Shown: piece by piece, positions 1 to 64,000 of the stretch | Layout of the letters: every line of letters starts with the position of its first letter | Numbering within the stretch: position 1 is the stretch's first letter | Assembly: GCF_030758935.1 (NCBI RefSeq) | Contig: NZ_CP132333.1 | Coordinates: forward strand, 3,038,992 to 3,102,991 | Source: Geothrix sp. PMB-07 | Lineage (GTDB): Bacteria > Acidobacteriota > Holophagae > Holophagales > Holophagaceae | Direction: 5' to 3' | Length of the DNA stretch: 64,000 nt | Made by a program: the position numbers and the translations under genes | The notes under the pieces: model-generated | What the model was told of the DNA's origin: nothing | The model's database searches: none | What the model saw: the letters and a program-made list of their open reading frames with translations, nothing else

Positions 1-191
1 ACTGGACGCCCGCCGGATTCACCTTGGGCCCTGAACTGGGCTGGGATGGCTGCGAGGGTGGCTTGGGGCCAGATGGAGGATTGGCGGCGTTCATGTGCCT
101 CCAGCATGGCCCCGGGAGAGAAACCTGCCAAGGGGCCTGTCGCTTCAACCTCAGGACACCCAACCGGCCAGGATTGTCCCAAGATGGAACC

Positions 192-1451
192 ATGGCGAAT
201 CGCGCCCCCACCTTCTCCCTCCAGCGCATCATCTTCCTGGCCGTATCGCTGGTGGTGTGCGTGCAGGTGGGCTGGTGGATCAACGTGCAGATCCGCGAAT
301 CCCGGCGCCTCCTGGAGGCCCGCACCGAGGCGCTCTCCGCCAGCCGGGCCGAGGCCTGGCAGATGGACAGTCTGAGCATCCTCGCTTTCATCCACGCCAA
401 CCCCGATCCCTCCTCCCGCTCCGGGGCCATCGAAGGCCGCTACATCCCCCTGCCCGACCTTCGCCAGCGGCGCGACGCCATCCATCGCCGCTTCCCCCAT
501 GTGGCCGTGGTGCTGGCCCCGGTCACCCCCCAGGACCTGCCCCTCCTGGATGGCCGGGCCTTCCTCACCCTGCGCCCCGAACCCTTGATCGAACTGCAGA
601 ATCAGCGTTGGCACTCGGTGTTCCGTGCCGCCTCCGAGGGCGCCTTCATGGTGGCGGCGGTGCTGCTGGGGTTTGTCGTCATCTACCGGAAGCTGGAGGA
701 GGAGCTGGATCTGAAGCTCCGCCAGCGCAATTTCACCTCGGCAGTGACCCACGAACTGAAAACGCCCATCGCATCCCTGCGGGTGTGGACCGAAACCCTC
801 TTCACGCGCTCCCTCGGCGAGGAACAGCGGCTGCGGATCCGCGGCCTCATGGAGAAGGATCTGGACCGCCTCCAGGAACTGGTGGGCAACCTGCTGGACG
901 TGGCGCGCGCCGAATCCGGCAGCCTGGTGCTGCACCTGGCGCCGCTGGAGCTGGAGCCTTGGCTGCGGGGTGTCTGCGAGGGCATGGATGAGCGCCTGGG
1001 CCCCGGCCAGCTGGGCCTCAAGCTGGAATTCGGTTCGGAGCCCCTCTGGGTGAACGCCGATTCCAAGGCCCTGGGCACGGTGGTGGAGAACCTGCTCTCC
1101 AACGCCTTCAAGTACGCCGCCGAGCCGCGCCAGACCACGGTCACCCTCGACGGCGATGGGGAGGATGCCCTCATTGTGGTGAGTGATCTGGGCCACGGCC
1201 TGGCCTCCAAGGATCTGCCCCGGGTCTTCCACCGCTTCTTCCGTGTGGGCGACGAAATGACCCGCCAGGTCACAGGCACCGGCCTGGGCCTGTTCCTGGT
1301 GAAGGAGATCGTCACCCGGCACAACGGCGACGTGCGGGCCTCCAGCCGGGGCGCAGGGCTGGGCTCGGCCTTCACCATCCGCCTGCCGCGCATTCCCAAG
1401 CCAGAAGAGGGGCCGGCTGATGAGCCCGCGGACGAGCCCGCAGATGCCTGA
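192..1451 (+). CDS. Membrane sensor histidine kinase
   Basis: A 419-residue two-transmembrane histidine kinase. Segments at about residues 13-30 and 152-168 flank a roughly 120-residue periplasmic sensor region that I do not recognise. The HisKA phospho-acceptor is His187 in THELKTP. The ATPase domain shows the N box (NLLSNAFKYA, about 300-309), the G1 box (DLGHG, about 332) and the G2 box (GTGLGLF, about 362-368). I chose the ATG at 192 because the reading frame upstream is open but lacks kinase-like sequence, and the first transmembrane segment follows directly. No response regulator is adjacent. The 3' end overlaps the ECF sigma gene by 32 bases, so the kinase is probably translationally coupled to the sigma/anti-sigma pair. 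Family assignment is secure; the signal is unknown. Confidence 0.9.
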   Translation: MANRAPTFSLQRIIFLAVSLVVCVQVGWWINVQIRESRRLLEARTEALSASRAEAWQMDSLSILAFIHANPDPSSRSGAIEGRYIPLPDLRQRRDAIHRRFPHVAVVLAPVTPQDLPLLDGRAFLTLRPEPLIELQNQRWHSVFRAASEGAFMVAAVLLGFVVIYRKLEEELDLKLRQRNFTSAVTHELKTPIASLRVWTETLFTRSLGEEQRLRIRGLMEKDLDRLQELVGNLLDVARAESGSLVLHLAPLELEPWLRGVCEGMDERLGPGQLGLKLEFGSEPLWVNADSKALGTVVENLLSNAFKYAAEPRQTTVTLDGDGEDALIVVSDLGHGLASKDLPRVFHRFFRVGDEMTRQVTGTGLGLFLVKEIVTRHNGDVRASSRGAGLGSAFTIRLPRIPKPEEGPADEPADEPADA

Positions 1452-2064
1452 GCCGGTCGGCGCCCGCCCGGAGGCGGGCCTGGTCCAGGCCGCCGCCCAG
1501 GGGGACGCGGAGGCCTTCGAGGCCCTGGTGCGCCCCCACCTCGGCATGCTGTTCCGGGTCATTGAGCGCATCCTGGGCAATGAGGCCGAAAGCCAGGATG
1601 CCCTCCAGGACGCCCTGCTCACGCTGCACCGGGAGCTGCCGGGCTTCCAGGGGGCCAGCAAGTTCAGCACCTGGGCCTACCGGATCTGCGTCAACCAGGC
1701 ACTCATGGCCCGACGGAAGCGGGTCCGCCGCCGGGAGGATGCCATCGAAGATCTGATGCCACGTTTCGGTGACGAAGGGCATCACATGGACGTCGACACG
1801 CTCGTTGATTGGAGCGAAGACGCGGAGGCGCTCATGAGAGTCGAGCAGGCGGAGCTGAAGGCCAGGGTCCAGGCGGGCCTGGACCGCCTGTCCGACGACC
1901 AGCGCGCCGTCTTCGTCCTGCGTGATCTCGAAGGCTGGAACACCGAGGAGATCGCCCGGCACCTGGGCATCACCCGCGAGCTGGTGCGCCAGCGGGTGCA
2001 CCGGGCCCGCCTCGCGCTGCGGGCCATGCTGCCCGAATTTGCCCCCGCCCAGGAGGGTCGATGA
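1420..2064 (+). CDS. ECF-type RNA polymerase sigma-70 factor
   Basis: A 214-residue group IV sigma factor with region 2 at about residues 25-95 (including a DALQDALL-like core segment and FSTWAYRI) and region 4 at about 150-200 with a helix-turn-helix (TEEIARHLGITRELVRQRVHRAR). The next gene encodes a ChrR-like zinc anti-sigma and overlaps by four bases (ATGA), the classic arrangement for co-translated sigma and anti-sigma. I prefer the start at 1420 because AGAGGGG lies seven bases upstream; the ATG at 1444 is an alternative. The acidic linker between regions 2 and 4 is longer than usual. It should direct RNA polymerase to a small stress regulon; the inducing signal cannot be read from the sequence. 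Confidence 0.9.
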   Translation: MSPRTSPQMPEPVGARPEAGLVQAAAQGDAEAFEALVRPHLGMLFRVIERILGNEAESQDALQDALLTLHRELPGFQGASKFSTWAYRICVNQALMARRKRVRRREDAIEDLMPRFGDEGHHMDVDTLVDWSEDAEALMRVEQAELKARVQAGLDRLSDDQRAVFVLRDLEGWNTEEIARHLGITRELVRQRVHRARLALRAMLPEFAPAQEGR

Positions 2065-2849
2065 CCATCCTCCTCCCCACCTGTGAACGCGTCACGAGCC
2101 TCCTCACGGCCTACGAGGAGGGCGCCCTCGGCCCCTTCGACTGGCTGGGCGTGAAGCTCCACCTGGCCCTATGTCCGCCCTGCAAGACCTTTCACGACAC
2201 CTTCGACCGCACCCCGGCCCTGCTCCGCCAAGCCTGGCAACACTGGGAGGACGAACCCATCCCGGTGGCCGAGCATGCCCTTTCCGGGGCCCTGGCCGCG
2301 CTTCGTGAAGGCCGTGTGCCCACGGGCCCCCAACACCACCCCGAGCCCGAGCTGTGGGCGGCCCTGGCCCCCGGAGGCGATCCCCTGCTGGCGCTCCTGC
2401 TGCGCCTCCACCTCGGGCGCTGCGCCAGCTGCCGTGACATCCATGGTGAGCACGAGGCCATTTCCATCACCGGGGACCCCCTGGCGGCCCTCCGTCCCCA
2501 CCTCCCCCCCGAAAGCCAGTGGCGCTGGATCAAGCGGGGCCTGGGCGGCGGCCAGGTGGCCATCGTCATGGAGGATGCCGCCACCGGCGCCACCCTTCAC
2601 CTGGCCTGCCTGCCCGGGGGCAAGCGCAGCCCCGTGCACAGCCATCAGGGGCTGGAATGCGCCCTGGTGCTCTGCGGCGCCCTGCAGGATGGCCCGGCCC
2701 ACTTGAGGGCCGGCGATTGGATCACCCACGCCAGCGGCCATCTGCACGGTCCCACCGCCGATGATGGCTGTGAATGCTGGGCCCTGGTGGCCCTGGAGCG
2801 GCCGGTGAAGTTCCTGGGCTGGCGCGGGGCGCTGAACCTGTTCCAGTAG
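2061..2849 (+). CDS. ChrR-like anti-sigma factor, zinc-binding plus cupin domain
   Basis: A 262-residue predicted cytoplasmic anti-sigma factor. The N-terminal anti-sigma domain carries an HxxxCxxC zinc motif (His34, Cys38, Cys41, perhaps with Cys8), and a second HxxxCxxC motif lies at His117/Cys121/Cys124. The C-terminal third is a small cupin with candidate metal ligands His193, His195, Glu199 and a His near 229. In Rhodobacter ChrR the zinc domain holds the sigma factor and the cupin is needed for release under singlet-oxygen stress. A similar division of labour is inferred here. The start is fixed by AGGAGGG just upstream and the ATGA overlap with the sigma gene. The doubled HxxxCxxC motif is unusual. 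Confidence 0.82.
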   Translation: MTILLPTCERVTSLLTAYEEGALGPFDWLGVKLHLALCPPCKTFHDTFDRTPALLRQAWQHWEDEPIPVAEHALSGALAALREGRVPTGPQHHPEPELWAALAPGGDPLLALLLRLHLGRCASCRDIHGEHEAISITGDPLAALRPHLPPESQWRWIKRGLGGGQVAIVMEDAATGATLHLACLPGGKRSPVHSHQGLECALVLCGALQDGPAHLRAGDWITHASGHLHGPTADDGCECWALVALERPVKFLGWRGALNLFQ

Positions 2850-2896
2850 GCCTCGGCCAGGGAGCGGGTTCAGACGGGCTGTGCTCCAATAGCCTG

Positions 2897-3778
2897 ATGA
2901 GCCGTTCCAGCGATACCACCCGGGGCGTGGGCCTCGTGGCCTTGGCGGCCCTGCTGTGGAGCTCCAGCGGCCTCTTCATCAAGCTCCTGCCCCTGGGCGC
3001 CCTGCAGATCTGCTGCGTCCGCAGCCTGATCGCCGCGTTGACCATCGCCGCCGTCGTGAAACGGCGGGGCGGCAGCCCATTTCCCCGCCCCGATGCCCTC
3101 TCCCTGGCCTGCGCGGCCAGCTACGCCGGGGTACTGGTGTTTTTCGTGGCCGCCACCAAGCTGACCACCGCCGCCAACGCGATCTTCCTGCAGTTCTCCG
3201 CGCCCATCTACCTGGTGTTCCTGGAGCCCCGGGTGACGGGCCGGGCCGTGCAGCGGCGCGATCTGACGGCGGTGGCCCTCTGCCTGGGCGCCATGACCCT
3301 CTTCTTCGTGGGCCGCCTGGGCGCGGGCACCCTGCTGGGCAACCTCCTGGGTGTGGCCACGGGCCTCTGTCTGGCCCTCTTCTCTTTGAGCCTGAAGGTG
3401 CAGCGGGAGCGCCGCCCGGGTGCAGATCCCATCGCCGCCATCATCCTGGGCAACCTACTGGTGGCCGCCCTCACCGCGCCCTTCGCCCTGCCGGGGCTGC
3501 ACCCCACGCTGCCCCAGACAGCCATCCTCCTCTACCTCGGGGTCTTCCAGATCGGCCTGGGCTTCCTGCTCTTCAATGCGGGCATGCGCCACCTCACCGC
3601 CACGGCCGCCGTGGTGACCGGTACCCTGGAGGCCGTGCTGAACCCCCTGTGGGTGTTCCTGGGCCTCGGGGAGCGCCCCTCGGCCTGGGCTCTGGCAGGA
3701 GGCCTCGTCATTCTAGGGACCATCGGCTGGTACAGCCTGGGTTCCAGGGCACTTAATCGGCGCACGTCCCTGTTGTGA
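2897..3778 (+). CDS. EamA/DMT-family permease
   Basis: A 293-residue inner-membrane protein with about ten hydrophobic segments in two EamA repeats, the normal length and layout for drug/metabolite transporter exporters. The start at 2897 (MSRSSDTT) is chosen because the upstream frame is not hydrophobic and overlaps the end of the anti-sigma gene. The substrate is unknown; family members export amino acids, nucleosides or drugs. It lies 47 bases after the anti-sigma gene on the same strand, so it could be the distal gene of that operon. Confidence 0.85.
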   Translation: MSRSSDTTRGVGLVALAALLWSSSGLFIKLLPLGALQICCVRSLIAALTIAAVVKRRGGSPFPRPDALSLACAASYAGVLVFFVAATKLTTAANAIFLQFSAPIYLVFLEPRVTGRAVQRRDLTAVALCLGAMTLFFVGRLGAGTLLGNLLGVATGLCLALFSLSLKVQRERRPGADPIAAIILGNLLVAALTAPFALPGLHPTLPQTAILLYLGVFQIGLGFLLFNAGMRHLTATAAVVTGTLEAVLNPLWVFLGLGERPSAWALAGGLVILGTIGWYSLGSRALNRRTSLL

Positions 3779-3860
3779 CGCAGGTCCGGCACCGGGGGCT
3801 GGTTTAAAAACTACCTCGGGGTTATGTTTTGCCTGCGGCTCCCCCGCGGAGGTTCTTTCC

Positions 3861-5255
3861 ATGCGCGGACCCTCAGAATCCTTCCCCCTGGACGAGGCCT
3901 CCATCCACTCGGCCCTGGCGGCGGCGCCGAAGGATGATCCGGTCCGCGTGCGGGAGATCCTGGCCAAGGCCCGGGAGATGAAGGGCCTGGCGGATCAGGA
4001 CCTGCCTCCCCTCATGGCCGCCCAGGACCCGGCGCTGCTGCAGGAGATCTTCAATACCGCCCGCTGGGTGAAGGATCAGATCTACGGCAACCGCATCGTG
4101 ATGTTCGCGCCGCTCTACGTGTCGAACCTCTGCGCCAACGAATGCCTCTACTGCGCCTTCCGCGCCTCCAACCGCGAGCTGAAGCGCCGCGCACTCACCC
4201 AGGCCGAGATCGCCGCCGAGGTGGACTGCCTGCTCTCCCAGGGCCACAAGCGGCTGGTGCTCGTGGCGGGCGAGGCGTATCCGAAAGAGGGCCTCGACTA
4301 CATCCTGTCGGCCATCCGCACGGTCTACTCCGTGCGCCGCGGCGATGAGAACATCCGCCGCGTGAACGTCAACATCGCCCCCCTGGATGTGCCGGACTTC
4401 AAGCGGCTGAAGGACACCGAGATCGGCACCTACCAGCTCTTCCAGGAGACCTACCACCGCGAGACCTATGCCCAGATGCACCAGCGCGGCGTCAAGGCGG
4501 ACTTCGACTGGCGGCTGGGCTGCATGGACCGCGCGATGCAGGCGGGCATCGACGATGTGGGCATCGGCGCCCTCTTCGGCCTCTACGACTGGCGCTTCGA
4601 GCTGCTGGCCACCCTGCACCACGCCCGCCACTTGGAGGATCGCTTCGGCTGCGGCCCCCACACCATCAGCGTGCCCCGCATCGAACCCGCGGAGGGTTCC
4701 GAAACCAGCGAACACCCGCCTCACGCCGTGAAAGACGAGGATTTCTGGAAGCTCATCGCCATCCTGCGCCTAGCCGTGCCCTACACAGGCCTCATCCTCA
4801 GCACCCGGGAGCGGCCCGAAGTGCGCAGCATCGCCTTGCAGCTGGGCATCAGCCAGATCAGCGCCGGCAGCCGCACCAATCCCGGCGGCTATGAAGAAGA
4901 TATCGAGGGCGGCGCCCAGTTCTCCCTGGGCGACCATCGCAGCCTCGACGAAGTGGTGCGCGATCTGGCCGAGACCGGCTTCATCCCCAGCTTCTGCACC
5001 AGCTGCTACCGCATGGGCCGCACCGGCGTGGATTTCATGGATCTGGCCAAACCCGGCGAGATCAAGGCCCACTGCCACCCCAACGCCCTCTCCACCCTGC
5101 AGGAATTCGTCGAGGACCACGCCAGCCCCGAGACCCGCCTCGCGGCGGAGCGCCTCATCGCCGCGGACCTGGCGCAGCTGGATCCCCGGATCCGCGCCCA
5201 GTCGGAGCGCATGGTGGCCCAGGTGAAGGAAGGAGCCCGCGATGTGTTCTGCTGA
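3861..5255 (+). CDS. hydG: [FeFe] hydrogenase H-cluster maturase HydG (tyrosine lyase)
   Basis: A 464-residue radical SAM enzyme that cleaves tyrosine to p-cresol and dehydroglycine to supply CO and cyanide for the H-cluster. The SAM cluster motif is CANECLYC (Cys91, Cys95, Cys98). The HydG-specific C-terminal auxiliary cluster motif CX2CX22C is intact (Cys379-Cys382-Cys405), which separates it from ThiH. A strong GGAGG precedes the ATG. It is the first of three maturase genes in tandem and overlaps hydF by 14 bases. The upstream 80 bases include an AT-rich stretch near 3803 that could carry the operon promoter. Family assignment is secure. Confidence 0.97.
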   Translation: MRGPSESFPLDEASIHSALAAAPKDDPVRVREILAKAREMKGLADQDLPPLMAAQDPALLQEIFNTARWVKDQIYGNRIVMFAPLYVSNLCANECLYCAFRASNRELKRRALTQAEIAAEVDCLLSQGHKRLVLVAGEAYPKEGLDYILSAIRTVYSVRRGDENIRRVNVNIAPLDVPDFKRLKDTEIGTYQLFQETYHRETYAQMHQRGVKADFDWRLGCMDRAMQAGIDDVGIGALFGLYDWRFELLATLHHARHLEDRFGCGPHTISVPRIEPAEGSETSEHPPHAVKDEDFWKLIAILRLAVPYTGLILSTRERPEVRSIALQLGISQISAGSRTNPGGYEEDIEGGAQFSLGDHRSLDEVVRDLAETGFIPSFCTSCYRMGRTGVDFMDLAKPGEIKAHCHPNALSTLQEFVEDHASPETRLAAERLIAADLAQLDPRIRAQSERMVAQVKEGARDVFC

Positions 5256-6474
5256 GATGCAACCCGCTTCCCGCAGCATGCGGCTCCACATCGGCCTCTT
5301 CGGCCGTCGCAACGTGGGGAAATCCTCCCTGCTCAACGCCCTCACGCGGCAACAGGTCTCCATCGTCTCGGCCCAGGCGGGCACCACCACGGATCCCGTG
5401 GAAAAACCCATGGAGCTGCTGCCCTTCGGTCCCGTGCTCTTCGTGGATACGGCCGGATTGGATGATGAAGGTTTGCTGGGAGAAGTCCGCTCGGGCCGTT
5501 CCCGCGCCGTTCTCGACCGGGTGGACCTGGGCATCCTCGTGGCCGAGCGCGGTACCTGGGGGCTTTTCGAGGAGAGCCTGCTGGCGGACCTGAAAGCCCG
5601 GAACATCCCCACCGTGGTGGCCTTCAACAAGCACGACCTGCATGCGGAGGCGGACCTTCCCAGCCTGGACAGCGTCGAGGTGGTCGCCGTGTCCGCCCTG
5701 GATGGCCACGGCGTGGACGCCCTCCGCGAGGCCCTGCTGCGGGCCGCTCCCGCGGACCACTTCGATACCCGACACCTGCTGTCCGATCTGGTGCCACCCG
5801 GAGAAGTGGCGGTGCTGGTCATGCCCATCGACGCTTCGGCGCCCAAGGGTCGGCTGATCCTGCCCCAGGTCATGGCCGTGCGCGATGTGCTGGATGGCGC
5901 GGGGCTGGCCCTGGTGGTGCAGGCGCGTGAACTCTCCCGGGCCCTGTCCTCGCTGAAGGGCCTGCCGGCGCTGGTGGTGACGGATTCCCAGGCCTTCCAC
6001 TCCGTGGCGCGGGACGTGCCGGATTCGGTGCCCATGACCTCGTTCAGCATCCTCATGAGCCGCTTCCACGGCAGCCTCGCCGCCCAGGTGCGCGGCACCT
6101 TCGCCATCGAGGATCTGCGCGGCGGTGACCGGGTACTGGTGGCCGAGGGTTGCACGCATCACCCCACCGAGGAGGACATCGGCCGGGTGAAGCTGCCCCG
6201 GTGGCTGACGCAGAAGGTTGGGGAGCCGCTGCGCTTCGACACCGTGCAGGGCCGTGATTTCCCGGCGGATCTCTCCCCCTACAAGCTGGTGGTGCATTGC
6301 GGCAACTGCATGGGCAACCGCCGTGAAATGCTCGCCCGCATCCACCGCTGCGATGCCGCCGGTGTGCCCATCACCAACTACGGCCTGGCCATCGCGTATT
6401 CCCTTGGCATCTTTGACCGCGCCCTGCGCCCCTTCCCCGAAGTCCAGGAGTTCCTCCATGCCCTTCGCGCTTGA
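5242..6474 (+). CDS. hydF: [FeFe] hydrogenase H-cluster maturation GTPase HydF
   Basis: A 410-residue scaffold GTPase that assembles the 2Fe precursor and delivers it to apo-HydA. The N-terminal G domain shows the P-loop GRRNVGKSS at about residues 21-29 and a DTAGLDDEG G3 region. The C-terminal cluster-binding domain ends with HCGNC (Cys353, Cys356) and an upstream His pair, matching the family HCxxC iron-sulfur site. The ATG at 5242 is preceded by AAGGAAGGAG with correct spacing and lies within hydG; the ATG at 5257 is a weaker alternative. It overlaps hydE by 17 bases. Length is typical for the family. Confidence 0.96.
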   Translation: MCSAEMQPASRSMRLHIGLFGRRNVGKSSLLNALTRQQVSIVSAQAGTTTDPVEKPMELLPFGPVLFVDTAGLDDEGLLGEVRSGRSRAVLDRVDLGILVAERGTWGLFEESLLADLKARNIPTVVAFNKHDLHAEADLPSLDSVEVVAVSALDGHGVDALREALLRAAPADHFDTRHLLSDLVPPGEVAVLVMPIDASAPKGRLILPQVMAVRDVLDGAGLALVVQARELSRALSSLKGLPALVVTDSQAFHSVARDVPDSVPMTSFSILMSRFHGSLAAQVRGTFAIEDLRGGDRVLVAEGCTHHPTEEDIGRVKLPRWLTQKVGEPLRFDTVQGRDFPADLSPYKLVVHCGNCMGNRREMLARIHRCDAAGVPITNYGLAIAYSLGIFDRALRPFPEVQEFLHALRA

Positions 6475-7570
6475 GACCGACACCAGCCTTTGCCTCGACC
6501 AGGCGGGCCTTCGCGCCTGGTTGCAGGAGACCGATCCCGTCGCTCTGGAGCGACTGTGGGCCGAGGCCGACCAGGTGCGGGCCGCCCATGTCGGCGACGC
6601 CGTGCACCTGCGCGGCCTCATCGAAGCCTCCAGCCACTGCATCCAGCACTGCCTCTACTGTGGCCTGCGGGCACATTCAGAAGGGCTGGACCGCTACCGC
6701 ATGGACGTCGGCGAGATCCTCACCTGCGCCCTGGAGGCGCGGCGCCTGGGCTATGGCAGCGTGGTCATCCAGGCGGGCGAGGATCCGGGCCTCACCCGGG
6801 AACACATCGCCAGCGCCGTGCGCGTCATCAAGCAACACACGCCCCTGGCCGTGACCCTCTCCCTGGGCGAACGCTGCGACGACGATCTGCGCGCCTGGCG
6901 CGAGGCAGGCGCCGACCGCTACCTGCTGCGGTTCGAGACCAGCGACCCCGATCTGTACCGCCGCATCCATCCCGGACTGCCCGGCATTGTCAGTGACCGG
7001 CTCGCGCAGCTTGAGCGCCTCCGTGCCATGGGTTACGAGATCGGCAGCGGCGTCATGGTGGGCATCCCCGGCCAGACCTGGGACATCCTCGCCGCAGACA
7101 TTCTCCGCTTCCGCGATCTCGACATGGACATGGTCGGCGTGGGCCCCTTCCTCCCCAGCCCCCGCACGCCCCTGGGCCGCCCTGAGGCTGCGGCGCTCCG
7201 CGCTGATCCTGAAAATCAGGTGCCCAACGACGAGCTCACCACGCTCAAGGTGGTGGCCCTCACACGCCTGGTCTGTCCCGACGCCAACATCCCCAGCACC
7301 ACGGCCCTGGCCACGCTGGACCGTGCCCATGGGCGGGAACTGGCGCTCCTGCGCGGGGCCAACGTGATCATGCCCAATGTGACTCCGGTGGAGTACCGCG
7401 CCCGGTACGAGATCTACCCTGGCAAGGCCTGCATCCATGAGACCGCCAATGCCTGTCAGGGCTGCCTGCAGGGGCGCATCCAGGCCCTGGGAAGGCGCCT
7501 GGGCAAAGGACCTGGAGGGCGGCAGAAAACGGACCTCAAAAGCTCCGCTTCAAGTGACCTCCATCACTGA
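6458..7570 (+). CDS. hydE: [FeFe] hydrogenase H-cluster maturase HydE (radical SAM)
   Basis: A 370-residue radical SAM protein. The CX3CX2C motif is Cys61-Cys65-Cys68 in CIQHCLYC. HydE helps build the azadithiolate-bridged diiron precursor, acting on the HydG-derived Fe(CO)2(CN)cysteine complex. The ATG at 6458 lies inside the end of hydF, so the two are translationally coupled. The C-terminus has additional cysteines (CIHETANACQGC) that resemble the optional second cluster site of some HydE proteins. About 140 bases separate it from the structural genes, enough for an internal promoter, though I see no convincing one. Confidence 0.95.
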   Translation: MPFALETDTSLCLDQAGLRAWLQETDPVALERLWAEADQVRAAHVGDAVHLRGLIEASSHCIQHCLYCGLRAHSEGLDRYRMDVGEILTCALEARRLGYGSVVIQAGEDPGLTREHIASAVRVIKQHTPLAVTLSLGERCDDDLRAWREAGADRYLLRFETSDPDLYRRIHPGLPGIVSDRLAQLERLRAMGYEIGSGVMVGIPGQTWDILAADILRFRDLDMDMVGVGPFLPSPRTPLGRPEAAALRADPENQVPNDELTTLKVVALTRLVCPDANIPSTTALATLDRAHGRELALLRGANVIMPNVTPVEYRARYEIYPGKACIHETANACQGCLQGRIQALGRRLGKGPGGRQKTDLKSSASSDLHH

Positions 7571-7711
7571 CCTTTCGGTCGCCAATAAGCACACTCCCAG
7601 TGCAAGCAGGCACCCGGCGGGCGGTGACCCACCCCCCTAGACCGCCCGTCGGCCCCGCCCTCGAACCCGCCCAGCTACCCGAATAAATCCCACCGGAAGC
7701 CAGGAGATCCC

Positions 7712-9892
7712 ATGTCTCTTTCCGTGCCCGATTTCTACAGGTCCTTGGCGGATCGTGTCGCCACCACCCTGGCGGACAAGGACCTGGACCACAAGATCCT
7801 CATCCAGGTGGGTTCAGCCACCTGCGAGCATGCCGCCGGATCCCAGGTGGTGGCCGAGGAGTTCGCGCGGCACATCCGCGCTTCGGGCCGCAAGGACATC
7901 GTCGTTCACCGCACGGGTTGCACGGGGCGCTGCTCCCGGGAACCCATCGTGGGCATCCAGGTGCCGGACCAGATCCCTGTGAAATACGAACGGGTGAACC
8001 GCGACCTGGTGCACCGCATCTTCACCGAGCACATCCAGAGCCAGGCGCCGGTGGTGAAGCACATCCTCGACCACACCGGCGAGGCCCTACCCGAACGCGA
8101 GTTCATGTTCTGCGAAGGCAGCCGCTGCAAGGGTCCTGGCGCCGGGCTACGCGAGCGCTTCCAGGCCTTGCTGGAGACCCGTGGCATCGAGCCCAGCCGC
8201 GTACGCGTGGCCGCCGCCAGCTGTTTTGGCGCCTGCGGATTGTCCGAGGGAGTCCCTGCCGCGTTCGTCCTGGCCCGACCCGAGAAGGTGCTCTACCAGA
8301 TCGCGACCGAGGAGGATCTGACCGCCCTGCTCGAGAGCCACATCCTCGAAGGCAAGGTGGTGGAGCGCCTGAAGGCCAAGCAGGAGCCCATCGCCCTGGA
8401 GTTCCTGGAACGCTATGGCGATGTCGCCTTCTTCAACCGCCAGAGCCGCATCGCCCTGCGCAACGCGGGCGTGGTGGATCCCGAAAGCCTGGAGGAATAC
8501 GTCGGCTTCGACGGGTTCAAGGCCCTCGCCGAGGTGCTCACCCGCCAGAGCCCGGACTGGGTCATCTCCGAGCTGACCAAGGCCCGGCTGCGGGGCCGCG
8601 GCGGAGGCGGCTTCACCACGGGCGCCAAGTGGGCCCTGGCCCGCAAACAGGCGGACACCACCCGCTACATCATCTGCAACGGTGACGAGGGCGACCCCGG
8701 CGCGTTCATGGACCGCTCCATGTTGGAGAGCGATCCCTTCAACATCGTCGAGGGCATGATCATCGGTGGCCACACCATCGGCGCCCAGAAGGGCTTCTTC
8801 TACATCCGGGCCGAATACCCGCTGGCCATCAAGCGCATCCAGCTGGCCATCGACATCTGCCGGCAGAACGGCCTGCTGGGCACCAACATCATGGGCTCGG
8901 GCTTCGACTTCGACCTGGAGATCCGCCTGGGTGCTGGGGCCTTTGTCTGCGGCGAGGAGACGGCCCTCATCCGCTCCATCGAGGGCGAGCGTGGCCAGCC
9001 CAAGGTGCGGCCCCCCTACCCCACCGACCGCGGTCTATGGGGCCATCCCACCGTCATCAACAACGTGGAGACCTTCGCCAACATCTCGGCCATCCTGCGC
9101 TTCAGTGGCGACTGGTATGCCCGCATCGGCACCGAGAAGAGCGGCGGCACCAAAGTCTTCGCCCTGGCCGGCAAGGTCAAGCACACGGGCCTGGTGGAAG
9201 TGCCCCTGGGCACCACGCTCTCCCGCGTGGTCAACGAGATCGGCGGCGGCGTCTCCGGCGGCAAGGCCCTCAAGGCCATCCAGACCGGCGGCCCTGCGGG
9301 CGGCTTCATTCCCGCCTCCATGCAGGACATGGAAGTGGACTTCGAGCCCCTGCAGAAGGCGGGCTCGATCATGGGCTCGGGCGGCATGATCGTCCTCAGC
9401 GAGGACGACTGCATGGTCGACATCGCCAAGTTCTACATGGCCTTCAGCCAGGAGGAGAGCTGCGGCAAGTGCACGCCCTGCCGCGAGGGCACCACGCGCA
9501 TCCTGGAGATCCTGGAGCGCATCACCCAGGGCAAGGGCGAGCTGGAGGACCTGGACAAGCTGCACCGCCTGTCCCGGCTCTGCCAGCGCACCAGCCTCTG
9601 CGGCCTGGGCCGCGCCGCACCGAATCCGGTGCTCAGCAGCCTCAAGCACTTCCGTGAGGAGTTCCTGGCCCACATCCAGGACAAGCACTGTCCGGCGAAG
9701 AAGTGTGTGGCCCTGATCCGCTACGAGATCAACGCGGAGAAGTGCATCGGCTGCACCATCTGCGGCCGCAACTGCCCGGTGGAGTGCATCAGCGGCGCCC
9801 GCAAAGAGGCCCATGTCATCAACCAGGACGTGTGCATCAAGTGCGGGAACTGTTTCGACGTCTGCAAGTTCGCTGCGATTGATCGGGTGTAG
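7712..9892 (+). CDS. hydB: NADH-linked [FeFe] hydrogenase subunit HydB (NuoF-like, extra N-terminal [2Fe-2S] domain)
   Basis: A 726-residue flavin/iron-sulfur subunit that passes electrons between NAD(P)H and the HydA subunit. Domains in order: a thioredoxin-like [2Fe-2S] domain (Cys38, Cys70, Cys74), a second one (Cys134, Cys139, Cys171, Cys175), the NuoF core with the FMN loop RGRGGGGF near 294 and NADH-site GDEGDPGAFMD near 324, an SLBB region, the N3-type [4Fe-4S] motif Cys584-Cys587-Cys590 plus a Cys near 630, and two C-terminal [4Fe-4S] ferredoxin motifs (from Cys678 and Cys708). The Thermotoga enzyme is about 100 residues shorter, with one N-terminal thioredoxin-like domain. The first domain here seems to have only one of the usual first-pair cysteines. 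Confidence 0.93.
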   Translation: MSLSVPDFYRSLADRVATTLADKDLDHKILIQVGSATCEHAAGSQVVAEEFARHIRASGRKDIVVHRTGCTGRCSREPIVGIQVPDQIPVKYERVNRDLVHRIFTEHIQSQAPVVKHILDHTGEALPEREFMFCEGSRCKGPGAGLRERFQALLETRGIEPSRVRVAAASCFGACGLSEGVPAAFVLARPEKVLYQIATEEDLTALLESHILEGKVVERLKAKQEPIALEFLERYGDVAFFNRQSRIALRNAGVVDPESLEEYVGFDGFKALAEVLTRQSPDWVISELTKARLRGRGGGGFTTGAKWALARKQADTTRYIICNGDEGDPGAFMDRSMLESDPFNIVEGMIIGGHTIGAQKGFFYIRAEYPLAIKRIQLAIDICRQNGLLGTNIMGSGFDFDLEIRLGAGAFVCGEETALIRSIEGERGQPKVRPPYPTDRGLWGHPTVINNVETFANISAILRFSGDWYARIGTEKSGGTKVFALAGKVKHTGLVEVPLGTTLSRVVNEIGGGVSGGKALKAIQTGGPAGGFIPASMQDMEVDFEPLQKAGSIMGSGGMIVLSEDDCMVDIAKFYMAFSQEESCGKCTPCREGTTRILEILERITQGKGELEDLDKLHRLSRLCQRTSLCGLGRAAPNPVLSSLKHFREEFLAHIQDKHCPAKKCVALIRYEINAEKCIGCTICGRNCPVECISGARKEAHVINQDVCIKCGNCFDVCKFAAIDRV

Positions 9893-9901
9893 GAGCTTGC
9901 C

Positions 9902-11665
9902 ATGTCCCAGATGATCAGCCTCAAGATCGACGGCGAAACCATCCTGGTGCCCGAGGGCACCACCGTCATGGATGCCGCTGAGCAGATCGGCATCCACATC
10001 CCCCGCCTCTGCTACCACCCGGACCTCAGCCTGGAAGGCAACTGCCGAGTGTGCGTGGTCGCGGTGGAAGGCTTCGACCATGGCCTGGCCTCCTGCGCCA
10101 CCAAGGCCTGGGAAGGCATGGAAGTGCAGACCAACAGCCCCATGATCCGCCAGGCCCGCCGCGACATCGTGGAGCTGCTGCTGGACAACCACCCGAAGGA
10201 TTGCCAGACCTGCGACCGCGACGGCAACTGTGAGCTGCAGAACCTCTCGTACCGCATGGGGGTGCGCGAGCGCCACTTCGAGGGCAAGCGCAAGCAGTTC
10301 CCCATCGACAACACCAGCGCCTCCGTGGTGCGGAACGCCGAGAAATGCATCCTTTGCGGCCGCTGCATCCGCGTGTGCGGCGAGGTGCAGGGCGTGTTCA
10401 ACCTGAGCCAGCACGGCCGCGGATTCCACACGGTGGTGGGCCCGGCCAACCTGGCCCCCATGGATGAGAGCACCTGCATCCAGTGCGGCCAGTGTGTGAG
10501 CGTCTGCCCCACGGCCGCCTTCATCGAAAAGGACGGCACCGAGAAGGTGTGGAAGGCCCTGGGCTACCGGCGCAGTGAAAAGCACGTGGTGGTCACCACC
10601 GCCCCAGCCATCCGCGCGGCCCTGGGCGAGGCCTTCGGCCTGCCTGTGGGCACGCCGGTCACCGGCAAGATGGTCACGGCCCTGCGCCGCATGGGCTTCG
10701 ACGCCATCTTCGATGTGAACTTCAGCGCCGACCTCACCATCATGGAAGAGGCCCACGAGCTGTTGCACCGCCTGGAGAATGGCGGCCCCCTGCCCCTGCT
10801 GACCTCCTGCAGCCCCGGCTGGGTGAGTTTCCTGGAGAAGTTCTATCCAGAACTCATCCCCCACATGTCGAGCTGCAAGAGCCCGATGCAGATGCAGTCG
10901 ACGCTCATCAAGACCTACTACGCCCAGCAGAAGGGCATCGACCCCAAGGACATCTACGTCGTCTCCGTCATGCCCTGCGTGGCCAAGAAATTCGAGGCTG
11001 CGCGGCCTGAACACGTGGTGGATGGCTTGCCCACCACGGATGCGGTCATCACCACCCGCGAGCTGGCGCAGATGATCAAATCCTACGGCATCGATTTCCT
11101 CAAGCTGCCCGACAGCGAGTTCGACCACCCGCTGGGCGCCTCCAGCGGTGCCGCCGACATCTTCGGCGCCACGGGCGGCGTGATGGAGGCGGCCCTGCGC
11201 ACGGCGGCCTTCAAACTCACGGGCCAGAACCTGGGCAACCTCGATCTCACCATGGTGCGCAGCGCCAACGGCCAGATCCGCGAGGCCTCCATCCACCTGG
11301 CTGGCAAGACCATCAACGTGGCCGTGGCCGATGGCCTCCAGAACGGCAAGATCCTGCTGGACGCCGTGAAGCGCGGCGAGAAGGATTACCACCTCATCGA
11401 AATCATGGCCTGCCCGGGCGGCTGCATCTGCGGCGGTGGCCAGCCGTACCCGCGCATGGGCACCTACACCCTGGATCGCGGCCTGCGCGCCGCCCGCGCC
11501 AAGGCCCTCTACGACATCGACGCGGCCAAGACCATCCGCTGCAGCCACGACAACCCCGATATCCAGAAGCTCTACGCCGATTTCCTCGGCGAGCCCCTGG
11601 GCCACAAGGCCCATGAGCTGCTCCACACGCACTACACCGCCCGCACGCCCCGGGGGATCCGATGA
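9902..11665 (+). CDS. hydA: [FeFe] hydrogenase catalytic subunit HydA
   Basis: A 587-residue catalytic subunit. The N-terminal electron relay comprises a plant-type [2Fe-2S] domain (Cys37, Cys48, Cys51, Cys64 region), a His-ligated [4Fe-4S] (His near 97, then Cys101, Cys104, Cys110) and two [4Fe-4S] clusters (from Cys149 and Cys192). The H-domain motifs are L1 TSCSPGW (301-307), L2 MPCVAKKFE (Cys359) and L3 MACPGGCICGGGQP (Cys504, Cys508). L1 has Ser304 where Clostridium CpI has the second of two adjacent cysteines. The gene sits nine bases after hydB with AGGAG before the ATG, and overlaps the next gene by four bases. The set HydA-HydB-HydC matches the trimeric, usually electron-bifurcating type. 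Confidence 0.95.
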   Translation: MSQMISLKIDGETILVPEGTTVMDAAEQIGIHIPRLCYHPDLSLEGNCRVCVVAVEGFDHGLASCATKAWEGMEVQTNSPMIRQARRDIVELLLDNHPKDCQTCDRDGNCELQNLSYRMGVRERHFEGKRKQFPIDNTSASVVRNAEKCILCGRCIRVCGEVQGVFNLSQHGRGFHTVVGPANLAPMDESTCIQCGQCVSVCPTAAFIEKDGTEKVWKALGYRRSEKHVVVTTAPAIRAALGEAFGLPVGTPVTGKMVTALRRMGFDAIFDVNFSADLTIMEEAHELLHRLENGGPLPLLTSCSPGWVSFLEKFYPELIPHMSSCKSPMQMQSTLIKTYYAQQKGIDPKDIYVVSVMPCVAKKFEAARPEHVVDGLPTTDAVITTRELAQMIKSYGIDFLKLPDSEFDHPLGASSGAADIFGATGGVMEAALRTAAFKLTGQNLGNLDLTMVRSANGQIREASIHLAGKTINVAVADGLQNGKILLDAVKRGEKDYHLIEIMACPGGCICGGGQPYPRMGTYTLDRGLRAARAKALYDIDAAKTIRCSHDNPDIQKLYADFLGEPLGHKAHELLHTHYTARTPRGIR

Positions 11666-12228
11666 GCGACTGCAGCCACTGCCACACCGACAACTGGGAA
11701 GAACTCGAGCGCAGCTACCGCGCCATGCTGCCCGAGGATGTCCTCGCCTTCATCGATGCCAACCGCACCAAGGAGCACAGCGAGAGCATGCTCATCGCCA
11801 CGCTCCACATGGTGCAGGGGCACTTCGGGCACCTCGGCCCTGGCCATCTGGAGGCCGTCGCCCAGCTCATGCAAGTGCCCCTCGCCAAGGTGACGGGCGT
11901 GGCCACCTTCTACCACTACTTCCGCCTGCAGCCCCGGGGCAGGTACCTCATCAACGTCTGCCTGGGCACCGCCTGCTACGTGAAGGGCGCCGAGAAAGTG
12001 GCCCAGAAGCTCATGGAAGAACTGGGCATCCACTTCGGCGAGACCAGCAAGGACGGCATCTTCAGCCTCGAGAGCACCCGCTGCGTCGGCACCTGCGGCC
12101 TCGCCCCCGTCGTGATGATCGGCGACGAGGTGCATGGGCCGCTCACCCCGAGCCAGGTGCCTAACCTGCTGGAGAGCTACCTGGCCCGCGCTGCGGAAGA
12201 CCTCGTGGCCGATCACACCGATCGCTGA
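11662..12228 (+). CDS. hydC: [FeFe] hydrogenase subunit HydC (NuoE-like [2Fe-2S])
   Basis: A 188-residue NuoE/24-kDa-type thioredoxin-fold protein. The [2Fe-2S] ligands are Cys100, Cys105, Cys141 and Cys145 in the family pattern CxxxxC...CxxxC. It pairs with HydB and HydA to form the trimeric enzyme that couples NAD(P)H and ferredoxin oxidation to hydrogen formation, or the reverse. The start overlaps the hydA stop (ATGA), indicating coupled translation. The subunit order B-A-C differs from the Thermotoga C-B-A order. An extra N-terminal CSHCH motif (Cys4, Cys7) is not part of the family core. The assignment is firm because of the context. Confidence 0.92.
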   Translation: MSDCSHCHTDNWEELERSYRAMLPEDVLAFIDANRTKEHSESMLIATLHMVQGHFGHLGPGHLEAVAQLMQVPLAKVTGVATFYHYFRLQPRGRYLINVCLGTACYVKGAEKVAQKLMEELGIHFGETSKDGIFSLESTRCVGTCGLAPVVMIGDEVHGPLTPSQVPNLLESYLARAAEDLVADHTDR

Positions 12229-12237
12229 AGGCGGGCC

Positions 12238-12663
12238 ATGGAAAACCCTCTTCGCGACGCCCAGATCGTCCGCGCGTTCCTCGACGCGACCATGGTTCCC
12301 GACCCCGTGGCGGCCTCGGCGTTCCTCGCGCCAGGGGCTTCCATCACCTTCACGGGAGGGCGTGCCTTCGAGCATGCGGCCGACATCGCCTCCTTCAATG
12401 CCCAGCGGTACCGATGGGTGAAGAAGCGTCAAACCCGCACGGACGTGGCGCCGGGCCAAGACACCACTGTGGTTTACAACACCGGCACCCTTTACGGCGA
12501 ATGGCCCGACGGCACGCCCTTCGAGGGCAACCGCTACATCGACCGGTTCGAAGTCCGGGACGGACTCATCATCAGCATGGAAGTCTGGAACGACAGCGCG
12601 GAGCGGCTGTTGACCCTGCACCGCATCCAGGCCTGTTCCGCAGCATCTGGCAAGGGGTTCTAA
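12238..12663 (+). CDS. SnoaL-like (NTF2-fold) protein
   Basis: A 141-residue protein with the cone-shaped NTF2/SnoaL fold signature: an N-terminal helical segment, a VVYNTGTLYGEWPDG strand region and a final region around RFEVRDGLIISMEVWNDS. Proteins of this type bind small ligands or act as ketosteroid-isomerase-like enzymes; no catalytic residue can be assigned with confidence. It begins nine bases after hydC and probably sits at the end of the same transcript, but nothing in the sequence ties it to hydrogenase function. Confidence 0.65.
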   Translation: MENPLRDAQIVRAFLDATMVPDPVAASAFLAPGASITFTGGRAFEHAADIASFNAQRYRWVKKRQTRTDVAPGQDTTVVYNTGTLYGEWPDGTPFEGNRYIDRFEVRDGLIISMEVWNDSAERLLTLHRIQACSAASGKGF

Positions 12664-12710
12664 ACTTCTGAGGCCAACCGGTAGCTCCGACCCGGATTCC
12701 AAAACGCATC

Positions 12711-12739
12711 TTGTTTTATACAATTGCTGTAAATAGGAT
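12711..12739 (+). promoter_or_regulatory. Candidate sigma-70 promoter upstream of the glycosidase gene
   Basis: An AT-rich island in an otherwise GC-rich region. TTGTTT at 12711-12716 and TAGGAT at 12734-12739 are separated by 17 bases, and the downstream gene starts at 12833. The match to consensus is partial (about 3/6 and 4/6), so this is a candidate only. Confidence 0.35.
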
Positions 12740-12832
12740 GGTAATAAAACTTGGCAAGGCTCTTCAAATGAATAACCCTGTTAGCTGATGCCCTTGGCCG
12801 TGGGTGGCTGCGCATCACAAGCGGGAGTGTTC

Positions 12833-15328
12833 ATGAAGCGCTTCACCCCTTCCCTGCTCCTGGCAGCGCTCCTTGGAGGCTCGCCGCTTCCGGGGCAAAC
12901 CGCCCGCGCACTCTCCACTGGAGGAAAACCCCAAGCTCCGCCGGAAGTGACGGATGAGGCCGGAAAAGCCATCCAGCAGGAGTTGTCCGAACCCTTCTGT
13001 TATTTCATGGTCCCCACGGATCAGCTGGGTTTCAAGAACGCGCCCAAGGCGACCATCGTGACCCACGATGGGGCCTTCGTCAGCCCCTACGGACAGCTGT
13101 CCTTCTTGGTCGGCGCGCCTGGCTCGGCACGGCCCGTCAACAAGCGGGTCAAGACGCTCCTGGACGGGCATCTCCCGGTGATCCAGTTCAGCTTCGATCG
13201 CGATGGGCTGCATTACGCCTTCGAGGCCTTCGCCACACCGGTCTCCCTGGATCCCAAGAACAACCTCATCACCTTCATCGCGTGCACCGTCAGCAATCCC
13301 GGCCCTAAGGCCCAAAAGGGGGTCATCCGCGCCCAGTTCGGAGACATCGCGCCGGAGATCTCGGTGGATCCCTTCTATGGCTGGGCGCGAGCCTATCGCC
13401 AGAACCTCAAGCAGGCGCTGGAGGCCCAGCGTTCCACCCGATGGCACACCAAGCGGTTCATGGATGAGGAAGCCTTCACCGCCGGACTCCAGAAGGCCGA
13501 ATGGACCGAGGGCCGAGGCCTGCTGGGTGGGCACCTGGTCTTCTCCGGCCCCGCCGTCGGCGCCCATCCCCACCGGTCCGACGGGGCCATCCAGCGGGCG
13601 GCGGTGGACTACACCTTCGAGCTCCCAGCCAAAGGGACTCGGACCTGGCGATTCAAGATGCCCGCGGTGCCCGTGTCGCTGGCCAAGGCCGGAGCCGTGC
13701 GGGAGGTCATGGAAGCTAGCCACGACGATTACCGGGCCCGCACGTTGGCCTACTGGAAGCGGGAGATCGCCCAGGCGGACCGCTTCATGGTGGCCGATCC
13801 CAAGGTCATGGACACCTTGAAAACCAGTCTCGTCAACGATCTGATCGCCAGCGAGCTCTCCGAGGAGGGCCACGTCTACCAGCGGGTCAACAAGCTGCAC
13901 TACAACTATTTCTGGATTCGCGACGCCAGCTATTTCGTGCGCACCTACGACATGCTGGGCATGCCCCTCATGGCCCGCCAGATGCTCGATTCATTCCTGG
14001 TCTGGCGGGATGGCAAGCCCGTGGCGTTCTTCGCCCCGGGGTCTCCCCAGCCGACGGGGGCCCGCCTCTCTGTCCAGGATGATTACTGGGGACAGGTGCT
14101 CTGGGCCTTCGGCGCGCACCTGCGGACCCAGCACGACCAGGCCCTGCTCGAACAGATCTACCCGCTGCTCGGCCCACACATCGAGGCCTTCGTCGCCAAG
14201 TGCGCGAAGGACCCCAGAGGACTATGGCCCGTGGCCGGTCCCTATGACAACGAGGCCATCAACGGCCACTACACCGGACACAGCTTCTGGGCTCTGCTGG
14301 GACTGAAATACGCGGTGTCCATGGCGCAGTCCATGGGCCGCGCTGACGATGCGGCCAAGTGGCAGAAGGTCCATGACGATTACTCCGCCAACTTCCTCAA
14401 GCAACTCCGGGAACTGGCCTCCCAGTCCGAGGGTTACATCCCGCCGGGCATGGATAAGGCCACCGACGGAAGCGACTGGGACAACGCCAGCGCCGGCCTC
14501 TACCCCTTCGAGGCCCTCGCCAAGGACGATCCCCTTGTCCGCAAGACCCTCGACATGGTCCGCGACTTCAACTACCGGGAAGGCGTCATCACCTACGGCG
14601 GCAACGCCTGGGTGGCCAAGCAGCGCAAGCGGGAGGGCAAGAAGGCCGCTGAAGGCACCCTGCACCACTACGAGATCTTCTCGGTCACCGAAGGCAACAC
14701 CATCCTGGGCGAGCAGCGGAAGGTCGTGGAGGATCTCTATTCGATCCTGGCCCACACCGGAAGCACCCACAGCGGTTTCGAATACGGCATTCCCGCCTGG
14801 ACCACCCGCGATCCAGGCGACAACTTCACCCCCCACGGGTGGTTCGCGGCCCGGTACCTGGCCCAGGTCCGGAACATGCTGGTTCGCGAGGAAGGACGAC
14901 AGGTCCACCTCGCCTCGGTGCTGGCCCCCAAGTGGGCGCAGCCCGGCCAGCAAGTCCGGGTCAGCGAAGCTCCCACCTTTTTCGGCCGCGTGTCCTACAC
15001 CCTGGACTGCCGCGCGGACGGCGCCACGCTGACCCTGGACAACCATTGGAAGCCCGGCGCCGGTCCGGAATCCCTGGTCCTTCACCTGCCCTGGTTCGCC
15101 AGGGTCACCTCCGCCACCATTGACGGGGTGCCGACTTCCCCTGCCTCGGGGGCGCTCGTCCTTCCGGCCGGGGTGCGCCAGGTGCAAATGACCTGGAGCC
15201 AGGCTGAGAAACCCAACCTCAGCTATGAGGAAGCCGTCCGCCTCTACCTGGAGAAGTACTACCGCCAGCCCGCGGGCGCCAACTACGACTTCCTGTTCCC
15301 GCAGCCCCAACCTGTTCCCACACCGTGA
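12833..15328 (+). CDS. Secreted six-hairpin-type glycosidase
   Basis: An 831-residue exported protein. The first 20 or so residues (MKRFTPSLLLAALLGGSPLPG) form a signal peptide, which decides the start at 12833 over an in-frame ATG at 12788. An N-terminal beta-rich domain (about 40-300) precedes an alpha/alpha-toroid region (about 330-680) with motifs such as YFWIRDASY, DDYWGQ and GPYDNEAINGHYTGHSFW, followed by a small C-terminal beta domain. The layout resembles glucoamylase-like or other inverting six-hairpin enzymes (GH15, GH63, GH78 relatives). Acidic residues in the WIRDAS and ITYGGN regions are plausible catalytic candidates, but I cannot assign a family. It likely acts on oligosaccharides in the periplasm or outside. 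Confidence 0.7.
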   Translation: MKRFTPSLLLAALLGGSPLPGQTARALSTGGKPQAPPEVTDEAGKAIQQELSEPFCYFMVPTDQLGFKNAPKATIVTHDGAFVSPYGQLSFLVGAPGSARPVNKRVKTLLDGHLPVIQFSFDRDGLHYAFEAFATPVSLDPKNNLITFIACTVSNPGPKAQKGVIRAQFGDIAPEISVDPFYGWARAYRQNLKQALEAQRSTRWHTKRFMDEEAFTAGLQKAEWTEGRGLLGGHLVFSGPAVGAHPHRSDGAIQRAAVDYTFELPAKGTRTWRFKMPAVPVSLAKAGAVREVMEASHDDYRARTLAYWKREIAQADRFMVADPKVMDTLKTSLVNDLIASELSEEGHVYQRVNKLHYNYFWIRDASYFVRTYDMLGMPLMARQMLDSFLVWRDGKPVAFFAPGSPQPTGARLSVQDDYWGQVLWAFGAHLRTQHDQALLEQIYPLLGPHIEAFVAKCAKDPRGLWPVAGPYDNEAINGHYTGHSFWALLGLKYAVSMAQSMGRADDAAKWQKVHDDYSANFLKQLRELASQSEGYIPPGMDKATDGSDWDNASAGLYPFEALAKDDPLVRKTLDMVRDFNYREGVITYGGNAWVAKQRKREGKKAAEGTLHHYEIFSVTEGNTILGEQRKVVEDLYSILAHTGSTHSGFEYGIPAWTTRDPGDNFTPHGWFAARYLAQVRNMLVREEGRQVHLASVLAPKWAQPGQQVRVSEAPTFFGRVSYTLDCRADGATLTLDNHWKPGAGPESLVLHLPWFARVTSATIDGVPTSPASGALVLPAGVRQVQMTWSQAEKPNLSYEEAVRLYLEKYYRQPAGANYDFLFPQPQPVPTP

Positions 15329-15340
15329 TCGCCACTGGTC

Positions 15341-16192
15341 TCAGATTTCTGAGGCCAGCCGGTAGATCTCGGAGGCGGAAACCCCCAGGTGCTTGGCCAG
15401 GGGTTTCACCGCCTCCCGCTGAGTCATGCCCCCTTCGCGGGCGGCCAGCAGGAAGGCCTTGGCCCAGTCCGGAAGCTCGAAGCCGTCGAAGTCCGCCTCC
15501 ACTTCCGTGACGATCCGCTTGGCGCTGGCCCCGGCCAGCACCAGCACCATTTCACCGCGATCCTCGCGGCCCAGCTGCACCTTCACCTGGGCGGGCGTGC
15601 CGCGGTACCAGGTTTCATGCAGTTTGGTCAGCTCCCGCCCCAGAGCGATCTCGCGGTCCGGCAGCAGATCTTCCAGATCCGACAGGGTTTCATGGATGCG
15701 ATGAGGCGTCTCGAAGACCACCACCGTTTCCTCCTCGGCACCCAGCTTCTTCAGCATGGTCTTCCGTGGTTCGCTGCGGTTGGGCAGGTAGCCCCAGAAG
15801 CTGAAGGCATGGCTGGGCAGGCCCGAAGCCACCACGGCCAGCAGCACCGCCGAAGCGCCGGGCAGCACGGTCACCTTGGCGCCCGCGGCGCGGGCCGCCC
15901 GGGCGATCTCGAACCCGGGATCGTTGATGCCCGGCATGCCCGCATCGCTGCAGTAGGCCACGGTGCGCCCCGACAGCAGCTCCAGTCCCAGGCGCTCGAA
16001 GGCGGCGGCGCTGGCGTGGTCATCGAAGCGCAGCAGGGGCTTGTCGATGCCCAGGTGCTTGAGCAGCCCGCCGGTGCGGCGGGTGTCCTCGCAGGCCACC
16101 AGATCGGCCGCGGCGAGGGCCTCCTTCGCGCGATCCGTGAGGTCGCCTAAATTGCCGATGGGGGTGGGGACGAGAATGAGATGGCCAGTCAT
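15341..16192 (-). CDS. rsmI: 16S rRNA (cytidine(1402)-2'-O)-methyltransferase RsmI
   Basis: A 283-residue SAM-dependent methyltransferase of the tetrapyrrole-methylase fold that 2'-O-methylates C1402 in the ribosomal decoding centre. Diagnostic sequence includes the N-terminal LVPTPIGNLGDLTDRA, ACEDTRRTGGLL, YCSDAGMPGINDPG and FETPHRI. A C-terminal extension has a helix-turn-helix-like segment (TQREAVKPLAKHLGVSASE) as in E. coli RsmI. The ATG at 16192 is chosen because the family N-terminus starts exactly there; a longer in-frame start upstream adds unrelated residues. It converges on the glycosidase gene with only 12 bases between the stops. Confidence 0.95.
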   Translation of the reverse strand: MTGHLILVPTPIGNLGDLTDRAKEALAAADLVACEDTRRTGGLLKHLGIDKPLLRFDDHASAAAFERLGLELLSGRTVAYCSDAGMPGINDPGFEIARAARAAGAKVTVLPGASAVLLAVVASGLPSHAFSFWGYLPNRSEPRKTMLKKLGAEEETVVVFETPHRIHETLSDLEDLLPDREIALGRELTKLHETWYRGTPAQVKVQLGREDRGEMVLVLAGASAKRIVTEVEADFDGFELPDWAKAFLLAAREGGMTQREAVKPLAKHLGVSASEIYRLASEI

Positions 16193-16245
16193 GATCCCCC
16201 CAGTCTGGCAGCCCTTGGTCGAACGCGGCATTCAGCGCACGAGAC

Positions 16246-17349
16246 TCAGACCTTCCTCAGCATCAGCGGCTCCCAGCGCTGCGGCGCCGGGGTACGGGGA
16301 CTGCTGGGTCGCTGTGGCGGCGGTTCCGGGGCCACCCCTTCCGGCAGGTGCCACACCAGGCCCGGCTGCTCCATGGCACGGCTTTCCGCCAGGGCCGCGT
16401 CCAGCCGGGGCTGGCAGGATTCCAGGCCCAGCCCCTCGCGCCCCGGCACCCACAGGGTGGCGCCCATGGGGGCCCCCTCCATCTGCATGCGCAGGCGCAG
16501 CAGCAGGATGTGGGCGATGCTGCGGGGCGTGTGCTGGAAGATGATTTGGATCCGCCCCGGCGCAACCCGCACCATGAGATCCCCGGCCCGAATGCCTTCG
16601 GCGGCCTTGCGGATGCGGGCCGCATCCTTGCGTCCCTTGGCCACCAGGTGGCACTCGGCCACCACGAGGCTGTCCGGCCGGTGCTCCGAACTGAGCATGG
16701 CCTTCTCCCAGATGTCGAGGTAGCGGCGGTTGGGGAGATCCGTCTCGGGATCCCGGGTGGAACTGTCCTCCATAACCGCTTGGGTGATGGCCAGGGCGTC
16801 TTCCAGGCGGTTGAGCGATTGTTTCAGATCTTCGATTTCCAGGATGCGCCCCATGAACCCGGCCACAGCCTCGAGCAACGCGAAATCCGCGCGTGAGAAG
16901 GCCCTGGGTTGCTCGAAGAAGGCGAACACCAGGGAGCGCACACCATCTCCCTGACGCAGGGCGCATCCCAGGGCGGCGCCGTAGGGAACGGAGGCGGGAT
17001 CGACGAGAAAGGGCACATGGGGGCCTGACGCCATGTCCCGGACCACCAGGGTGCGCTCGGGGTGCTCCAGCAGCCACTCGCAGAAGGAGGGGATGGGCGC
17101 GGGTGGAGCCTCATCCTCCGCTTCAGGGAACCACCAGCGGGTTTCCACGGAGGTCCCGGAAACCATCACCAGGGTGGCCAGGGAGGCGCCCAGGTGCTTC
17201 ACCATCAATTCGAGGCTGCGGGCCAGAAAGAAGGGATCGCCGGTGCTTCCGGCATGCAGCAGCGCATGGATGGCGTGGACCAGGGCTTCCAGGGAGGCGG
17301 CCGGCCGGAGACGCCTCGCGTAGCGCTTGAGCAGCCGTTGATCAGGCAC
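16246..17349 (-). CDS. GAF protein with a degenerate GGDEF-like domain
   Basis: A 367-residue cytoplasmic protein. Residues of about 40-175 look like a GAF sensor (ending in FSRADFALLEAVAGFMGRI), followed by a short coiled linker. Then comes a segment beginning DPETDLPNRRYLDIWEKAM that matches the start of diguanylate cyclase domains. The signature GG(D/E)EF loop is missing; the equivalent stretch reads RVAPGRIQIIFQ. It is therefore unlikely to make cyclic di-GMP, and a ligand-binding or regulatory role is more probable. The C-terminus is Pro/Arg-rich. No partner gene is adjacent. Confidence 0.65.
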   Translation of the reverse strand: MPDQRLLKRYARRLRPAASLEALVHAIHALLHAGSTGDPFFLARSLELMVKHLGASLATLVMVSGTSVETRWWFPEAEDEAPPAPIPSFCEWLLEHPERTLVVRDMASGPHVPFLVDPASVPYGAALGCALRQGDGVRSLVFAFFEQPRAFSRADFALLEAVAGFMGRILEIEDLKQSLNRLEDALAITQAVMEDSSTRDPETDLPNRRYLDIWEKAMLSSEHRPDSLVVAECHLVAKGRKDAARIRKAAEGIRAGDLMVRVAPGRIQIIFQHTPRSIAHILLLRLRMQMEGAPMGATLWVPGREGLGLESCQPRLDAALAESRAMEQPGLVWHLPEGVAPEPPPQRPSSPRTPAPQRWEPLMLRKV

Positions 17350-17433
17350 ACCATCCCCCTGCCCCTCTTTCGGCCGAATCGACCACCAGGATGAAGGTGG
17401 AGCGGCCGAGAAGCGCAGGCCGCTCCCGATGCC

Positions 17434-17814
17434 TCAGGGCCTCATCCGCATGAACCGGATGGGGGCTTTCCCCACCTCCGGAAAGTGCCGGTTCCCCCAG
17501 CCGCACAGCGCCTGCAGCACTGGCAGCAGATCCCGCCCCCGGGGCGTCAAGCTGTACTCGAAGCGCACCGGGTTCGTCTGGTAGGGGGCTTTTTCGACAA
17601 GACCCGCTTCCTCCAGATCCGTGAGCCGGTCCGTGAGGACGCTGGCAGTGATGCCCTCGGACGAGGCCAGGAAATCACCAAAGCGCTGCTTGCCCATGAG
17701 CATGTCGCGGACGAGGACCAGGCTCCAGCGGTCGCCGAACAGGTCGAGGGCGTGGGCGATGGGACAGCGGGTTCGCGGTTTGGTTTTCACGGTTCGCCCC
17801 ATGTGACTTGCCAT
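17434..17814 (-). CDS. HxlR-family winged-helix transcriptional regulator
   Basis: A 126-residue regulator with the HxlR core: CPIAHALDLFGDRWSLVLVRDM, a recognition region (GITASVLTDRLTDLEEAGLVEK) and the wing RFEYSLTPRGRDLLPVL. A conserved Cys (Cys17) near the N-terminus is the usual redox- or electrophile-sensing position in this family (as in HypR/YodB). It is divergent from the YciI-like gene with 57 bases between the starts, so it probably controls its own promoter and that neighbour. Confidence 0.88.
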   Translation of the reverse strand: MASHMGRTVKTKPRTRCPIAHALDLFGDRWSLVLVRDMLMGKQRFGDFLASSEGITASVLTDRLTDLEEAGLVEKAPYQTNPVRFEYSLTPRGRDLLPVLQALCGWGNRHFPEVGKAPIRFMRMRP

Positions 17815-17871
17815 TTGCTATTCACAATTCTATCTTAACCGTCCACCCCCACTCAACCACAGGAGAACACC

Positions 17872-18231
17872 ATGAAGGTTCTGCTCATCGCCTACGAATC
17901 GCAGGCGGATTTCCGGGCCCGGGGCGCTGAAGACGCCGATCTCCGCAGCCGCTACTGGGCCGGTTGGCAGCAATACGGCCAGGCCCTCAAGGAGGCCGGT
18001 GTCTGCCTCGAGATGCACGGGCTGCAAGGCCCAGAAACCGCCTCGACGGTGCGCGGCTCCGAATCGAAGCGCCAGGTGACCGCCCACGCCTACACGGATA
18101 CCCCCGATCAGATCGGAGGCTATTTCGTCCTGGAAGTGGGCAGTCAGGAAGAAGCGCTCCAGTGGGCAGCGCGCTGCCCTGCCGCCGAGCGGGGCGCCGT
18201 GGAAATCCGACCGCTGCTGGAGCGCCCCTAA
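17872..18231 (+). CDS. YciI-like (DGPF-domain) protein
   Basis: A 119-residue small alpha/beta protein of the YCII-related superfamily. The typical C-terminal half is present: GYFVLEVGSQEEALQWAARCPAAERGAVEIRPLL. Family members are often co-regulated with, or fused to, regulators, but the biochemical role is unknown. It is divergent from the HxlR regulator, a recurrent pairing. A strong AGGAG lies before the ATG. Its stop overlaps the stop of the convergent ElyC/YdcF-type gene by three bases. Confidence 0.75.
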   Translation: MKVLLIAYESQADFRARGAEDADLRSRYWAGWQQYGQALKEAGVCLEMHGLQGPETASTVRGSESKRQVTAHAYTDTPDQIGGYFVLEVGSQEEALQWAARCPAAERGAVEIRPLLERP

Positions 18232-18923
18232 GTCACCCGCTCCAATTGCCGCTGGCTGCGGATGAGCCGACTGTAGAGCATGCCGGTGTGGTACCAGTGC
18301 AGCAGGAAGGCCTCGGAGGCCGCGCGGCGCCACCAGCCTGCAGACCCGCGCGCCGGCGGCGCTTCCAGGGCCGGGCTGCAGCGCACCGCCAAACCCAGCC
18401 CCTGGGCCGTGGCCTGGGCCCGGGCCAAGTGCAGGGAATCGGAAACCATCAAGAGCGTCGACCAGCCCGCGTCACGCATCTCGGCCCGGACATTGAACAG
18501 GTTCTCCAGGGTGTGCTGGCTTCGTCCCTCCAAAAGGATGGCCTCCAGCGGAACCCCCCGGGCCACCAGCCAGTCGCGGCCAGCTTCTGCTTCGCTGCGA
18601 ACCGAGGCTCCCGTGGCGCCGCCCGCCACGAAGATCCGGGGGGCCAGGCCCGAGCGCCACAGCCGCTCTGCGTGGGCCAGGCGGGCCAGGAACACCCGCG
18701 TGGGCTGGTCGGCCTCCAGCCGTCTCCCCAGCACCAGGATGGCGTCCGCGGGAGCAGCCTCATCTCCAGAGGCGCCTCGAAGCACCTGGGCCAACCGGTA
18801 AGCCCAGGGCAGACCCACCAAACCGAAGCAGCTGAGCAGCGCCAGCCCCAACGAAGCCGCCCCGCCCGGTCCCAGCTTCTGCAGGAAGCTGGCATGGGGC
18901 GGGGCGTGGAAGGGCTTCGACAT
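18228..18923 (-). CDS. ElyC/YdcF-type DUF218 membrane protein
   Basis: A 231-residue protein with one N-terminal membrane segment (about 22-42) and a DUF218 domain: AILVLGRRLEADQP, RIFVAGGATGASVRSEA, and ILLEGRSQHTLENLFNVRAEM. Such proteins take part in envelope or cell-wall precursor homeostasis in Enterobacteria (ElyC) but are poorly defined elsewhere. The start at 18923 begins just before the membrane segment; the longer frame upstream runs into the typA 3' region and is rejected. Confidence 0.78.
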   Translation of the reverse strand: MSKPFHAPPHASFLQKLGPGGAASLGLALLSCFGLVGLPWAYRLAQVLRGASGDEAAPADAILVLGRRLEADQPTRVFLARLAHAERLWRSGLAPRIFVAGGATGASVRSEAEAGRDWLVARGVPLEAILLEGRSQHTLENLFNVRAEMRDAGWSTLLMVSDSLHLARAQATAQGLGLAVRCSPALEAPPARGSAGWWRRAASEAFLLHWYHTGMLYSRLIRSQRQLERVT

Positions 18924-18944
18924 GTGCCGGAAGACTAGGAGTCG

Positions 18945-19032
18945 GACCGCTTTTCTGACTTCTTCTTCGCATCCTGCGGATGCGAAGACGCCGGACTCAA
19001 CCAGGCGCGGAAGCCCATACCGAGAACTCGGC

Positions 19033-19062
<30 letters not shown>
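18945..19062. repeat. 20-bp direct repeat and hairpin at the typA 3' end
   Basis: The 20-mer GACCGCTTTTCTGACTTCTT occurs at 18945-18964 and again, identically, at 19043-19062, where it encodes the last residues of TypA on the minus strand. Between them lies a perfect 10-bp hairpin (CTTCGCATCC, loop TGC, at 18965-18987) that could terminate typA transcription, although it has no T-tract. The repeat looks like a small local duplication of the gene's tail. Confidence 0.7.
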
Positions 19063-20859
<1,797 letters not shown>

Positions 20860-21003
20860 CAGATTCCCAGGTGTGGCCAGGCAAAGGCCGGGCAGAACCC
20901 TCGATTTTACCAGAGCCGGGCCCATTTTCCGAGCGGGATTCGCAACCCCTTCCATTGTTCCCGCAGGGGTCTAAGATAAGCGGACCCCCCTCGGGAGAAC
21001 TCC

Positions 21004-22242
<1,239 letters not shown>

Positions 22243-22291
22243 GCGGCCTTCCCCTATTCTGGCTCTCCCACTCCATGGCCCGAGGTTGCAG

Positions 22292-22567
22292 ATGATCAAG
22301 ATCGACATCGCCAATTCGTTGATGAAGGTGCATCCCTGCTCCCGCGCCACCGCCCTCCAGGTGGTGGATCTCCTCACAGAGCGATTGAAGGACGCCCTGC
22401 TCAACGGCCACCGCATCGAGATCCGCGGCTTCGGCGTCTTTGAGCCCCGCCCCCGCAAGCGGGGCATGGGCCGGAACATCAAGACCGGCGCCAGTGTTCA
22501 GATCCCCAAGGGCAAGAGCATCCGCTTCAAGCCGGGCAAAGATCTGCGCGAGATCGAAGTGGAGTAG
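22292..22567 (+). CDS. HU/IHF-family DNA-bending protein
   Basis: A 91-residue nucleoid protein. It has the dimerisation helices, then IRGFGVFEPRPRKRGMGRNIKTG with the arm segment, then IPKGKSIRFKPGKDLRE, all typical of IHF/HU. I cannot say HU or IHF with certainty; the C-terminal KDLRE resembles IHF-beta. The ATG at 22292 is preceded by CGAGG at good spacing; a TTG six bases upstream is less likely. Confidence 0.9.
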   Translation: MIKIDIANSLMKVHPCSRATALQVVDLLTERLKDALLNGHRIEIRGFGVFEPRPRKRGMGRNIKTGASVQIPKGKSIRFKPGKDLREIEVE

Positions 22568-22623
22568 CCGCGGCTTTCAACCCTCGCGTTGAGCCTTGGA
22601 AGAAAGACTGGGAAGATGGCGGA

Positions 22624-22893
22624 ATGGAAGAGCCCCGCCGTCCCGAGATCACCTACCCCACCCGCATCCCCATGAAGATCATCGGGCGCCAGGAAGAACT
22701 GCGCCCCGACATGGTCATGGAGCTGATCCTCGCCCACCTCGGGCCCCAAGCCGAAGGCGACGAGCGGCACCAGGCCAACTGCAAGGGCGCCTTCATCAGC
22801 TATACCTTCTGGGTCACCTTGCCCGATGAGAGCGTGGAAACCCCACTGCGAGAAGCCATTCAGAAGCTACCTGGCGTGGTGATGCAGCTCTGA
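22624..22893 (+). CDS. DUF493 (YbeD-like) protein
   Basis: An 89-residue protein of the DUF493 family: a small ferredoxin-like fold with the pattern PMKIIGRQ at the start of the domain, a central FISYTFWVTL strand and the C-terminal LPGVVMQL. In Enterobacteria YbeD sits beside lipoate genes but its role is unproven. It is 56 bases downstream of the HU/IHF-like gene. Confidence 0.8.
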   Translation: MEEPRRPEITYPTRIPMKIIGRQEELRPDMVMELILAHLGPQAEGDERHQANCKGAFISYTFWVTLPDESVETPLREAIQKLPGVVMQL

Positions 22894-22912
22894 GCGTTCC
22901 GGAAGGAAAAGC

Positions 22913-22975
22913 TCACCACCAAGACACCAAGGACCAAGAAAAGTCCTTTTGCAGTTCTTAGTGTCTTGGTGGTGA
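22913..22975. repeat. Long intergenic inverted repeat, possible bidirectional terminator
   Basis: A perfect 15-bp inverted repeat (TCACCACCAAGACAC at 22913-22927, complement at 22961-22975) encloses a nested 6-bp hairpin (AAGGAC 22929-22934, GTCCTT 22943-22948) with an A-rich loop. It lies between the convergent DUF493 and asnS genes. A related element lies at 40303-40355. Confidence 0.75.
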
Positions 22976-23004
22976 ATCTTCTTCTCCGATGCCCTGATCG
23001 AGCC

Positions 23005-24306
23005 CTACGGCCGTAGCGTCCCCATCATGCGGGGATACGGAATGGTCTCGCGCACGTGCGGCAGCTTGCAGATCCAGGCCACGGCCCGCTCCAGGCCCAT
23101 GCCGAAGCCCGCGTGGGGCACGCTGCCGTACTTGCGGACATCCAGGTACCACTCATAGTCGGCGCGGTTCAGCTCGTGGTGGACAATCTGCTCCAGCAGG
23201 TACTGCAGGCTGGAGGCGCGCTCGCCGCCGCCGATGACCTCGCCGTAGCCCTCGGGGGCCAGCAGGTCGGCGCCCAGGGCCAGCCGCGGGTCGATGGGAT
23301 CGGGCTCCATGTAGAAGGCCTTGAACGCCTTCGGGAAGCGGTGCACCCACAGGGGCCGGTCCGTGGCGTTCATGAGGATGGTCTCGTCATCGTTGCCGAA
23401 ATCCTCACCCCAGTTGATGTCGCTGCCCAGCGTCTTCAGCTTGTCCACGGCCTCGGTGTAGGTCATCCGGTCAAAGCTGTTGTTGAGGGCGATCTCCAGC
23501 GGGGCCTGATCGCGTTCGAGGATCTTCAGCTCCTCCTGGCGGCCTTCCAGCACGCACTGGATGAGGAACTTGGTCATGCGCTCGCCCAGCACCATCACGT
23601 CATCCAGGTGGGCGAAGGCCACCTCGGGCTCCACCATCCAGAATTCCGTGAGGTGGCGGCGCGTCTTGCTCTTCTCGGCGCGGAAGGTGGGGCCGAAACA
23701 GTAGGTCTTGCCAAAAGCAGCGATGCCCGGCTCCTGGTAGAGCTGGCCGGACTGGCTGAGGAAGGCCATGCCCTCATGGAAGTACTCGGTGCCGAACAGG
23801 GTGCTGGTGCCTTCGCAGGCGCTGGGCGTGAGGATGGGGGCATCCAGCAGCGTGAAGCCGTCGCTGTCGAAGAAGTCGCGGATGCCCTTCACCAGGGTGT
23901 GGCGGATGCGGAGGATGGCCCACTGGCGGCGGCTGCGCAGCCAGAGGTGGCGGTTCTCCATGAGGAACTCGGTGCCGTGCTCCTTGGGGGTGATGGGGAA
24001 GTCCGTGCTGCCGCCGATGAGTTCCAACGCCTTCACCAGCAACTCCGGCTGGCCAGTCTTGGGGTGCTGCTGCACCACGCCTGTGACCGCGACGGCGGCC
24101 TCCTGGGTGAGCTTCCCCGCCAGCTCGTAGCTTTCGGGGTCGGCCTCGGCCGCGCCCACCACGCACTGCACGAAGCCCGAGCCATCGCGCAGCTCGATGA
24201 AGCGTGTCTTGCTGGTGCGGGCATTGCGGACCCAACCCCGCAGCCGGACGGTCTCGCCGACCTGGTCGGCGAGGAATCGGACTTCGGTGAAGGGCAGGCT
24301 GCTCAC
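23005..24306 (-). CDS. asnS: Asparaginyl-tRNA synthetase
   Basis: A 433-residue class IIb aminoacyl-tRNA synthetase. The N-terminal OB-fold anticodon domain begins [23 protein letters not shown]. Motif 2 shows [21 protein letters not shown], and motif 3 near the C-terminus is [13 protein letters not shown]. The FWMVEPE form and overall length fit AsnRS rather than AspRS (which has FRDEDLRADRQ) or LysRS. It is a stand-alone gene flanked by the inverted repeat downstream. Confidence 0.93.
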
Positions 24307-24367
24307 GGGGACTCCAGGGCCAAACCCCTATTGTGCCCGGGGAATGGCGCTGGCTCCAGAGTGGACG

Positions 24368-25300
24368 CTATTCGGCCTGCTTGGTGGCCCGGAACTTCCC
24401 GGAGATGGCCACCTGCATGCCCTTCAGGTGGGCCATGACCCGCTCCAATTTCTGGCGGGCGATGTCCTGGAACTGCATCTGCTGGATGAGGGCAAAGACG
24501 GTGTCCTGCATCTCCTGGTTGATGCGGTCCAGCTCGGCGATGTCGCGCTCGTGACCCTTGAGCCGGCCCAGGCCAGCCTCCTGCTTGAGGTAGCCCAGCC
24601 CCTGGAAGAATTTGTCCGTGCTGGCCAGCATGCCTTCCACCCGTTCCATCACCTTGCCCATCTCCTGCTCGGTGTAGGAAATGGAGGATTCGATCTGCGG
24701 GAGAACCCGGTGCTCGCCCTGCTCTTTGGGAGGCGCCATCTCGATGAGCCGACGCAGCCCGTCGTCCAGGCGCTCTTCCAGACCGATGTCCTTGAGGATC
24801 TCCTTGCCGTGGGCCCGCCCGATGCCGTGGTTGGCCACCAGCGCCGCATCCAGCAGGGTCACCACCTTCTCGCCCTGGACGATAAAGCCTTCCACCCAGG
24901 CCCCATCGAGGCCAGCCAGCAGGGGACTGGCGGGGACCATATCCGATTCGGGGATGTTCACCACCGCGTCCACGGCATCCACCAGCAGGCCCGTGGCAGT
25001 GCCCGCCAGATCGAGCACCAGGATGGTGCCGATTCGGCCCTCCTCCAGGGGCGGCATGGACATGCGCAGCCGCAGGTTCACCACGGGCACCACGCGCCCG
25101 CGCAGGTCGAGGATGCCCTCCACCGCGCGAGGCATGTGGGGCAGCTTGTTCAGATCCCGAAAGGGGGTGATCTCCGCCACGTGATGCAGAGGCAAACCGT
25201 AGGTCCGGTCATTGAGGAAGAAGGTCATGAACCGGTGGTGGACGGACGAATCCCGGCCCTGGACCTGGGCCGGGGCCGAGGACGCGGCGCCAAGGCTCAC
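24368..25300 (-). CDS. CheW domain fused to a CheZ-like phosphatase domain
   Basis: A 310-residue protein. Residues of about 20-160 form a CheW/SH3-type coupling domain (FMTFFLNDRTYGLPLHHVAEI, VEGILDLRGRVVPVVNL). Residues of about 195-300 are helical and contain QFQDIARQKLERVMAHLK, which matches the E. coli CheZ active-site helix, where Asp143 and Gln147 form DxxxQ. The same helix occurs in the separate CheZ-like gene of this operon. I infer a CheY phosphatase tethered to the receptor-kinase array. It overlaps cheA by four bases and is the last gene of the operon. Confidence 0.75.
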   Translation of the reverse strand: MSLGAASSAPAQVQGRDSSVHHRFMTFFLNDRTYGLPLHHVAEITPFRDLNKLPHMPRAVEGILDLRGRVVPVVNLRLRMSMPPLEEGRIGTILVLDLAGTATGLLVDAVDAVVNIPESDMVPASPLLAGLDGAWVEGFIVQGEKVVTLLDAALVANHGIGRAHGKEILKDIGLEERLDDGLRRLIEMAPPKEQGEHRVLPQIESSISYTEQEMGKVMERVEGMLASTDKFFQGLGYLKQEAGLGRLKGHERDIAELDRINQEMQDTVFALIQQMQFQDIARQKLERVMAHLKGMQVAISGKFRATKQAE

Positions 25301-27414
25301 ACAGCCTCCTGGACAGCCAGCTGCAGCAGTTCGGCGGGATCGAGAATCAGCACCACACCGCCGTCGCCCATGATGGAGGCGCCGCTGATGCCAGGCAGGC
25401 TGGCGAGGTAGGGCGCCAGGGGCTTGATGACCACTTCCTGGCGGCGCACGAAGCTGTCCACGATGATGCCCATGCGGCGGCCTGCGGCGGAAACCACCAC
25501 CACAGACAGGCCATCGATTTCATCGGCTGCGTTATCCGGCGAGGCGGATTTCAGCAGGTGCTTGAGACGGCATACGCCCAGTACTTCGCCCCGCAGGTTG
25601 ATGGCCTGCCGGCTGGTGAGGTGGGACACGCTTTCGGGCGGCACGATGAGGGTTTCCTCCACCGAGGTCCCTGGCAGGGCAAAGACCTGGTTGCCGCTCT
25701 TCACCAGCAAGGCATCGATGATGGCCAGGGTGAGGGGCAGCTTGATGGTGAACACCGAACCCTTGCCCACCGTAGAGCGAACGCCCACACGTCCATTGAG
25801 TTTGCGAACATTGGAGCGCACCACGTCCATGCCCACGCCCCGGCCTGAAATATCCGTGACCTTGGCGGCGGTGCTGAAGCCTGGGGCGAAAATCAATTCG
25901 ATGACTTCGTCGTCGGGCATGGCATCGGCGCGGTCCTGGCTCATGAGGCCCTTTTCCACCGCCTTGGCGCGGATGACAGTGGGATCGATGCCCTTGCCGT
26001 CGTCCTCGATCTCCACCACCACGCTGTCGCCTTCGTGACGGGCCCGCAGGATCACCGTGCCCACCTCGGACTTCCCAGATTTCACGCGGGCTTCCGGCAG
26101 CTCGATGCCGTGGTCGGCGCTGTTGCGGATGAGGTGGATCATCGGGTCGCCCAGCTCCTCGATGATGCTCTTATCGATTTCCGTGTCCTCGCCCACCATC
26201 TGCAGGTCGATCTTCTTCCCGCTGTTCTTGGCCAGATCGCGAAGCATGCGGGGGAACTTGGAGAAGATGGTCTTCACGGGCACCATGCGGATGCCCAGCA
26301 CCGAAGCCTGGATCTCCTTGCTCACATGATCGAGGTAGACGGAGGCATGGGCCAGCTCCTTGGCCACCGCCGCAGCAGGATGACCATTGACCTGGGGCAT
26401 CAGCCGCTCGACAAGATGGCTGATCATGGTCTTGCTGATGATGAGCTCGGCCACGATGTTCATGAACTGCTCGAGCTTGGCCTGGCTCACACGGATGGTG
26501 TCGGAGGCACCCTTATCCTCGCCGCGGCGTCCGCTCTTGCGGCGGTCCTCGGCGACGGGCAGACCGTCCCCGGCGCCCTCTCCGGCGGCCGCCGATTCGG
26601 AGGCGGCCTCCAGGGTCAGGGGATGGAAGGTGATGGTCGCATTGGCCACCGCGCCGAAGACCTTGCGCACTTCTTCGATGGGTTCCGTCGCCTCGATGAG
26701 CATGACCAGATCGAGGTGGAAGGCCCGGTCCTCGAAGCTCTCCAAGTCCACCTGGGGTTCCCGGGGAATCATTTGCTTGTGGAGCAGCTTGCCCACCAGC
26801 TCCACCATCTGGAACATGGAAAAGGGATTGAAGGCTGTGCCATAAATGGCGCCCGCAAGCTCCACATGGATGCCCAGCACGGTCTTGCCTTCGGCCAGGG
26901 CGGCCGCTGCCGCTTGCCGCCCGGCTTCATTCACGCGGCCCAGGGCCGGGGGCAGATTCAGGTGGCCCGTCACGGCGGCGCCACTGGTCTCGACGCTGGC
27001 CTCGCCCCCCTTCTTCAGGGCCTCCAGGTTGCGGATCAGCTCGCTGGGATCCGGGTCTTCGGCCTCGCCCTGCTTGCGCACCTGGACGCGCACATCGTCG
27101 ACCAGGACTTTGAGCATGTCCACGGTCTCGAAGAGCAGCTCCATCACCCGCTCGGTGAGTTCCATGCGGGATTTGCGCAGGTCATCCAGCACGTTCTCGC
27201 CGATGTGGGCGAGGGAGAGCACCTTCTGCAGGCCCAGAAATCCTGCGGCCCCCTTGATGGTGTGCACACTGCGGAAGATGGCGTTGAGCAGGTCGAGATC
27301 CCCTGGCGACTCTTCCAAGGCCAGGAAGTTGGTCTCGATCTGCTCGAAATGCTCCTGGGCTTCGACGAGGAAATCCTCGTAGAAGCTGGGATCGTCGAGG
27401 GCGAAATCGCTCAT
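25297..27414 (-). CDS. cheA: Chemotaxis histidine kinase CheA
   Basis: A 705-residue CheA. The P1 (Hpt) domain carries the phospho-acceptor His51 in SVHTIKGAAGF. A P2-like region lies at about 180-270, followed by a linker. P3 dimerisation and the P4 ATPase region (HLIRNSADHGIE, DDGKGID, FAPGFSTA, SGRGVGMDVV) follow, and the P5 CheW-like domain ends the protein. It phosphorylates the CheY encoded three genes upstream. It overlaps both neighbours by four bases, so translation is coupled across the operon. Confidence 0.95.
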   Translation of the reverse strand: MSDFALDDPSFYEDFLVEAQEHFEQIETNFLALEESPGDLDLLNAIFRSVHTIKGAAGFLGLQKVLSLAHIGENVLDDLRKSRMELTERVMELLFETVDMLKVLVDDVRVQVRKQGEAEDPDPSELIRNLEALKKGGEASVETSGAAVTGHLNLPPALGRVNEAGRQAAAAALAEGKTVLGIHVELAGAIYGTAFNPFSMFQMVELVGKLLHKQMIPREPQVDLESFEDRAFHLDLVMLIEATEPIEEVRKVFGAVANATITFHPLTLEAASESAAAGEGAGDGLPVAEDRRKSGRRGEDKGASDTIRVSQAKLEQFMNIVAELIISKTMISHLVERLMPQVNGHPAAAVAKELAHASVYLDHVSKEIQASVLGIRMVPVKTIFSKFPRMLRDLAKNSGKKIDLQMVGEDTEIDKSIIEELGDPMIHLIRNSADHGIELPEARVKSGKSEVGTVILRARHEGDSVVVEIEDDGKGIDPTVIRAKAVEKGLMSQDRADAMPDDEVIELIFAPGFSTAAKVTDISGRGVGMDVVRSNVRKLNGRVGVRSTVGKGSVFTIKLPLTLAIIDALLVKSGNQVFALPGTSVEETLIVPPESVSHLTSRQAINLRGEVLGVCRLKHLLKSASPDNAADEIDGLSVVVVSAAGRRMGIIVDSFVRRQEVVIKPLAPYLASLPGISGASIMGDGGVVLILDPAELLQLAVQEAV

Positions 27415-28934
27415 GGCTCACCCGTCCTGTTGCGGCGCCCCTGGAGGCCCTGGAGTTGCTCGGTCTCCGCGTCGGTCAAAAGCTGCTGAAGTTCCAGAAG
27501 GAAGATCATGCCGTTGTCCAGGCGGGCCACCTTCTCGATGTAGCGGTTGGCGCCCACGGCCGTCACGGCTGGTGGCGGCCCGAAGCGGTGCAGATCCACC
27601 GGCCGCACTTCGTCCACGGCATCCACCACCAGCCCGGTGTAGACCCCGCCAATGCTGGTGATGAGAATGCGGGAAATGGTCGTGGCTTCCACGCGATCCA
27701 GCCCGAAACGGGTGCGGAGATCCACCACGGGCATGACTTCGCCGCGCAGGTTCAGCACGCCATCCACGAACTGAGGCGCGCGCGGCACCGGCGTGATCTG
27801 GCCCACCATGATGATTTCGCGGACTTCGTGCAGGCGCAGGCCGTAGCTCTCGGGCCCGAGCCGGAAGACCACCAGCTCGAGGCTGGGCACGGTTTCCTGG
27901 ACACGGGTGTCATTGAGGCCCAGGCCCTGGCCCATGGCCGCGATCTTCTCCTGGTCGTCGCCGGTGATGATCTTGAGGACGTTGATGAGACTCACCATGC
28001 GGCCCGGCAGCAGGAGAATGCCCTCCAGATGCTCGCGCTCGGCCTCCGAAAGGGTCTGGGGCGGCGGCAGGGTCTGGCCGTCCTGAACGCGGAGAATCTC
28101 CTGGATCTCGTCCACCACCACGCCGATGCGGGCGGAGCCGAAGGAGAGCAGGACCACCATGTCCCGCTTGCGCTCACTGGCGCCCTGTTCGATGGAGAGG
28201 ATCTCCGACAGGTCCACCAGGGGCATGACCTGATCCCGCAGACAGATGACGCCCAGCACGTAGTCAGGCGCATCCGGAACCTTGGTCACCGGCGGCAGCT
28301 CGACGATCTCTTCAACCTCGTGGAGGGCGATGCCGAAGGATTCGGAGCCCAGCCGGAAGGTCACAAAGGGACGGCCATCTTCCTCGATCTCTTCCCCGCC
28401 CTCCTCGCCGGAACCGGCGAAGGTGTCGGCCATGCCGAGATCTTCAAACTCGGAGCGGCGCGTCAGCTCGCTGCTATCCAGCAGCTTCTCCAGGTGGATC
28501 AGGGTGATCAGCCGGGTGCCCACGGTGACCATGCCCGCCAGGTACTCGGCCCGGATGCCCGCCACCAGGGGCGGCGTTTCGCGGACGGTGTGATCCTCCA
28601 GCCGCACCACTTCGGCCACGGAATCCACTTGCAGCCCCGTGGCGCCACTGCCGAGGCGCAGCACGATGATGCGGGTTTTCGAGGTGGGTTCCTGAGGGGC
28701 CAGGTGGAAGCGGTTCCGGCTGTCGATGACCGGGATGATGAGCCCGCGGAGGTTGATGACCCCCAGAATGAAGCTGGGGCTGCCGGGCACCGGGGTGACA
28801 TCGCTGCGGTGGGTGATCTCCTGCACACGGTCGATGTCCAGGCCGAATTCCACCCCATCCAGGGTGAAGGTCACCAGCTGGCCCGAGGGCACCAGCTCCG
28901 TGGCGAGGTGGGCCTGGGTGGACTCGGCGGCCAT
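27411..28934 (-). CDS. Triple-CheW-domain scaffold protein
   Basis: A 507-residue protein with three consecutive CheW domains, at about residues 15-155, 185-330 and 345-490. Each has the same core signature: VTFTLDGVEFGLDIDRVQEI / ILGVINLRGLIIPVID; VTFRLGSESFGIALHEVEEI / VLGVICLRDQVMPLVD; LVVFRLGPESYGLRLHEVREI / VDGVLNLRGEVMPVVD. CheW couples receptors to CheA; a three-domain form could crosslink several receptors or kinases in the array. It sits between the CheZ-like gene and cheA and overlaps cheA by four bases. The domain boundaries are approximate. Confidence 0.88.
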   Translation of the reverse strand: MAAESTQAHLATELVPSGQLVTFTLDGVEFGLDIDRVQEITHRSDVTPVPGSPSFILGVINLRGLIIPVIDSRNRFHLAPQEPTSKTRIIVLRLGSGATGLQVDSVAEVVRLEDHTVRETPPLVAGIRAEYLAGMVTVGTRLITLIHLEKLLDSSELTRRSEFEDLGMADTFAGSGEEGGEEIEEDGRPFVTFRLGSESFGIALHEVEEIVELPPVTKVPDAPDYVLGVICLRDQVMPLVDLSEILSIEQGASERKRDMVVLLSFGSARIGVVVDEIQEILRVQDGQTLPPPQTLSEAEREHLEGILLLPGRMVSLINVLKIITGDDQEKIAAMGQGLGLNDTRVQETVPSLELVVFRLGPESYGLRLHEVREIIMVGQITPVPRAPQFVDGVLNLRGEVMPVVDLRTRFGLDRVEATTISRILITSIGGVYTGLVVDAVDEVRPVDLHRFGPPPAVTAVGANRYIEKVARLDNGMIFLLELQQLLTDAETEQLQGLQGRRNRTGEP

Positions 28935-28937
28935 GGC

Positions 28938-29546
28938 TTACCCCTTCTTCTGGGTTTTGAAGGCCTCGATTACCGCGTCGGCGTGGGCCTTGTTCTCGTC
29001 GGGCGTGGTTCCCGTCTGGGCGATGGTGTGGCTGATGGAGGGGCGCTCCGTGTCGCTCTTCAGGCCCGTGCCCAGCAGGTCCACGATGTAGTCATGGATC
29101 TGGCGCAGGTGATGGACGATGCGCTCCAGCTTCTGCCGGGTGATGTCCTGGAACTGCATGAGGTCCATGGCCTCGAAGACCTTGTCCTGGATCTCCTTGC
29201 TGGCGCTCATCACCTCGTGGATGGCCTTCTGCACGCCCTGGGACTGGGCGCCCTCGTGGCGCATCATGTCCGTGATGAGCTGCTGCTGGCGCGACACCAG
29301 ACGGCTGATCTGGTCCAGCTGATCCATCACCTTGTTGGACTCGCGCTCGGTCACAGAGGTGACCGTATCCAGCTCGGAGATCACGTGCCCGCTGCCATCC
29401 TTGTGCGGCTCGGCATGGGCCGATGGCGCAGGCGGTGGGGGCGGAGCGGGAGCGTGATCCGCTTCCGGCGCCTTGGGGGCCGCCTTGGCCTTCTTGGCAG
29501 GTTTTCCGCCTCCGGCGAGGAGGGCGTCGATTTCAGACTGGTCCAT
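28938..29546 (-). CDS. CheZ-like CheY phosphatase with FliM-type N-terminal peptide
   Basis: A 202-residue protein. It opens with MDQSEIDALLAGGG, closely matching the CheY-phosphate-binding N-terminal peptide of FliM/FliY (SQxEIDALL). After a Lys/Ala/Pro-rich linker (about 15-50) it is helical and carries MQFQDITRQKLERIVHHL at about 130-147, aligning with the CheZ active-site DxxxQ. I infer a CheY phosphatase that captures its substrate through a switch-protein-like peptide. It sits between cheY and the triple CheW gene, only a few bases from each. Confidence 0.8.
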   Translation of the reverse strand: MDQSEIDALLAGGGKPAKKAKAAPKAPEADHAPAPPPPPAPSAHAEPHKDGSGHVISELDTVTSVTERESNKVMDQLDQISRLVSRQQQLITDMMRHEGAQSQGVQKAIHEVMSASKEIQDKVFEAMDLMQFQDITRQKLERIVHHLRQIHDYIVDLLGTGLKSDTERPSISHTIAQTGTTPDENKAHADAVIEAFKTQKKG

Positions 29547-29556
29547 GGCGCACTCC

Positions 29557-29913
29557 CTACCCGAGGAGGGATTCGATCTTTTCCTTGAGGGTCTCCGGGG
29601 TGAACGGCTTCACCACGTAGTTGTTCACGCCGGCCTGGAGGGCCTCGACGATGTCCTCCTTGGCGGCATTGGTGGTCACCATGAGGATGGGGATGCCCGC
29701 GTTCTGGCCGCGCACCGTCTTGACGAACTCAAGGCCATCCATCTCAGGCATGTTCCAGTCGGTGATGATCATTTCCACCCCGCCCTGGCCGAGCTTTTCC
29801 AGCCCGTTCTTGCCGTTTTCACCCTCGACCACATCGGTATAGCCGATGCGCGACAGGGTGTTGATGATGATGCGCCGCATCGTCGAGGAATCGTCCACGA
29901 TGAGGATCTTCAC
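29557..29913 (-). CDS. cheY: Chemotaxis response regulator CheY
   Basis: A 118-residue single receiver domain. The acidic pocket is Asp7-Asp8, the phospho-acceptor Asp52 lies in TDWNMPEMDG, a Thr pair sits at about 80-81 in MVTTNAA, and Lys102 is in VVKPF. There is no output domain. It is the first gene of the minus-strand chemotaxis operon and the presumed target of CheA and of the two CheZ-like proteins. GGAGG lies before the ATG. Confidence 0.95.
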   Translation of the reverse strand: MKILIVDDSSTMRRIIINTLSRIGYTDVVEGENGKNGLEKLGQGGVEMIITDWNMPEMDGLEFVKTVRGQNAGIPILMVTTNAAKEDIVEALQAGVNNYVVKPFTPETLKEKIESLLG

Positions 29914-29945
29914 GGGGGCCTCCTGGAAAGGATGGTGGAACGTAA

Positions 29946-30341
29946 TCAGAGAGAGGACGAAGGCGCGTGCGCCTCCAGGAACTTCACGAGGGCTTCGAGA
30001 TCATCAGGGTAGACGTTTTGGAACTTGATACCCAACTCGTAGCCCCCGGCATCGAGCTGCTCGACCCGGACAACCATGCCCAGGGCCACCAGGGGGCGGA
30101 CATCCGCATCCTGCACTGGGCCGAAGTGGTTCTGGTAGCGGCCCCAGCCGGGCACGCGCAGCTCCAGCTTGAGCAGGGTCCCCAGGGGGTAGGCCCGGGG
30201 CGAATCGATCAGCAGCCCGCCAGCGGACACATCCTTGTAACTGCTCGTGGAGGGGGCATCCCCCTTGTGGAAACTCAATTCCTGGAACCCCAGAGTCGCC
30301 TCCAGGGGGATCCGTTGGTATTTTCGCCGTTCCTGACTCAT
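29946..30341 (-). CDS. PilZ-domain protein
   Basis: A 131-residue single PilZ domain. The cyclic-di-GMP-binding pattern begins with RRKYQRIPL (RxxxR type) and continues with DVSAGGLLID (the DxSxxG motif). Both key parts are intact, so binding of cyclic di-GMP is likely. GAGGAAG precedes the ATG at 30341; a much longer open frame upstream is not PilZ and is rejected. It lies 32 bases upstream of cheY on the same strand and may be the first gene of the chemotaxis transcript, linking second messenger and motility. Confidence 0.85.
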   Translation of the reverse strand: MSQERRKYQRIPLEATLGFQELSFHKGDAPSTSSYKDVSAGGLLIDSPRAYPLGTLLKLELRVPGWGRYQNHFGPVQDADVRPLVALGMVVRVEQLDAGGYELGIKFQNVYPDDLEALVKFLEAHAPSSSL

Positions 30342-30509
30342 GGGCTTCCTCACAATGGGGCATCGGAGGGGTGGCTTTCCGACTTGAATCCTGCAAAAGC
30401 TGCCCCGATTGGGCCCCGAACGTTCCCGAGTGACCCCGGGCACGGGCCTGGGTGGGCTAGACTGGAAACACGCTGAGCGCGCCCGTTGGGAGCGCCCCCC
30501 GGAGGATCC

Positions 30510-31051
30510 ATGCCCACTGCCCAAGGCCCCTGCCCCATGGACCCCGGCCAGATGGAGACCACCCTCCAGCGCCTGGCCTCCGATCTGCTGGCCCGGGTAA
30601 AACCCGAGGAAGAATTGGTTCTGCTGGGCATCCGCTCCCGGGGCCTGCCCCTGGCCGAGCGCCTGGCCACCCTGCTCCGGGCCAGCACCGGCGCCCCGGT
30701 GCCAGTCGGCGCCCTGGACATCACCCTTTATCGGGATGACCTCACGGAGATGGTGGGCAGCCCCATCGTCCGCCCCACGGAAATTCCCTTCACCCTGACC
30801 GGGCGCACGGTTGTCCTGGTCGACGATGTGCTTTATACAGGCCGGACGGTCCGGGCCGCCCTGGATGCCCTGCTGGACCACGGACGGCCCCGGCGGGTCA
30901 TGCTTCTGGTCATGGCGGACCGCAGCGGCCGGGAACTCCCCATCCAGGCGGATCTGGTCGGCGTCCGGGTGGAAATCCCCCCAGGGCACCGCGTCGCAGT
31001 GCGCGTGAAAGAAATCGACGGCGCGGACGGCGTCACCGTGGAGGCCTGCTG

Positions 31052-31052
<1 letters not shown>
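30510..31052 (+). CDS. pyrR: Bifunctional pyr regulator / uracil phosphoribosyltransferase PyrR
   Basis: A 180-residue type I phosphoribosyltransferase. The PRPP-binding loop is VVLVDDVLYTGRT at about residues 93-105, and the N-terminal IRSRGLPLAERLA and DITLYRDDL regions are typical for PyrR. In Bacillus PyrR binds pyr mRNA to cause attenuation; no clear attenuator or anti-terminator structure is visible in the 100 bases upstream, so regulation here may differ. GGAGG lies four bases before the ATG, tight but usable. The stop shares a base with the pyrB start (TGATG). Confidence 0.92.
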
Positions 31053-32007
<955 letters not shown>

Positions 32008-32011
<4 letters not shown>

Positions 32012-32499
32012 GCGCACCCGTCGAAGTCCTGTCCCGTCTGCTCTGGCTCAGAGACACCGCCGCCCTTCCGGACAAGGCCCTGGCCGATCAGCTGGGCCTG
32101 GAGCCCACAGCCCTGGCGGCCCTGGTGCGTTCCCATCCCGAGCGCTTCCACGAATCCCTGGTCTTCCCCCTCACAGCCGAAGAACGCCAGAAGATTCCCG
32201 ATGCCCCCGTGCTGGCCTTCACGGAGGCTGGTGCCGCCCTGCTCACGGGCCTGCTGCCGGAGAAGGAGCCCGTCCTGCTGGGCCTTCTGCCCGCTTTCGC
32301 CGAGGCGCGGCACGTGCTCACCTCCCAGGCCGAGCTCTCCGCCCGGCTCGCAGCCCTGGAACAGAAGCTGGAGCTGGTCATCCAGGCACTCCAGGGCGAA
32401 GCCGAAGAGGGCGCCCACCCCGAACACCGCATCGGCTTCGTGGTCGAAGATCTCCCCAAGGGCCTGAAGGCCAAACAGCGCAACGATAGAAAGGGATGA
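32008..32499 (+). CDS. ORF6N-like small protein in the pyr operon
   Basis: A 163-residue protein starting with GTG in a four-base overlap with pyrB. The N-terminal 80 residues (ADQLGLEPTALAALVRSHPERFHESLVFPLTAEE) resemble the ORF6N/KilA-N type domains of phage antirepressors, where R-NPERFP and FxLTxEE are common. A coiled segment follows (LSARLAALEQKLELVIQAL). This is a weak family match by eye. It is certainly a gene, given the tight packing between pyrB and gpmI, but its role in a pyrimidine operon is unclear. Confidence 0.55.
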
Positions 32500-32506
32500 A
32501 GCACCC

Positions 32507-34036
32507 ATGATCCAAGGCCCCGTCACCCTCCTCATCCTCGATGGCTTCGGCGATGGGCCGCGCAATCCCTTCGACGCCACCTTCGTGGCGAAGATGCCCC
32601 GGTTCAATGAGCTGCGCCGCACCTTCGCCACCACCCAACTGCTCACCAGCGGCGAGGCCGTGGGCCTTCCCGACGGCCAGTTCGGCAATTCCGAAGTGGG
32701 CCATATGAACCTGGGCGCAGGCCGCGTGGTGTGGCAGGAGCTCACCCGCATCGATGCCGCCATCCGCAAGGGCACCTTCCGCGAGAACCCCGCGATGGCC
32801 AAGCTCATGGCCGACCTCAAGGCCACCGGGAAGCGCCTGCACCTGCTGGGACTGGTGAGCGACGGCGGCGTGCACAGCCACCAGAACCACCTGGTGGCCC
32901 TGGCCCAGTGGGCCCAGGCCGAGGGCGTGGCCACCACCATCCACGCCATTACCGATGGCCGCGACACCGGCCAGAAGAGCGCCGACGGCTTCCTCCAATG
33001 GCTCTGCTTCCAGCTGCGGGCCTGCCCCCTCATCACCCTCGGCTCCGTCTGCGGCCGCTACACGGCCATGGACCGGGACAAGCGCTGGGAGCGCACCGAA
33101 CAGGCCTGGAAGCTCTATGTGGATGGGGACGCGCCCCAGTCGGCGCCGGATGCGCTGGCCGCCATTGCCTCCGCCTATGATCGAGGCGAAACCGACGAGT
33201 TCGTGGCCCCCACCAAACTGCCCGGGTTCCAGCCCTTCACCGATGGCGACGGTGTGCTGTTCTTCAACTTCCGCGCGGACCGCGCCCGGCAGCTCTGCCA
33301 CGCCCTGGTGCATCCGGCCTTCATTGGCTTCACTCCGAAAAAACGTCCCAAGGTGAACCTCGTGACGTTCACCGCCTACGATGCGGAGCTCGAGCCCTAC
33401 CTCTCCGTGGCCTACCCACCCCAGAGCCTCGACCTCATCCTTGGCGAGCTCATCAGCGCCCAGGGCTGGAAGCAGTTCCGTACGGCCGAGACGGAGAAAT
33501 ACGCCCACGTCACCTACTTCTTCAACGGTGGCCGGGAAGTGCCCTTCGACCACGAAGAGCGGCGCCTGGTGCCCTCCCCCAAGGTGGCCACCTACGACCT
33601 GCAGCCCGAGATGAGCCTCGCGGATGTGAGCCGGGGGCTGGAAGCCGCCATCCGCACGGGCGACTACCGCCTGCTGGTCTGCAACCTGGCCAACCCCGAC
33701 ATGATCGGCCACACGGGCGATCTCGCGGCGGCCATCACCGCCTGCGAGGCCGTGGATGCCGCCGTAGGACGCATCGCCGATGCCACCCTGGCCATGGGCG
33801 GCGCGCTGTTCATCACCGCCGACCACGGCAACTGCGAGTGCATGCGGGACGAGGGCGGCCAGCCCCATACGGCCCACACCCTCAATCCCGTGCCCGCCGT
33901 GCTGGTGGCGAAAGGATTAGAGGCCCGCCAGCTCCGAACGGGCGGCGCCCTCAGCGATGTGGCGCCCACCCTGCTGCAGCTGTTCGGCCTGCCCCAGCCC
34001 GAGGTCATGGACGGCAAAAGCCTTATTTGTGACTGA
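32507..34036 (+). CDS. gpmI: 2,3-bisphosphoglycerate-independent phosphoglycerate mutase
   Basis: A 509-residue manganese-dependent alkaline-phosphatase-fold enzyme of glycolysis. The N-terminal LLILDGFGDG metal site, the phosphoserine region GNSEVGHMNLGAG, the ITDGRDT segment and the C-terminal DMIGHTGD, TADHGNCE and HT metal sites are all present. It interconverts 3- and 2-phosphoglycerate. It starts eight bases after the ORF6N-like gene and probably shares its transcript. Confidence 0.95.
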   Translation: MIQGPVTLLILDGFGDGPRNPFDATFVAKMPRFNELRRTFATTQLLTSGEAVGLPDGQFGNSEVGHMNLGAGRVVWQELTRIDAAIRKGTFRENPAMAKLMADLKATGKRLHLLGLVSDGGVHSHQNHLVALAQWAQAEGVATTIHAITDGRDTGQKSADGFLQWLCFQLRACPLITLGSVCGRYTAMDRDKRWERTEQAWKLYVDGDAPQSAPDALAAIASAYDRGETDEFVAPTKLPGFQPFTDGDGVLFFNFRADRARQLCHALVHPAFIGFTPKKRPKVNLVTFTAYDAELEPYLSVAYPPQSLDLILGELISAQGWKQFRTAETEKYAHVTYFFNGGREVPFDHEERRLVPSPKVATYDLQPEMSLADVSRGLEAAIRTGDYRLLVCNLANPDMIGHTGDLAAAITACEAVDAAVGRIADATLAMGGALFITADHGNCECMRDEGGQPHTAHTLNPVPAVLVAKGLEARQLRTGGALSDVAPTLLQLFGLPQPEVMDGKSLICD

Positions 34037-34112
34037 CAAGACTTCAACCTCTCCACGGCTGAACCGATAGGGAGCCAGCATCTCTCTCTGGCGTCCCTCA
34101 TCTGGAGTCTCA

Positions 34113-35351
34113 ATGCCCTTGCCTTCCCCTGGAGCGCCCAGACCGGGCCGAGCCATGGCCCGGAGGCTCACCTGGGGTGTGGCGATCTTCAACCTGCTCA
34201 TCGTGGCGCTCGGAGCCGGAACCCTCATCTGGAGCCGGAGCCAGTACCTTGACCGCGCCGAGACCGCCACCCACAACCTGGCCCAGGTGCTGGAACAGAA
34301 CATGCTGGGCATGGTCAACCAGATCGACCTGGTCCAACTCGCTGTCAAAGATCACGTGGAAGGTCGGCAGCCGACGCTGCCCGATCAGGAGGTCCAGGCT
34401 CTCCTGCAGACTCAGGTCTCGCGAGCCCGCATTCTCCATGCCCTGCGCGTCGCCGATGCCACGGGGCTCATTAAGCAAGGGACTCAGATTCCCGAACACC
34501 AGTCCCTGACCGTGGACGACCGGGACTACTTCCAGCACCTCAAGGCCCACCCCGATACAGGCCTCTTCATCTCAAGGCCCATTCAGGGCCGCATCAGCGG
34601 CATGTGGGTGGTGATCTTCGCCCGCAGGCTGAACCAGCGGAACGGCCAGTTCGCAGGCGTGGTCTACGGCACCATCACCATCGACCGGCTGGTGAGTTCC
34701 CTTTCGGAATTGGACGTGGGTCCCCACGGTTCCGTTTCACTGCGAGGCAGCAACCTCGAATTGCTGGCGCGGTTCCCCAAGCTCCCAAACGCAGAACGCT
34801 ACATCGGTGACGCCAAGGTCGAAGGCGAGTATCTGAGGGCCGTGCAGTCCGGCCGCCACATCAGCCACTTCACGGTCCCTTCGGTGATCGATGGGCAACC
34901 TCGCACCTACACCTTGCGGCGCCTCTCGAACCCCACCTTCTTCATCCTGGTTGGTCTGGCCCAGGAGGATTATCTGCAGGCCTGGCGGCGAGAAGCCTAC
35001 CTCTCAGGCACCGCAGTACTGGGCATCCTCATTCTTTCCTTTGTCATTGCCCGAATGGCGCGCAGCGCCTGGAACCGCCAGCTGGCTTCCCAGGCCGAGC
35101 GCGATCAGCTCATCGAGGATCTGACCCTGGCCCTGGCCGAAGTCAAACACCTCAAGGGCATGCTGCCCATCTGCGGCCAGTGCAAAAAAATACGGGACAG
35201 CCAGGGCCGCTGGATCGACCTGGAGTCCTACATCTCTGATCACAGCGACGCCACGTTCAGTCACGGCGTCTGCCCGGATTGTGTGAAGGATCTGCGTGAG
35301 GAGATGCGGGCCCGCCGGGTGGAACGTGATCAGGATCCGGATCCGGGCTAA
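34113..35351 (+). CDS. Cache-type membrane sensor with a zinc-ribbon-like tail
   Basis: A 412-residue membrane protein. A transmembrane segment at about 22-42, a periplasmic Cache/PAS-like sensor (DRDYFQHLKAHPDTGLFISRP is typical) and a second transmembrane segment near 290-310 are followed by a coiled coil. The C-terminus has the motif LKGMLPICGQCKKIRD...FSHGVCPDC, with two CxxC pairs. This tail recurs in bacterial signalling proteins and may bind zinc. There is no kinase, cyclase or methyl-accepting domain, so the output is unknown. The stop overlaps the convergent remnant by three bases. Confidence 0.7.
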   Translation: MPLPSPGAPRPGRAMARRLTWGVAIFNLLIVALGAGTLIWSRSQYLDRAETATHNLAQVLEQNMLGMVNQIDLVQLAVKDHVEGRQPTLPDQEVQALLQTQVSRARILHALRVADATGLIKQGTQIPEHQSLTVDDRDYFQHLKAHPDTGLFISRPIQGRISGMWVVIFARRLNQRNGQFAGVVYGTITIDRLVSSLSELDVGPHGSVSLRGSNLELLARFPKLPNAERYIGDAKVEGEYLRAVQSGRHISHFTVPSVIDGQPRTYTLRRLSNPTFFILVGLAQEDYLQAWRREAYLSGTAVLGILILSFVIARMARSAWNRQLASQAERDQLIEDLTLALAEVKHLKGMLPICGQCKKIRDSQGRWIDLESYISDHSDATFSHGVCPDCVKDLREEMRARRVERDQDPDPG

Positions 35352-35553
35352 GGCCGACGCAAGAACGCCCGCAGGGCGCCGCTATCCGCCTTGATCGACA
35401 GCCCCTCCCGGCTGGCCTTCTGCGCCAACGCCCGATGAGATGCCGCATCGGCGCCGCCCTGGGCCGCCTTCAGGCTTTCCGCTTTGGCCAGAATGAGGAA
35501 GAAGCGGTGGTCGCGTGGGTTGGAGGCCAGCCCCTCCTGTACCGCCAGGCGGC
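35348..35553 (-). pseudogene. 3' remnant of a TPR-like gene
   Basis: About 65 sensible C-terminal residues on the minus strand (GLASNPRDHRFFLILAKAES, ending LRAFLRRP) read like the tail of a tetratricopeptide-type protein. Homology-like sequence stops abruptly near 35553, where a different gene tail begins on the opposite strand. No start codon or upstream body exists. The exact end is approximate. Confidence 0.45.
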
Positions 35554-35554
35554 A

Positions 35555-35727
35555 GCCAGTCCGTGAAAGGCGTGAAGCTGGGGTTCCGGGTGGACCTGGA
35601 ATACAAGGTGACAAACCACCTGGCAGCCGTGGCCACCTTCCAGGCCGTTGAATTGGGGGTAGACGCCCCGGGCACCGGCAGCCTGAACCCCAGCTGGTTC
35701 CAGGCCGGCGCCCGCTGGCGGTTCTGA
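35555..35727 (+). pseudogene. 3' remnant of an outer-membrane beta-barrel gene
   Basis: The last 57 or so residues (VKLGFRVDLEYKVTNHL, then NPSWFQAGARWRF) alternate like beta strands and end in Phe, the outer-membrane barrel insertion signature. The 5' part is absent, and the reading frame upstream belongs to the opposite-strand remnant. Together the two fragments mark a deletion or rearrangement junction near 35554. Confidence 0.5.
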
Positions 35728-35853
35728 GGCTCAGCCCCGTTCACCGGGAAGGCTGACGCCCTTCGCGCCTGCTACGCTTTGACACGCGATCCACGCCCCG
35801 CCCTGCCCGGCTTTTCCCGCGCGGCGAGGCGGGGCCGCGCGGAGCACCCAGGC

Positions 35854-36402
35854 ATGAAGATCGCTTTCATCGGCACCCATGGCGTCGGAAAGACCACCCT
35901 TTGCTATGAGCTGGCCGCGGCCCTCAAGCGCGAGGGCGTGCATGTGGACATCGTCAAGGAAGTCGCCCGCCTCTCCCCGCTGCCCATCAATCAGAAGACG
36001 TCCCTGGAGGCGCAGACCTGGATCTTCTTCACGCAGATGGCGGAAGAGATCCGCTCCGGCAGCCAGCACGATGTCCTCGTCTGCGACCGCAGCGTGCTGG
36101 ACAACTACGCCTACATGATGCTGGCCTTTGGCCGCCAACTGCCCATCGAGCGGTTCATGCACCACTGGATGAAGAGCTACGACCTGCTCTTCAAGGTGCC
36201 CTTCAGCGGCCAATTGGCGGCGGATGGCGTGCGGGACACCGACACCTTCTTCGCCGAGGCGGTGGATCAGCTGGTGGACAAGCTGCTCGCCGAGCGCAGC
36301 ATCCCCCACGAGCGGCTGGAACCTGGCGTCCGTCCCTCGTGGATCGAGCGGGTGAAGCAGGTGGCGCTGCACCACCCCAAGGGGCAGAAGCGGTTGCTCT
36401 GA
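35854..36402 (+). CDS. P-loop ATPase/kinase of the AAA_28 (NadR-like) type
   Basis: A 182-residue ATP-binding protein. Walker A is GTHGVGKTT (residues 7-15), and a Walker-B-like VLVCDRSVLDNYAYM follows at about 84-97. This arrangement is common in small P-loop kinases such as NadR's ribosylnicotinamide kinase domain. No lid or substrate residue lets me name a substrate. The ATG at 35854 is chosen because the P-loop follows at once; the upstream frame is not conserved-looking. Confidence 0.7.
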   Translation: MKIAFIGTHGVGKTTLCYELAAALKREGVHVDIVKEVARLSPLPINQKTSLEAQTWIFFTQMAEEIRSGSQHDVLVCDRSVLDNYAYMMLAFGRQLPIERFMHHWMKSYDLLFKVPFSGQLAADGVRDTDTFFAEAVDQLVDKLLAERSIPHERLEPGVRPSWIERVKQVALHHPKGQKRLL

Positions 36403-36504
36403 GCCGCGGATAGACGCCGCCGCCATCGTTTGTGACCCATATCTCCTCAATACTGCTGGAGAGCCTCCTACCCCAGGTAGATCATGGAATCGATGGAGGC
36501 TTTC

Positions 36505-38259
36505 ATGGCTCAGGATCTGACCCAGCTGGTGCGCGGCGGCAGCTTCATGTTCCACCCCGCGGGTTCACTGCCGCAGTTCATCGCCGAGGAGAACAGCGAA
36601 GACGCCCTGGCCATCGCTGAAGCCGCCCGCGATTTCGTGAATGGCGAGGTGCTCCCCCGCGACGAAGCCATCGACAAGCTCGACCTGGAACTCACCCGCG
36701 AGCTGCTGGCCAAGGTCGGTGACCTCGGCTTCCTGGGCATGGAAATCCCCGAAGCCTATGGTGGCCTGGACCTCGACAAGAAGACCGCCCTGCTGGTACT
36801 GGAAGAAATGGCCAAGCAGGCCAGTTTCTCCACCAGCTACACCGCGCATACCAGCATCGGCACCATGCCCATCGTCTACTTCGGCAACCCTGAGCAGAAG
36901 GCGAAGTACCTGCCCAAGCTGGCCACTGGAGAGTGGTGCGCGGCCTACGCCCTGACCGAAGCGGGCAGCGGCTCCGACGCCCTGGGCGCCAAGGCCACTG
37001 CCGTGCTGCAGGATGGCCACTGGGTGCTGAACGGCACCAAGGCCTGGATCACCAACGCCGGCTTCGCCGATGTCTTCGTGATCTTCGCCAAGATCAACGG
37101 CAGCCACCTCAGCGCCTTCATCGTCGAGAAGACCGACCCCGGCATCAGCACCGGCGCTGAAGAGAAGAAGATGGGCATCAAGGGCAGCTCCACCCGCACC
37201 GTCATCCTGGAGAACTGCCGCATTCCCGAAGACCGCCTCCTGGGCGGCAAGGGCAAGGGCGCTCGCATCGCGCTCGGCATCCTCAACGTGGGCCGCTTCA
37301 AGCTTGGCGCCAGCTCCGTGGGCGCGGGCAAGCGCGTGCTGGACTACACCCTGAAATATGCCGGGGAGCGTACCCAGTTCGGCAAGCCACTGACCGCCTT
37401 CGGCCTCATCCAGCAGAAGCTCGCCAACATGGCCATGCGCATTTTTGTGGGCGAGAGCATGAGCTTCCGCACCATCGGCTACCTGGACGAAGCCCTGGCC
37501 CAGACCAGTTGGGAAAGCGAAACCGGCGGCGCCGACAAGATGAAGGCCATCGACGAGTACGCCGTGGAAGCCTCCATGTCCAAGGTGTGGGGCAGCGAGG
37601 CCCTGTTTGCCACCGCAGACGACGCCGTGCAGACCTTCGGCGGCGCGGGTTTCAGCGCCGAGTACCCGGCCGAAAAGATCTACCGGGATTGCCGCATCAA
37701 CCGCATTTTTGAAGGCACCAACGAGATCAACCGCATGCTCGTGGCGGGCACCTTCCTGAAGCGCTGCGGTGGCACCGACGGCTTGCCCCTGGCTGAAAGC
37801 GTCGGTGGCTCTCAGGAACTGCCCCAGGATGAGCTGCTCCGCACGGTGGCCCTGGCCAAAGCGCGCGCCCTGAAAGTGATCGCCCGCGCCCAGGCCGACC
37901 ACGGGCCGAAAATCCTGGAAAACCAGGAGGCCTCCGCCCATATCAGCAACCTGCTGATCGAGATCTACGCCATGGAATCCGCCGTGGTCCGGGCCCAGAA
38001 ACTGGCCGCGACCAGCCACCGCTGGGCCAGTCTCGCCCGTGATCTGGCCACGGTGTACGCCCAGGAGGCCTGGAACCGGGTGCAAGCCGAGGCCCGGATG
38101 CTGGCCGGCGAACTGGCCGAAGGGGAAGCCCTCGACGCGTTGATGGCCGAGCTTCTGGCCATGCAGGCCCCCGCCCCGGTGCCCATGTCCACCCTGCGCC
38201 AGCGCATTGCCCAGGCCCTCGTGGAACAGGGCGGCTACCCGCTTTCCACAGGAAAGTGA
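36505..38259 (+). CDS. Acyl-CoA dehydrogenase (VLCAD/ACAD9-like), paralogue 1
   Basis: A 584-residue flavoprotein dehydrogenase with an extra C-terminal helical domain as in VLCAD. Signatures: AYALTEAGSGSDA (FAD/substrate loop), WITNAGFADVF, GIKGSSTRTV, ERTQFGKPL and FEGTNEINRM, whose Glu is the catalytic base position in this subfamily. It oxidises fatty acyl-CoAs to enoyl-CoAs. TGGAGG precedes the ATG at 36505; an ATG at 36484 is also possible. A close paralogue lies at 41213 with the same layout. Confidence 0.9.
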   Translation: MAQDLTQLVRGGSFMFHPAGSLPQFIAEENSEDALAIAEAARDFVNGEVLPRDEAIDKLDLELTRELLAKVGDLGFLGMEIPEAYGGLDLDKKTALLVLEEMAKQASFSTSYTAHTSIGTMPIVYFGNPEQKAKYLPKLATGEWCAAYALTEAGSGSDALGAKATAVLQDGHWVLNGTKAWITNAGFADVFVIFAKINGSHLSAFIVEKTDPGISTGAEEKKMGIKGSSTRTVILENCRIPEDRLLGGKGKGARIALGILNVGRFKLGASSVGAGKRVLDYTLKYAGERTQFGKPLTAFGLIQQKLANMAMRIFVGESMSFRTIGYLDEALAQTSWESETGGADKMKAIDEYAVEASMSKVWGSEALFATADDAVQTFGGAGFSAEYPAEKIYRDCRINRIFEGTNEINRMLVAGTFLKRCGGTDGLPLAESVGGSQELPQDELLRTVALAKARALKVIARAQADHGPKILENQEASAHISNLLIEIYAMESAVVRAQKLAATSHRWASLARDLATVYAQEAWNRVQAEARMLAGELAEGEALDALMAELLAMQAPAPVPMSTLRQRIAQALVEQGGYPLSTGK

Positions 38260-38323
38260 CGCCTCTCAGAACTCATGTTGCCGGGCACGATTGACCGATA
38301 CATTTTGGGTGGAGACCCCGCCC

Positions 38324-38845
38324 ATGACCATCCGCCCTCAGCCAACGCAGAACGAGAAGGTTCTGCGTGAAGATGATTTCATCGTTTCCAAGACCGACCT
38401 GAAGGGCTTGATCACCTACGGGAATCGCATATTCATTGAGGTATCGGGCTACTCCGAACAGGAGCTGCTGGGGGCCCCCCACAGCATCCTGCGGCATCCG
38501 GACATGCCCCGCGCCGTCTTCAAGTTGCTCTGGGACACCATCCAGGCCAAACGCGAGATCTGCGCCTACGTGAAGAACCTCGCCAAGGACGGCAGTTTTT
38601 ACTGGGTGTTTGCCAACATTACGCCCTCCTTCGACCGCCACGGCAACCTCATCGGCTACTACTCCGTGCGACGGAAACCCCGGGCCGAGGCCGTCCAGAC
38701 CATGAGCGGCCTCTACCGGGCCATGCTGGATGCAGAGCGCCGGGCGGGTGATGGCCAGGCTGGCATGAAGGCCTCCACCGCGCTCCTCCATCAGACCCTC
38801 GCGCAGAAGGACATGAGCTATGAAGAATTTGTCTTTGGGCTCTAG
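38324..38845 (+). CDS. Aer-like PAS-domain protein
   Basis: A 173-residue soluble protein with one PAS domain of the Aer type: [50 protein letters not shown]. In Aer this domain binds FAD and reports redox state. There is no transmembrane or signalling segment. The next gene, a chemoreceptor without a periplasmic sensor, begins inside it (26-base overlap), so the pair likely acts as a split Aer receptor. Confidence 0.82.
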
Positions 38846-40277
38846 GGTCCAGTACCTGGTCGGAACCACCTTCGCGCTGGTGCTGATCTTCGGTGTCATG
38901 GCCGCCGGCAAGGGACCGATGCCGACGGCGGGTTGGGTGGTCTTCGGCCTGGCGACCCTGCTGCTGGGCCTGACCCTCTACACCGTCCATCGCATCCTGA
39001 AGGCCATCGCCAACCTCACCGTGAACCTGAAGGCCGCCGCTGGGGGCGATCTCGACCAGCGCATCACCCGCATCAAGAAAGGCGGCGCCACGGAGGAGTT
39101 GTCCTGGGCCCTCAATGATGTCCTGGACCAGCAGGAGGCCTACTTCCGCGAAGTCTTCTCCGCCTTCGACCACGCCAGCCAGGGCAAGACCTTCCGGCTC
39201 GCCATGGATCAGGGCCTTCACGGCGCCTTCAAGGACGCCATGACCCGGGTGAACGTGTCCGTGGAAAGCCTGGGCAAGGTGCAGCAAATGGCCATCAAGG
39301 AGAAGCTCATCGCCCGCATCACGAACCTCAACTCCGGCAACCTCATCGGGAACCTGAAGTCCATCCAGGAATACCTGATGAACATGACGCAGGAGCTGAG
39401 CATTGTGGGCCAGATCTCCAAGGAGACCGCGCAGGAGGCTGAAGACAGCCGTGCCACCATCGAAAGCCTGGTGACCAACCTCAACCGCGTGGCCGAGATG
39501 ATCGCCCAGACCAACGCCCAGACCACCCTGCTCCACCAGAAGGGCGAGGAGATCAACCAGATCGTCCAGGTGATCACGGATGTCGCTGACCGCACCAACC
39601 TGCTGGCCCTGAACGCCGCCATCGAGGCGGCCCACGCCGGGGAGATCGGCAAGGGCTTCGCCGTGGTGGCCGAAGAGGTACGCACCCTTTCTGAGAACAC
39701 CAAGGACGCGGCAGCCTCCATCGCGGCCACCATCGAATCCTTCGGCGAGGCCACCAGCCGCATGATTCGCGATTCAGAGCAGGTAAAGGAGATTGCCGAA
39801 GGCAGCCGGAGCGCTGTCACGGCCTTCCGGTCCCAAGTGCTGAAATTCGCCGACTCCGCCAAGACCTCCCTCACTCAGGTCAGCAAGGCCCAGGATTTCA
39901 GCTTCGCCTCCCTCGTCAAGGTGGATCACTTCCTCTACAAGCAGAATGGCTACCGCGTGCTGCACCAGGGCGCCAATTCACCCGAGGCCCGCGCCATCCA
40001 GACCACCCACCGGACCTGCCGCCTGGGCACCTGGTACTACGAGGGCCAGGGCGCCGAGATGTTCTATCGCACCCCTTCCTTCAGCCGTCTGGAATCACCC
40101 CACGCCAACGTGCACCAGAGTGTGCAAGAGGCCGTCAACCTGCTCACAACCCATTGGGACCGGGATGAGGCCATCCAGGAACAGATCTTCGACCACTTCG
40201 AAGCCGCAGAGCGGGCCAGTGAAGAGGTGGTTCAGGTCATCGACCGCATGGTCGATGAACGCCACCGGATGATCTGA
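38820..40277 (+). CDS. Methyl-accepting chemoreceptor with C-terminal CZB zinc domain
   Basis: A 485-residue chemoreceptor. Two adjacent transmembrane segments (about 12-29 and 38-57) have almost no periplasmic loop. A HAMP-like region, then the cytoplasmic hairpin with the conserved tip (about 245-280: [31 protein letters not shown]) follow. The C-terminal domain (about 365-440) has [18 protein letters not shown] and HANVHQ, matching the chemoreceptor zinc-binding (CZB) 3-His/1-Cys pattern. It probably receives redox input from the overlapping PAS protein and zinc or oxidant input through CZB. Confidence 0.9.
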
Positions 40278-40302
40278 TACCAGCCCACCTTCCGTCAAAA
40301 AG

Positions 40303-40355
40303 GATCCACCACGGAGGCACGGAGCACGGAGGCCTCCGTGACTCTGTGGTGGATC
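40303..40355. repeat. Intergenic inverted repeat with nested perfect palindrome
   Basis: GATCCACCAC (40303-40312) pairs with GTGGTGGATC (40346-40355). Inside lies the perfect 16-bp palindrome CACGGAGGCCTCCGTG (40325-40340). It sits between the convergent chemoreceptor and menaquinone methyltransferase genes and resembles the element at 22913-22975 in its CACCA/TGGTG outer arms. It could be a terminator or a dispersed repeat. Confidence 0.7.
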
Positions 40356-40379
40356 TCTATCATTGACGGCGGAGGGGTA

Positions 40380-41075
40380 TCACCGCTTCACCGCCATGTG
40401 CAGGGCGGCGATGCCCCCCGTGAGGTTCGTCCAGCGGACCTCGCGGAAGCCCGCCCCTTCCAGCTCCGTGGCCAGGGCCCGCTGGTGGGGGAAGGTCCGG
40501 ATGCTTTCCGGCAGGTAGGTGTAGGCCGAGGCGTCGCCGCTGATCCAGGCGCCGATCTTCGGAAGCACCCGCAGGCTGTACCAGTCGTAGAGGGCCTTCA
40601 GGCCAGGCACCACCGGCGTGCTGAACTCCAGGATGGTGAGTCGGCCCCCGGGCCGCAGCACCCGCAGGAATTCCGCATAAGCCCGCGCCCGGTTCTCCAC
40701 GTTGCGGATGCCGTAGCAGATCGTGATGCCGTCGAAGCTGGCATCCCGGAAAGGCAGGCACTGGGCATCGGCATCGCTGGAAGCCCAGATCAGCTTGGCG
40801 AACCCCTTCCGTGCGAACTTGGCCGGCCCCAAACGCAGCATGGCGTGGGTGAAATCGGTGCTGACCACCTCGGCGCCCCGCCGGGCCAGGGCCAGGCTGG
40901 AATCCCCCGTGCCCGCCGCCACATCCAGAAAGCGTTTGCCGGGCCCGGCGCCGCTGGCCCGCGCCATGCGCCACCACCACCAGAAATCCACGCCACCGGA
41001 CAGGACATGGTTCAGAACGTCGTACTTCCCGGCGATGGCCGAAAACATCTGCTGCACTTGCCTGCCTTCCGGCAT
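40380..41075 (-). CDS. ubiE: Demethylmenaquinone / ubiquinone C-methyltransferase
   Basis: A 231-residue class I SAM methyltransferase. The SAM motif is FLDVAAGTGDSSLAL, with DFTHAML next. UbiE/MenG signatures include YDVLNHVLSGG near the N-terminus, ITICYGIRNVENR, FSTPVVPGLKALY and LPESIRTFPHQ. In an organism of this sort it likely makes menaquinone; menG would then be the equal name. GGAGG precedes the ATG at 41075, and a longer frame upstream is rejected. Confidence 0.92.
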   Translation of the reverse strand: MPEGRQVQQMFSAIAGKYDVLNHVLSGGVDFWWWWRMARASGAGPGKRFLDVAAGTGDSSLALARRGAEVVSTDFTHAMLRLGPAKFARKGFAKLIWASSDADAQCLPFRDASFDGITICYGIRNVENRARAYAEFLRVLRPGGRLTILEFSTPVVPGLKALYDWYSLRVLPKIGAWISGDASAYTYLPESIRTFPHQRALATELEGAGFREVRWTNLTGGIAALHMAVKR

Positions 41076-41212
41076 CCAACCTCCACGGGAACTTCCATTG
41101 AACCAGAGGAGGCCGCCTACCCGAAGTATCCAGGCCGTTGACCGGAGGTAGAGGCTAGCCAAGGGGCAGCGGGCCTTGCATCGTGAACCCAACCCCAATT
41201 CGGAGGATCGAG

Positions 41213-42997
41213 ATGAACACCACGGCTGCAGAAGCGGTCAAGGGAGGCAGTTTCCTGCTGACCCCCATCGGGGCCCTGCCCCAGTTCACCCCGGAGGAAT
41301 TCGGCGACGAGGCCAAGGAATTCGCCCGGGCCGCCAAGGACTTCATCCAGGGCGAAGTGCTGCCCCAGGATGAGGCCATCGACAAGCTGGACCTGCCTCT
41401 GACGGTGGCGCTCATGAAGAAGGCGGGCGAGCTGGGCCTGCTGGGCCTGGAGATTCCCGAAGCCTACGAGGGCATGGACGTCGACAAGCGCACCGCCATG
41501 CTTGTGCTCGAGGAGATGAGCAAGCAGGGCAGCTTCGCCGTCACCTACAGCGCCAACACGGGCATCGGCACGTTGCCCATCGTCTACTTCGGCACCGAAG
41601 CCCAGAAGCGCACCTACCTGCCCAAGCTGGCCACGGGCGAGTGGCTGGCGGCCTACGCACTGACCGAGGCTGGCAGCGGTTCTGATGCCCTCGGAGCGAA
41701 GGCCACGGCCGTCCTCGATGGCGACCACTGGGTGCTGAACGGCACCAAGATGTGGATCACCAACGCGGGCTTCGCCGATGTCTTCGTGATCTTCGCGAAG
41801 ATCGACGGCCAGCACTTCAGCGCCTTCATCGTCGAAAGGACCGATCCCGGCATCAGCACCGGCGCCGAAGAGAAGAAGCTGGGCATCAAGGGCAGCTCCA
41901 CCCGCACTGTCATCCTCGAAAACTGCCGCATCCCCAAGGACCGGCTGCTGGGCGAGATCGGCAAGGGCCACAAGATCGCCTTCGGCATCCTCAACATCGG
42001 CCGCTTCAAGCTGGGGCTGGGCAGCCAGGGCGGCATGAAGCGCATCCTCGAGTACGCCATCCGCTACACCACCGAGCGGCAGCAGTTCGGCAAAGCCATC
42101 AACAGCTTCGGCATGATCCAGCAGAAGCTGGCGGACATGGCCACCAAGATCTTCGTGCTCGAGTCGCTGAATTTCCGCACCATCGGCTACCTCGACGAGG
42201 CTCTGCACGCCACCAGCTGGGACAGCCCCACCGCCGGTGCCGACAAGATGGCCGCCATCGACGAATACGCCATCGAGTGCAGCATCTCCAAGGTCTGGGG
42301 CAGCGAGGCCCTCTTCTTCGTGGCCGACGAGGCCGTGCAGGCCTATGGCGGCTACGGTTTCAGCGCCGAATACCCCCCCGAGAAGGCCCTGCGGGACTGC
42401 CGCATCAATCGCATCTTCGAGGGCACCAACGAGATCAACCGCCTCCTCATCGCGGGCACCCTGCTGAAGCGCGCCATGAAGGGCGAGCTGCCCCTCATGC
42501 AGTTCGGCCAGCAGGTGGCCAAGGAGATCTCCAACCCGCCCAAGGCCGACGGCTTCACCGGCCCCCTGGCGCGCCTCAAGCACGGCGTGGAGCTGAGCAA
42601 GCGCCAGTGCATGCTGGCGGCGGGACTGGCGGTGCAGGTGCTGGGCCAGAAGCTGGTGGACAACCAGGAGGTCATGGCCCGCATGAGCGACATGCTCATG
42701 GAGATCTACGCCATGGAGAGCGCCGTGGTCCGGGCCGAGCGCATGGTGGAATCCGGCCACCGCTGGGCCCAGATCGCCCGGGACATGACCGAGCTCTTTG
42801 TCAACGAGAGCTGGCACAAGGTTCACGGCAACGCCCGCATGCTCTGCGCCGATGTGGTCGAAGGCGAGGCCCTGCGCCACGCCCTGGCCGGAGTGAAGGC
42901 CTTCGCGGAGTTCCACCCCACCAGCAGCGCCCGCCTGCGGGGCCGCATCGCCAGCGAGCTCATCCAGAAAGGGATCTACCCCATCGAAGTGTTCTGA
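41213..42997 (+). CDS. Acyl-CoA dehydrogenase (VLCAD/ACAD9-like), paralogue 2
   Basis: A 594-residue flavoprotein closely related to the product at 36505, with shared stretches such as AYALTEAGSGSDALGAKAT and EEKKLGIKGSSTRTVILENC. The catalytic-Glu region is FEGTNEINRLL and the VLCAD-type C-terminal domain is complete. CGGAGG precedes the ATG at 41213; a GTG at 41183 is an alternative. A clear hairpin terminator follows. The two paralogues probably differ in chain-length preference, which I cannot read from sequence. Confidence 0.91.
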   Translation: MNTTAAEAVKGGSFLLTPIGALPQFTPEEFGDEAKEFARAAKDFIQGEVLPQDEAIDKLDLPLTVALMKKAGELGLLGLEIPEAYEGMDVDKRTAMLVLEEMSKQGSFAVTYSANTGIGTLPIVYFGTEAQKRTYLPKLATGEWLAAYALTEAGSGSDALGAKATAVLDGDHWVLNGTKMWITNAGFADVFVIFAKIDGQHFSAFIVERTDPGISTGAEEKKLGIKGSSTRTVILENCRIPKDRLLGEIGKGHKIAFGILNIGRFKLGLGSQGGMKRILEYAIRYTTERQQFGKAINSFGMIQQKLADMATKIFVLESLNFRTIGYLDEALHATSWDSPTAGADKMAAIDEYAIECSISKVWGSEALFFVADEAVQAYGGYGFSAEYPPEKALRDCRINRIFEGTNEINRLLIAGTLLKRAMKGELPLMQFGQQVAKEISNPPKADGFTGPLARLKHGVELSKRQCMLAAGLAVQVLGQKLVDNQEVMARMSDMLMEIYAMESAVVRAERMVESGHRWAQIARDMTELFVNESWHKVHGNARMLCADVVEGEALRHALAGVKAFAEFHPTSSARLRGRIASELIQKGIYPIEVF

Positions 42998-43027
42998 ACC
43001 AGGCACCACAGCATCCCTTCAAAGAGA

Positions 43028-43050
43028 AAGGCCCCGATGATCGGGGCCTT
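43028..43050. terminator. Hairpin terminator between convergent genes
   Basis: A perfect 10-bp stem, AAGGCCCCGA with loop TGA, ends in CCTT. It lies 31 bases after the acyl-CoA dehydrogenase stop and 25 bases before the end of the convergent FecR/DUF6600 gene, so it can serve both. The T-tract is short. Confidence 0.8.
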
Positions 43051-43074
43051 CTCATTCCTGTCGCGGTGATTCCT

Positions 43075-45045
43075 TCAGCGCCTGAACTCGTGGCTGAACA
43101 CGGACTTCTTTTCTTCCCTGGGTTTTTCGCGCGCAGGTTCGGGCCTGGGGGCGGGACGGCTCTCCCGGGCCGGTTCCGGCCTGGATTCGGGCCGGGGCGC
43201 GGGGCGGCTTTCGCGGGCCGGTTCGGAACGCGGAGGGTCGGGGCGGCGTTCTTCACGAGGGGCCCGGAAATTGAATTCCGGGGCACGCTCGCGGGGGGCG
43301 GGTTCGGGGCGCGGCGCTTCCGTCGGACGGGGCCGGTCCTCCATGCGTTCCCGGGCAGGAGGCGTGTCCGGGCGCCGATCCTGCATCCGGGGGCGGTCCT
43401 CCGGGCGCTGGATGGGCGGCGCGCCTTCCGGACGGCGCTCGGGCAGAGCCCTGGAGCGGTCGTCGGGCCTCTGAACAGGCTGCGGCGTTTCCAGGCGGCG
43501 ATCATCCGGGCGGCGCACCTCGGGCTGACGGTCCCGGCCCGTCGGCGCGTCGGGCCGTCGGGACTCAATGGGACGCACCTCCTGGCCCCGGGGCGCCTCG
43601 ACTCGCCCGCGTCGATCCTCGAAGGGGATGCGCTGGGAGCCAGGATTGGCCGCTCCGCCGGGGACGATCCGGCTGGGGCTCAGATCGCGCTGGATCACTC
43701 GTCCTGTGCTCATCTGGGCCTGCCGTTCATAGGCCTGCATGCGATCCCGGTTCACATCCCGCCGGAACACGGTTTCCATCTGGCTGGGATTGCGGAATTC
43801 CGCATGGGAAACCATGAGGGGGCTGCGCTGCCAGGGGGTGCCCAGGTCACGGCTGCCGCTGCGCCAGGTGGTGCCGCCGTTGCCGCCGCCGAAGGTGCGC
43901 AGGACGGTCGCATCCGAATAGATGTGTCGGTTCACGTTGATGATGTTGATGTTCGTCACGGCCACCACGTTCCAGGCATAGCCGCCGCCCCAGGCCCCAT
44001 AGCCCCAGTGGCAGGGCGTGTTGTAGTAGCCCAGGGGCGCCCAGCCGTAGTATCCGGGCGTGTGATGCCAGGCCACCCAGGCGGGACTGTAGTAGACGCC
44101 GGGGATCCAGCACCAGCCGATGCCCACACTCCAGTGCCAGCGGCCGTGGTGGTAGGCCACATAGGCCCAGGGCTCGTCGGAAACCCAGGTCATGCCGCCG
44201 GAATAGGGGGCCCAGCGGCCCTGGTAATAGGGGCGCCAATCCTCGGCCACCCCGTTGGGCTGCCACACCCAGCCAAACTCATCGGAATGGACCCAGCGTC
44301 CATGGTTGTCCAGTTCGTCGGCGTAGTAGCGGATTTCGGCGGGCACGCGGTCCCAGCTCTCGCCCCGCTGCACGATGACAGCGCGGTCGCTCCAGCGGTC
44401 GAAGTCGTCGCCGTCGTAGGTGTTGAAGCTGCGCACGCGGTCGAGCCCATCCTGCGGGCTGTAGACCGTCAGCCGCTCTCCGGCGGTGATGCGCGCCTCG
44501 TCGCGCTCATTGCTGAAGGTTACGCGGCCGCTGTGAACCTTCAGGCGCACCACTTTGTCGCGTTCAGCCTCGATGGTGAAACCGCCCTTGTCAAAGCAGG
44601 TGGCCGTGCCGGAAGGCGTGTCCACCCGGAAGCGGGCATCCGACTGGCCGCCCAGCAACACCCGGAGACGGCCGCTGTCGAGGCGGAGCAGCACCTGTTT
44701 CTCGCCCTTCTTGTCCGTGAACAAAGCCGCCACCGTGAACCGGGTGGCACCGGCGAAGGCCACGCGCGTGCCATCCCCCAGTTGCAGAACGCCACGGCCG
44801 CGGCTTTCCACGACATCGCCTTCGGCGATGGGCGTCCCGCGCGTCAGGGTTTCATCCAGATCCCCCTTGCGGATGTGAACCTCGCCTTCCAGGGCCCGCA
44901 CCATGGCGTAGCGTTCAGGCGCCTCGCCCTGGTAGGACTCGTCGGCGTCCGGGGCATCGGCGGGGGGCGCCTGCGGGCCCGCCATCAGAACGGCTGCGGG
45001 TACCAGCAGGGCGGCCAGTCGGGAGTGGGTCAAGGTCGAGATCAT
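43075..45045 (-). CDS. Secreted FecR-domain / DUF6600 protein with Arg/Pro-rich tail
   Basis: A 656-residue exported protein. A signal peptide (about 1-24) is followed by a FecR-like region (about 45-170, with EGDVVESRGRGVLQLGDG and LRLDSGRLRV). A DUF6600 segment rich in Trp and Tyr lies at about 220-350 (HGRWVHSDEFGWVWQP, WRPYYQGRWAPYSGG, GRWHWSVGIGWCWIPG). The last 200 or so residues are Arg/Pro/Glu repeats of the form RPDxRRxE. The function is unknown; the family is abundant in Acidobacteria and Bacteroidetes. GGAGGG precedes the ATG at 45045. The gene is downstream of tatD on the same strand. Confidence 0.8.
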   Translation of the reverse strand: MISTLTHSRLAALLVPAAVLMAGPQAPPADAPDADESYQGEAPERYAMVRALEGEVHIRKGDLDETLTRGTPIAEGDVVESRGRGVLQLGDGTRVAFAGATRFTVAALFTDKKGEKQVLLRLDSGRLRVLLGGQSDARFRVDTPSGTATCFDKGGFTIEAERDKVVRLKVHSGRVTFSNERDEARITAGERLTVYSPQDGLDRVRSFNTYDGDDFDRWSDRAVIVQRGESWDRVPAEIRYYADELDNHGRWVHSDEFGWVWQPNGVAEDWRPYYQGRWAPYSGGMTWVSDEPWAYVAYHHGRWHWSVGIGWCWIPGVYYSPAWVAWHHTPGYYGWAPLGYYNTPCHWGYGAWGGGYAWNVVAVTNINIINVNRHIYSDATVLRTFGGGNGGTTWRSGSRDLGTPWQRSPLMVSHAEFRNPSQMETVFRRDVNRDRMQAYERQAQMSTGRVIQRDLSPSRIVPGGAANPGSQRIPFEDRRGRVEAPRGQEVRPIESRRPDAPTGRDRQPEVRRPDDRRLETPQPVQRPDDRSRALPERRPEGAPPIQRPEDRPRMQDRRPDTPPARERMEDRPRPTEAPRPEPAPRERAPEFNFRAPREERRPDPPRSEPARESRPAPRPESRPEPARESRPAPRPEPAREKPREEKKSVFSHEFRR

Positions 45046-45136
45046 GGGCCCTCCGTGGATGTGGATGCCGTGTCCCAGGGGATCGGTTCCTGAAGGGGAG
45101 ACAGCCAGGGTCGTGCCAACTCGGACTTTACCCGGA

Positions 45137-45802
45137 TCACCCCTGGGGGAAGGGCGCCAGTGCCGTACCGGCCTTGCTGGGATCTCGCCGGATGCCCAGG
45201 GGCGCCAGCCTCGGCAGCAGCGCGATCCAGGGAATGGACCACTGCGCTGGAGAGCCCCGGTCCACGGTACCGGCCACCACTTCCAGGCGGTCAGGAAGGA
45301 AGCGAAGCCGCAGGTCCCGCCCTGCGGGCAAGGGCAGGTGCACGATTTCCGCTGTGGCGGGATGCACCACGGAAAGAAAGCCCTCCCCATCCTCGAGCAC
45401 CCAGAGGAGGCCCCTCAGAAAGGGGCGGAAGTCCTCCGCCGCCCACTGGAGCCCTCCCAGCCCTTGGCTGAGCGGAGAATCCACGGGGAAGCCCCAGTTT
45501 CCAGTCGGCACGGGCAAGGGGATGCCGCCATCCCTCCAGGCCCGGAGGGGGCGCCCAGGCAACCCCGTTTTCAAGCGGATGATGCCTCGGACATCCCGAA
45601 GGGTCAGGGTACCGTCCCCGCTGAGCCTGGCCTCAAGAGGTCCATTGGATCGCTGCACCGCCACGGGCGCATCCGCCTGAGGCCGGTCGCCACTTTGCCA
45701 TTCCAAAGGCGGCAGTCCCTCCCAGGCGAGGCGCGGGCGCCCCTGGGCCGAAAGGGTGGGCGCCAGCAGCGCCGTGCTCAGGAGGAGGGTGCCCAGCCGC
45801 AC
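45137..45802 (-). CDS. Secreted protein of unknown family
   Basis: A 221-residue protein with a clear signal peptide (MRLGTLLLSTALLAPTLSAQ). The rest is beta-rich with many Trp, Pro and Gly and no motif I recognise. The start overlaps the 3' end of tatD by 25 bases, so it is translationally coupled to it and followed by the FecR/DUF6600 gene in the same direction. I have no functional call. Confidence 0.6.
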   Translation of the reverse strand: MRLGTLLLSTALLAPTLSAQGRPRLAWEGLPPLEWQSGDRPQADAPVAVQRSNGPLEARLSGDGTLTLRDVRGIIRLKTGLPGRPLRAWRDGGIPLPVPTGNWGFPVDSPLSQGLGGLQWAAEDFRPFLRGLLWVLEDGEGFLSVVHPATAEIVHLPLPAGRDLRLRFLPDRLEVVAGTVDRGSPAQWSIPWIALLPRLAPLGIRRDPSKAGTALAPFPQG

Positions 45803-46557
45803 AGGGCCTCCAGATTCTGGGTGGTGAGTTGCGCCAGCTTGGCGGATGGAATGCCGCGAAGCCCGGCCACGGCTTCGGCGGTGAAGCGCACGAAGCCAGG
45901 CTCATTGGTCTTTCCCCGATAGGGCACCGGCGCCAGGAAGGGGGCGTCTGTTTCCACGAGGATGCGATCGGCGGGGGCCCAGGCGGCCACGTCGCGGATG
46001 GCGGCCGCGTTCTTGAAAGTGGTGATGCCGGAGAAACTCAGATAGAACCCCAGATCCAGGGCCCGCGCTGCAAAGGCCCGGTCCTCGCTGAAACAGTGGA
46101 TCATGCCGCGGACGCCATCGGCCCCCTCCTCTTCCAGCACCTGGAGTGTCGCTTCCGGGGCGGACCGGGTGTGGATCATAAGCGGCTTGCCCACAGCTTT
46201 GGCCAGACGGATCTGCGCCCGGAAGACCTCCTCCTGGATCTCTCTCGGGCTCAGGTCGTAATGCCAGTCGAGGCCAGTCTCCCCCACGAAACGCACGGCG
46301 GGGTCCCGCAGCAGGGCTTCGAGGGCCTCCCCCGTTTCCGGAGTCCAGCTTTTCGCGTCGTGCGGGTGCACCCCAAGGCTGGCCTGGACACCGGGGATCC
46401 GGTGCGCCATGGCCAGCACGGTCCGGGAATCGTCGAGATCCGTTCCCACCGCGATGAACCCGCTGACCCCCTCCGCCTTCGCCCGTACCAGGGTGGCCTC
46501 CACCTGGTCAGGGGCCAGGTAGGAACCGGTGAGGTGGCAGTGGGCGTCCACGAGCAT
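45778..46557 (-). CDS. tatD: TatD-family metal-dependent hydrolase
   Basis: A 259-residue TIM-barrel nuclease-type hydrolase. Metal ligands are visible as DAHCHL at the N-terminus, the Glu in VGETGLDWHYD, MIHTRSA, MIHCFSE and VETDAPFL. Length is normal. Family members cleave DNA 3'-5' and act in DNA repair or D-aminoacyl removal. It is the first gene of a three-gene minus-strand set and divergent from the MoaA-like gene. Confidence 0.92.
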   Translation of the reverse strand: MLVDAHCHLTGSYLAPDQVEATLVRAKAEGVSGFIAVGTDLDDSRTVLAMAHRIPGVQASLGVHPHDAKSWTPETGEALEALLRDPAVRFVGETGLDWHYDLSPREIQEEVFRAQIRLAKAVGKPLMIHTRSAPEATLQVLEEEGADGVRGMIHCFSEDRAFAARALDLGFYLSFSGITTFKNAAAIRDVAAWAPADRILVETDAPFLAPVPYRGKTNEPGFVRFTAEAVAGLRGIPSAKLAQLTTQNLEALCGWAPSS

Positions 46558-46746
46558 GGCCCCATGGTCCCACGAACCCTCACGACCTTTGAAATCGCCT
46601 GTCAGAACGCCTTCGCCAAGAGGCCGTCCCTGTGACCTCGGGCACGAACCCCCGCGGATGGAGGGGAATCCCCTTCATTCTGAATGGGATCGGAGCGTTC
46701 TGTGCCCCCCCCCTTCACCCCTCCACCCCCAAACCACCGGCCCCGC

Positions 46747-47754
46747 ATGCTGAGGGTGCGGGATGGACTGCGGGATGGATTGGGCGGCGACGTGACCTAC
46801 CTAAGGGTGTCGCTCACACGCCAGAGCAACCTGGCCCGCATCCGGGGCCACGTCGAAGGCGCTGAAGCCTCCCCCATCAAACCCATGAACCGGAACGAGA
46901 CGGTGCACCTGGTCAAGGTGTTCACCAGCCTTGGCGTCCGCAAAGTCCGTCTCACCGGCGGCGAGCCCCTGCTGCGCCGGGATCTGGAAACCATCGTGGC
47001 GGGCATCAGCCCGGAAGTCGAAGGGCGCGTCCACCTCACCACCAATGGCACCCTCCTGCCCCGCCGAGCCCGCGCCCTGGCGGATGCGGGGCTGCTGGGC
47101 GTAAACCTCAACCTGGATGCGGCGGACCGGGCCGCCTACAAGCGGATTACGGGCAAGGATGCCCTCGGCAAGGCGCTGGCGGGCCTGGATGCCGCGCGGA
47201 ACGCTGGGCTCCAGGTGAAACTGAACGCCACGGTGGTGCGCGGGTGGAACGAGGATCAGATCCTCCCCTTGGTCCATCTCGCCCAGCGGGAAGGCCTCGA
47301 CCTCCGCTTCATCGAGTGCATGCCCCGCCGGGGCGAAACCTGGGAACTGGATCGGTTCGTGGCCGCCGCGGAAATCCTGAGGATCATCCGCGAGGGCTTG
47401 GACATCGATCTCATCGAAGAAACGGCCCGCCACGCCGAGGATGGCCCCGCCCGGGTGTACCGCCTCTCCGGCCCCAACGTCATGGCCAGCGGCAAGGTGG
47501 GCATCATCTCCGCACAGCATTCCAATGCCTGCGACCGTTGCAACCGTGTGCGGCTCACCAGCCGCGGCGAGCTCAAGATCTGCCGCTTCGGGCAGCCGCA
47601 GGTGGATCTCCTGAAGCCCCTCCGCCAGCAGGCTCCCCAGGAGGTGCTCGTGCGGCTCATCCGCCAGGGCCTCTACGCCAAGCGCCCCTGCCACCCGCTG
47701 CAGCGGGACGGAAAACTGGAAGTGGTCCAGGGGCTGTGGCAGCTCGGAGGCTGA
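46747..47754 (+). CDS. MoaA-family protein lacking the radical-SAM cysteines
   Basis: A 335-residue homologue of GTP 3',8-cyclase. The N-terminal region aligns exactly with MoaA (YLRVSLT for YLRISVT), but the CX3CX2C motif that binds the SAM cluster is replaced by Ser27, Arg31 and Gly34 in SNLARIRG. Everything else is kept: RLTGGEPLLRRDL, TTNGTLL, the C-terminal substrate-cluster cysteines Cys262-Cys265-Cys279 with the RxR between, and the terminal GG. The gene has no frameshift or stop. It cannot perform the canonical cyclase reaction. It may bind GTP or another ligand, partner with a true MoaA, or be decaying. Confidence 0.8.
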   Translation: MLRVRDGLRDGLGGDVTYLRVSLTRQSNLARIRGHVEGAEASPIKPMNRNETVHLVKVFTSLGVRKVRLTGGEPLLRRDLETIVAGISPEVEGRVHLTTNGTLLPRRARALADAGLLGVNLNLDAADRAAYKRITGKDALGKALAGLDAARNAGLQVKLNATVVRGWNEDQILPLVHLAQREGLDLRFIECMPRRGETWELDRFVAAAEILRIIREGLDIDLIEETARHAEDGPARVYRLSGPNVMASGKVGIISAQHSNACDRCNRVRLTSRGELKICRFGQPQVDLLKPLRQQAPQEVLVRLIRQGLYAKRPCHPLQRDGKLEVVQGLWQLGG

Positions 47755-47771
47755 TCCGCCGCTGAGCGCCC

Positions 47772-48149
47772 TCAGCCCAGCTGCTTCCGCACCAGCCGCG
47801 CCACAGGCACCCCGCCCTTCAGATGGCTTTCCACGATCTCGGGCACATCCTCGGGCCTGACATGGGCGTACCACACGCCATCGGGGTACACGAGCACCGC
47901 AGGCCCGATGGCGCAGAAACCCACCGATCCGCAGGTGATGCACTGGATCGCGCCCTCGCGGTTGCCCTTGAAGAAGAGCAGCTGTTCTTCCGTCAGCCGG
48001 GCCTTGAAGGCCTCCAGCACGGCTTCGGAGCCATTGGCCGCGCAGCTCTTGGCGGTGCAGACCAGCACCTGCCGTTGCAGGGGATGGCGGATGATGGGAG
48101 ACAGGGAAGCGTCCTCGTCCGGCGCGGGAAGCGGGCGGTGCTCATCCAT
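47772..48149 (-). CDS. Thioredoxin-like [2Fe-2S] ferredoxin
   Basis: A 125-residue protein with the thioredoxin-like ferredoxin pattern: VLVCTAKSCAANGSEAV (first Cys pair) and CITCGSVGFCAIGPAVLVYPDG (second pair region), ending in a C-terminal helix. It would carry electrons or form part of a larger complex. GGAGG precedes the ATG at 48149; an upstream in-frame ATG at 48200 is less likely. It converges on the MoaA-like gene with 17 bases between. Confidence 0.85.
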   Translation of the reverse strand: MDEHRPLPAPDEDASLSPIIRHPLQRQVLVCTAKSCAANGSEAVLEAFKARLTEEQLLFFKGNREGAIQCITCGSVGFCAIGPAVLVYPDGVWYAHVRPEDVPEIVESHLKGGVPVARLVRKQLG

Positions 48150-48371
48150 GGCGTCCTCCAGGGAACCCACCCTATCAGACCAGCCTCCATTGGACTGCAC
48201 GGCTCGAAATTCATGCCAGGCAAAGGGCCGTTTGAATCTAAGAATCAGTCGACTTATGCCGTTGAGGTCGAGATCAGTGACCCTTTTGACGCCTGAGTGT
48301 GGTCAGCTTGAAGGCATGGGTCCCGGTTCCGGGGCCCGACCTTTTTTGCGCCACCTCCCACCGGAGCTTCC

Positions 48372-49556
48372 ATGAGCCATGACCAGGCAGGTTTCAACAC
48401 ACGACTCGTCCATGCGGGCATTCCCAAGGATGCCTACGGCAGCGTGGTGACGCCCATCTACCAGACCTCCACCTTCGCCTTCCGCAATGCCCAGGAGGGC
48501 GCCGACCGGTTCGCCGGCGCCGCCGACGGCTACATCTACACCCGCATCGGCAACCCCACCACTGTGGCCCTGGAAGAGAACGTGGCCTCCCTCGAGAACG
48601 GCTTCGGCGCCACGGCCATGGCCAGCGGCATGGGCGCGGTCACCACGATCTACCTGGCCCTGCTCAGCAGCGGCGACCACATGGTCAGCACCGACTCGGT
48701 CTACGGCCCCAGCCGGGGGCTCATGGAGAAGCACATGAGCCGCTTCGGGGTGGAATCCACCTATGTGGATACCTCCGACCTCGCCAACCTGCGGGCCGCC
48801 CTGAGGCCCAATACCAAGCTGATCTACATCGAAAGCCCCTCCAACCCCGCCATGTCTGTGACCGACATCGCCGCAGCCGCCGAGATCGCCCACGCCCACG
48901 GCGCCCTGCTGGTGGTGGACAACACCTTCGCCAGCCCCCACCTGCAGAAGCCCCTCGATCTGGGCGCGGACCTGGTGCTCCACTCCGTCACCAAGTTCAT
49001 CAATGGCCACGCCGACATCGTGGGCGGCGTGGTGGTCTCCAAGACCGAAGCCCTGCACAAGCAGATCCGGGCCATGCTGGTGAACATCGGCGCCAACATG
49101 GATCCCCACCAGGCCTGGCTGGTGAGCCGCGGCCTGAAGACGCTGGCGCTCCGCGTGGAGCGGGCCGAGGAGAACACCCGCAAAGTGGCCCCCTGGCTGG
49201 AGGCCCATCCGAAGGTGGCCTGGGTGCGCTACATCGGCCTGCCCAGCCATCCCCAGCATGAGCTCTGCAAGCGGCAGATGACCGGCTTCGGCTCCATGAT
49301 CTCCTTCGAGCTGAAGGGCGGCATGGAAGCCGGCCGCATCGCCATGGACCATGTGAAGCTGGCCGGACTGGCCGTGTCCCTGGGCGGCGTGGAAACCCTC
49401 GTCAGCCACCCCGCCTCCATGACCCACGCCAGCATGGGCCGCGAGGCGCGCCTGGCGGCGGGCATCACCGACGGCCTCGTGCGCCTCTCGGTGGGCATCG
49501 AGGACGTGGAAGACATCATCGCGGATCTGGATCAGGCCCTGGCCCAGATCCCCTGA
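48372..49556 (+). CDS. PLP-dependent trans-sulfuration enzyme (methionine/cystathionine gamma-lyase type)
   Basis: A 394-residue Cys/Met-metabolism PLP enzyme. The Schiff-base lysine is Lys208 in SVTKFINGH. The PLP-contact motifs YTRIGNPTT and ASGMGAVTT, and the YIESPSNP and DNTFASP segments, are all present. Canonical methionine gamma-lyase has YGCT with a catalytic Cys where this protein reads YGPS, so I would not name it megL. Cystathionine gamma-lyase, gamma-synthase or O-acetylhomoserine sulfhydrylase remain possible. Length is typical. It is a single gene with 220 bases upstream, room for its own promoter. Confidence 0.85.
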   Translation: MSHDQAGFNTRLVHAGIPKDAYGSVVTPIYQTSTFAFRNAQEGADRFAGAADGYIYTRIGNPTTVALEENVASLENGFGATAMASGMGAVTTIYLALLSSGDHMVSTDSVYGPSRGLMEKHMSRFGVESTYVDTSDLANLRAALRPNTKLIYIESPSNPAMSVTDIAAAAEIAHAHGALLVVDNTFASPHLQKPLDLGADLVLHSVTKFINGHADIVGGVVVSKTEALHKQIRAMLVNIGANMDPHQAWLVSRGLKTLALRVERAEENTRKVAPWLEAHPKVAWVRYIGLPSHPQHELCKRQMTGFGSMISFELKGGMEAGRIAMDHVKLAGLAVSLGGVETLVSHPASMTHASMGREARLAAGITDGLVRLSVGIEDVEDIIADLDQALAQIP

Positions 49557-49642
49557 TCTCCAGCAGACAGCCATAGGGTGGTGGCGGAAATCCCGCCAAC
49601 CACCTGCTGGACAAAGGCTTGTCCCGCGACCAGCATGGAGCC

Positions 49643-51022
49643 ATGCGTACCCCCATCACCATCCTCCTGGTGGATGACGAACCGGGCATCCGGCGGTCCC
49701 TGGGCGAAGCCCTGAAGGATGAGGGCTATCACGTGGTGAAGGCCGAGCGGGGTGAGCAGGCCATCGACCTGCTGCACAACCCCGACGGCGAGGGCATCCA
49801 GCTCGTGCTGCTGGACGTGTGGCTGCCGGGCATCGACGGCCTGGAAACCCTGAAGCAGGCCAAGCAGCTCCGGCCAGAGCTGCCGGTGGTGATGATCTCT
49901 GGCCACGCCAACATCGACACGGCCCTGCAGGCCACCAAGCTGGGCGCCTTTGATTTCCTTGAAAAGCCCATCGACCTGGACCGGCTGCTGCTGGTGGTGG
50001 GCAATGCCCTGCGCCAGTCCCGCCTGGAGCAGGAGAACCAGCGCCTGCTGGCCGAGGTGGAGGGCGGCCGCTTCTTCCTGGCCGACAGCCCCGCCATGAA
50101 ACGGCTCATGGCCGACGTGGCCCTGGTGGCGCCCACGGAAGGCCGCGTGCTGCTCACCGGCGAGAACGGCAGCGGCAAGGAGGAGGTGGCCCGCCTCATC
50201 CATCTGCAGAGCCCCCGGAAGGAAGCCCCCTTCGTCGAAGTGAACTGCGCCGCCATCCCCGAAGAACTCATCGAGAGCGAACTGTTCGGCCACCAGAAGG
50301 GCGCCTTCACCGGGGCCGTGCGCGACCAGAAGGGCAAGTTCCGCGAGGCCGACGGCGGCACCCTGTTCCTTGATGAAGTGGGCGACATGTCGCTGAAAAC
50401 CCAGGCCAAGGTACTGCGGGCCCTGCAGGAGGGCCGCGTGGAGCCCGTGGGCGGCGGCGGCGCCGTGGGCGTGGATGTGCGCGTCATCGCCGCCACCAAC
50501 AAGGATCTTCCGGCCGAGATCACCAAGGGCCGCTTCCGCGAGGATCTCTTCTTCCGCCTGGCCGTGGTGCCCCTGCGCCTGCCCGCCCTGCGCGAAAGGC
50601 CCGAGGACATCCTGCCCCTGGCCGAAGCCTTCATCACCCGCATCGCCAAGCAGTACGGCCGTCCGCCGCGGCATCTGGGCCCGGAGGCCAAGGACACCCT
50701 GCTGCGCCACGATTGGCCGGGCAACGTCCGTGAGCTGAAGAACCTCATGGAGCGCGCCGTCATTCTGGGCCGCAGCAGTGAGATTGGCCCCCGCGACCTG
50801 GGCCCCCTGGCCGCCCGCCACCTGGCCGAGCAGGATCCCTTCTCCTTCCCCGAATTCACCAACCTGAAAGACGCGAAGGACTGGTTTGAAAGCCAGTATC
50901 TGCAGCGCGAGATGAAGCTCCAGAACGGCAACATGACCCGCGTCGCCGAGCGCGTGGGCATGGACCGCTCCAACCTCTACAAGCGCCTCAAGACCCTGGG
51001 CATCGAGCCCAGGGAGAACTAG
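49643..51022 (+). CDS. NtrC-family sigma-54-dependent response regulator
   Basis: A 459-residue regulator. The receiver domain has Asp11-Asp12 and the phospho-acceptor Asp58 in LLDVWLPG. The AAA+ domain shows Walker A GENGSGKE, the sigma-54 contact loop GAFTGA and a DEVGDM Walker B. The C-terminal Fis-type helix-turn-helix is VAERVGMDRSNLYKRL. The layout is closest to NtrX. No sensor kinase is adjacent. The ATG at 49643 has GGAG just upstream; an in-frame TTG at 49619 is less likely. Confidence 0.93.
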   Translation: MRTPITILLVDDEPGIRRSLGEALKDEGYHVVKAERGEQAIDLLHNPDGEGIQLVLLDVWLPGIDGLETLKQAKQLRPELPVVMISGHANIDTALQATKLGAFDFLEKPIDLDRLLLVVGNALRQSRLEQENQRLLAEVEGGRFFLADSPAMKRLMADVALVAPTEGRVLLTGENGSGKEEVARLIHLQSPRKEAPFVEVNCAAIPEELIESELFGHQKGAFTGAVRDQKGKFREADGGTLFLDEVGDMSLKTQAKVLRALQEGRVEPVGGGGAVGVDVRVIAATNKDLPAEITKGRFREDLFFRLAVVPLRLPALRERPEDILPLAEAFITRIAKQYGRPPRHLGPEAKDTLLRHDWPGNVRELKNLMERAVILGRSSEIGPRDLGPLAARHLAEQDPFSFPEFTNLKDAKDWFESQYLQREMKLQNGNMTRVAERVGMDRSNLYKRLKTLGIEPREN

Positions 51023-51033
51023 GCGGTGGCGCC

Positions 51034-51435
51034 TTGAGTGAAAAGAAGTGGTTCAAGATCGGGGAGGCCGCCGCGTTGATCGGCGTGGGGCCCAAGGATC
51101 TGCGCTACTGGGAGGATGTCATCCCCGACATCAAACCCCGGCGCAGCAAGGGCAACCTCCGCTACTACCACGTGGACGAGCTGCCGCGCCTGCGCCGCAT
51201 CAAGGCTTGGCTGGCCGAAGGCCTCACCGTCGCCGACTGCGAAGAACTGCTGGCCCATGGCCACCTGGTGCAGCGCCTGGACCTCGGCCTCGAAGCCGAA
51301 GAACTGCCCGCGGCACCGGCCCAGAAGCCCAAGCCCACCATCCCCAGACTGCTGCGCACCAGCTCGGACCTGCAGCCCATTCTCAAATCCGTCCGCGCCC
51401 TCTACGAGCGCCTGTGCGCCGAACCCAAACCTTGA
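51034..51435 (+). CDS. MerR-family transcriptional regulator
   Basis: A 133-residue protein with an N-terminal MerR winged helix-turn-helix (WFKIGEAAALIGVGPKDLRYWE, then RRSKGNLRYYHVDELPRLRRI). The C-terminal part is short, Pro/Lys-rich and lacks metal-binding cysteines, so it resembles HspR/MlrA-like members rather than metal sensors. It must start at TTG 51034; no ATG or GTG is available in frame. It lies 11 bases after the NtrC-type regulator and is probably co-transcribed. Confidence 0.85.
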   Translation: MSEKKWFKIGEAAALIGVGPKDLRYWEDVIPDIKPRRSKGNLRYYHVDELPRLRRIKAWLAEGLTVADCEELLAHGHLVQRLDLGLEAEELPAAPAQKPKPTIPRLLRTSSDLQPILKSVRALYERLCAEPKP

Positions 51436-51470
51436 CCTAGAGCCCAACCCGGTCTACAGTCAAAGGTTCA

Positions 51471-51547
<77 letters not shown>

Positions 51548-51564
51548 AACATTCACCCCACACG

Positions 51565-51590
51565 AAAAGGACCCTTCACCGGGTCCTTTT
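51565..51590 (+). terminator. Rho-independent terminator after tRNA-Pro
   Basis: A perfect 10-bp stem AAAAGGACCC, with loop TTCACC, ends in GGGTCCTTTT, 18 bases after the tRNA. The pyrimidine-rich tail follows. This defines the end of host transcription before the prophage. Confidence 0.88.
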
Positions 51591-51601
51591 CCTTACCTCC
51601 A

Positions 51602-51625
51602 TCGAAGCCATGCGAGAGGCTTCGA
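51602..51625. repeat. 8-bp inverted repeat between tRNA-Pro and prophage
   Basis: TCGAAGCC (51602-51609) and its complement GGCTTCGA (51618-51625) with an 8-base loop, just beyond the tRNA terminator. No function can be assigned. Confidence 0.5.
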
Positions 51626-51691
51626 GCCTCCGAGTGGGATCGCGGAGACAGCGCGGGGCGCTGTCAGTGTGGGGAGGCGACTGCTTTGTCA

Positions 51692-51850
51692 CTGGCACCT
51701 GAATTGGCGCCAAAGCTTAGATCCATATTTGGCGCGGATTTGGAAGCGGCGAGAACCCCCAGGGGACTTGCACTTGGTTTGGCGCAGTTTTGCGGTTAGT
51801 TGCAAAACGTGGCGCCATCTTGCACCTGGTTTGGCGTCAATCTGGCGCTG
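51692..51850. repeat. Candidate transposase end-binding repeats (left end)
   Basis: Three 19-bp copies related to CTTGCACCTGGTTTGGCGT occur at 51692-51710, 51767-51785 and 51819-51837; the last two differ at two positions and the first matches at 15 of 19. Further TGGCGC cores are at 51730, 51810 and 51843. Transposable phages carry several transposase sites at each end, and this cluster lies where the left end is expected. The 51548-51858 stretch otherwise holds only the terminator and one hairpin. Confidence 0.55.
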
Positions 51851-51858
51851 GGCGTGGG

Positions 51859-52590
51859 TTACCTGCGTTTGGGTTTAGAGGGTAGGTCGCCAAGGATGCG
51901 TTCATACCAACAAACGCGGCCTATGACGAGATCCTGCACGGGCACACCATCCAGCGGAACCGGCTCTAGCGGATATGCCGCCTCGTTTTCTGAGATCAAG
52001 TTCATGTAACGCCCATCAGGTGATATGTGGACCCGCTTGATTCGGGCCTCCTGAGTGTCTGGGGTGGTACGCACAAGATGCAAGGCCCCTTTGCGTGGCT
52101 CCACGCGCAATGGAAGCGCCGTATTCACCAGCACCATGTCTCCAGGCTGGATGGTCGGACTCATAGAGTCACCCTGAACGCGGGCGGCGAATAAGGTGGA
52201 CTCAGACCCAGCCCCGCACTGGCGAAGCACTTCCTGGATTAAGCCGCGCCGGAAAGGCTGGCGGTCGGCATTCGGGGCAAGGTCATGGATTTCCCCCGAA
52301 GGCCCACATGAGGGCAACCCATCAAGGACAGGGAGCATGAGTGCGGAGCCCGAGCCAGTGTTCTGCAGCTGCGCCTGCATTGGTTCCTCTCCCAACATCA
52401 ACCATGCAAAGCGAATCCCATATACATACTCAATCGCCATGGCGGCTAAAGGGGTGACCTCGGCGGATCCGGTTTCCCATCGAGAAATCGCAGCCTTGGA
52501 AACCCCAATCCGCAAGCCGAAGTCCTCTTGTTGGAGCCCAGTTGCCGCCCGGACGTGGCGCAACCGCCCTGCAGGTGTGGATGGGAGCAT
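51859..52590 (-). CDS. Prophage repressor (XRE domain plus S24 peptidase)
   Basis: A 243-residue LexA/CI-type repressor. An N-terminal helix-turn-helix lies at about 8-60 (LQQEDFGLRIGVSKAAISRWE). The C-terminal S24 domain has the catalytic pair Ser142 (QGDSMSPTIQPGD) and Lys185 (ARIKRV). A Cys-Gly at about 105-106 is a possible self-cleavage site. It should keep the lytic promoter silent and respond to RecA. It is divergent from the Ner-like gene with 101 bases between, containing the operators. Confidence 0.9.
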   Translation of the reverse strand: MLPSTPAGRLRHVRAATGLQQEDFGLRIGVSKAAISRWETGSAEVTPLAAMAIEYVYGIRFAWLMLGEEPMQAQLQNTGSGSALMLPVLDGLPSCGPSGEIHDLAPNADRQPFRRGLIQEVLRQCGAGSESTLFAARVQGDSMSPTIQPGDMVLVNTALPLRVEPRKGALHLVRTTPDTQEARIKRVHISPDGRYMNLISENEAAYPLEPVPLDGVPVQDLVIGRVCWYERILGDLPSKPKRR

Positions 52591-52619
52591 CGAAGTCTCG
52601 ATCGGAGAAAAAAATAGGG

Positions 52620-52672
52620 TTGACTGTTCTCGATTCGGGAATCAGTATTTCTCCTGTTCTCGCTTAGAGAAC
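52620..52672 (+). promoter_or_regulatory. Prophage early promoter and operator sites
   Basis: TTGACT (52620-52625) with CAGTAT 17 bases later (52643-52648) is a candidate early promoter. The 17-bp inverted repeat GTTCTC-5-GAGAAC lies at 52656-52672, and another GTTCTC half-site at 52626 is exactly 30 bases from it, inside the promoter spacer. A related TCTCGATCGGAGA sits near 52596. This suits repressor or Ner binding. Confidence 0.6.
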
Positions 52673-52691
52673 CAAGCAGCGGAGAAGAAAG

Positions 52692-53024
52692 ATGCTACCC
52701 GAAAAACCCTCACGCAAGCGGGTCGCCTACGGCCTGTCTGCCAATGCAAAGTCGGTGGTAGAAACGGCCTCAAGTATCCAGGGCCTGATGGCTGACGGGA
52801 TTAATTTGGACGGCAGCCTGAAGCCAGCAGCCATTCGGGCACTTCTGAAGCTGAAAGGCCAGGGCATCAGAGTTCTAGCCGAGAGCAATGGTTATAGCGA
52901 TGCCTACTTCCACCAGGTGATCGAGCGAATTCGTCGAGATGTAGACGTGGAAGACATCTTGGCGAGATGCATCGGTCTCGAAGCTGACCGCATTTGGGGT
53001 CGCCAGTCTTCGAACGTGGCCTGA
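52692..53024 (+). CDS. Ner-like DNA-binding protein
   Basis: A 110-residue protein whose C-terminal 60 residues (IRALLKLKGQGIRVLAESNGYSD, then ARCIGLEADRIWGR) match the Ner/Nlp/SfsB type, where a helix-turn-helix is followed by a LGxxPxxIWPSR-like tail. In Mu, Ner is the first gene of the early transcript and turns down early and repressor transcription. Position, direction and size agree. The N-terminal 45 residues are an extension relative to Mu Ner. Confidence 0.75.
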   Translation: MLPEKPSRKRVAYGLSANAKSVVETASSIQGLMADGINLDGSLKPAAIRALLKLKGQGIRVLAESNGYSDAYFHQVIERIRRDVDVEDILARCIGLEADRIWGRQSSNVA

Positions 53025-53034
53025 GGTGGCGGCC

Positions 53035-53382
53035 ATGATCGACACTTCCGCCGCGAAACGATTCTGTGACATCCGGTCTGAACTCGGGAAAAGCGCCCGC
53101 CAGATCAGTCGTGAGCTTGGTATCGGAGGCTCCGTCTATAGCAACTGGGAAAGTGGCCAGGCCCCGCCACGCAAACCCAATGCCCTGGCCATCCAGGCTC
53201 TGTATGGCTATCGCTGGGAATGGGTGATGACGGGACAGGAGCCCAAGTGGGTTGAAGGGGCAGCGCCCATTTCCCTTGCTATGAAAGCCGTCACCACCAA
53301 GCTAAACACCCTCATCGGCACCCTAGGAGCCCTGTCGGGCCAGATGTGCGCATTGGCAGCGCAGATCAAGGAGCTGAAATGA
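53035..53382 (+). CDS. Small XRE-type helix-turn-helix protein
   Basis: A 115-residue protein. The helix-turn-helix spans about 10-60 (FCDIRSELGKSARQISRELG, SVYSNWESGQAPP). The end is hydrophobic-helical (NTLIGTLGALSGQMCALAAQ). GAGGTGG sits upstream of the ATG at 53035; a GTG at 53026 is possible. It overlaps the transposase gene by four bases (ATGA), so it is coupled to transposase expression. It may be an extra early regulator. Confidence 0.7.
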   Translation: MIDTSAAKRFCDIRSELGKSARQISRELGIGGSVYSNWESGQAPPRKPNALAIQALYGYRWEWVMTGQEPKWVEGAAPISLAMKAVTTKLNTLIGTLGALSGQMCALAAQIKELK

Positions 53383-55607
53383 CCCGGAAGCGGCGGCTTA
53401 ACCCAGTTGTCGCGATCCCGGAGGTTGCACCGCTGGTTGTCGCGACTGAAGGCGAATCGCGGCAACCCAAAATCCAGGCGCGACAACCCAAAGAAACCAG
53501 CACAGACGGCGACTATTCCAGGACGGGAATACCTAGCCAAGTTGTTGCGATTGTCGCGAGTCCCGCGTGCTTCACGGTGGCTGAGGCCGCCGAACTGGCT
53601 GGAGTTTCTAAACAGGCTGCACTGAAGCGCCTATCGAGCCTCGGCTTGCTTCAGGACCGCATTTCTGAATCTGGCCCAAACAAAGGACGCAAGGAGAAGG
53701 TTGTCGCATACAGCGCTCTCTTCGGGCCCTATCCAGATGCTGCCCGAGTGTTGGCCGCCCGCGAGAAGGCCGCGGCTGCACTGTCTTTGCCGCCCGCGCC
53801 CACCATAGCTCCGGCATCCGATCTCGCCGCTATCTCCAGCATGAAGAGCTGGCAACGGCAACGAATGGATGCTCGCTTGGCCATTCTTCGCTATGTGGAC
53901 CACCTGGTTGAAGAGAGCCGGGTCAGCCGAGATAGGGCGCTGAATCGCCTCTTTGGCGAAGTCGAGTCAGGGGCTCTTCCAGAGAACCTGAAAGCCCTCC
54001 TTCCCTTGGCCAATGCACGTTCTGGCCAGTCGGGTGATCGAACACTTTCACGCAGAACGTTCCAGCGCTGGGCTGCTGATGCCAAACAGGGCATGGATCG
54101 GCTGGCACCGAAGGCCTGCGACCGCTCGATGCCAGCCTGGCTTCCACAACTACTGGAGATCTACCGCCAGCCCCAGAAACCATCCCTAAGCTGGGCGGTC
54201 CAAACGCTGGTCGGACAACTGCCAGCTGGAGCCTTGGTGCCCAGCTATGACAGCGCCCGCAGGTGGCTCCTCAAGGTCGGCGCGGTAGACCGTGAACGCG
54301 GCAGGATGCTGCCCCGCGAACTTAAGACCATCAAGCCCTTCCGGCGCCGCGAGAAGCCGGAATTCCCGTTCGACGTGTTGACCGCCGATGGCCATACGTT
54401 TGATGCGGAAATCGCCCATCCCGAGCACGGACGTCCCTTCCGGCCCGAACTGACGATGGTTGCCGACGTTGCGACCAATCGCATCGTCGGGTGGTCGGCC
54501 TGGGAGAAGGAAAGCACCTGGTCGGTCATGGATGCATTCCGCATGGCCGTGCTCACGGGCGGTGTCCCGCTGATCTTCTATACGGATAACGGCCCAGGCT
54601 ACCGCAATGAACGCCTGGAGGCTTTGAAGGCCCGCCTGGGCTATGAACACCACTTCAGCATTCCCTACAACTCGCAGGCGCGGGGCGTGATCGAACACCT
54701 TCAGAAGACGGTCTGGGTGGATCTGGCCGCCAAAGCGTTTGCAACCTATGTCGGTGCCTCCATGGATCGCCAGGCCCGACAAATCGTCTTCAAGGCCACC
54801 CGTCAGGGCCAGCCGGTTCTGCCCTCTTGGCAGGCCTTTGTGGCGTTTGTTGAGCAGGCCGTGGCTGCACATAACCAGAGGGCTAGCAAGGCCTGCCCAA
54901 AGGCGCTTGATTCCGAAACCGGGCGCCAGCGAAGGCTGAGCCCTGACCAAACGTGGGCCAAGGCGCAGGAATTGGGTTGGAAGCCAGAGGGCCTGCCAAT
55001 CAGCTTGGATGAGTTCCGGCCAGAGGAACTGCGCCAGGTCAGGCGTGGGGAAATCCAACTCTTCGGCAATACCTACTTCAACCGAGAGCTAGCCGAGCTG
55101 CATGGAGAAGAAGTCTGTGTGGCCTTCGACATCCACGATGCCTCACGAGTCTGGGTCAGCCGAAAGGATGGAACCTTCATCTGCGAGGCCGGCTTCGAGT
55201 CCAACAAGGCAGCGTATTTCCCGAAGCCCTACGTGGATAGCCTGCGTGAAAAGCGCCAAGAAGGACAGCGCCAGCGCCTGGAGCAAAGGGCCCAGCGGGT
55301 GCTTGGCGATGCGGCCCCTGAACCTCTGGCCATCCAGGCCCTGACTCCCGAGATGGTGGCGGCCTCTGATGCCCAGCTGCGCAAGCTAGGGCTGCCTGAA
55401 GATCCCGTGGGCACTGAGTCTCAGACCGAAGAGTCCACTGGTGAAGCTCGGCGCCCAGCCTTCAAGTCAGACCGCGACTACTACTGCTGGATCCTCGATA
55501 ACCCCGACCTGGCCGACGCAGACGAAACCGCAATGGTTCAGCGCCGCCTGCGTCAAGACCCCTTGTTCTCAACCCTGCTGGGCCGCGATGACGCGGCTTC
55601 GGCGTGA
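53379..55607 (+). CDS. Mu-type transposase (MuA family)
   Basis: A 742-residue phage transposase. After an N-terminal segment, a helix-turn-helix region lies at about 65-90 (FTVAEAAELAGVSKQAALKRL). The RNase-H-fold catalytic core has Asp337 (LTADGHTFD), Asp403 (FYTDNGPGY) and Glu439 (GVIEHLQ), a D,D(35)E set. The beta-barrel domain and a C-terminal region that would contact the MuB-like ATPase follow. The ATG at 53379 overlaps the previous stop and has AAGGAG upstream. The first 60 codons contain an array of a 10-bp DNA motif, described separately. Confidence 0.92.
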   Translation: MTRKRRLNPVVAIPEVAPLVVATEGESRQPKIQARQPKETSTDGDYSRTGIPSQVVAIVASPACFTVAEAAELAGVSKQAALKRLSSLGLLQDRISESGPNKGRKEKVVAYSALFGPYPDAARVLAAREKAAAALSLPPAPTIAPASDLAAISSMKSWQRQRMDARLAILRYVDHLVEESRVSRDRALNRLFGEVESGALPENLKALLPLANARSGQSGDRTLSRRTFQRWAADAKQGMDRLAPKACDRSMPAWLPQLLEIYRQPQKPSLSWAVQTLVGQLPAGALVPSYDSARRWLLKVGAVDRERGRMLPRELKTIKPFRRREKPEFPFDVLTADGHTFDAEIAHPEHGRPFRPELTMVADVATNRIVGWSAWEKESTWSVMDAFRMAVLTGGVPLIFYTDNGPGYRNERLEALKARLGYEHHFSIPYNSQARGVIEHLQKTVWVDLAAKAFATYVGASMDRQARQIVFKATRQGQPVLPSWQAFVAFVEQAVAAHNQRASKACPKALDSETGRQRRLSPDQTWAKAQELGWKPEGLPISLDEFRPEELRQVRRGEIQLFGNTYFNRELAELHGEEVCVAFDIHDASRVWVSRKDGTFICEAGFESNKAAYFPKPYVDSLREKRQEGQRQRLEQRAQRVLGDAAPEPLAIQALTPEMVAASDAQLRKLGLPEDPVGTESQTEESTGEARRPAFKSDRDYYCWILDNPDLADADETAMVQRRLRQDPLFSTLLGRDDAASA
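53406..53559. repeat. Array of GTTGTCGCGA motifs inside the transposase gene
   Basis: Six copies in 154 bp: direct at 53406-53415 and 53436-53445 (exact, 30 bases apart); inverted at 53457-53466 and 53478-53487 (one mismatch each, 21 apart); direct at 53541-53550 and 53550-53559 (one mismatch each). It encodes the repeated VVAI/VVAT and SRQP/ARQP peptides. Regular spacing and both orientations suggest a protein-binding array rather than a protein repeat. Confidence 0.7.
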
Positions 55608-55636
55608 TCAACCTCATCCCCCCTTTTGGAGGCATC

Positions 55637-56380
55637 GTGAAACGGCAATTCGTCAAAACCAGCAATCTCCGGTTGTTCCTGGCCGGGCTGGACATCCTTG
55701 AGCGGCGGGCCGCACCGGAGGCCAGCATCATGGTGGTCACCAGCGAACCGGGCTTTGGGAAAACCCGGACGCTGCAGTGGTATTCGACTCAGAACGCAGA
55801 GGCTCTATATATCCGGGCCAAGAGCGGCTACACCCGCCATTGGTTCCTGGTTGAACTGATCAAGGAACTTCGCGGCATCCCTGGGCGCAGCGAAGAGATG
55901 TTCCGCGATGCCATCAAGCGCATGCAGGGGCGGCCCTATGTCCTCATCGTGGATGAGGTTGAGCATCTGCTGGCGGACACGCGGGTGCTGGAGGTTCTGC
56001 GGGACATCAGCGACCTGCTGGAAACGCCTGTGGTGCTGGTGGGCATGGAGCAGGCCCAGGCGAAGATCGCCCGGCATCCCCAGATCAGCAGCCGAGTGGC
56101 CCACGTCGTCCAGTTCCAGCCCGCAAGCCTGGAGGACATCGAGCTGACGGCCAAGACGCTCCTGGATGACATCACCCTGTCGCCGGACCTCCTAGCGGAG
56201 ATCCAGCGCCAAACCAAGGGCCGCATGCGCGAGATCATGAACGCCTTGGCAACCTGCGAATCCATCGCGAAACAGCGGAAGGTCAAGACTCTGTCCCTGT
56301 CTGACCTCGAAGGCCAGCAGCTAACCTATGACTGGCAGTCGCGCCGTCCCCGCATCATGCCGTCAGCGGTGAAGCCGTGA
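55637..56380 (+). CDS. MuB-type AAA+ ATPase (transposition target selector)
   Basis: A 247-residue AAA ATPase. Walker A is SEPGFGKTRT (Lys42), and Walker B is YVLIVDEVEHL at about residues 101-111, with a sensor region near 136 (VVLVGMEQAQ). MuB binds target DNA, activates MuA and gives target immunity. The GTG at 55637 has GGAGG six bases upstream and is preferred over the GTG at 55604 that overlaps the transposase stop. The protein ends with a C-terminal domain as in MuB. Confidence 0.85.
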   Translation: MKRQFVKTSNLRLFLAGLDILERRAAPEASIMVVTSEPGFGKTRTLQWYSTQNAEALYIRAKSGYTRHWFLVELIKELRGIPGRSEEMFRDAIKRMQGRPYVLIVDEVEHLLADTRVLEVLRDISDLLETPVVLVGMEQAQAKIARHPQISSRVAHVVQFQPASLEDIELTAKTLLDDITLSPDLLAEIQRQTKGRMREIMNALATCESIAKQRKVKTLSLSDLEGQQLTYDWQSRRPRIMPSAVKP

Positions 56381-56943
56381 ACGCCAGCCAGACCGTGCTA
56401 ACCGCAATGGCGGCGCATCTCGGCAAGGTCTCTGCCAGGGATCTTGCCCAGGAAACAGGTCTGGGCCTGGATAACGTCTACAGCGCCTTCGCTGTGCTAA
56501 CCAAGCATGGCTACATCCAGAAGCGGGGCGAAGGCTTCGCGAAGCTCACCGCGACAGGCCTGAAGCTGCTGCAGGCGGGGAAGACGATTCAATCCGGGCC
56601 GAAGGGACCACGGCCTATGGAGCAAGACGGGACCAGCCTGCGCTCTAGGCTCTGGCGGGCGTTGCGTCTCCTCCATAAGGCCACCATCAAAGACCTCCTG
56701 GAGCTGGCTGAGCGTGGCGACGAAGGCAACGCCTCCATGAATGCCAAGGACTATCTGAACGCCCTGGTGCGAAGTGGCCATCTGGCCCGCATGACGAGGC
56801 CTGGGCAGCCAGACCGCCAGGCGATCACGCCACCAAGCCGGTATTGCATGGTCCGAGATACCGGCCCACTGCCACCGCAATGGAATAAGCGCCAGAAACG
56901 GATCTTCGACCCCAACACAGAGGAGAGCTTCGATGTGGCTTGA
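56377..56943 (+). CDS. Phage early winged-helix protein
   Basis: A 188-residue protein starting with GTG in a four-base overlap with the MuB-like gene. The first 70 residues look like a winged helix (KVSARDLAQETGLGLDNVYSAFAVLTKHGYI, then a GEGFAKLT wing). A second helical module occupies about 90-150 (SLRSRLWRALRLLHKATIKDLLELA). Similar two-module proteins follow MuB in Mu-like phages. The role is unknown, possibly DNA-binding. Confidence 0.65.
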   Translation: MNASQTVLTAMAAHLGKVSARDLAQETGLGLDNVYSAFAVLTKHGYIQKRGEGFAKLTATGLKLLQAGKTIQSGPKGPRPMEQDGTSLRSRLWRALRLLHKATIKDLLELAERGDEGNASMNAKDYLNALVRSGHLARMTRPGQPDRQAITPPSRYCMVRDTGPLPPQWNKRQKRIFDPNTEESFDVA

Positions 56944-57253
56944 GATTCTCCGAGCCCAGGTGGCGGCGCGTGGACTCGGCGCGGTAGCGAAGGGGATCGA
57001 CTACTCCAAGACCACGATTTCCCTTGTCCTGAACGGGAAATACAACTCCGACACCTCCCACCTGGAAACAGCCGTGCTGAAGGCCTACGGCACGGTCCTG
57101 TGTCCCTTTGAAGAGCGGAGCCTGTCTGCTTCTGACTGCCAGAACTGGCAGAGCAGCGAGGCGCCAACTTCCTCCGCCTGGTCCTTGCGGCATTGGGCCG
57201 CCTGTCAATCCTGCATTCACAACACGAACCCTAAAGGAGCCAACCGTGTTTGA
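56933..57253 (+). CDS. Small phage helix-turn-helix protein
   Basis: A 106-residue protein. Residues 1-60 carry a helix-turn-helix (VAARGLGAVAKGIDYSKTTISLVLNGKY) of the kind common in Mu-like early regions. The remainder has Cys at several spots (LCPFEERSLSASDCQNW, CQSCIHN) that may bind a metal. It overlaps the preceding gene by 11 bases. A regulatory role is inferred. Confidence 0.6.
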   Translation: MWLEILRAQVAARGLGAVAKGIDYSKTTISLVLNGKYNSDTSHLETAVLKAYGTVLCPFEERSLSASDCQNWQSSEAPTSSAWSLRHWAACQSCIHNTNPKGANRV

Positions 57254-57686
57254 TCTCCCGAAAGCGATCTGGCGCCGCATCTCGGCCCAGAGCACCGCCA
57301 CACCTGCGCCGTCTCCCCTTCGCGTCGAGAAGGGCTATGCCACCGGAGGCCTGGTCTCCCAGAGACCGGCCGCTCTTGCCCCAGCCTCATCGCCAGTGGC
57401 GCCCGCCTTCGCCTATCCAGGCTACGGCTACGTCGCCATGGCCATCACCTGCATGGAGGCCATCGGGCTCATGACTGACATCACCAGCATGGAGACCGCC
57501 TCACTCGCCATCACTGAGCTGGTGCGCCGTGGCATCCAGCTCGAACCAATCGACTGGGCGCTGATCGAACACTGCAAGGGCTCCAAGGGAGAACCAATCC
57601 CAACTCTGGCGCAGATCCATGCCGCGTTTCGAGAGCGCCTGGTTGTCCTGCGCTTCACGGCCGTCCATCAAGCATCTGTCGCGTAG
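57246..57686 (+). CDS. Phage hypothetical protein
   Basis: A 146-residue protein starting at GTG 57246, with GGAG nine bases upstream; it overlaps the end of the preceding gene by eight bases. The N-terminal third is Ala/Pro-rich; the rest has helical segments (AMAITCMEAIGLMTDITSM, SLAITELVRRGIQLEPI). I recognise no family. Packing and direction support a real gene. Confidence 0.5.
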   Translation: MFDLPKAIWRRISAQSTATPAPSPLRVEKGYATGGLVSQRPAALAPASSPVAPAFAYPGYGYVAMAITCMEAIGLMTDITSMETASLAITELVRRGIQLEPIDWALIEHCKGSKGEPIPTLAQIHAAFRERLVVLRFTAVHQASVA

Positions 57687-57707
57687 ATCCCCCTCCGGAG
57701 GTCCAAG

Positions 57708-57986
57708 ATGCCTTCCTCAATCTATCTAGTGACCGGAGCACACGATTACGAGGGCTCCAGTGCACTACGGGCATTCCGAAAGGAGGACCAAGCCGAAGGA
57801 TTCGCCGAAAAGCTAAGGATCCACGCTGGGAAGCAACCAAGGCTAGACCCCAACGGTGATGTCGAAGTGGATTGGGATGCTTACGAGGCTGCCATGGAGC
57901 GCTGGCGTAAGAGGTGCCCAGGCGGAAGCTTCAGTGCTGGATTCGACTCCTACATCGTTCATTCCATCACCTTCGTTGAAGGCTGA
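57708..57986 (+). CDS. Phage hypothetical protein
   Basis: A 92-residue acidic protein with CCGGAGG at ideal distance before the ATG. The sequence (SSIYLVTGAHDYEGSSALRA, DSYIVHSITFVEG) suggests a small alpha/beta domain. No family recognised. Confidence 0.55.
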   Translation: MPSSIYLVTGAHDYEGSSALRAFRKEDQAEGFAEKLRIHAGKQPRLDPNGDVEVDWDAYEAAMERWRKRCPGGSFSAGFDSYIVHSITFVEG

Positions 57987-58108
57987 TGGCAATGCCTCAC
58001 TTGTCGGGCGGCATGAAAAAAGCACTCCCCCCGAAAGGCGACTCCGCGACGTGCCCGAACACGCTGGGCAGGGTGTGGATCCGACAAGTTTCCATCAACG
58101 AAGTTTAG
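57986..58108 (+). CDS. Candidate small phage ORF
   Basis: A 40-codon frame whose ATG overlaps the preceding stop (TGATG), encoding MAMPHLSGGMKKALPPKGDS and further basic residues. Start-stop coupling and the gene-free gap it fills make it plausible, but there is no other support. Confidence 0.35.
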   Translation: MAMPHLSGGMKKALPPKGDSATCPNTLGRVWIRQVSINEV

Positions 58109-58143
58109 ACGCGGGGATGCCCCGCATGGTTATGGAGCCTCAC

Positions 58144-58290
58144 TTGAAAACGATCACTGTCTACATCGAAGTCCCGGAAGAACGTGCATTGGAAGGCTTC
58201 CACGAAGTGGTTGAGGCCTGTGCGGATGACCTCATTAACGCAGACGAAGCGACCCTGACGGTCCGCCTCAGGGAACGCGAACAGAAGTGA
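58144..58290 (+). CDS. Small phage hypothetical protein
   Basis: About 48 residues (KTITVYIEVPEERALEGFHE, then a C-terminal TLTVRLREREQK), with the look of a small alpha/beta fold. I favour the TTG at 58144, six bases after a GGAG. In-frame ATGs at 58117, 58126 and 58132 are alternatives. No family recognised. Confidence 0.45.
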   Translation: MKTITVYIEVPEERALEGFHEVVEACADDLINADEATLTVRLREREQK

Positions 58291-58297
58291 GTTTTTC

Positions 58298-58402
58298 ATG
58301 AGCACTGTCCTGGCCTGGATCATCTCCCCCCTTTGGTTGCCCGTTCTGGGCGCCCTTCACCTGCGGGACGCCCAGAGGCGCCGCCGCTTCACCCGTCACT
58401 AG
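58298..58402 (+). CDS. 34-residue phage membrane microprotein
   Basis: A short frame, MSTVLAWIISPLWLPVLGA followed by a basic tail (RRRRFTRH), gives one hydrophobic segment with a positive C-terminus. It fills the gap before the DUF3164 gene with start and stop in tight order. Might be a small membrane or superinfection-exclusion protein; unproven. Confidence 0.4.
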   Translation: MSTVLAWIISPLWLPVLGALHLRDAQRRRRFTRH

Positions 58403-58412
58403 GAGCAAGAGC

Positions 58413-59030
58413 ATGACCAAGAACCCCAAGATCCCTGAGGGCTACCGAGCGAACGCCAATGGCGACCTGGTCCTCATCGAGAACATTAAAGAGATCGACC
58501 TGCTGCGAGATGAACTCGTGGTGAGCATCGCCGCCAGGGCCCGCGAGCGGTCGGGTGAGTTGGCCGAATTCAAGAGCACCGTCCAGAGTGAGATCGATGA
58601 ATTTGTGCTTACAAGCGCCGCTCGCTTCAAGGCCAAGCTCGGGGGCGCAAAGGGCAACCTGACCCTGCTGTCGTTCGATGGCCGATTCAAGGTGATCCAG
58701 GCGAACCAGGACAACATCGCCTTCGATGAGCGCCTCCAGGTTGCCAAGGCCATCATCGACAAGTGCATCAAGCGCTGGAGCGATGGGGCTGACGCAAAGC
58801 TCATGGCCTTGGTCAACGATGCCTTCCAGGTCGACAAGGCCGGGAATGTGAGCATCCGCCGCGTCCTGGGCCTGCGCAAGCTGGAGATTGATGACAAGGA
58901 TTGGAAGAGGGCCATGGACGCCATCTCCGAATCAGTCCAAGTCGTCAGCAGCAAGAGCTACTTGCGCGTCTACGAACGTGACGAAGCGGGCGAATACAAG
59001 CCCATCTCTCTCGACATGGCGGGGGTGTAG
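58413..59030 (+). CDS. DUF3164-family phage protein
   Basis: A 205-residue protein of the DUF3164 family found in the early region of Mu-like phages. The centre has FDGRFKVIQANQDNIAFDERLQVAK and the end has RRVLGLRKLEIDDKDWKRAM. The function is unknown. AGGAGC precedes the ATG. Its presence strengthens the Mu-like call. Confidence 0.85.
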   Translation: MTKNPKIPEGYRANANGDLVLIENIKEIDLLRDELVVSIAARARERSGELAEFKSTVQSEIDEFVLTSAARFKAKLGGAKGNLTLLSFDGRFKVIQANQDNIAFDERLQVAKAIIDKCIKRWSDGADAKLMALVNDAFQVDKAGNVSIRRVLGLRKLEIDDKDWKRAMDAISESVQVVSSKSYLRVYERDEAGEYKPISLDMAGV

Positions 59031-59032
59031 CC

Positions 59033-59425
59033 ATGGAGCAGCTGCACAAGGACCTCAATTCGCCACGTCTCCCCATGGGCTATCTCAGTGGCCCTATGAG
59101 CGCGGAGGATGCCTTGACCCGCAACCGCCATCGGTTTGCCGCCCTTGAGGCTTCCACGTTGCTCTGGGAGGCCGAAGTCCTGCACTACTGCCCCCACGCC
59201 AATAGCCCCATCATCGGAAACTCGGATGTGGGCTATGAGAGTTGGATGGCCATGGATCTGGAGGTCATCCGCAGGTGCGACTACCTGCTGATGATTGATG
59301 GCTGGAACAACAGCCCAGGCTGCCTCCGAGAGATGAATGTGGCGCTGAACCTTCATCTGCCGGTCGTTTACAGCGTCGAGGCGGCTATCGAGTTAGACCG
59401 TCAGTTGAAGGCGAAGGTGGCCTGA
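59033..59425 (+). CDS. DUF4406-like (nucleoside 2-deoxyribosyltransferase-fold) phage protein
   Basis: A 130-residue protein starting YLSGPMS near residue 17, as DUF4406 does, with MAMDLEVIRRCDYLLMIDGW and SPGCLREMNVAL matching the nucleoside-2-deoxyribosyltransferase-like fold. In phages it may act on nucleotides. The substrate is unknown. It shares a base with the next start. Confidence 0.78.
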   Translation: MEQLHKDLNSPRLPMGYLSGPMSAEDALTRNRHRFAALEASTLLWEAEVLHYCPHANSPIIGNSDVGYESWMAMDLEVIRRCDYLLMIDGWNNSPGCLREMNVALNLHLPVVYSVEAAIELDRQLKAKVA

Positions 59426-60363
59426 TGCGCGAATCCTCCGCCGCAGAGATCCTGCCGGTCGCGGTCACCGTGAACGGCCAGGTCTTCTGGTGGACCCCTA
59501 CCAACGGCCTTGACGCTTCCGTTGTGGCCCAGGTGGAGGGTTGGATCCAGCGGCGGGCGGAGAGCTACCTTCCGGCCGCCATCATGCGCGGCCTGGACCG
59601 GGACGATCTTCTTCAGGAGGGCCGTTCCGGAGCCCTGAAGGCCGCCAGGGACTACGATCCGGCTTTCGGGGCAGGTTACCTGTCCTACGCCGACCATTGG
59701 ATCAGGCAGGCCATGCGGGCCGCCCTGGGTCGATCCCACGATGTCTACCTTGCCAAACGAGCCCGCCAACAGGCAGTGAAGGATGGCGAGCTGCCCCTTG
59801 TCCTGCGTCTCGATGCCCACCTCCGAGACGAAGACGCCGCTTTGAGTGATCTGCTCCCAGCTGCTCAGCCTGACCCACAGGACCAGGCTGAGCAGGCGGA
59901 GCGGGAATCCGCCCTCCGGCGGGCCTTGAATCGCCTTGAAGCGATTGCCCGTTTCATGGGGTTCATTGATGCGCGGCGGGGCCGCTGCATCCCTTTCTGG
60001 CTTCCGACATATTCGCGAGACATGGAGCAGTCCCAGGACGCATCGGCCTCCGACCTGTCGGTCCGCATCCGGAATGTGCTTTACAGCACCCATATAGTTC
60101 AACACCACAACCGCTGTGATCTGGCCTTCTACCCCCTTGCAGGTGCGCCAATCTTTCGGCGGATCACGGGTAGTGCACCCGGCGGAATGGACCATGAATG
60201 GATCACGCTCGATCAGTCTTTTGGGCAGGCCCGCGCTACCTCTGACTGGCGCTGCATCAGCTATCTTTCCTTCGTTCGGTTGGACCAAGACAGCCTCCGC
60301 ATGGTCTGGGAGACGGACGACCTCCTACGGGCTAGTTTCCGGGTGAAGGAGGTTTTACTTTGA
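59425..60363 (+). CDS. In-frame fusion: phage sigma-70-like protein joined to a tail protein
   Basis: A 312-residue chimera. Residues of about 45-170 are a sigma-70 region-2-like domain (DRDDLLQEGRSGALKAARDY, YADHWIRQAMRA) leading into ERESALRRALNRLEA, where sigma region 4 should begin. The sequence then changes at about residue 172 (near base 59940) to a tail-protein C-terminus (GFIDARRGRCIPFWLPTYSRD, ending FRVKEVLL) that usually precedes the BR0599-type tail gene. Region 4 and the tail N-terminus are missing. This is best read as the scar of a large internal prophage deletion. Confidence 0.75.
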   Translation: MRESSAAEILPVAVTVNGQVFWWTPTNGLDASVVAQVEGWIQRRAESYLPAAIMRGLDRDDLLQEGRSGALKAARDYDPAFGAGYLSYADHWIRQAMRAALGRSHDVYLAKRARQQAVKDGELPLVLRLDAHLRDEDAALSDLLPAAQPDPQDQAEQAERESALRRALNRLEAIARFMGFIDARRGRCIPFWLPTYSRDMEQSQDASASDLSVRIRNVLYSTHIVQHHNRCDLAFYPLAGAPIFRRITGSAPGGMDHEWITLDQSFGQARATSDWRCISYLSFVRLDQDSLRMVWETDDLLRASFRVKEVLL

Positions 60364-61184
60364 CGTTGGCCAGCCGCGAAAACTCTGTCCATGATGGCGC
60401 CCCCGTTGAGTTCTACCTCTTCGTCAGGGGGGGCAACCGGTGGCTTTATACGAGCGATGCGGAGCCTGTCACAACTGTTGATGGCACTTTCCAGCCCGCG
60501 ACCATTCGCCGCAATGCTCCGAGCCTTGGGAAGGAGGAAAAGCATTCGACCCTCCAGCTTGAGGTGGCTCGTGATTTCCCGGTTGCCATGTTGTTCCGTG
60601 GGGGCGCCCCTGGAAGTTCTATCTGGGTGTCTGTGGGGCGCCTTCATCGCGGTGAGACCGAGACGGAATGGATATGGCAGGGAAAGGTCCGAGGGGTGTC
60701 GTGGACGGGCTCGCGGGCTCAGATTCAATGCGATCCGACGGACAAGGCCCTCGGCCGGGCTACGCTGCGCCTTTCCTATGGATACAGCTGCGGGCGACGG
60801 CTCTACAGCTGTGGTGTCTCGGAGGCCGAGTGGACCCGTGATGCGGTCATAACCTCCATCAGTTCGGATGGGATGACTCTGGTTGCGGATCTCTTCGGGA
60901 CACAGGCGGACGGCTGGTGGGTGCGGGGAGAGGCCTACCACCTGGACCTTGACGCCCGTCAGGAGATCATCAGCCATGTTGGCAATTCAGTCGGCTTGCG
61001 ATTTCCGCTGGTTGGTGCGAAGGCTGGAGATGCTCTGAAGGTCGTTCGCGGGTGCGATCACCTCTGGAAACGAGCCGATGGCTCATGGGGAGATTGTCAC
61101 AGCGTCTTCAATAACGCTGCGAATTACGGCGGTGAGCCGTTTGTTGGCGATAAGAACCCCTTCAAGACTGGGCTGGACGGCTGA
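60360..61184 (+). CDS. Phage tail assembly protein (BR0599/DUF2163-like)
   Basis: A 274-residue protein with the BR0599-type pattern: an N-terminal region (ASRENSVHDGAPVEFYLFVR), a repeated beta domain, then YGYSCGRRLYSCGVS and a C-terminal CDHLWKRADGSWGDCHSVFNN with paired cysteines, ending NYGGEPF. These baseplate/tail-tip proteins are common in lambda-like and Mu-like phages. It starts at TTG 60360 with AAGGAGG eight bases upstream and overlaps the fused gene by four bases. Confidence 0.8.
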   Translation: MTLASRENSVHDGAPVEFYLFVRGGNRWLYTSDAEPVTTVDGTFQPATIRRNAPSLGKEEKHSTLQLEVARDFPVAMLFRGGAPGSSIWVSVGRLHRGETETEWIWQGKVRGVSWTGSRAQIQCDPTDKALGRATLRLSYGYSCGRRLYSCGVSEAEWTRDAVITSISSDGMTLVADLFGTQADGWWVRGEAYHLDLDARQEIISHVGNSVGLRFPLVGAKAGDALKVVRGCDHLWKRADGSWGDCHSVFNNAANYGGEPFVGDKNPFKTGLDG

Positions 61185-63316
61185 TGCCGTGGCCAGTGAT
61201 GTTCTTCCTCTGGGTCGCCTCCATGGTGGTGGGCGAGATGCTGCGCCCCAAGCCAAAGGTGGAGAACGCGAAGGCCGCTGGCACCGCCGACTTCGACTTC
61301 CCGACGGCCACTGAGGATCGGCGGAAAGCGTTCGTATTCGGAACGGTCAAGCTGGACAGTCCCAATGTGACCTGGTGGGGGGACATCGCCAATCGCCCAA
61401 TCAGGCAGAAGGCCGGTAAGGGCGGCTTCATGGGTACGGGAAGCACGTTATGGCAAACGGTAGGCTATCGCTACTACGTGGGGATGAAGCTTAGCCTTTG
61501 CCTTGGGCCTGTGGAGCTGCTTGAGCTGCAGGCGGACGGCAAGACCTTCTGGACTGGCGTGAGCACTGGTGGACTGATCCATGTCAGTTCGGAAGGGCTA
61601 TTCGGTGGAGAGACTGGCGGCGGTGGCTTGGCTGGAACCTTCAACTTCCTGCCCGGGACCATGTCTCAGCCCGTTGATGACTACCTTGTTGACGTGCTTG
61701 GGGCGCCCCTTCCTGCGTGGCGTGGTGTCGCTACGCTGGTGTGGCAGGGACCCAGCGCTGGTGGAGATAACGGCTACCTCGGGACCTCTCCTCGAATTCC
61801 GCCCATCAGCGCGGTTGTGCGTCGGCTCCCATCGAATCTCGGGTTTGGCTCATCGACGACGAATTTGAATGGCGATGCCAACGCCGCCGAGGTCATCTAC
61901 GAGGTGCTGACCTCGCAGGAATGTGGCATGGCGCAGCCAGTTGATCTCGTGGATATCCCTAGCTTCCAGGCAGCAGCGCAGCAGCTCGCGAGCGAAGGGT
62001 TTGGGATTAGTGGTATCTGGGAGAGCGGGGATGCACGCTCCTTCATTGAGGAAATCCTGCGGACCATTGACGGCTGCAACTTTTTAGACTTCTCAACAGG
62101 GAAATGGCGGATCACGTTAGCCCGTGGCGGCTATAACGTCGCCACGCTTCCAGTGTTGGATGGCCATTCGTCCATCCAGGCGCTTGAGGGTTACAGCGAG
62201 GTCGCGCTGGACGAATCAACCAACCAGGTTCAAGTGTCCTACACGAGCCGGGCATCTAATTTCTCAACCAAACAAGTCCAGGCGCAGGCCTTCGCGAATA
62301 TCCGCTATCAAGATGCGGTGGTCAATGCGAGCCTGAGCTACCCGATGATTTCCAAGGCTAGCCTGGCTGCAAAGGTGGCGGATCGGGATCTCAGGGCCTA
62401 CAGCACCCCATTGGCCAAAGGTGATCTGATCTGCACCCGGGTCGCCCGCACTCTTAGGCCTGGCGACCTTTTTGTTCTGCGATGGGCCCCCCTGGGAATC
62501 GACCAGGTGGTCTGCCGCGTGTTGAAGATTTCCAGGGGTGACTTGCAGTCCTCTGGCATTCGGATCTCTTTCCTGAAGGATGTATTCAGCCTCGGGTCTG
62601 CCTTGTATGGCGCTCCGGCGTCATCTGGTTGGGTCGATCCCGGCGTTACGCCTCAACCCTGCGAGGCCCAGGCGCTGATGGAAGCGCCTTACTGGGCAGT
62701 GGGGGCATCTCGCCAGGTCTTCGCCATTGGATCGCGAGCCGACCAGGTCACTCTGGATGCAGAGATCTGGACCAATGAGGGTGCTGGGTATCTTCAGACG
62801 GGGAACCTGCCATCACTGACTCCGACCGGCTTACTCACGAGTGCATACGGATGCAAGACGGCCGCGCTTGATCCAGTTGGCTTCACCGTATCTGGTGGCT
62901 CCGACCTGGCCCAGTTGCCGGGGTTCAGCACCAATTCGGATGGTCGCGCCCGTGGCGCAAACCTAGCTTATTTCCCTGCGACTGGGGAGCTGGTGTCTTG
63001 GACCACGGCTGTAGCGAATGTTGACGGCAGTTTCACTGTGTCTGCGGTGCTTCGCGGCGTTATCGACACAGTCCCCTCAGACAACGCAGCGGGTGATCGC
63101 GTTTGGTTTTTCAGCGTCGGCGCCGCCGAGGTGCGTTCATCCGATGGCAGCGGCGGCGGTGGTGCTGTCGCAGGCCCATCAACACCTGGCATCAACGTGA
63201 CGTGCCCCCGAGAAATAGGTCCAGCGAGAATGAGACTGCCCCTGTCCAAAGGAGGACAAGTTGCAGGCCAAACAATTTTCAGAGGAACAGATCATCCGAG
63301 CATTGAAACGGCATGA
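61184..63316 (+). pseudogene. Phage tail-tip (TipJ-like) protein, 3'-truncated by IS3 element
   Basis: The frame encodes 710 residues, but only the first 671 or so are phage sequence. The product has an N-terminal hydrophobic stretch (MFFLWVASMVVGEML), a DFDFPTATEDRRKAFVFGTV region, then VIYEVLTSQECGMAQPVDLV and FIEEILRTIDGCNFLDF, typical of host-specificity/tail-tip proteins. The 63198 boundary of the IS3 element follows, adding a spurious tail ending SIETA. Intact relatives are usually longer. It shares its first base with the preceding stop. Confidence 0.8.
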
Positions 63317-63527
63317 GGCTGGAGAGAAGGTTCCGGATTTATGCCGTGATTTGGGGATTTCCAAACAAACATTCCACCGATGGAAGGCGAAGTTTGGGGG
63401 GATGGAGGTCTCTGACGCTCGTCGGCTGAAGCAACTGGAGCAGGAGAATGCGCAGCTGCTGCGGCTCTTGGGAAAGCGGGAGTTGGAGATTGAGGGGATG
63501 AAGCACCTTCTATCAAAAAAATGGTGA
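63261..63527 (+). CDS. IS3-family transposase OrfA
   Basis: An 88-residue helix-turn-helix/leucine-zipper protein. The helix-turn-helix is EEQIIRALKRHEAGEKVPDLC with GISKQTFHRWKAKFGG; a zipper follows (LEQENAQLLRLLGKRELEIE). It starts at TTG 63261, five bases after GGAGG. The seven-A run at 63515-63521 near the end is the expected -1 frameshift site producing OrfAB. Confidence 0.9.
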   Translation: MQAKQFSEEQIIRALKRHEAGEKVPDLCRDLGISKQTFHRWKAKFGGMEVSDARRLKQLEQENAQLLRLLGKRELEIEGMKHLLSKKW

Positions 63528-64000
63528 GGTCCGGCGCACGAAAGCAGGCCGTTCGAGAGCTGGTGCAAGGCCAGTTCGTGAGCGAGCGCCGGGCCTGCAT
63601 CCTGCTCGGGGTGACGAGATCGGCTTACCGCCGACCGAGCACCCGCGTGGATTGGACGGAGCTACGCAAGCGGTTGATAGAGCTGGCTGGGGAACGGAAG
63701 CGGTTCGGCTATCGGCGGCTGCATATGCTGCTTCGCCGGGAGGCCTTCCCCGTGAATGTGAAGCGGATCTACCGGCTCTACAAGGAGGAGGGCCTGTCGG
63801 TTCGGAAACGAATTCGAAAGCGGCTAAAGGGGGGAATGCGGAGAGAACTGCGAGTTCCGACCCGGCCGAATGAGCAATGGGCCATGGACTTCACCTCGGA
63901 TGCCCTGGCCGATGGCCGTTCGATCCGGACACTGAACGTTGTGGATACCTTCACGCGGGGATGCCTGGCCATTGAAGTGGACACAAGTCTTCCCAGCCTT
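63521..64000 (+). CDS. IS3-family transposase OrfB (partial, runs off the window)
   Basis: The frame is -1 relative to OrfA and starts at the ATG formed by the A run at 63521. Visible sequence includes KRFGYRRLHMLLRRE and NEQWAMDFTSDALADGRSIR, where the first catalytic Asp of the rve integrase core lies in MDFTSD. The remaining catalytic residues are beyond the window. Produced mainly as an OrfAB fusion by slippage. Confidence 0.88.
   Translation, partial: MVRSGARKQAVRELVQGQFVSERRACILLGVTRSAYRRPSTRVDWTELRKRLIELAGERKRFGYRRLHMLLRREAFPVNVKRIYRLYKEEGLSVRKRIRKRLKGGMRRELRVPTRPNEQWAMDFTSDALADGRSIRTLNVVDTFTRGCLAIEVDTSLPSL

Follow-up and report, generated by a model that had tools for sequence, protein, structure and literature searches.

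A maintained radical-SAM pseudoenzyme of the MoaA family in Geothrix

The window considered here is the whole stretch of 64,000 nucleotides that was analysed (G000:C1:3038992-3102991) from the genome of Geothrix sp. PMB-07 (G000), which is available as a single contig of 4.24 Mb with gyrA split over both ends, as fits a circular chromosome. It carries a gene for a homologue of MoaA (GTP 3',8-cyclase), hereafter MoaA2, flanked by two conserved neighbours, a TatD-like hydrolase and a thioredoxin-like [2Fe-2S] ferredoxin (Table 1). The TatD name, like those of the cytochrome and porin mentioned below, was given by sequence reading.

Table 1. Features of the moaA2 locus in the window
Feature	Position	Strand	Evidence
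TatD-like hydrolase (name from sequence reading)	45778..46557	-	ORF; synteny; conserved neighbour
Putative Shine-Dalgarno GGAG	46692..46695	+	same place in 12/12 family members compared
MoaA2 gene (proposed pseudo-GTP-cyclase)	46702..47754	+	ORF; GGAG and GTG start; MoaA profile 240.5 bits; 350 aa
Former CX3CX2C motif, now S27-N-L-A-R31-I-R-G34	46825..46848	+	sequence, alignment
GGEP motif (71-74), retained	46957..46968	+	sequence, alignment
New Cys191	47317..47319	+	Phe in 35/35 full-length triad-bearing orthologues; common to G028
Auxiliary-cluster ligands C262, C265, C279, with R267/R269 between	47530..47583	+	sequence, alignment
Terminal Gly-Gly (G334-G335)	47746..47751	+	sequence, alignment
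Thioredoxin-like [2Fe-2S] ferredoxin	47772..48200	-	PF01257 on 47775-48152; synteny; conserved neighbour

Read from the ATG at 46747, as in an earlier sequence-only reading, the frame (46747-47754) is open, of ordinary length and MoaA-like across residues 8-321, where it matches TIGR02666 with an E-value of 2.4e-71. The homology and the uninterrupted frame claimed by that reading were borne out, but not the start, for which GTG 46702 is the likelier codon: besides the conserved GGAG, a GTG lies 45 bases upstream of the ATG in 11 of the 12 MoaA2 family members compared, window copy included, the remaining one (G016) having CTG.

According to the alignment, the three cysteines of the CX3CX2C motif are replaced at exactly the expected positions, as the same reading had proposed, by S27 (AGC, 46825-46827), R31 (CGC, 46837-46839) and G34 (GGC, 46846-46848). 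Alternative cysteines for the SAM cluster were ruled out, the whole cysteine set of the protein being C191, C262, C265, C279 and C315. The loss exceeds the cysteines: Tyr33, Pro36 and Ser122, which other MoaA proteins conserve and which presumably lie at the SAM site, are replaced too. The elements said to be retained (the GGEP motif, C262/C265/C279, the RxR formed by R267 and R269, and the final GG) are all present. The new Cys191 is on a predicted strand (185-191) that also holds Arg187.

A second, intact moaA, for which a search had been advised, was found elsewhere in the same genome (C1:433828-434817; 374 bits, above the curated TIGR02666 cut-off), and the canonical MoaA that it encodes lacks none of CX3CX2C, the auxiliary cysteines and GG.

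MoaA2 is present in 40 of the 47 genomes of the genus (GTDB genus of Geothrix), 39 of them with a match of at least 55% identity and the fortieth (G030) with a fragment that is ended by a contig edge and has the motif intact. The triad is kept in 36 of the 40 copies, namely 35 full-length ones of normal length and the G030 fragment, so the loss of the cysteines is derived. Four copies are altered: those of the window genome and G028, without all three cysteines, that of G004, without two, and that of G040, which is shortened and keeps the triad. The G028 protein is 90% identical to the window copy, and full cysteine loss is known from these two genomes only. The orthologue comparison recommended in the sequence-only reading thus gave a divided answer, as the sister species shares the loss and dN/dS is far from one, but 36 of the 40 orthologues keep the cysteines. 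MoaA2 was not found in G009, G011, G019, G027, G037, G043 and G046, three of which are less than 90% complete. It looks genus-specific, as no match above 44% identity was found in 30 genomes of other genera of the family; the 30 close database matches, 54-89% identical to the protein, carry the names Geothrix, Holophagaceae or Acidobacteria. Both G009 and G037 lack MoaA2 yet have the molybdoenzyme operon, which indicates that MoaA2 is dispensable in the genus.

In order to define the residues lost and kept, we retained those found both in no fewer than 34 of the 35 intact MoaA2 and in 12 or more of 14 further MoaA sequences, the latter picked by hand, which gave 77 residues (a printed total of 81 included four columns gapped outside the clade). 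Fifteen of the 77 are replaced in both the window genome and G028 (R14, C27, C31, Y33, C34, P36, S122, F131, V143, V162, N197, P226, F261, L280 and M330), and within columns 27-36 this affects five of the six listed conserved residues. Kept in these two genomes and in G004 are R20, K66, R68, K158, R187, C262, C265, R267, R269, C279 and GG. Among them, R267 and R269 align with the last two of Arg17/266/268 (a MoaA mutant, according to the title of PDB 2fb2), R20 was assigned by its place ahead of the motif, and K66, R68, K158 and R187, conserved with other MoaA, are likely GTP contacts; most of the SAM- and GTP-site roles named here are likewise putative. A Fisher test of SAM-site against GTP-site residues is descriptive only, the residues having been picked once the alignment had been viewed and partly on general background about MoaA. 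The auxiliary-cluster site has itself changed, since F261 (beside C262) has become Ala and L280 (beside C279) Arg; both proteins also have a new insertion of four residues at 243-246. In G004 the motif reads CNLVSAYS, with two of three cysteines lost and C27 and Y33 kept, and G040 shows the reverse pattern, with the triad kept and K66, K158 and R269 replaced. The G040 copy (G040:C1:700958-701791; L044, L066) has about 291 residues versus 333, owing to in-frame shortening mainly around 190-260.

The species phylogeny was used to place these events. On an rpoB tree, the window genome and G028 pair, with G037 next (rpoB is missing for G004), and in a tree of seven concatenated proteins G004 groups with G035, G021 and G045 (100/99). 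The AU test rejects joining G004 to the window genome and G028 (p 6.5e-4, or 8.6e-5 with G037 added), and three neighbour genes alone leave its position unresolved. Because the species tree separates G004 from this pair, the losses are best read as independent, and the separate G004 lineage, with its GTP and auxiliary-cluster residues kept, forms a partial parallel. The tree of MoaA2 itself joins the window genome and G028 with G004 and G040 (support 84); we rejected this grouping as long-branch attraction, the species tree excluding it for G004 and both the rpoB and seven-protein trees placing G040 elsewhere.

Selection was estimated using a home-made branch codon maximum likelihood model, stopped at 40 iterations, on 22 of the 39 full copies (332 codons) with a species-like topology. 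Omega was 0.062 for the background, 0.207 for the stem leading to the window genome and G028, 0.051 for these two tips, 0.122 for G004 and 0.153 for G040; with 17 taxa and another tree, the values were 0.056 (background), 0.247 (stem), 0.049 (tips) and 0.107 (G004). On the two tips omega = 1 is rejected (2dlnL 217) and the difference from the background is not significant (p 0.51). The stem differs from the background (p 7e-6), its omega being a rough value given the great length of this branch, 2.9 neutral changes per codon. For G004 and G040 omega = 1 is also rejected (2dlnL 78.5 and 68.3), over whole branches that span the time before and after the change. Pairwise NG86 estimates agree in outline: dN 0.053 and dS 0.467 between the window copy and G028 (ratio 0.114; 93 synonymous and 38 non-synonymous changes, no stop), 0.060-0.142 for 11 hand-picked triad-bearing pairs, and 0.35-0.38 across the loss (window copy or G028 versus G044). 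For the canonical MoaA of this pair of genomes the ratio is about 0.17, a value that includes about ten codons upstream of its likely start. Change was therefore raised on the stem and followed by renewed constraint as strong as that on intact orthologues, and the impression that the gene is maintained, first gained from its open frame, is now backed by an omega of about 0.05 after the loss.

In its usual setting the gene order is TatD-like (-), MoaA2 (+), mobA, [2Fe-2S] ferredoxin (-), cytochrome c, porin, molybdopterin oxidoreductase, a 4Fe-4S ferredoxin-type subunit, NrfD and a NarJ/TorD-type chaperone, with extra genes in some genomes. A MobA-like gene (mobA, PF12804) is found at all 29 triad-bearing loci tabulated, and the molybdopterin oxidoreductase lies downstream in 21 of them, several others being on short contigs. 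From the window locus everything from mobA through the chaperone is gone, the [2Fe-2S] ferredoxin excepted. At the G028 locus the cytochrome and porin remain, and after them come a multihaem cytochrome (PF11783) and cytochrome b561; that of G004 keeps mobA and also has a PF11783 cytochrome. Each of these multihaem cytochromes is accompanied by a small b-type cytochrome of the membrane (assigned to b561 by Pfam in G028; L069:11877-14111, L060:370-2614), possibly a replacement of the respiratory module where the molybdenum oxidoreductase operon was lost. In the window genome and G028, mobA has moved off the moaA2 locus and now adjoins mobB (Pfam-tested in the former, by eye in the latter), and in G037 it adjoins genes that resemble, by eye, a molybdate transporter (L136:6934-8039, L137:6733-7849 and L138:6946-10229 for these mobA surroundings). 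The molybdenum-cofactor (Moco) pathway is also represented in the window genome by moaC and by four matches of 25-33% identity to a molybdopterin oxidoreductase. An Rfam scan of window positions 43000-52000 for a Moco riboswitch or other RNA near moaA2 gave a tRNA above threshold and three matches far below it.

The neighbouring molybdopterin oxidoreductase is missing from each of the four genomes with an altered copy (Fisher p 0.004 across 39 genomes, uncorrected for relatedness), and in the single-contig genome of G040 neither the locus mobA nor the oxidoreductase has a match. An oxidoreductase match of at least 85% identity is absent from seven of the 35 genomes with a full-length intact MoaA2, six of the seven being less than 90% complete. 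Strict coupling was ruled out by these seven genomes and by G009 and G037, which have the enzyme without MoaA2; the data are suggestive of a link between MoaA2 and the molybdoenzyme that is not strict.

The TIGR02666 score of the window protein lies under the curated cut-off of 284.05, and the triad-bearing MoaA2 of G044, the sole one scanned, reaches 322.5. An AlphaFold model has a mean pLDDT of 79.6 and a pTM of 0.82, with values below 50 at residues 1-5, 31-41 (the former cluster loop), 230-232 and 332-335, and its best match among solved structures is MoaA (1tv7; TM 0.76, rmsd 4.3). The protein is thus like MoaA over nearly its full length in sequence and predicted fold, as well as in GGEP, the auxiliary CX2CX13C, RxR and GG, and unlike it in having no CX3CX2C, Tyr33 or Ser122 and in its score below the profile cut-off. 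Like the triad-bearing MoaA2 of the genus (55-64% identity), it is encoded with the TatD-like gene on one side and the [2Fe-2S] ferredoxin on the other; these relatives keep CX3CX2C and, at all 29 loci tabulated, a mobA, which is absent from the locus in both genomes with full loss. By contrast, the pseudo-SAM/SPASM family TIGR04347 has a radical-SAM fold but is a different family and not a MoaA, its weak match to the window protein (62.8 bits) being far below the cut-off of 525.

That MoaA2 of the window is a maintained radical-SAM pseudoenzyme, its catalytic site lost, its predicted fold kept and its sequence under purifying selection after the loss, is well supported. The claim that it cannot start the 5'-deoxyadenosyl radical reaction stands, the ligands of the SAM cluster being gone. 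Beyond this, we favour, with a probability of roughly 0.55, the reading that it is a maintained pseudo-GTP-cyclase which holds GTP on its single cluster and serves as partner or regulator in Moco synthesis. On the stem to the window genome and G028, where amino-acid change was raised, a genus-specific second MoaA that normally has mobA after it was stripped of its SAM/[4Fe-4S] ligands before the two species parted, and selection has since held it as strictly as the intact orthologues; the protein would still fold as MoaA, bind GTP or the cyclised GTP product at the C-terminal [4Fe-4S] cluster, perform no radical chemistry and act on Moco synthesis by pairing or competing with the canonical MoaA. 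In MoaA, as reviewed in PMC5352715, the C-terminal cluster binds GTP via the purine and the N-terminal one binds SAM; with a GTP site and no SAM site, MoaA2 would be expected to take up GTP with no radical chemistry following. That it is strongly constrained in a genome which also encodes an intact MoaA suggests a role as partner, competitor or sensor, and the regulatory, partner or GTP-binding role put forward in the sequence-only reading would fit the retained residues. An electron-donor role is also possible, as radical-SAM enzymes can hand electrons between molecules according to PMC10470005. More tentatively, Moco synthesis in this clade might have gained in MoaA2 a regulatory subunit of its own, which lacks the SAM site and tunes the canonical enzyme by holding GTP on its lone cluster; the genus would have come near to this state two or more times, through erasure of the SAM site with the GTP site spared.

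Catalytically dead paralogues kept with an active one are described in the cases of the prozyme of AdoMet decarboxylase (PMC5201418) and a dead deoxyhypusine synthase (PMC3663545); both activate their enzyme, and both are trypanosomatid and belong to enzymes unrelated to MoaA. Among the matches listed from the open-access PubMed Central literature, we recognised no description of a cysteine-less MoaA. A MoaA with the substrate cluster alone would be a natural separation of the two clusters found in a textbook radical-SAM enzyme, so that the GTP-binding half could be studied by itself, and a maintained dead paralogue suggests an unrecognised layer of control on Moco synthesis. Annotation of the window protein by similarity only, as GTP 3',8-cyclase, would be wrong.

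The strongest competitor, which we consider possible though less probable than a role in Moco synthesis, is that MoaA2 was repurposed outside this pathway, its single C-terminal cluster serving another reaction or the sensing of redox state, iron or nucleotides, perhaps with Cys191 as an added ligand. The departure of mobA and the molybdenum oxidoreductase operon from the window locus, the elevated stem omega, and the new cysteine and insertion common to both species would all suit such a change of function, but the likely GTP-binding Arg/Lys set and the GG tail are all kept, and it is not obvious why a protein working without GTP would require them. Decay of a redundant moaA copy, caught ahead of its frameshifts, seems unlikely. 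Another moaA in the genus, the seven genomes in which MoaA2 was not found, the internally shortened G040 copy and the association of altered copies with absence of the oxidoreductase speak for it; the conserved start and GGAG, and an omega since the loss as low as that of intact copies, disfavour it for the clade of the window, and G040, the most decay-like, keeps the triad and rejects omega = 1 over its whole branch. It is similarly improbable that the protein takes part in an active cyclase with the SAM cluster supplied in trans, as the pseudo-subunit of a mixed dimer with canonical MoaA giving the GTP site or GG tail. MoaA crystallises as a dimer and its GG tail reportedly acts in trans, and MoaA2 keeps both GG and the likely GTP residues, but the canonical MoaA of this genome is itself complete, so help from MoaA2 is not needed. 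Finally, an assembly or sequencing error, judged unlikely from the outset, is excluded by the identical SNLARIRG block in the separately assembled G028, and constraint from an antisense gene, to which a long minus-strand ORF (46801-47943) and one minus frame with a low ratio (0.187) might point, by the distribution of G000-G028 differences over codon positions 1/2/3 of the plus frame (23/14/94, hence 94 of 131 at third positions), the frame of the long ORF, which shares codon boundaries with MoaA2, having a dN/dS of 1.9 and the low-ratio frame 4 and 3 stops.

Further along the window, positions 51471-55607 hold a tRNA (51471-51544) followed by repressor-like ORFs and a transposase-like ORF of 753 residues (by eye), with weaker codon bias; the region resembles a mobile element or a Mu-like phage beside the tRNA.
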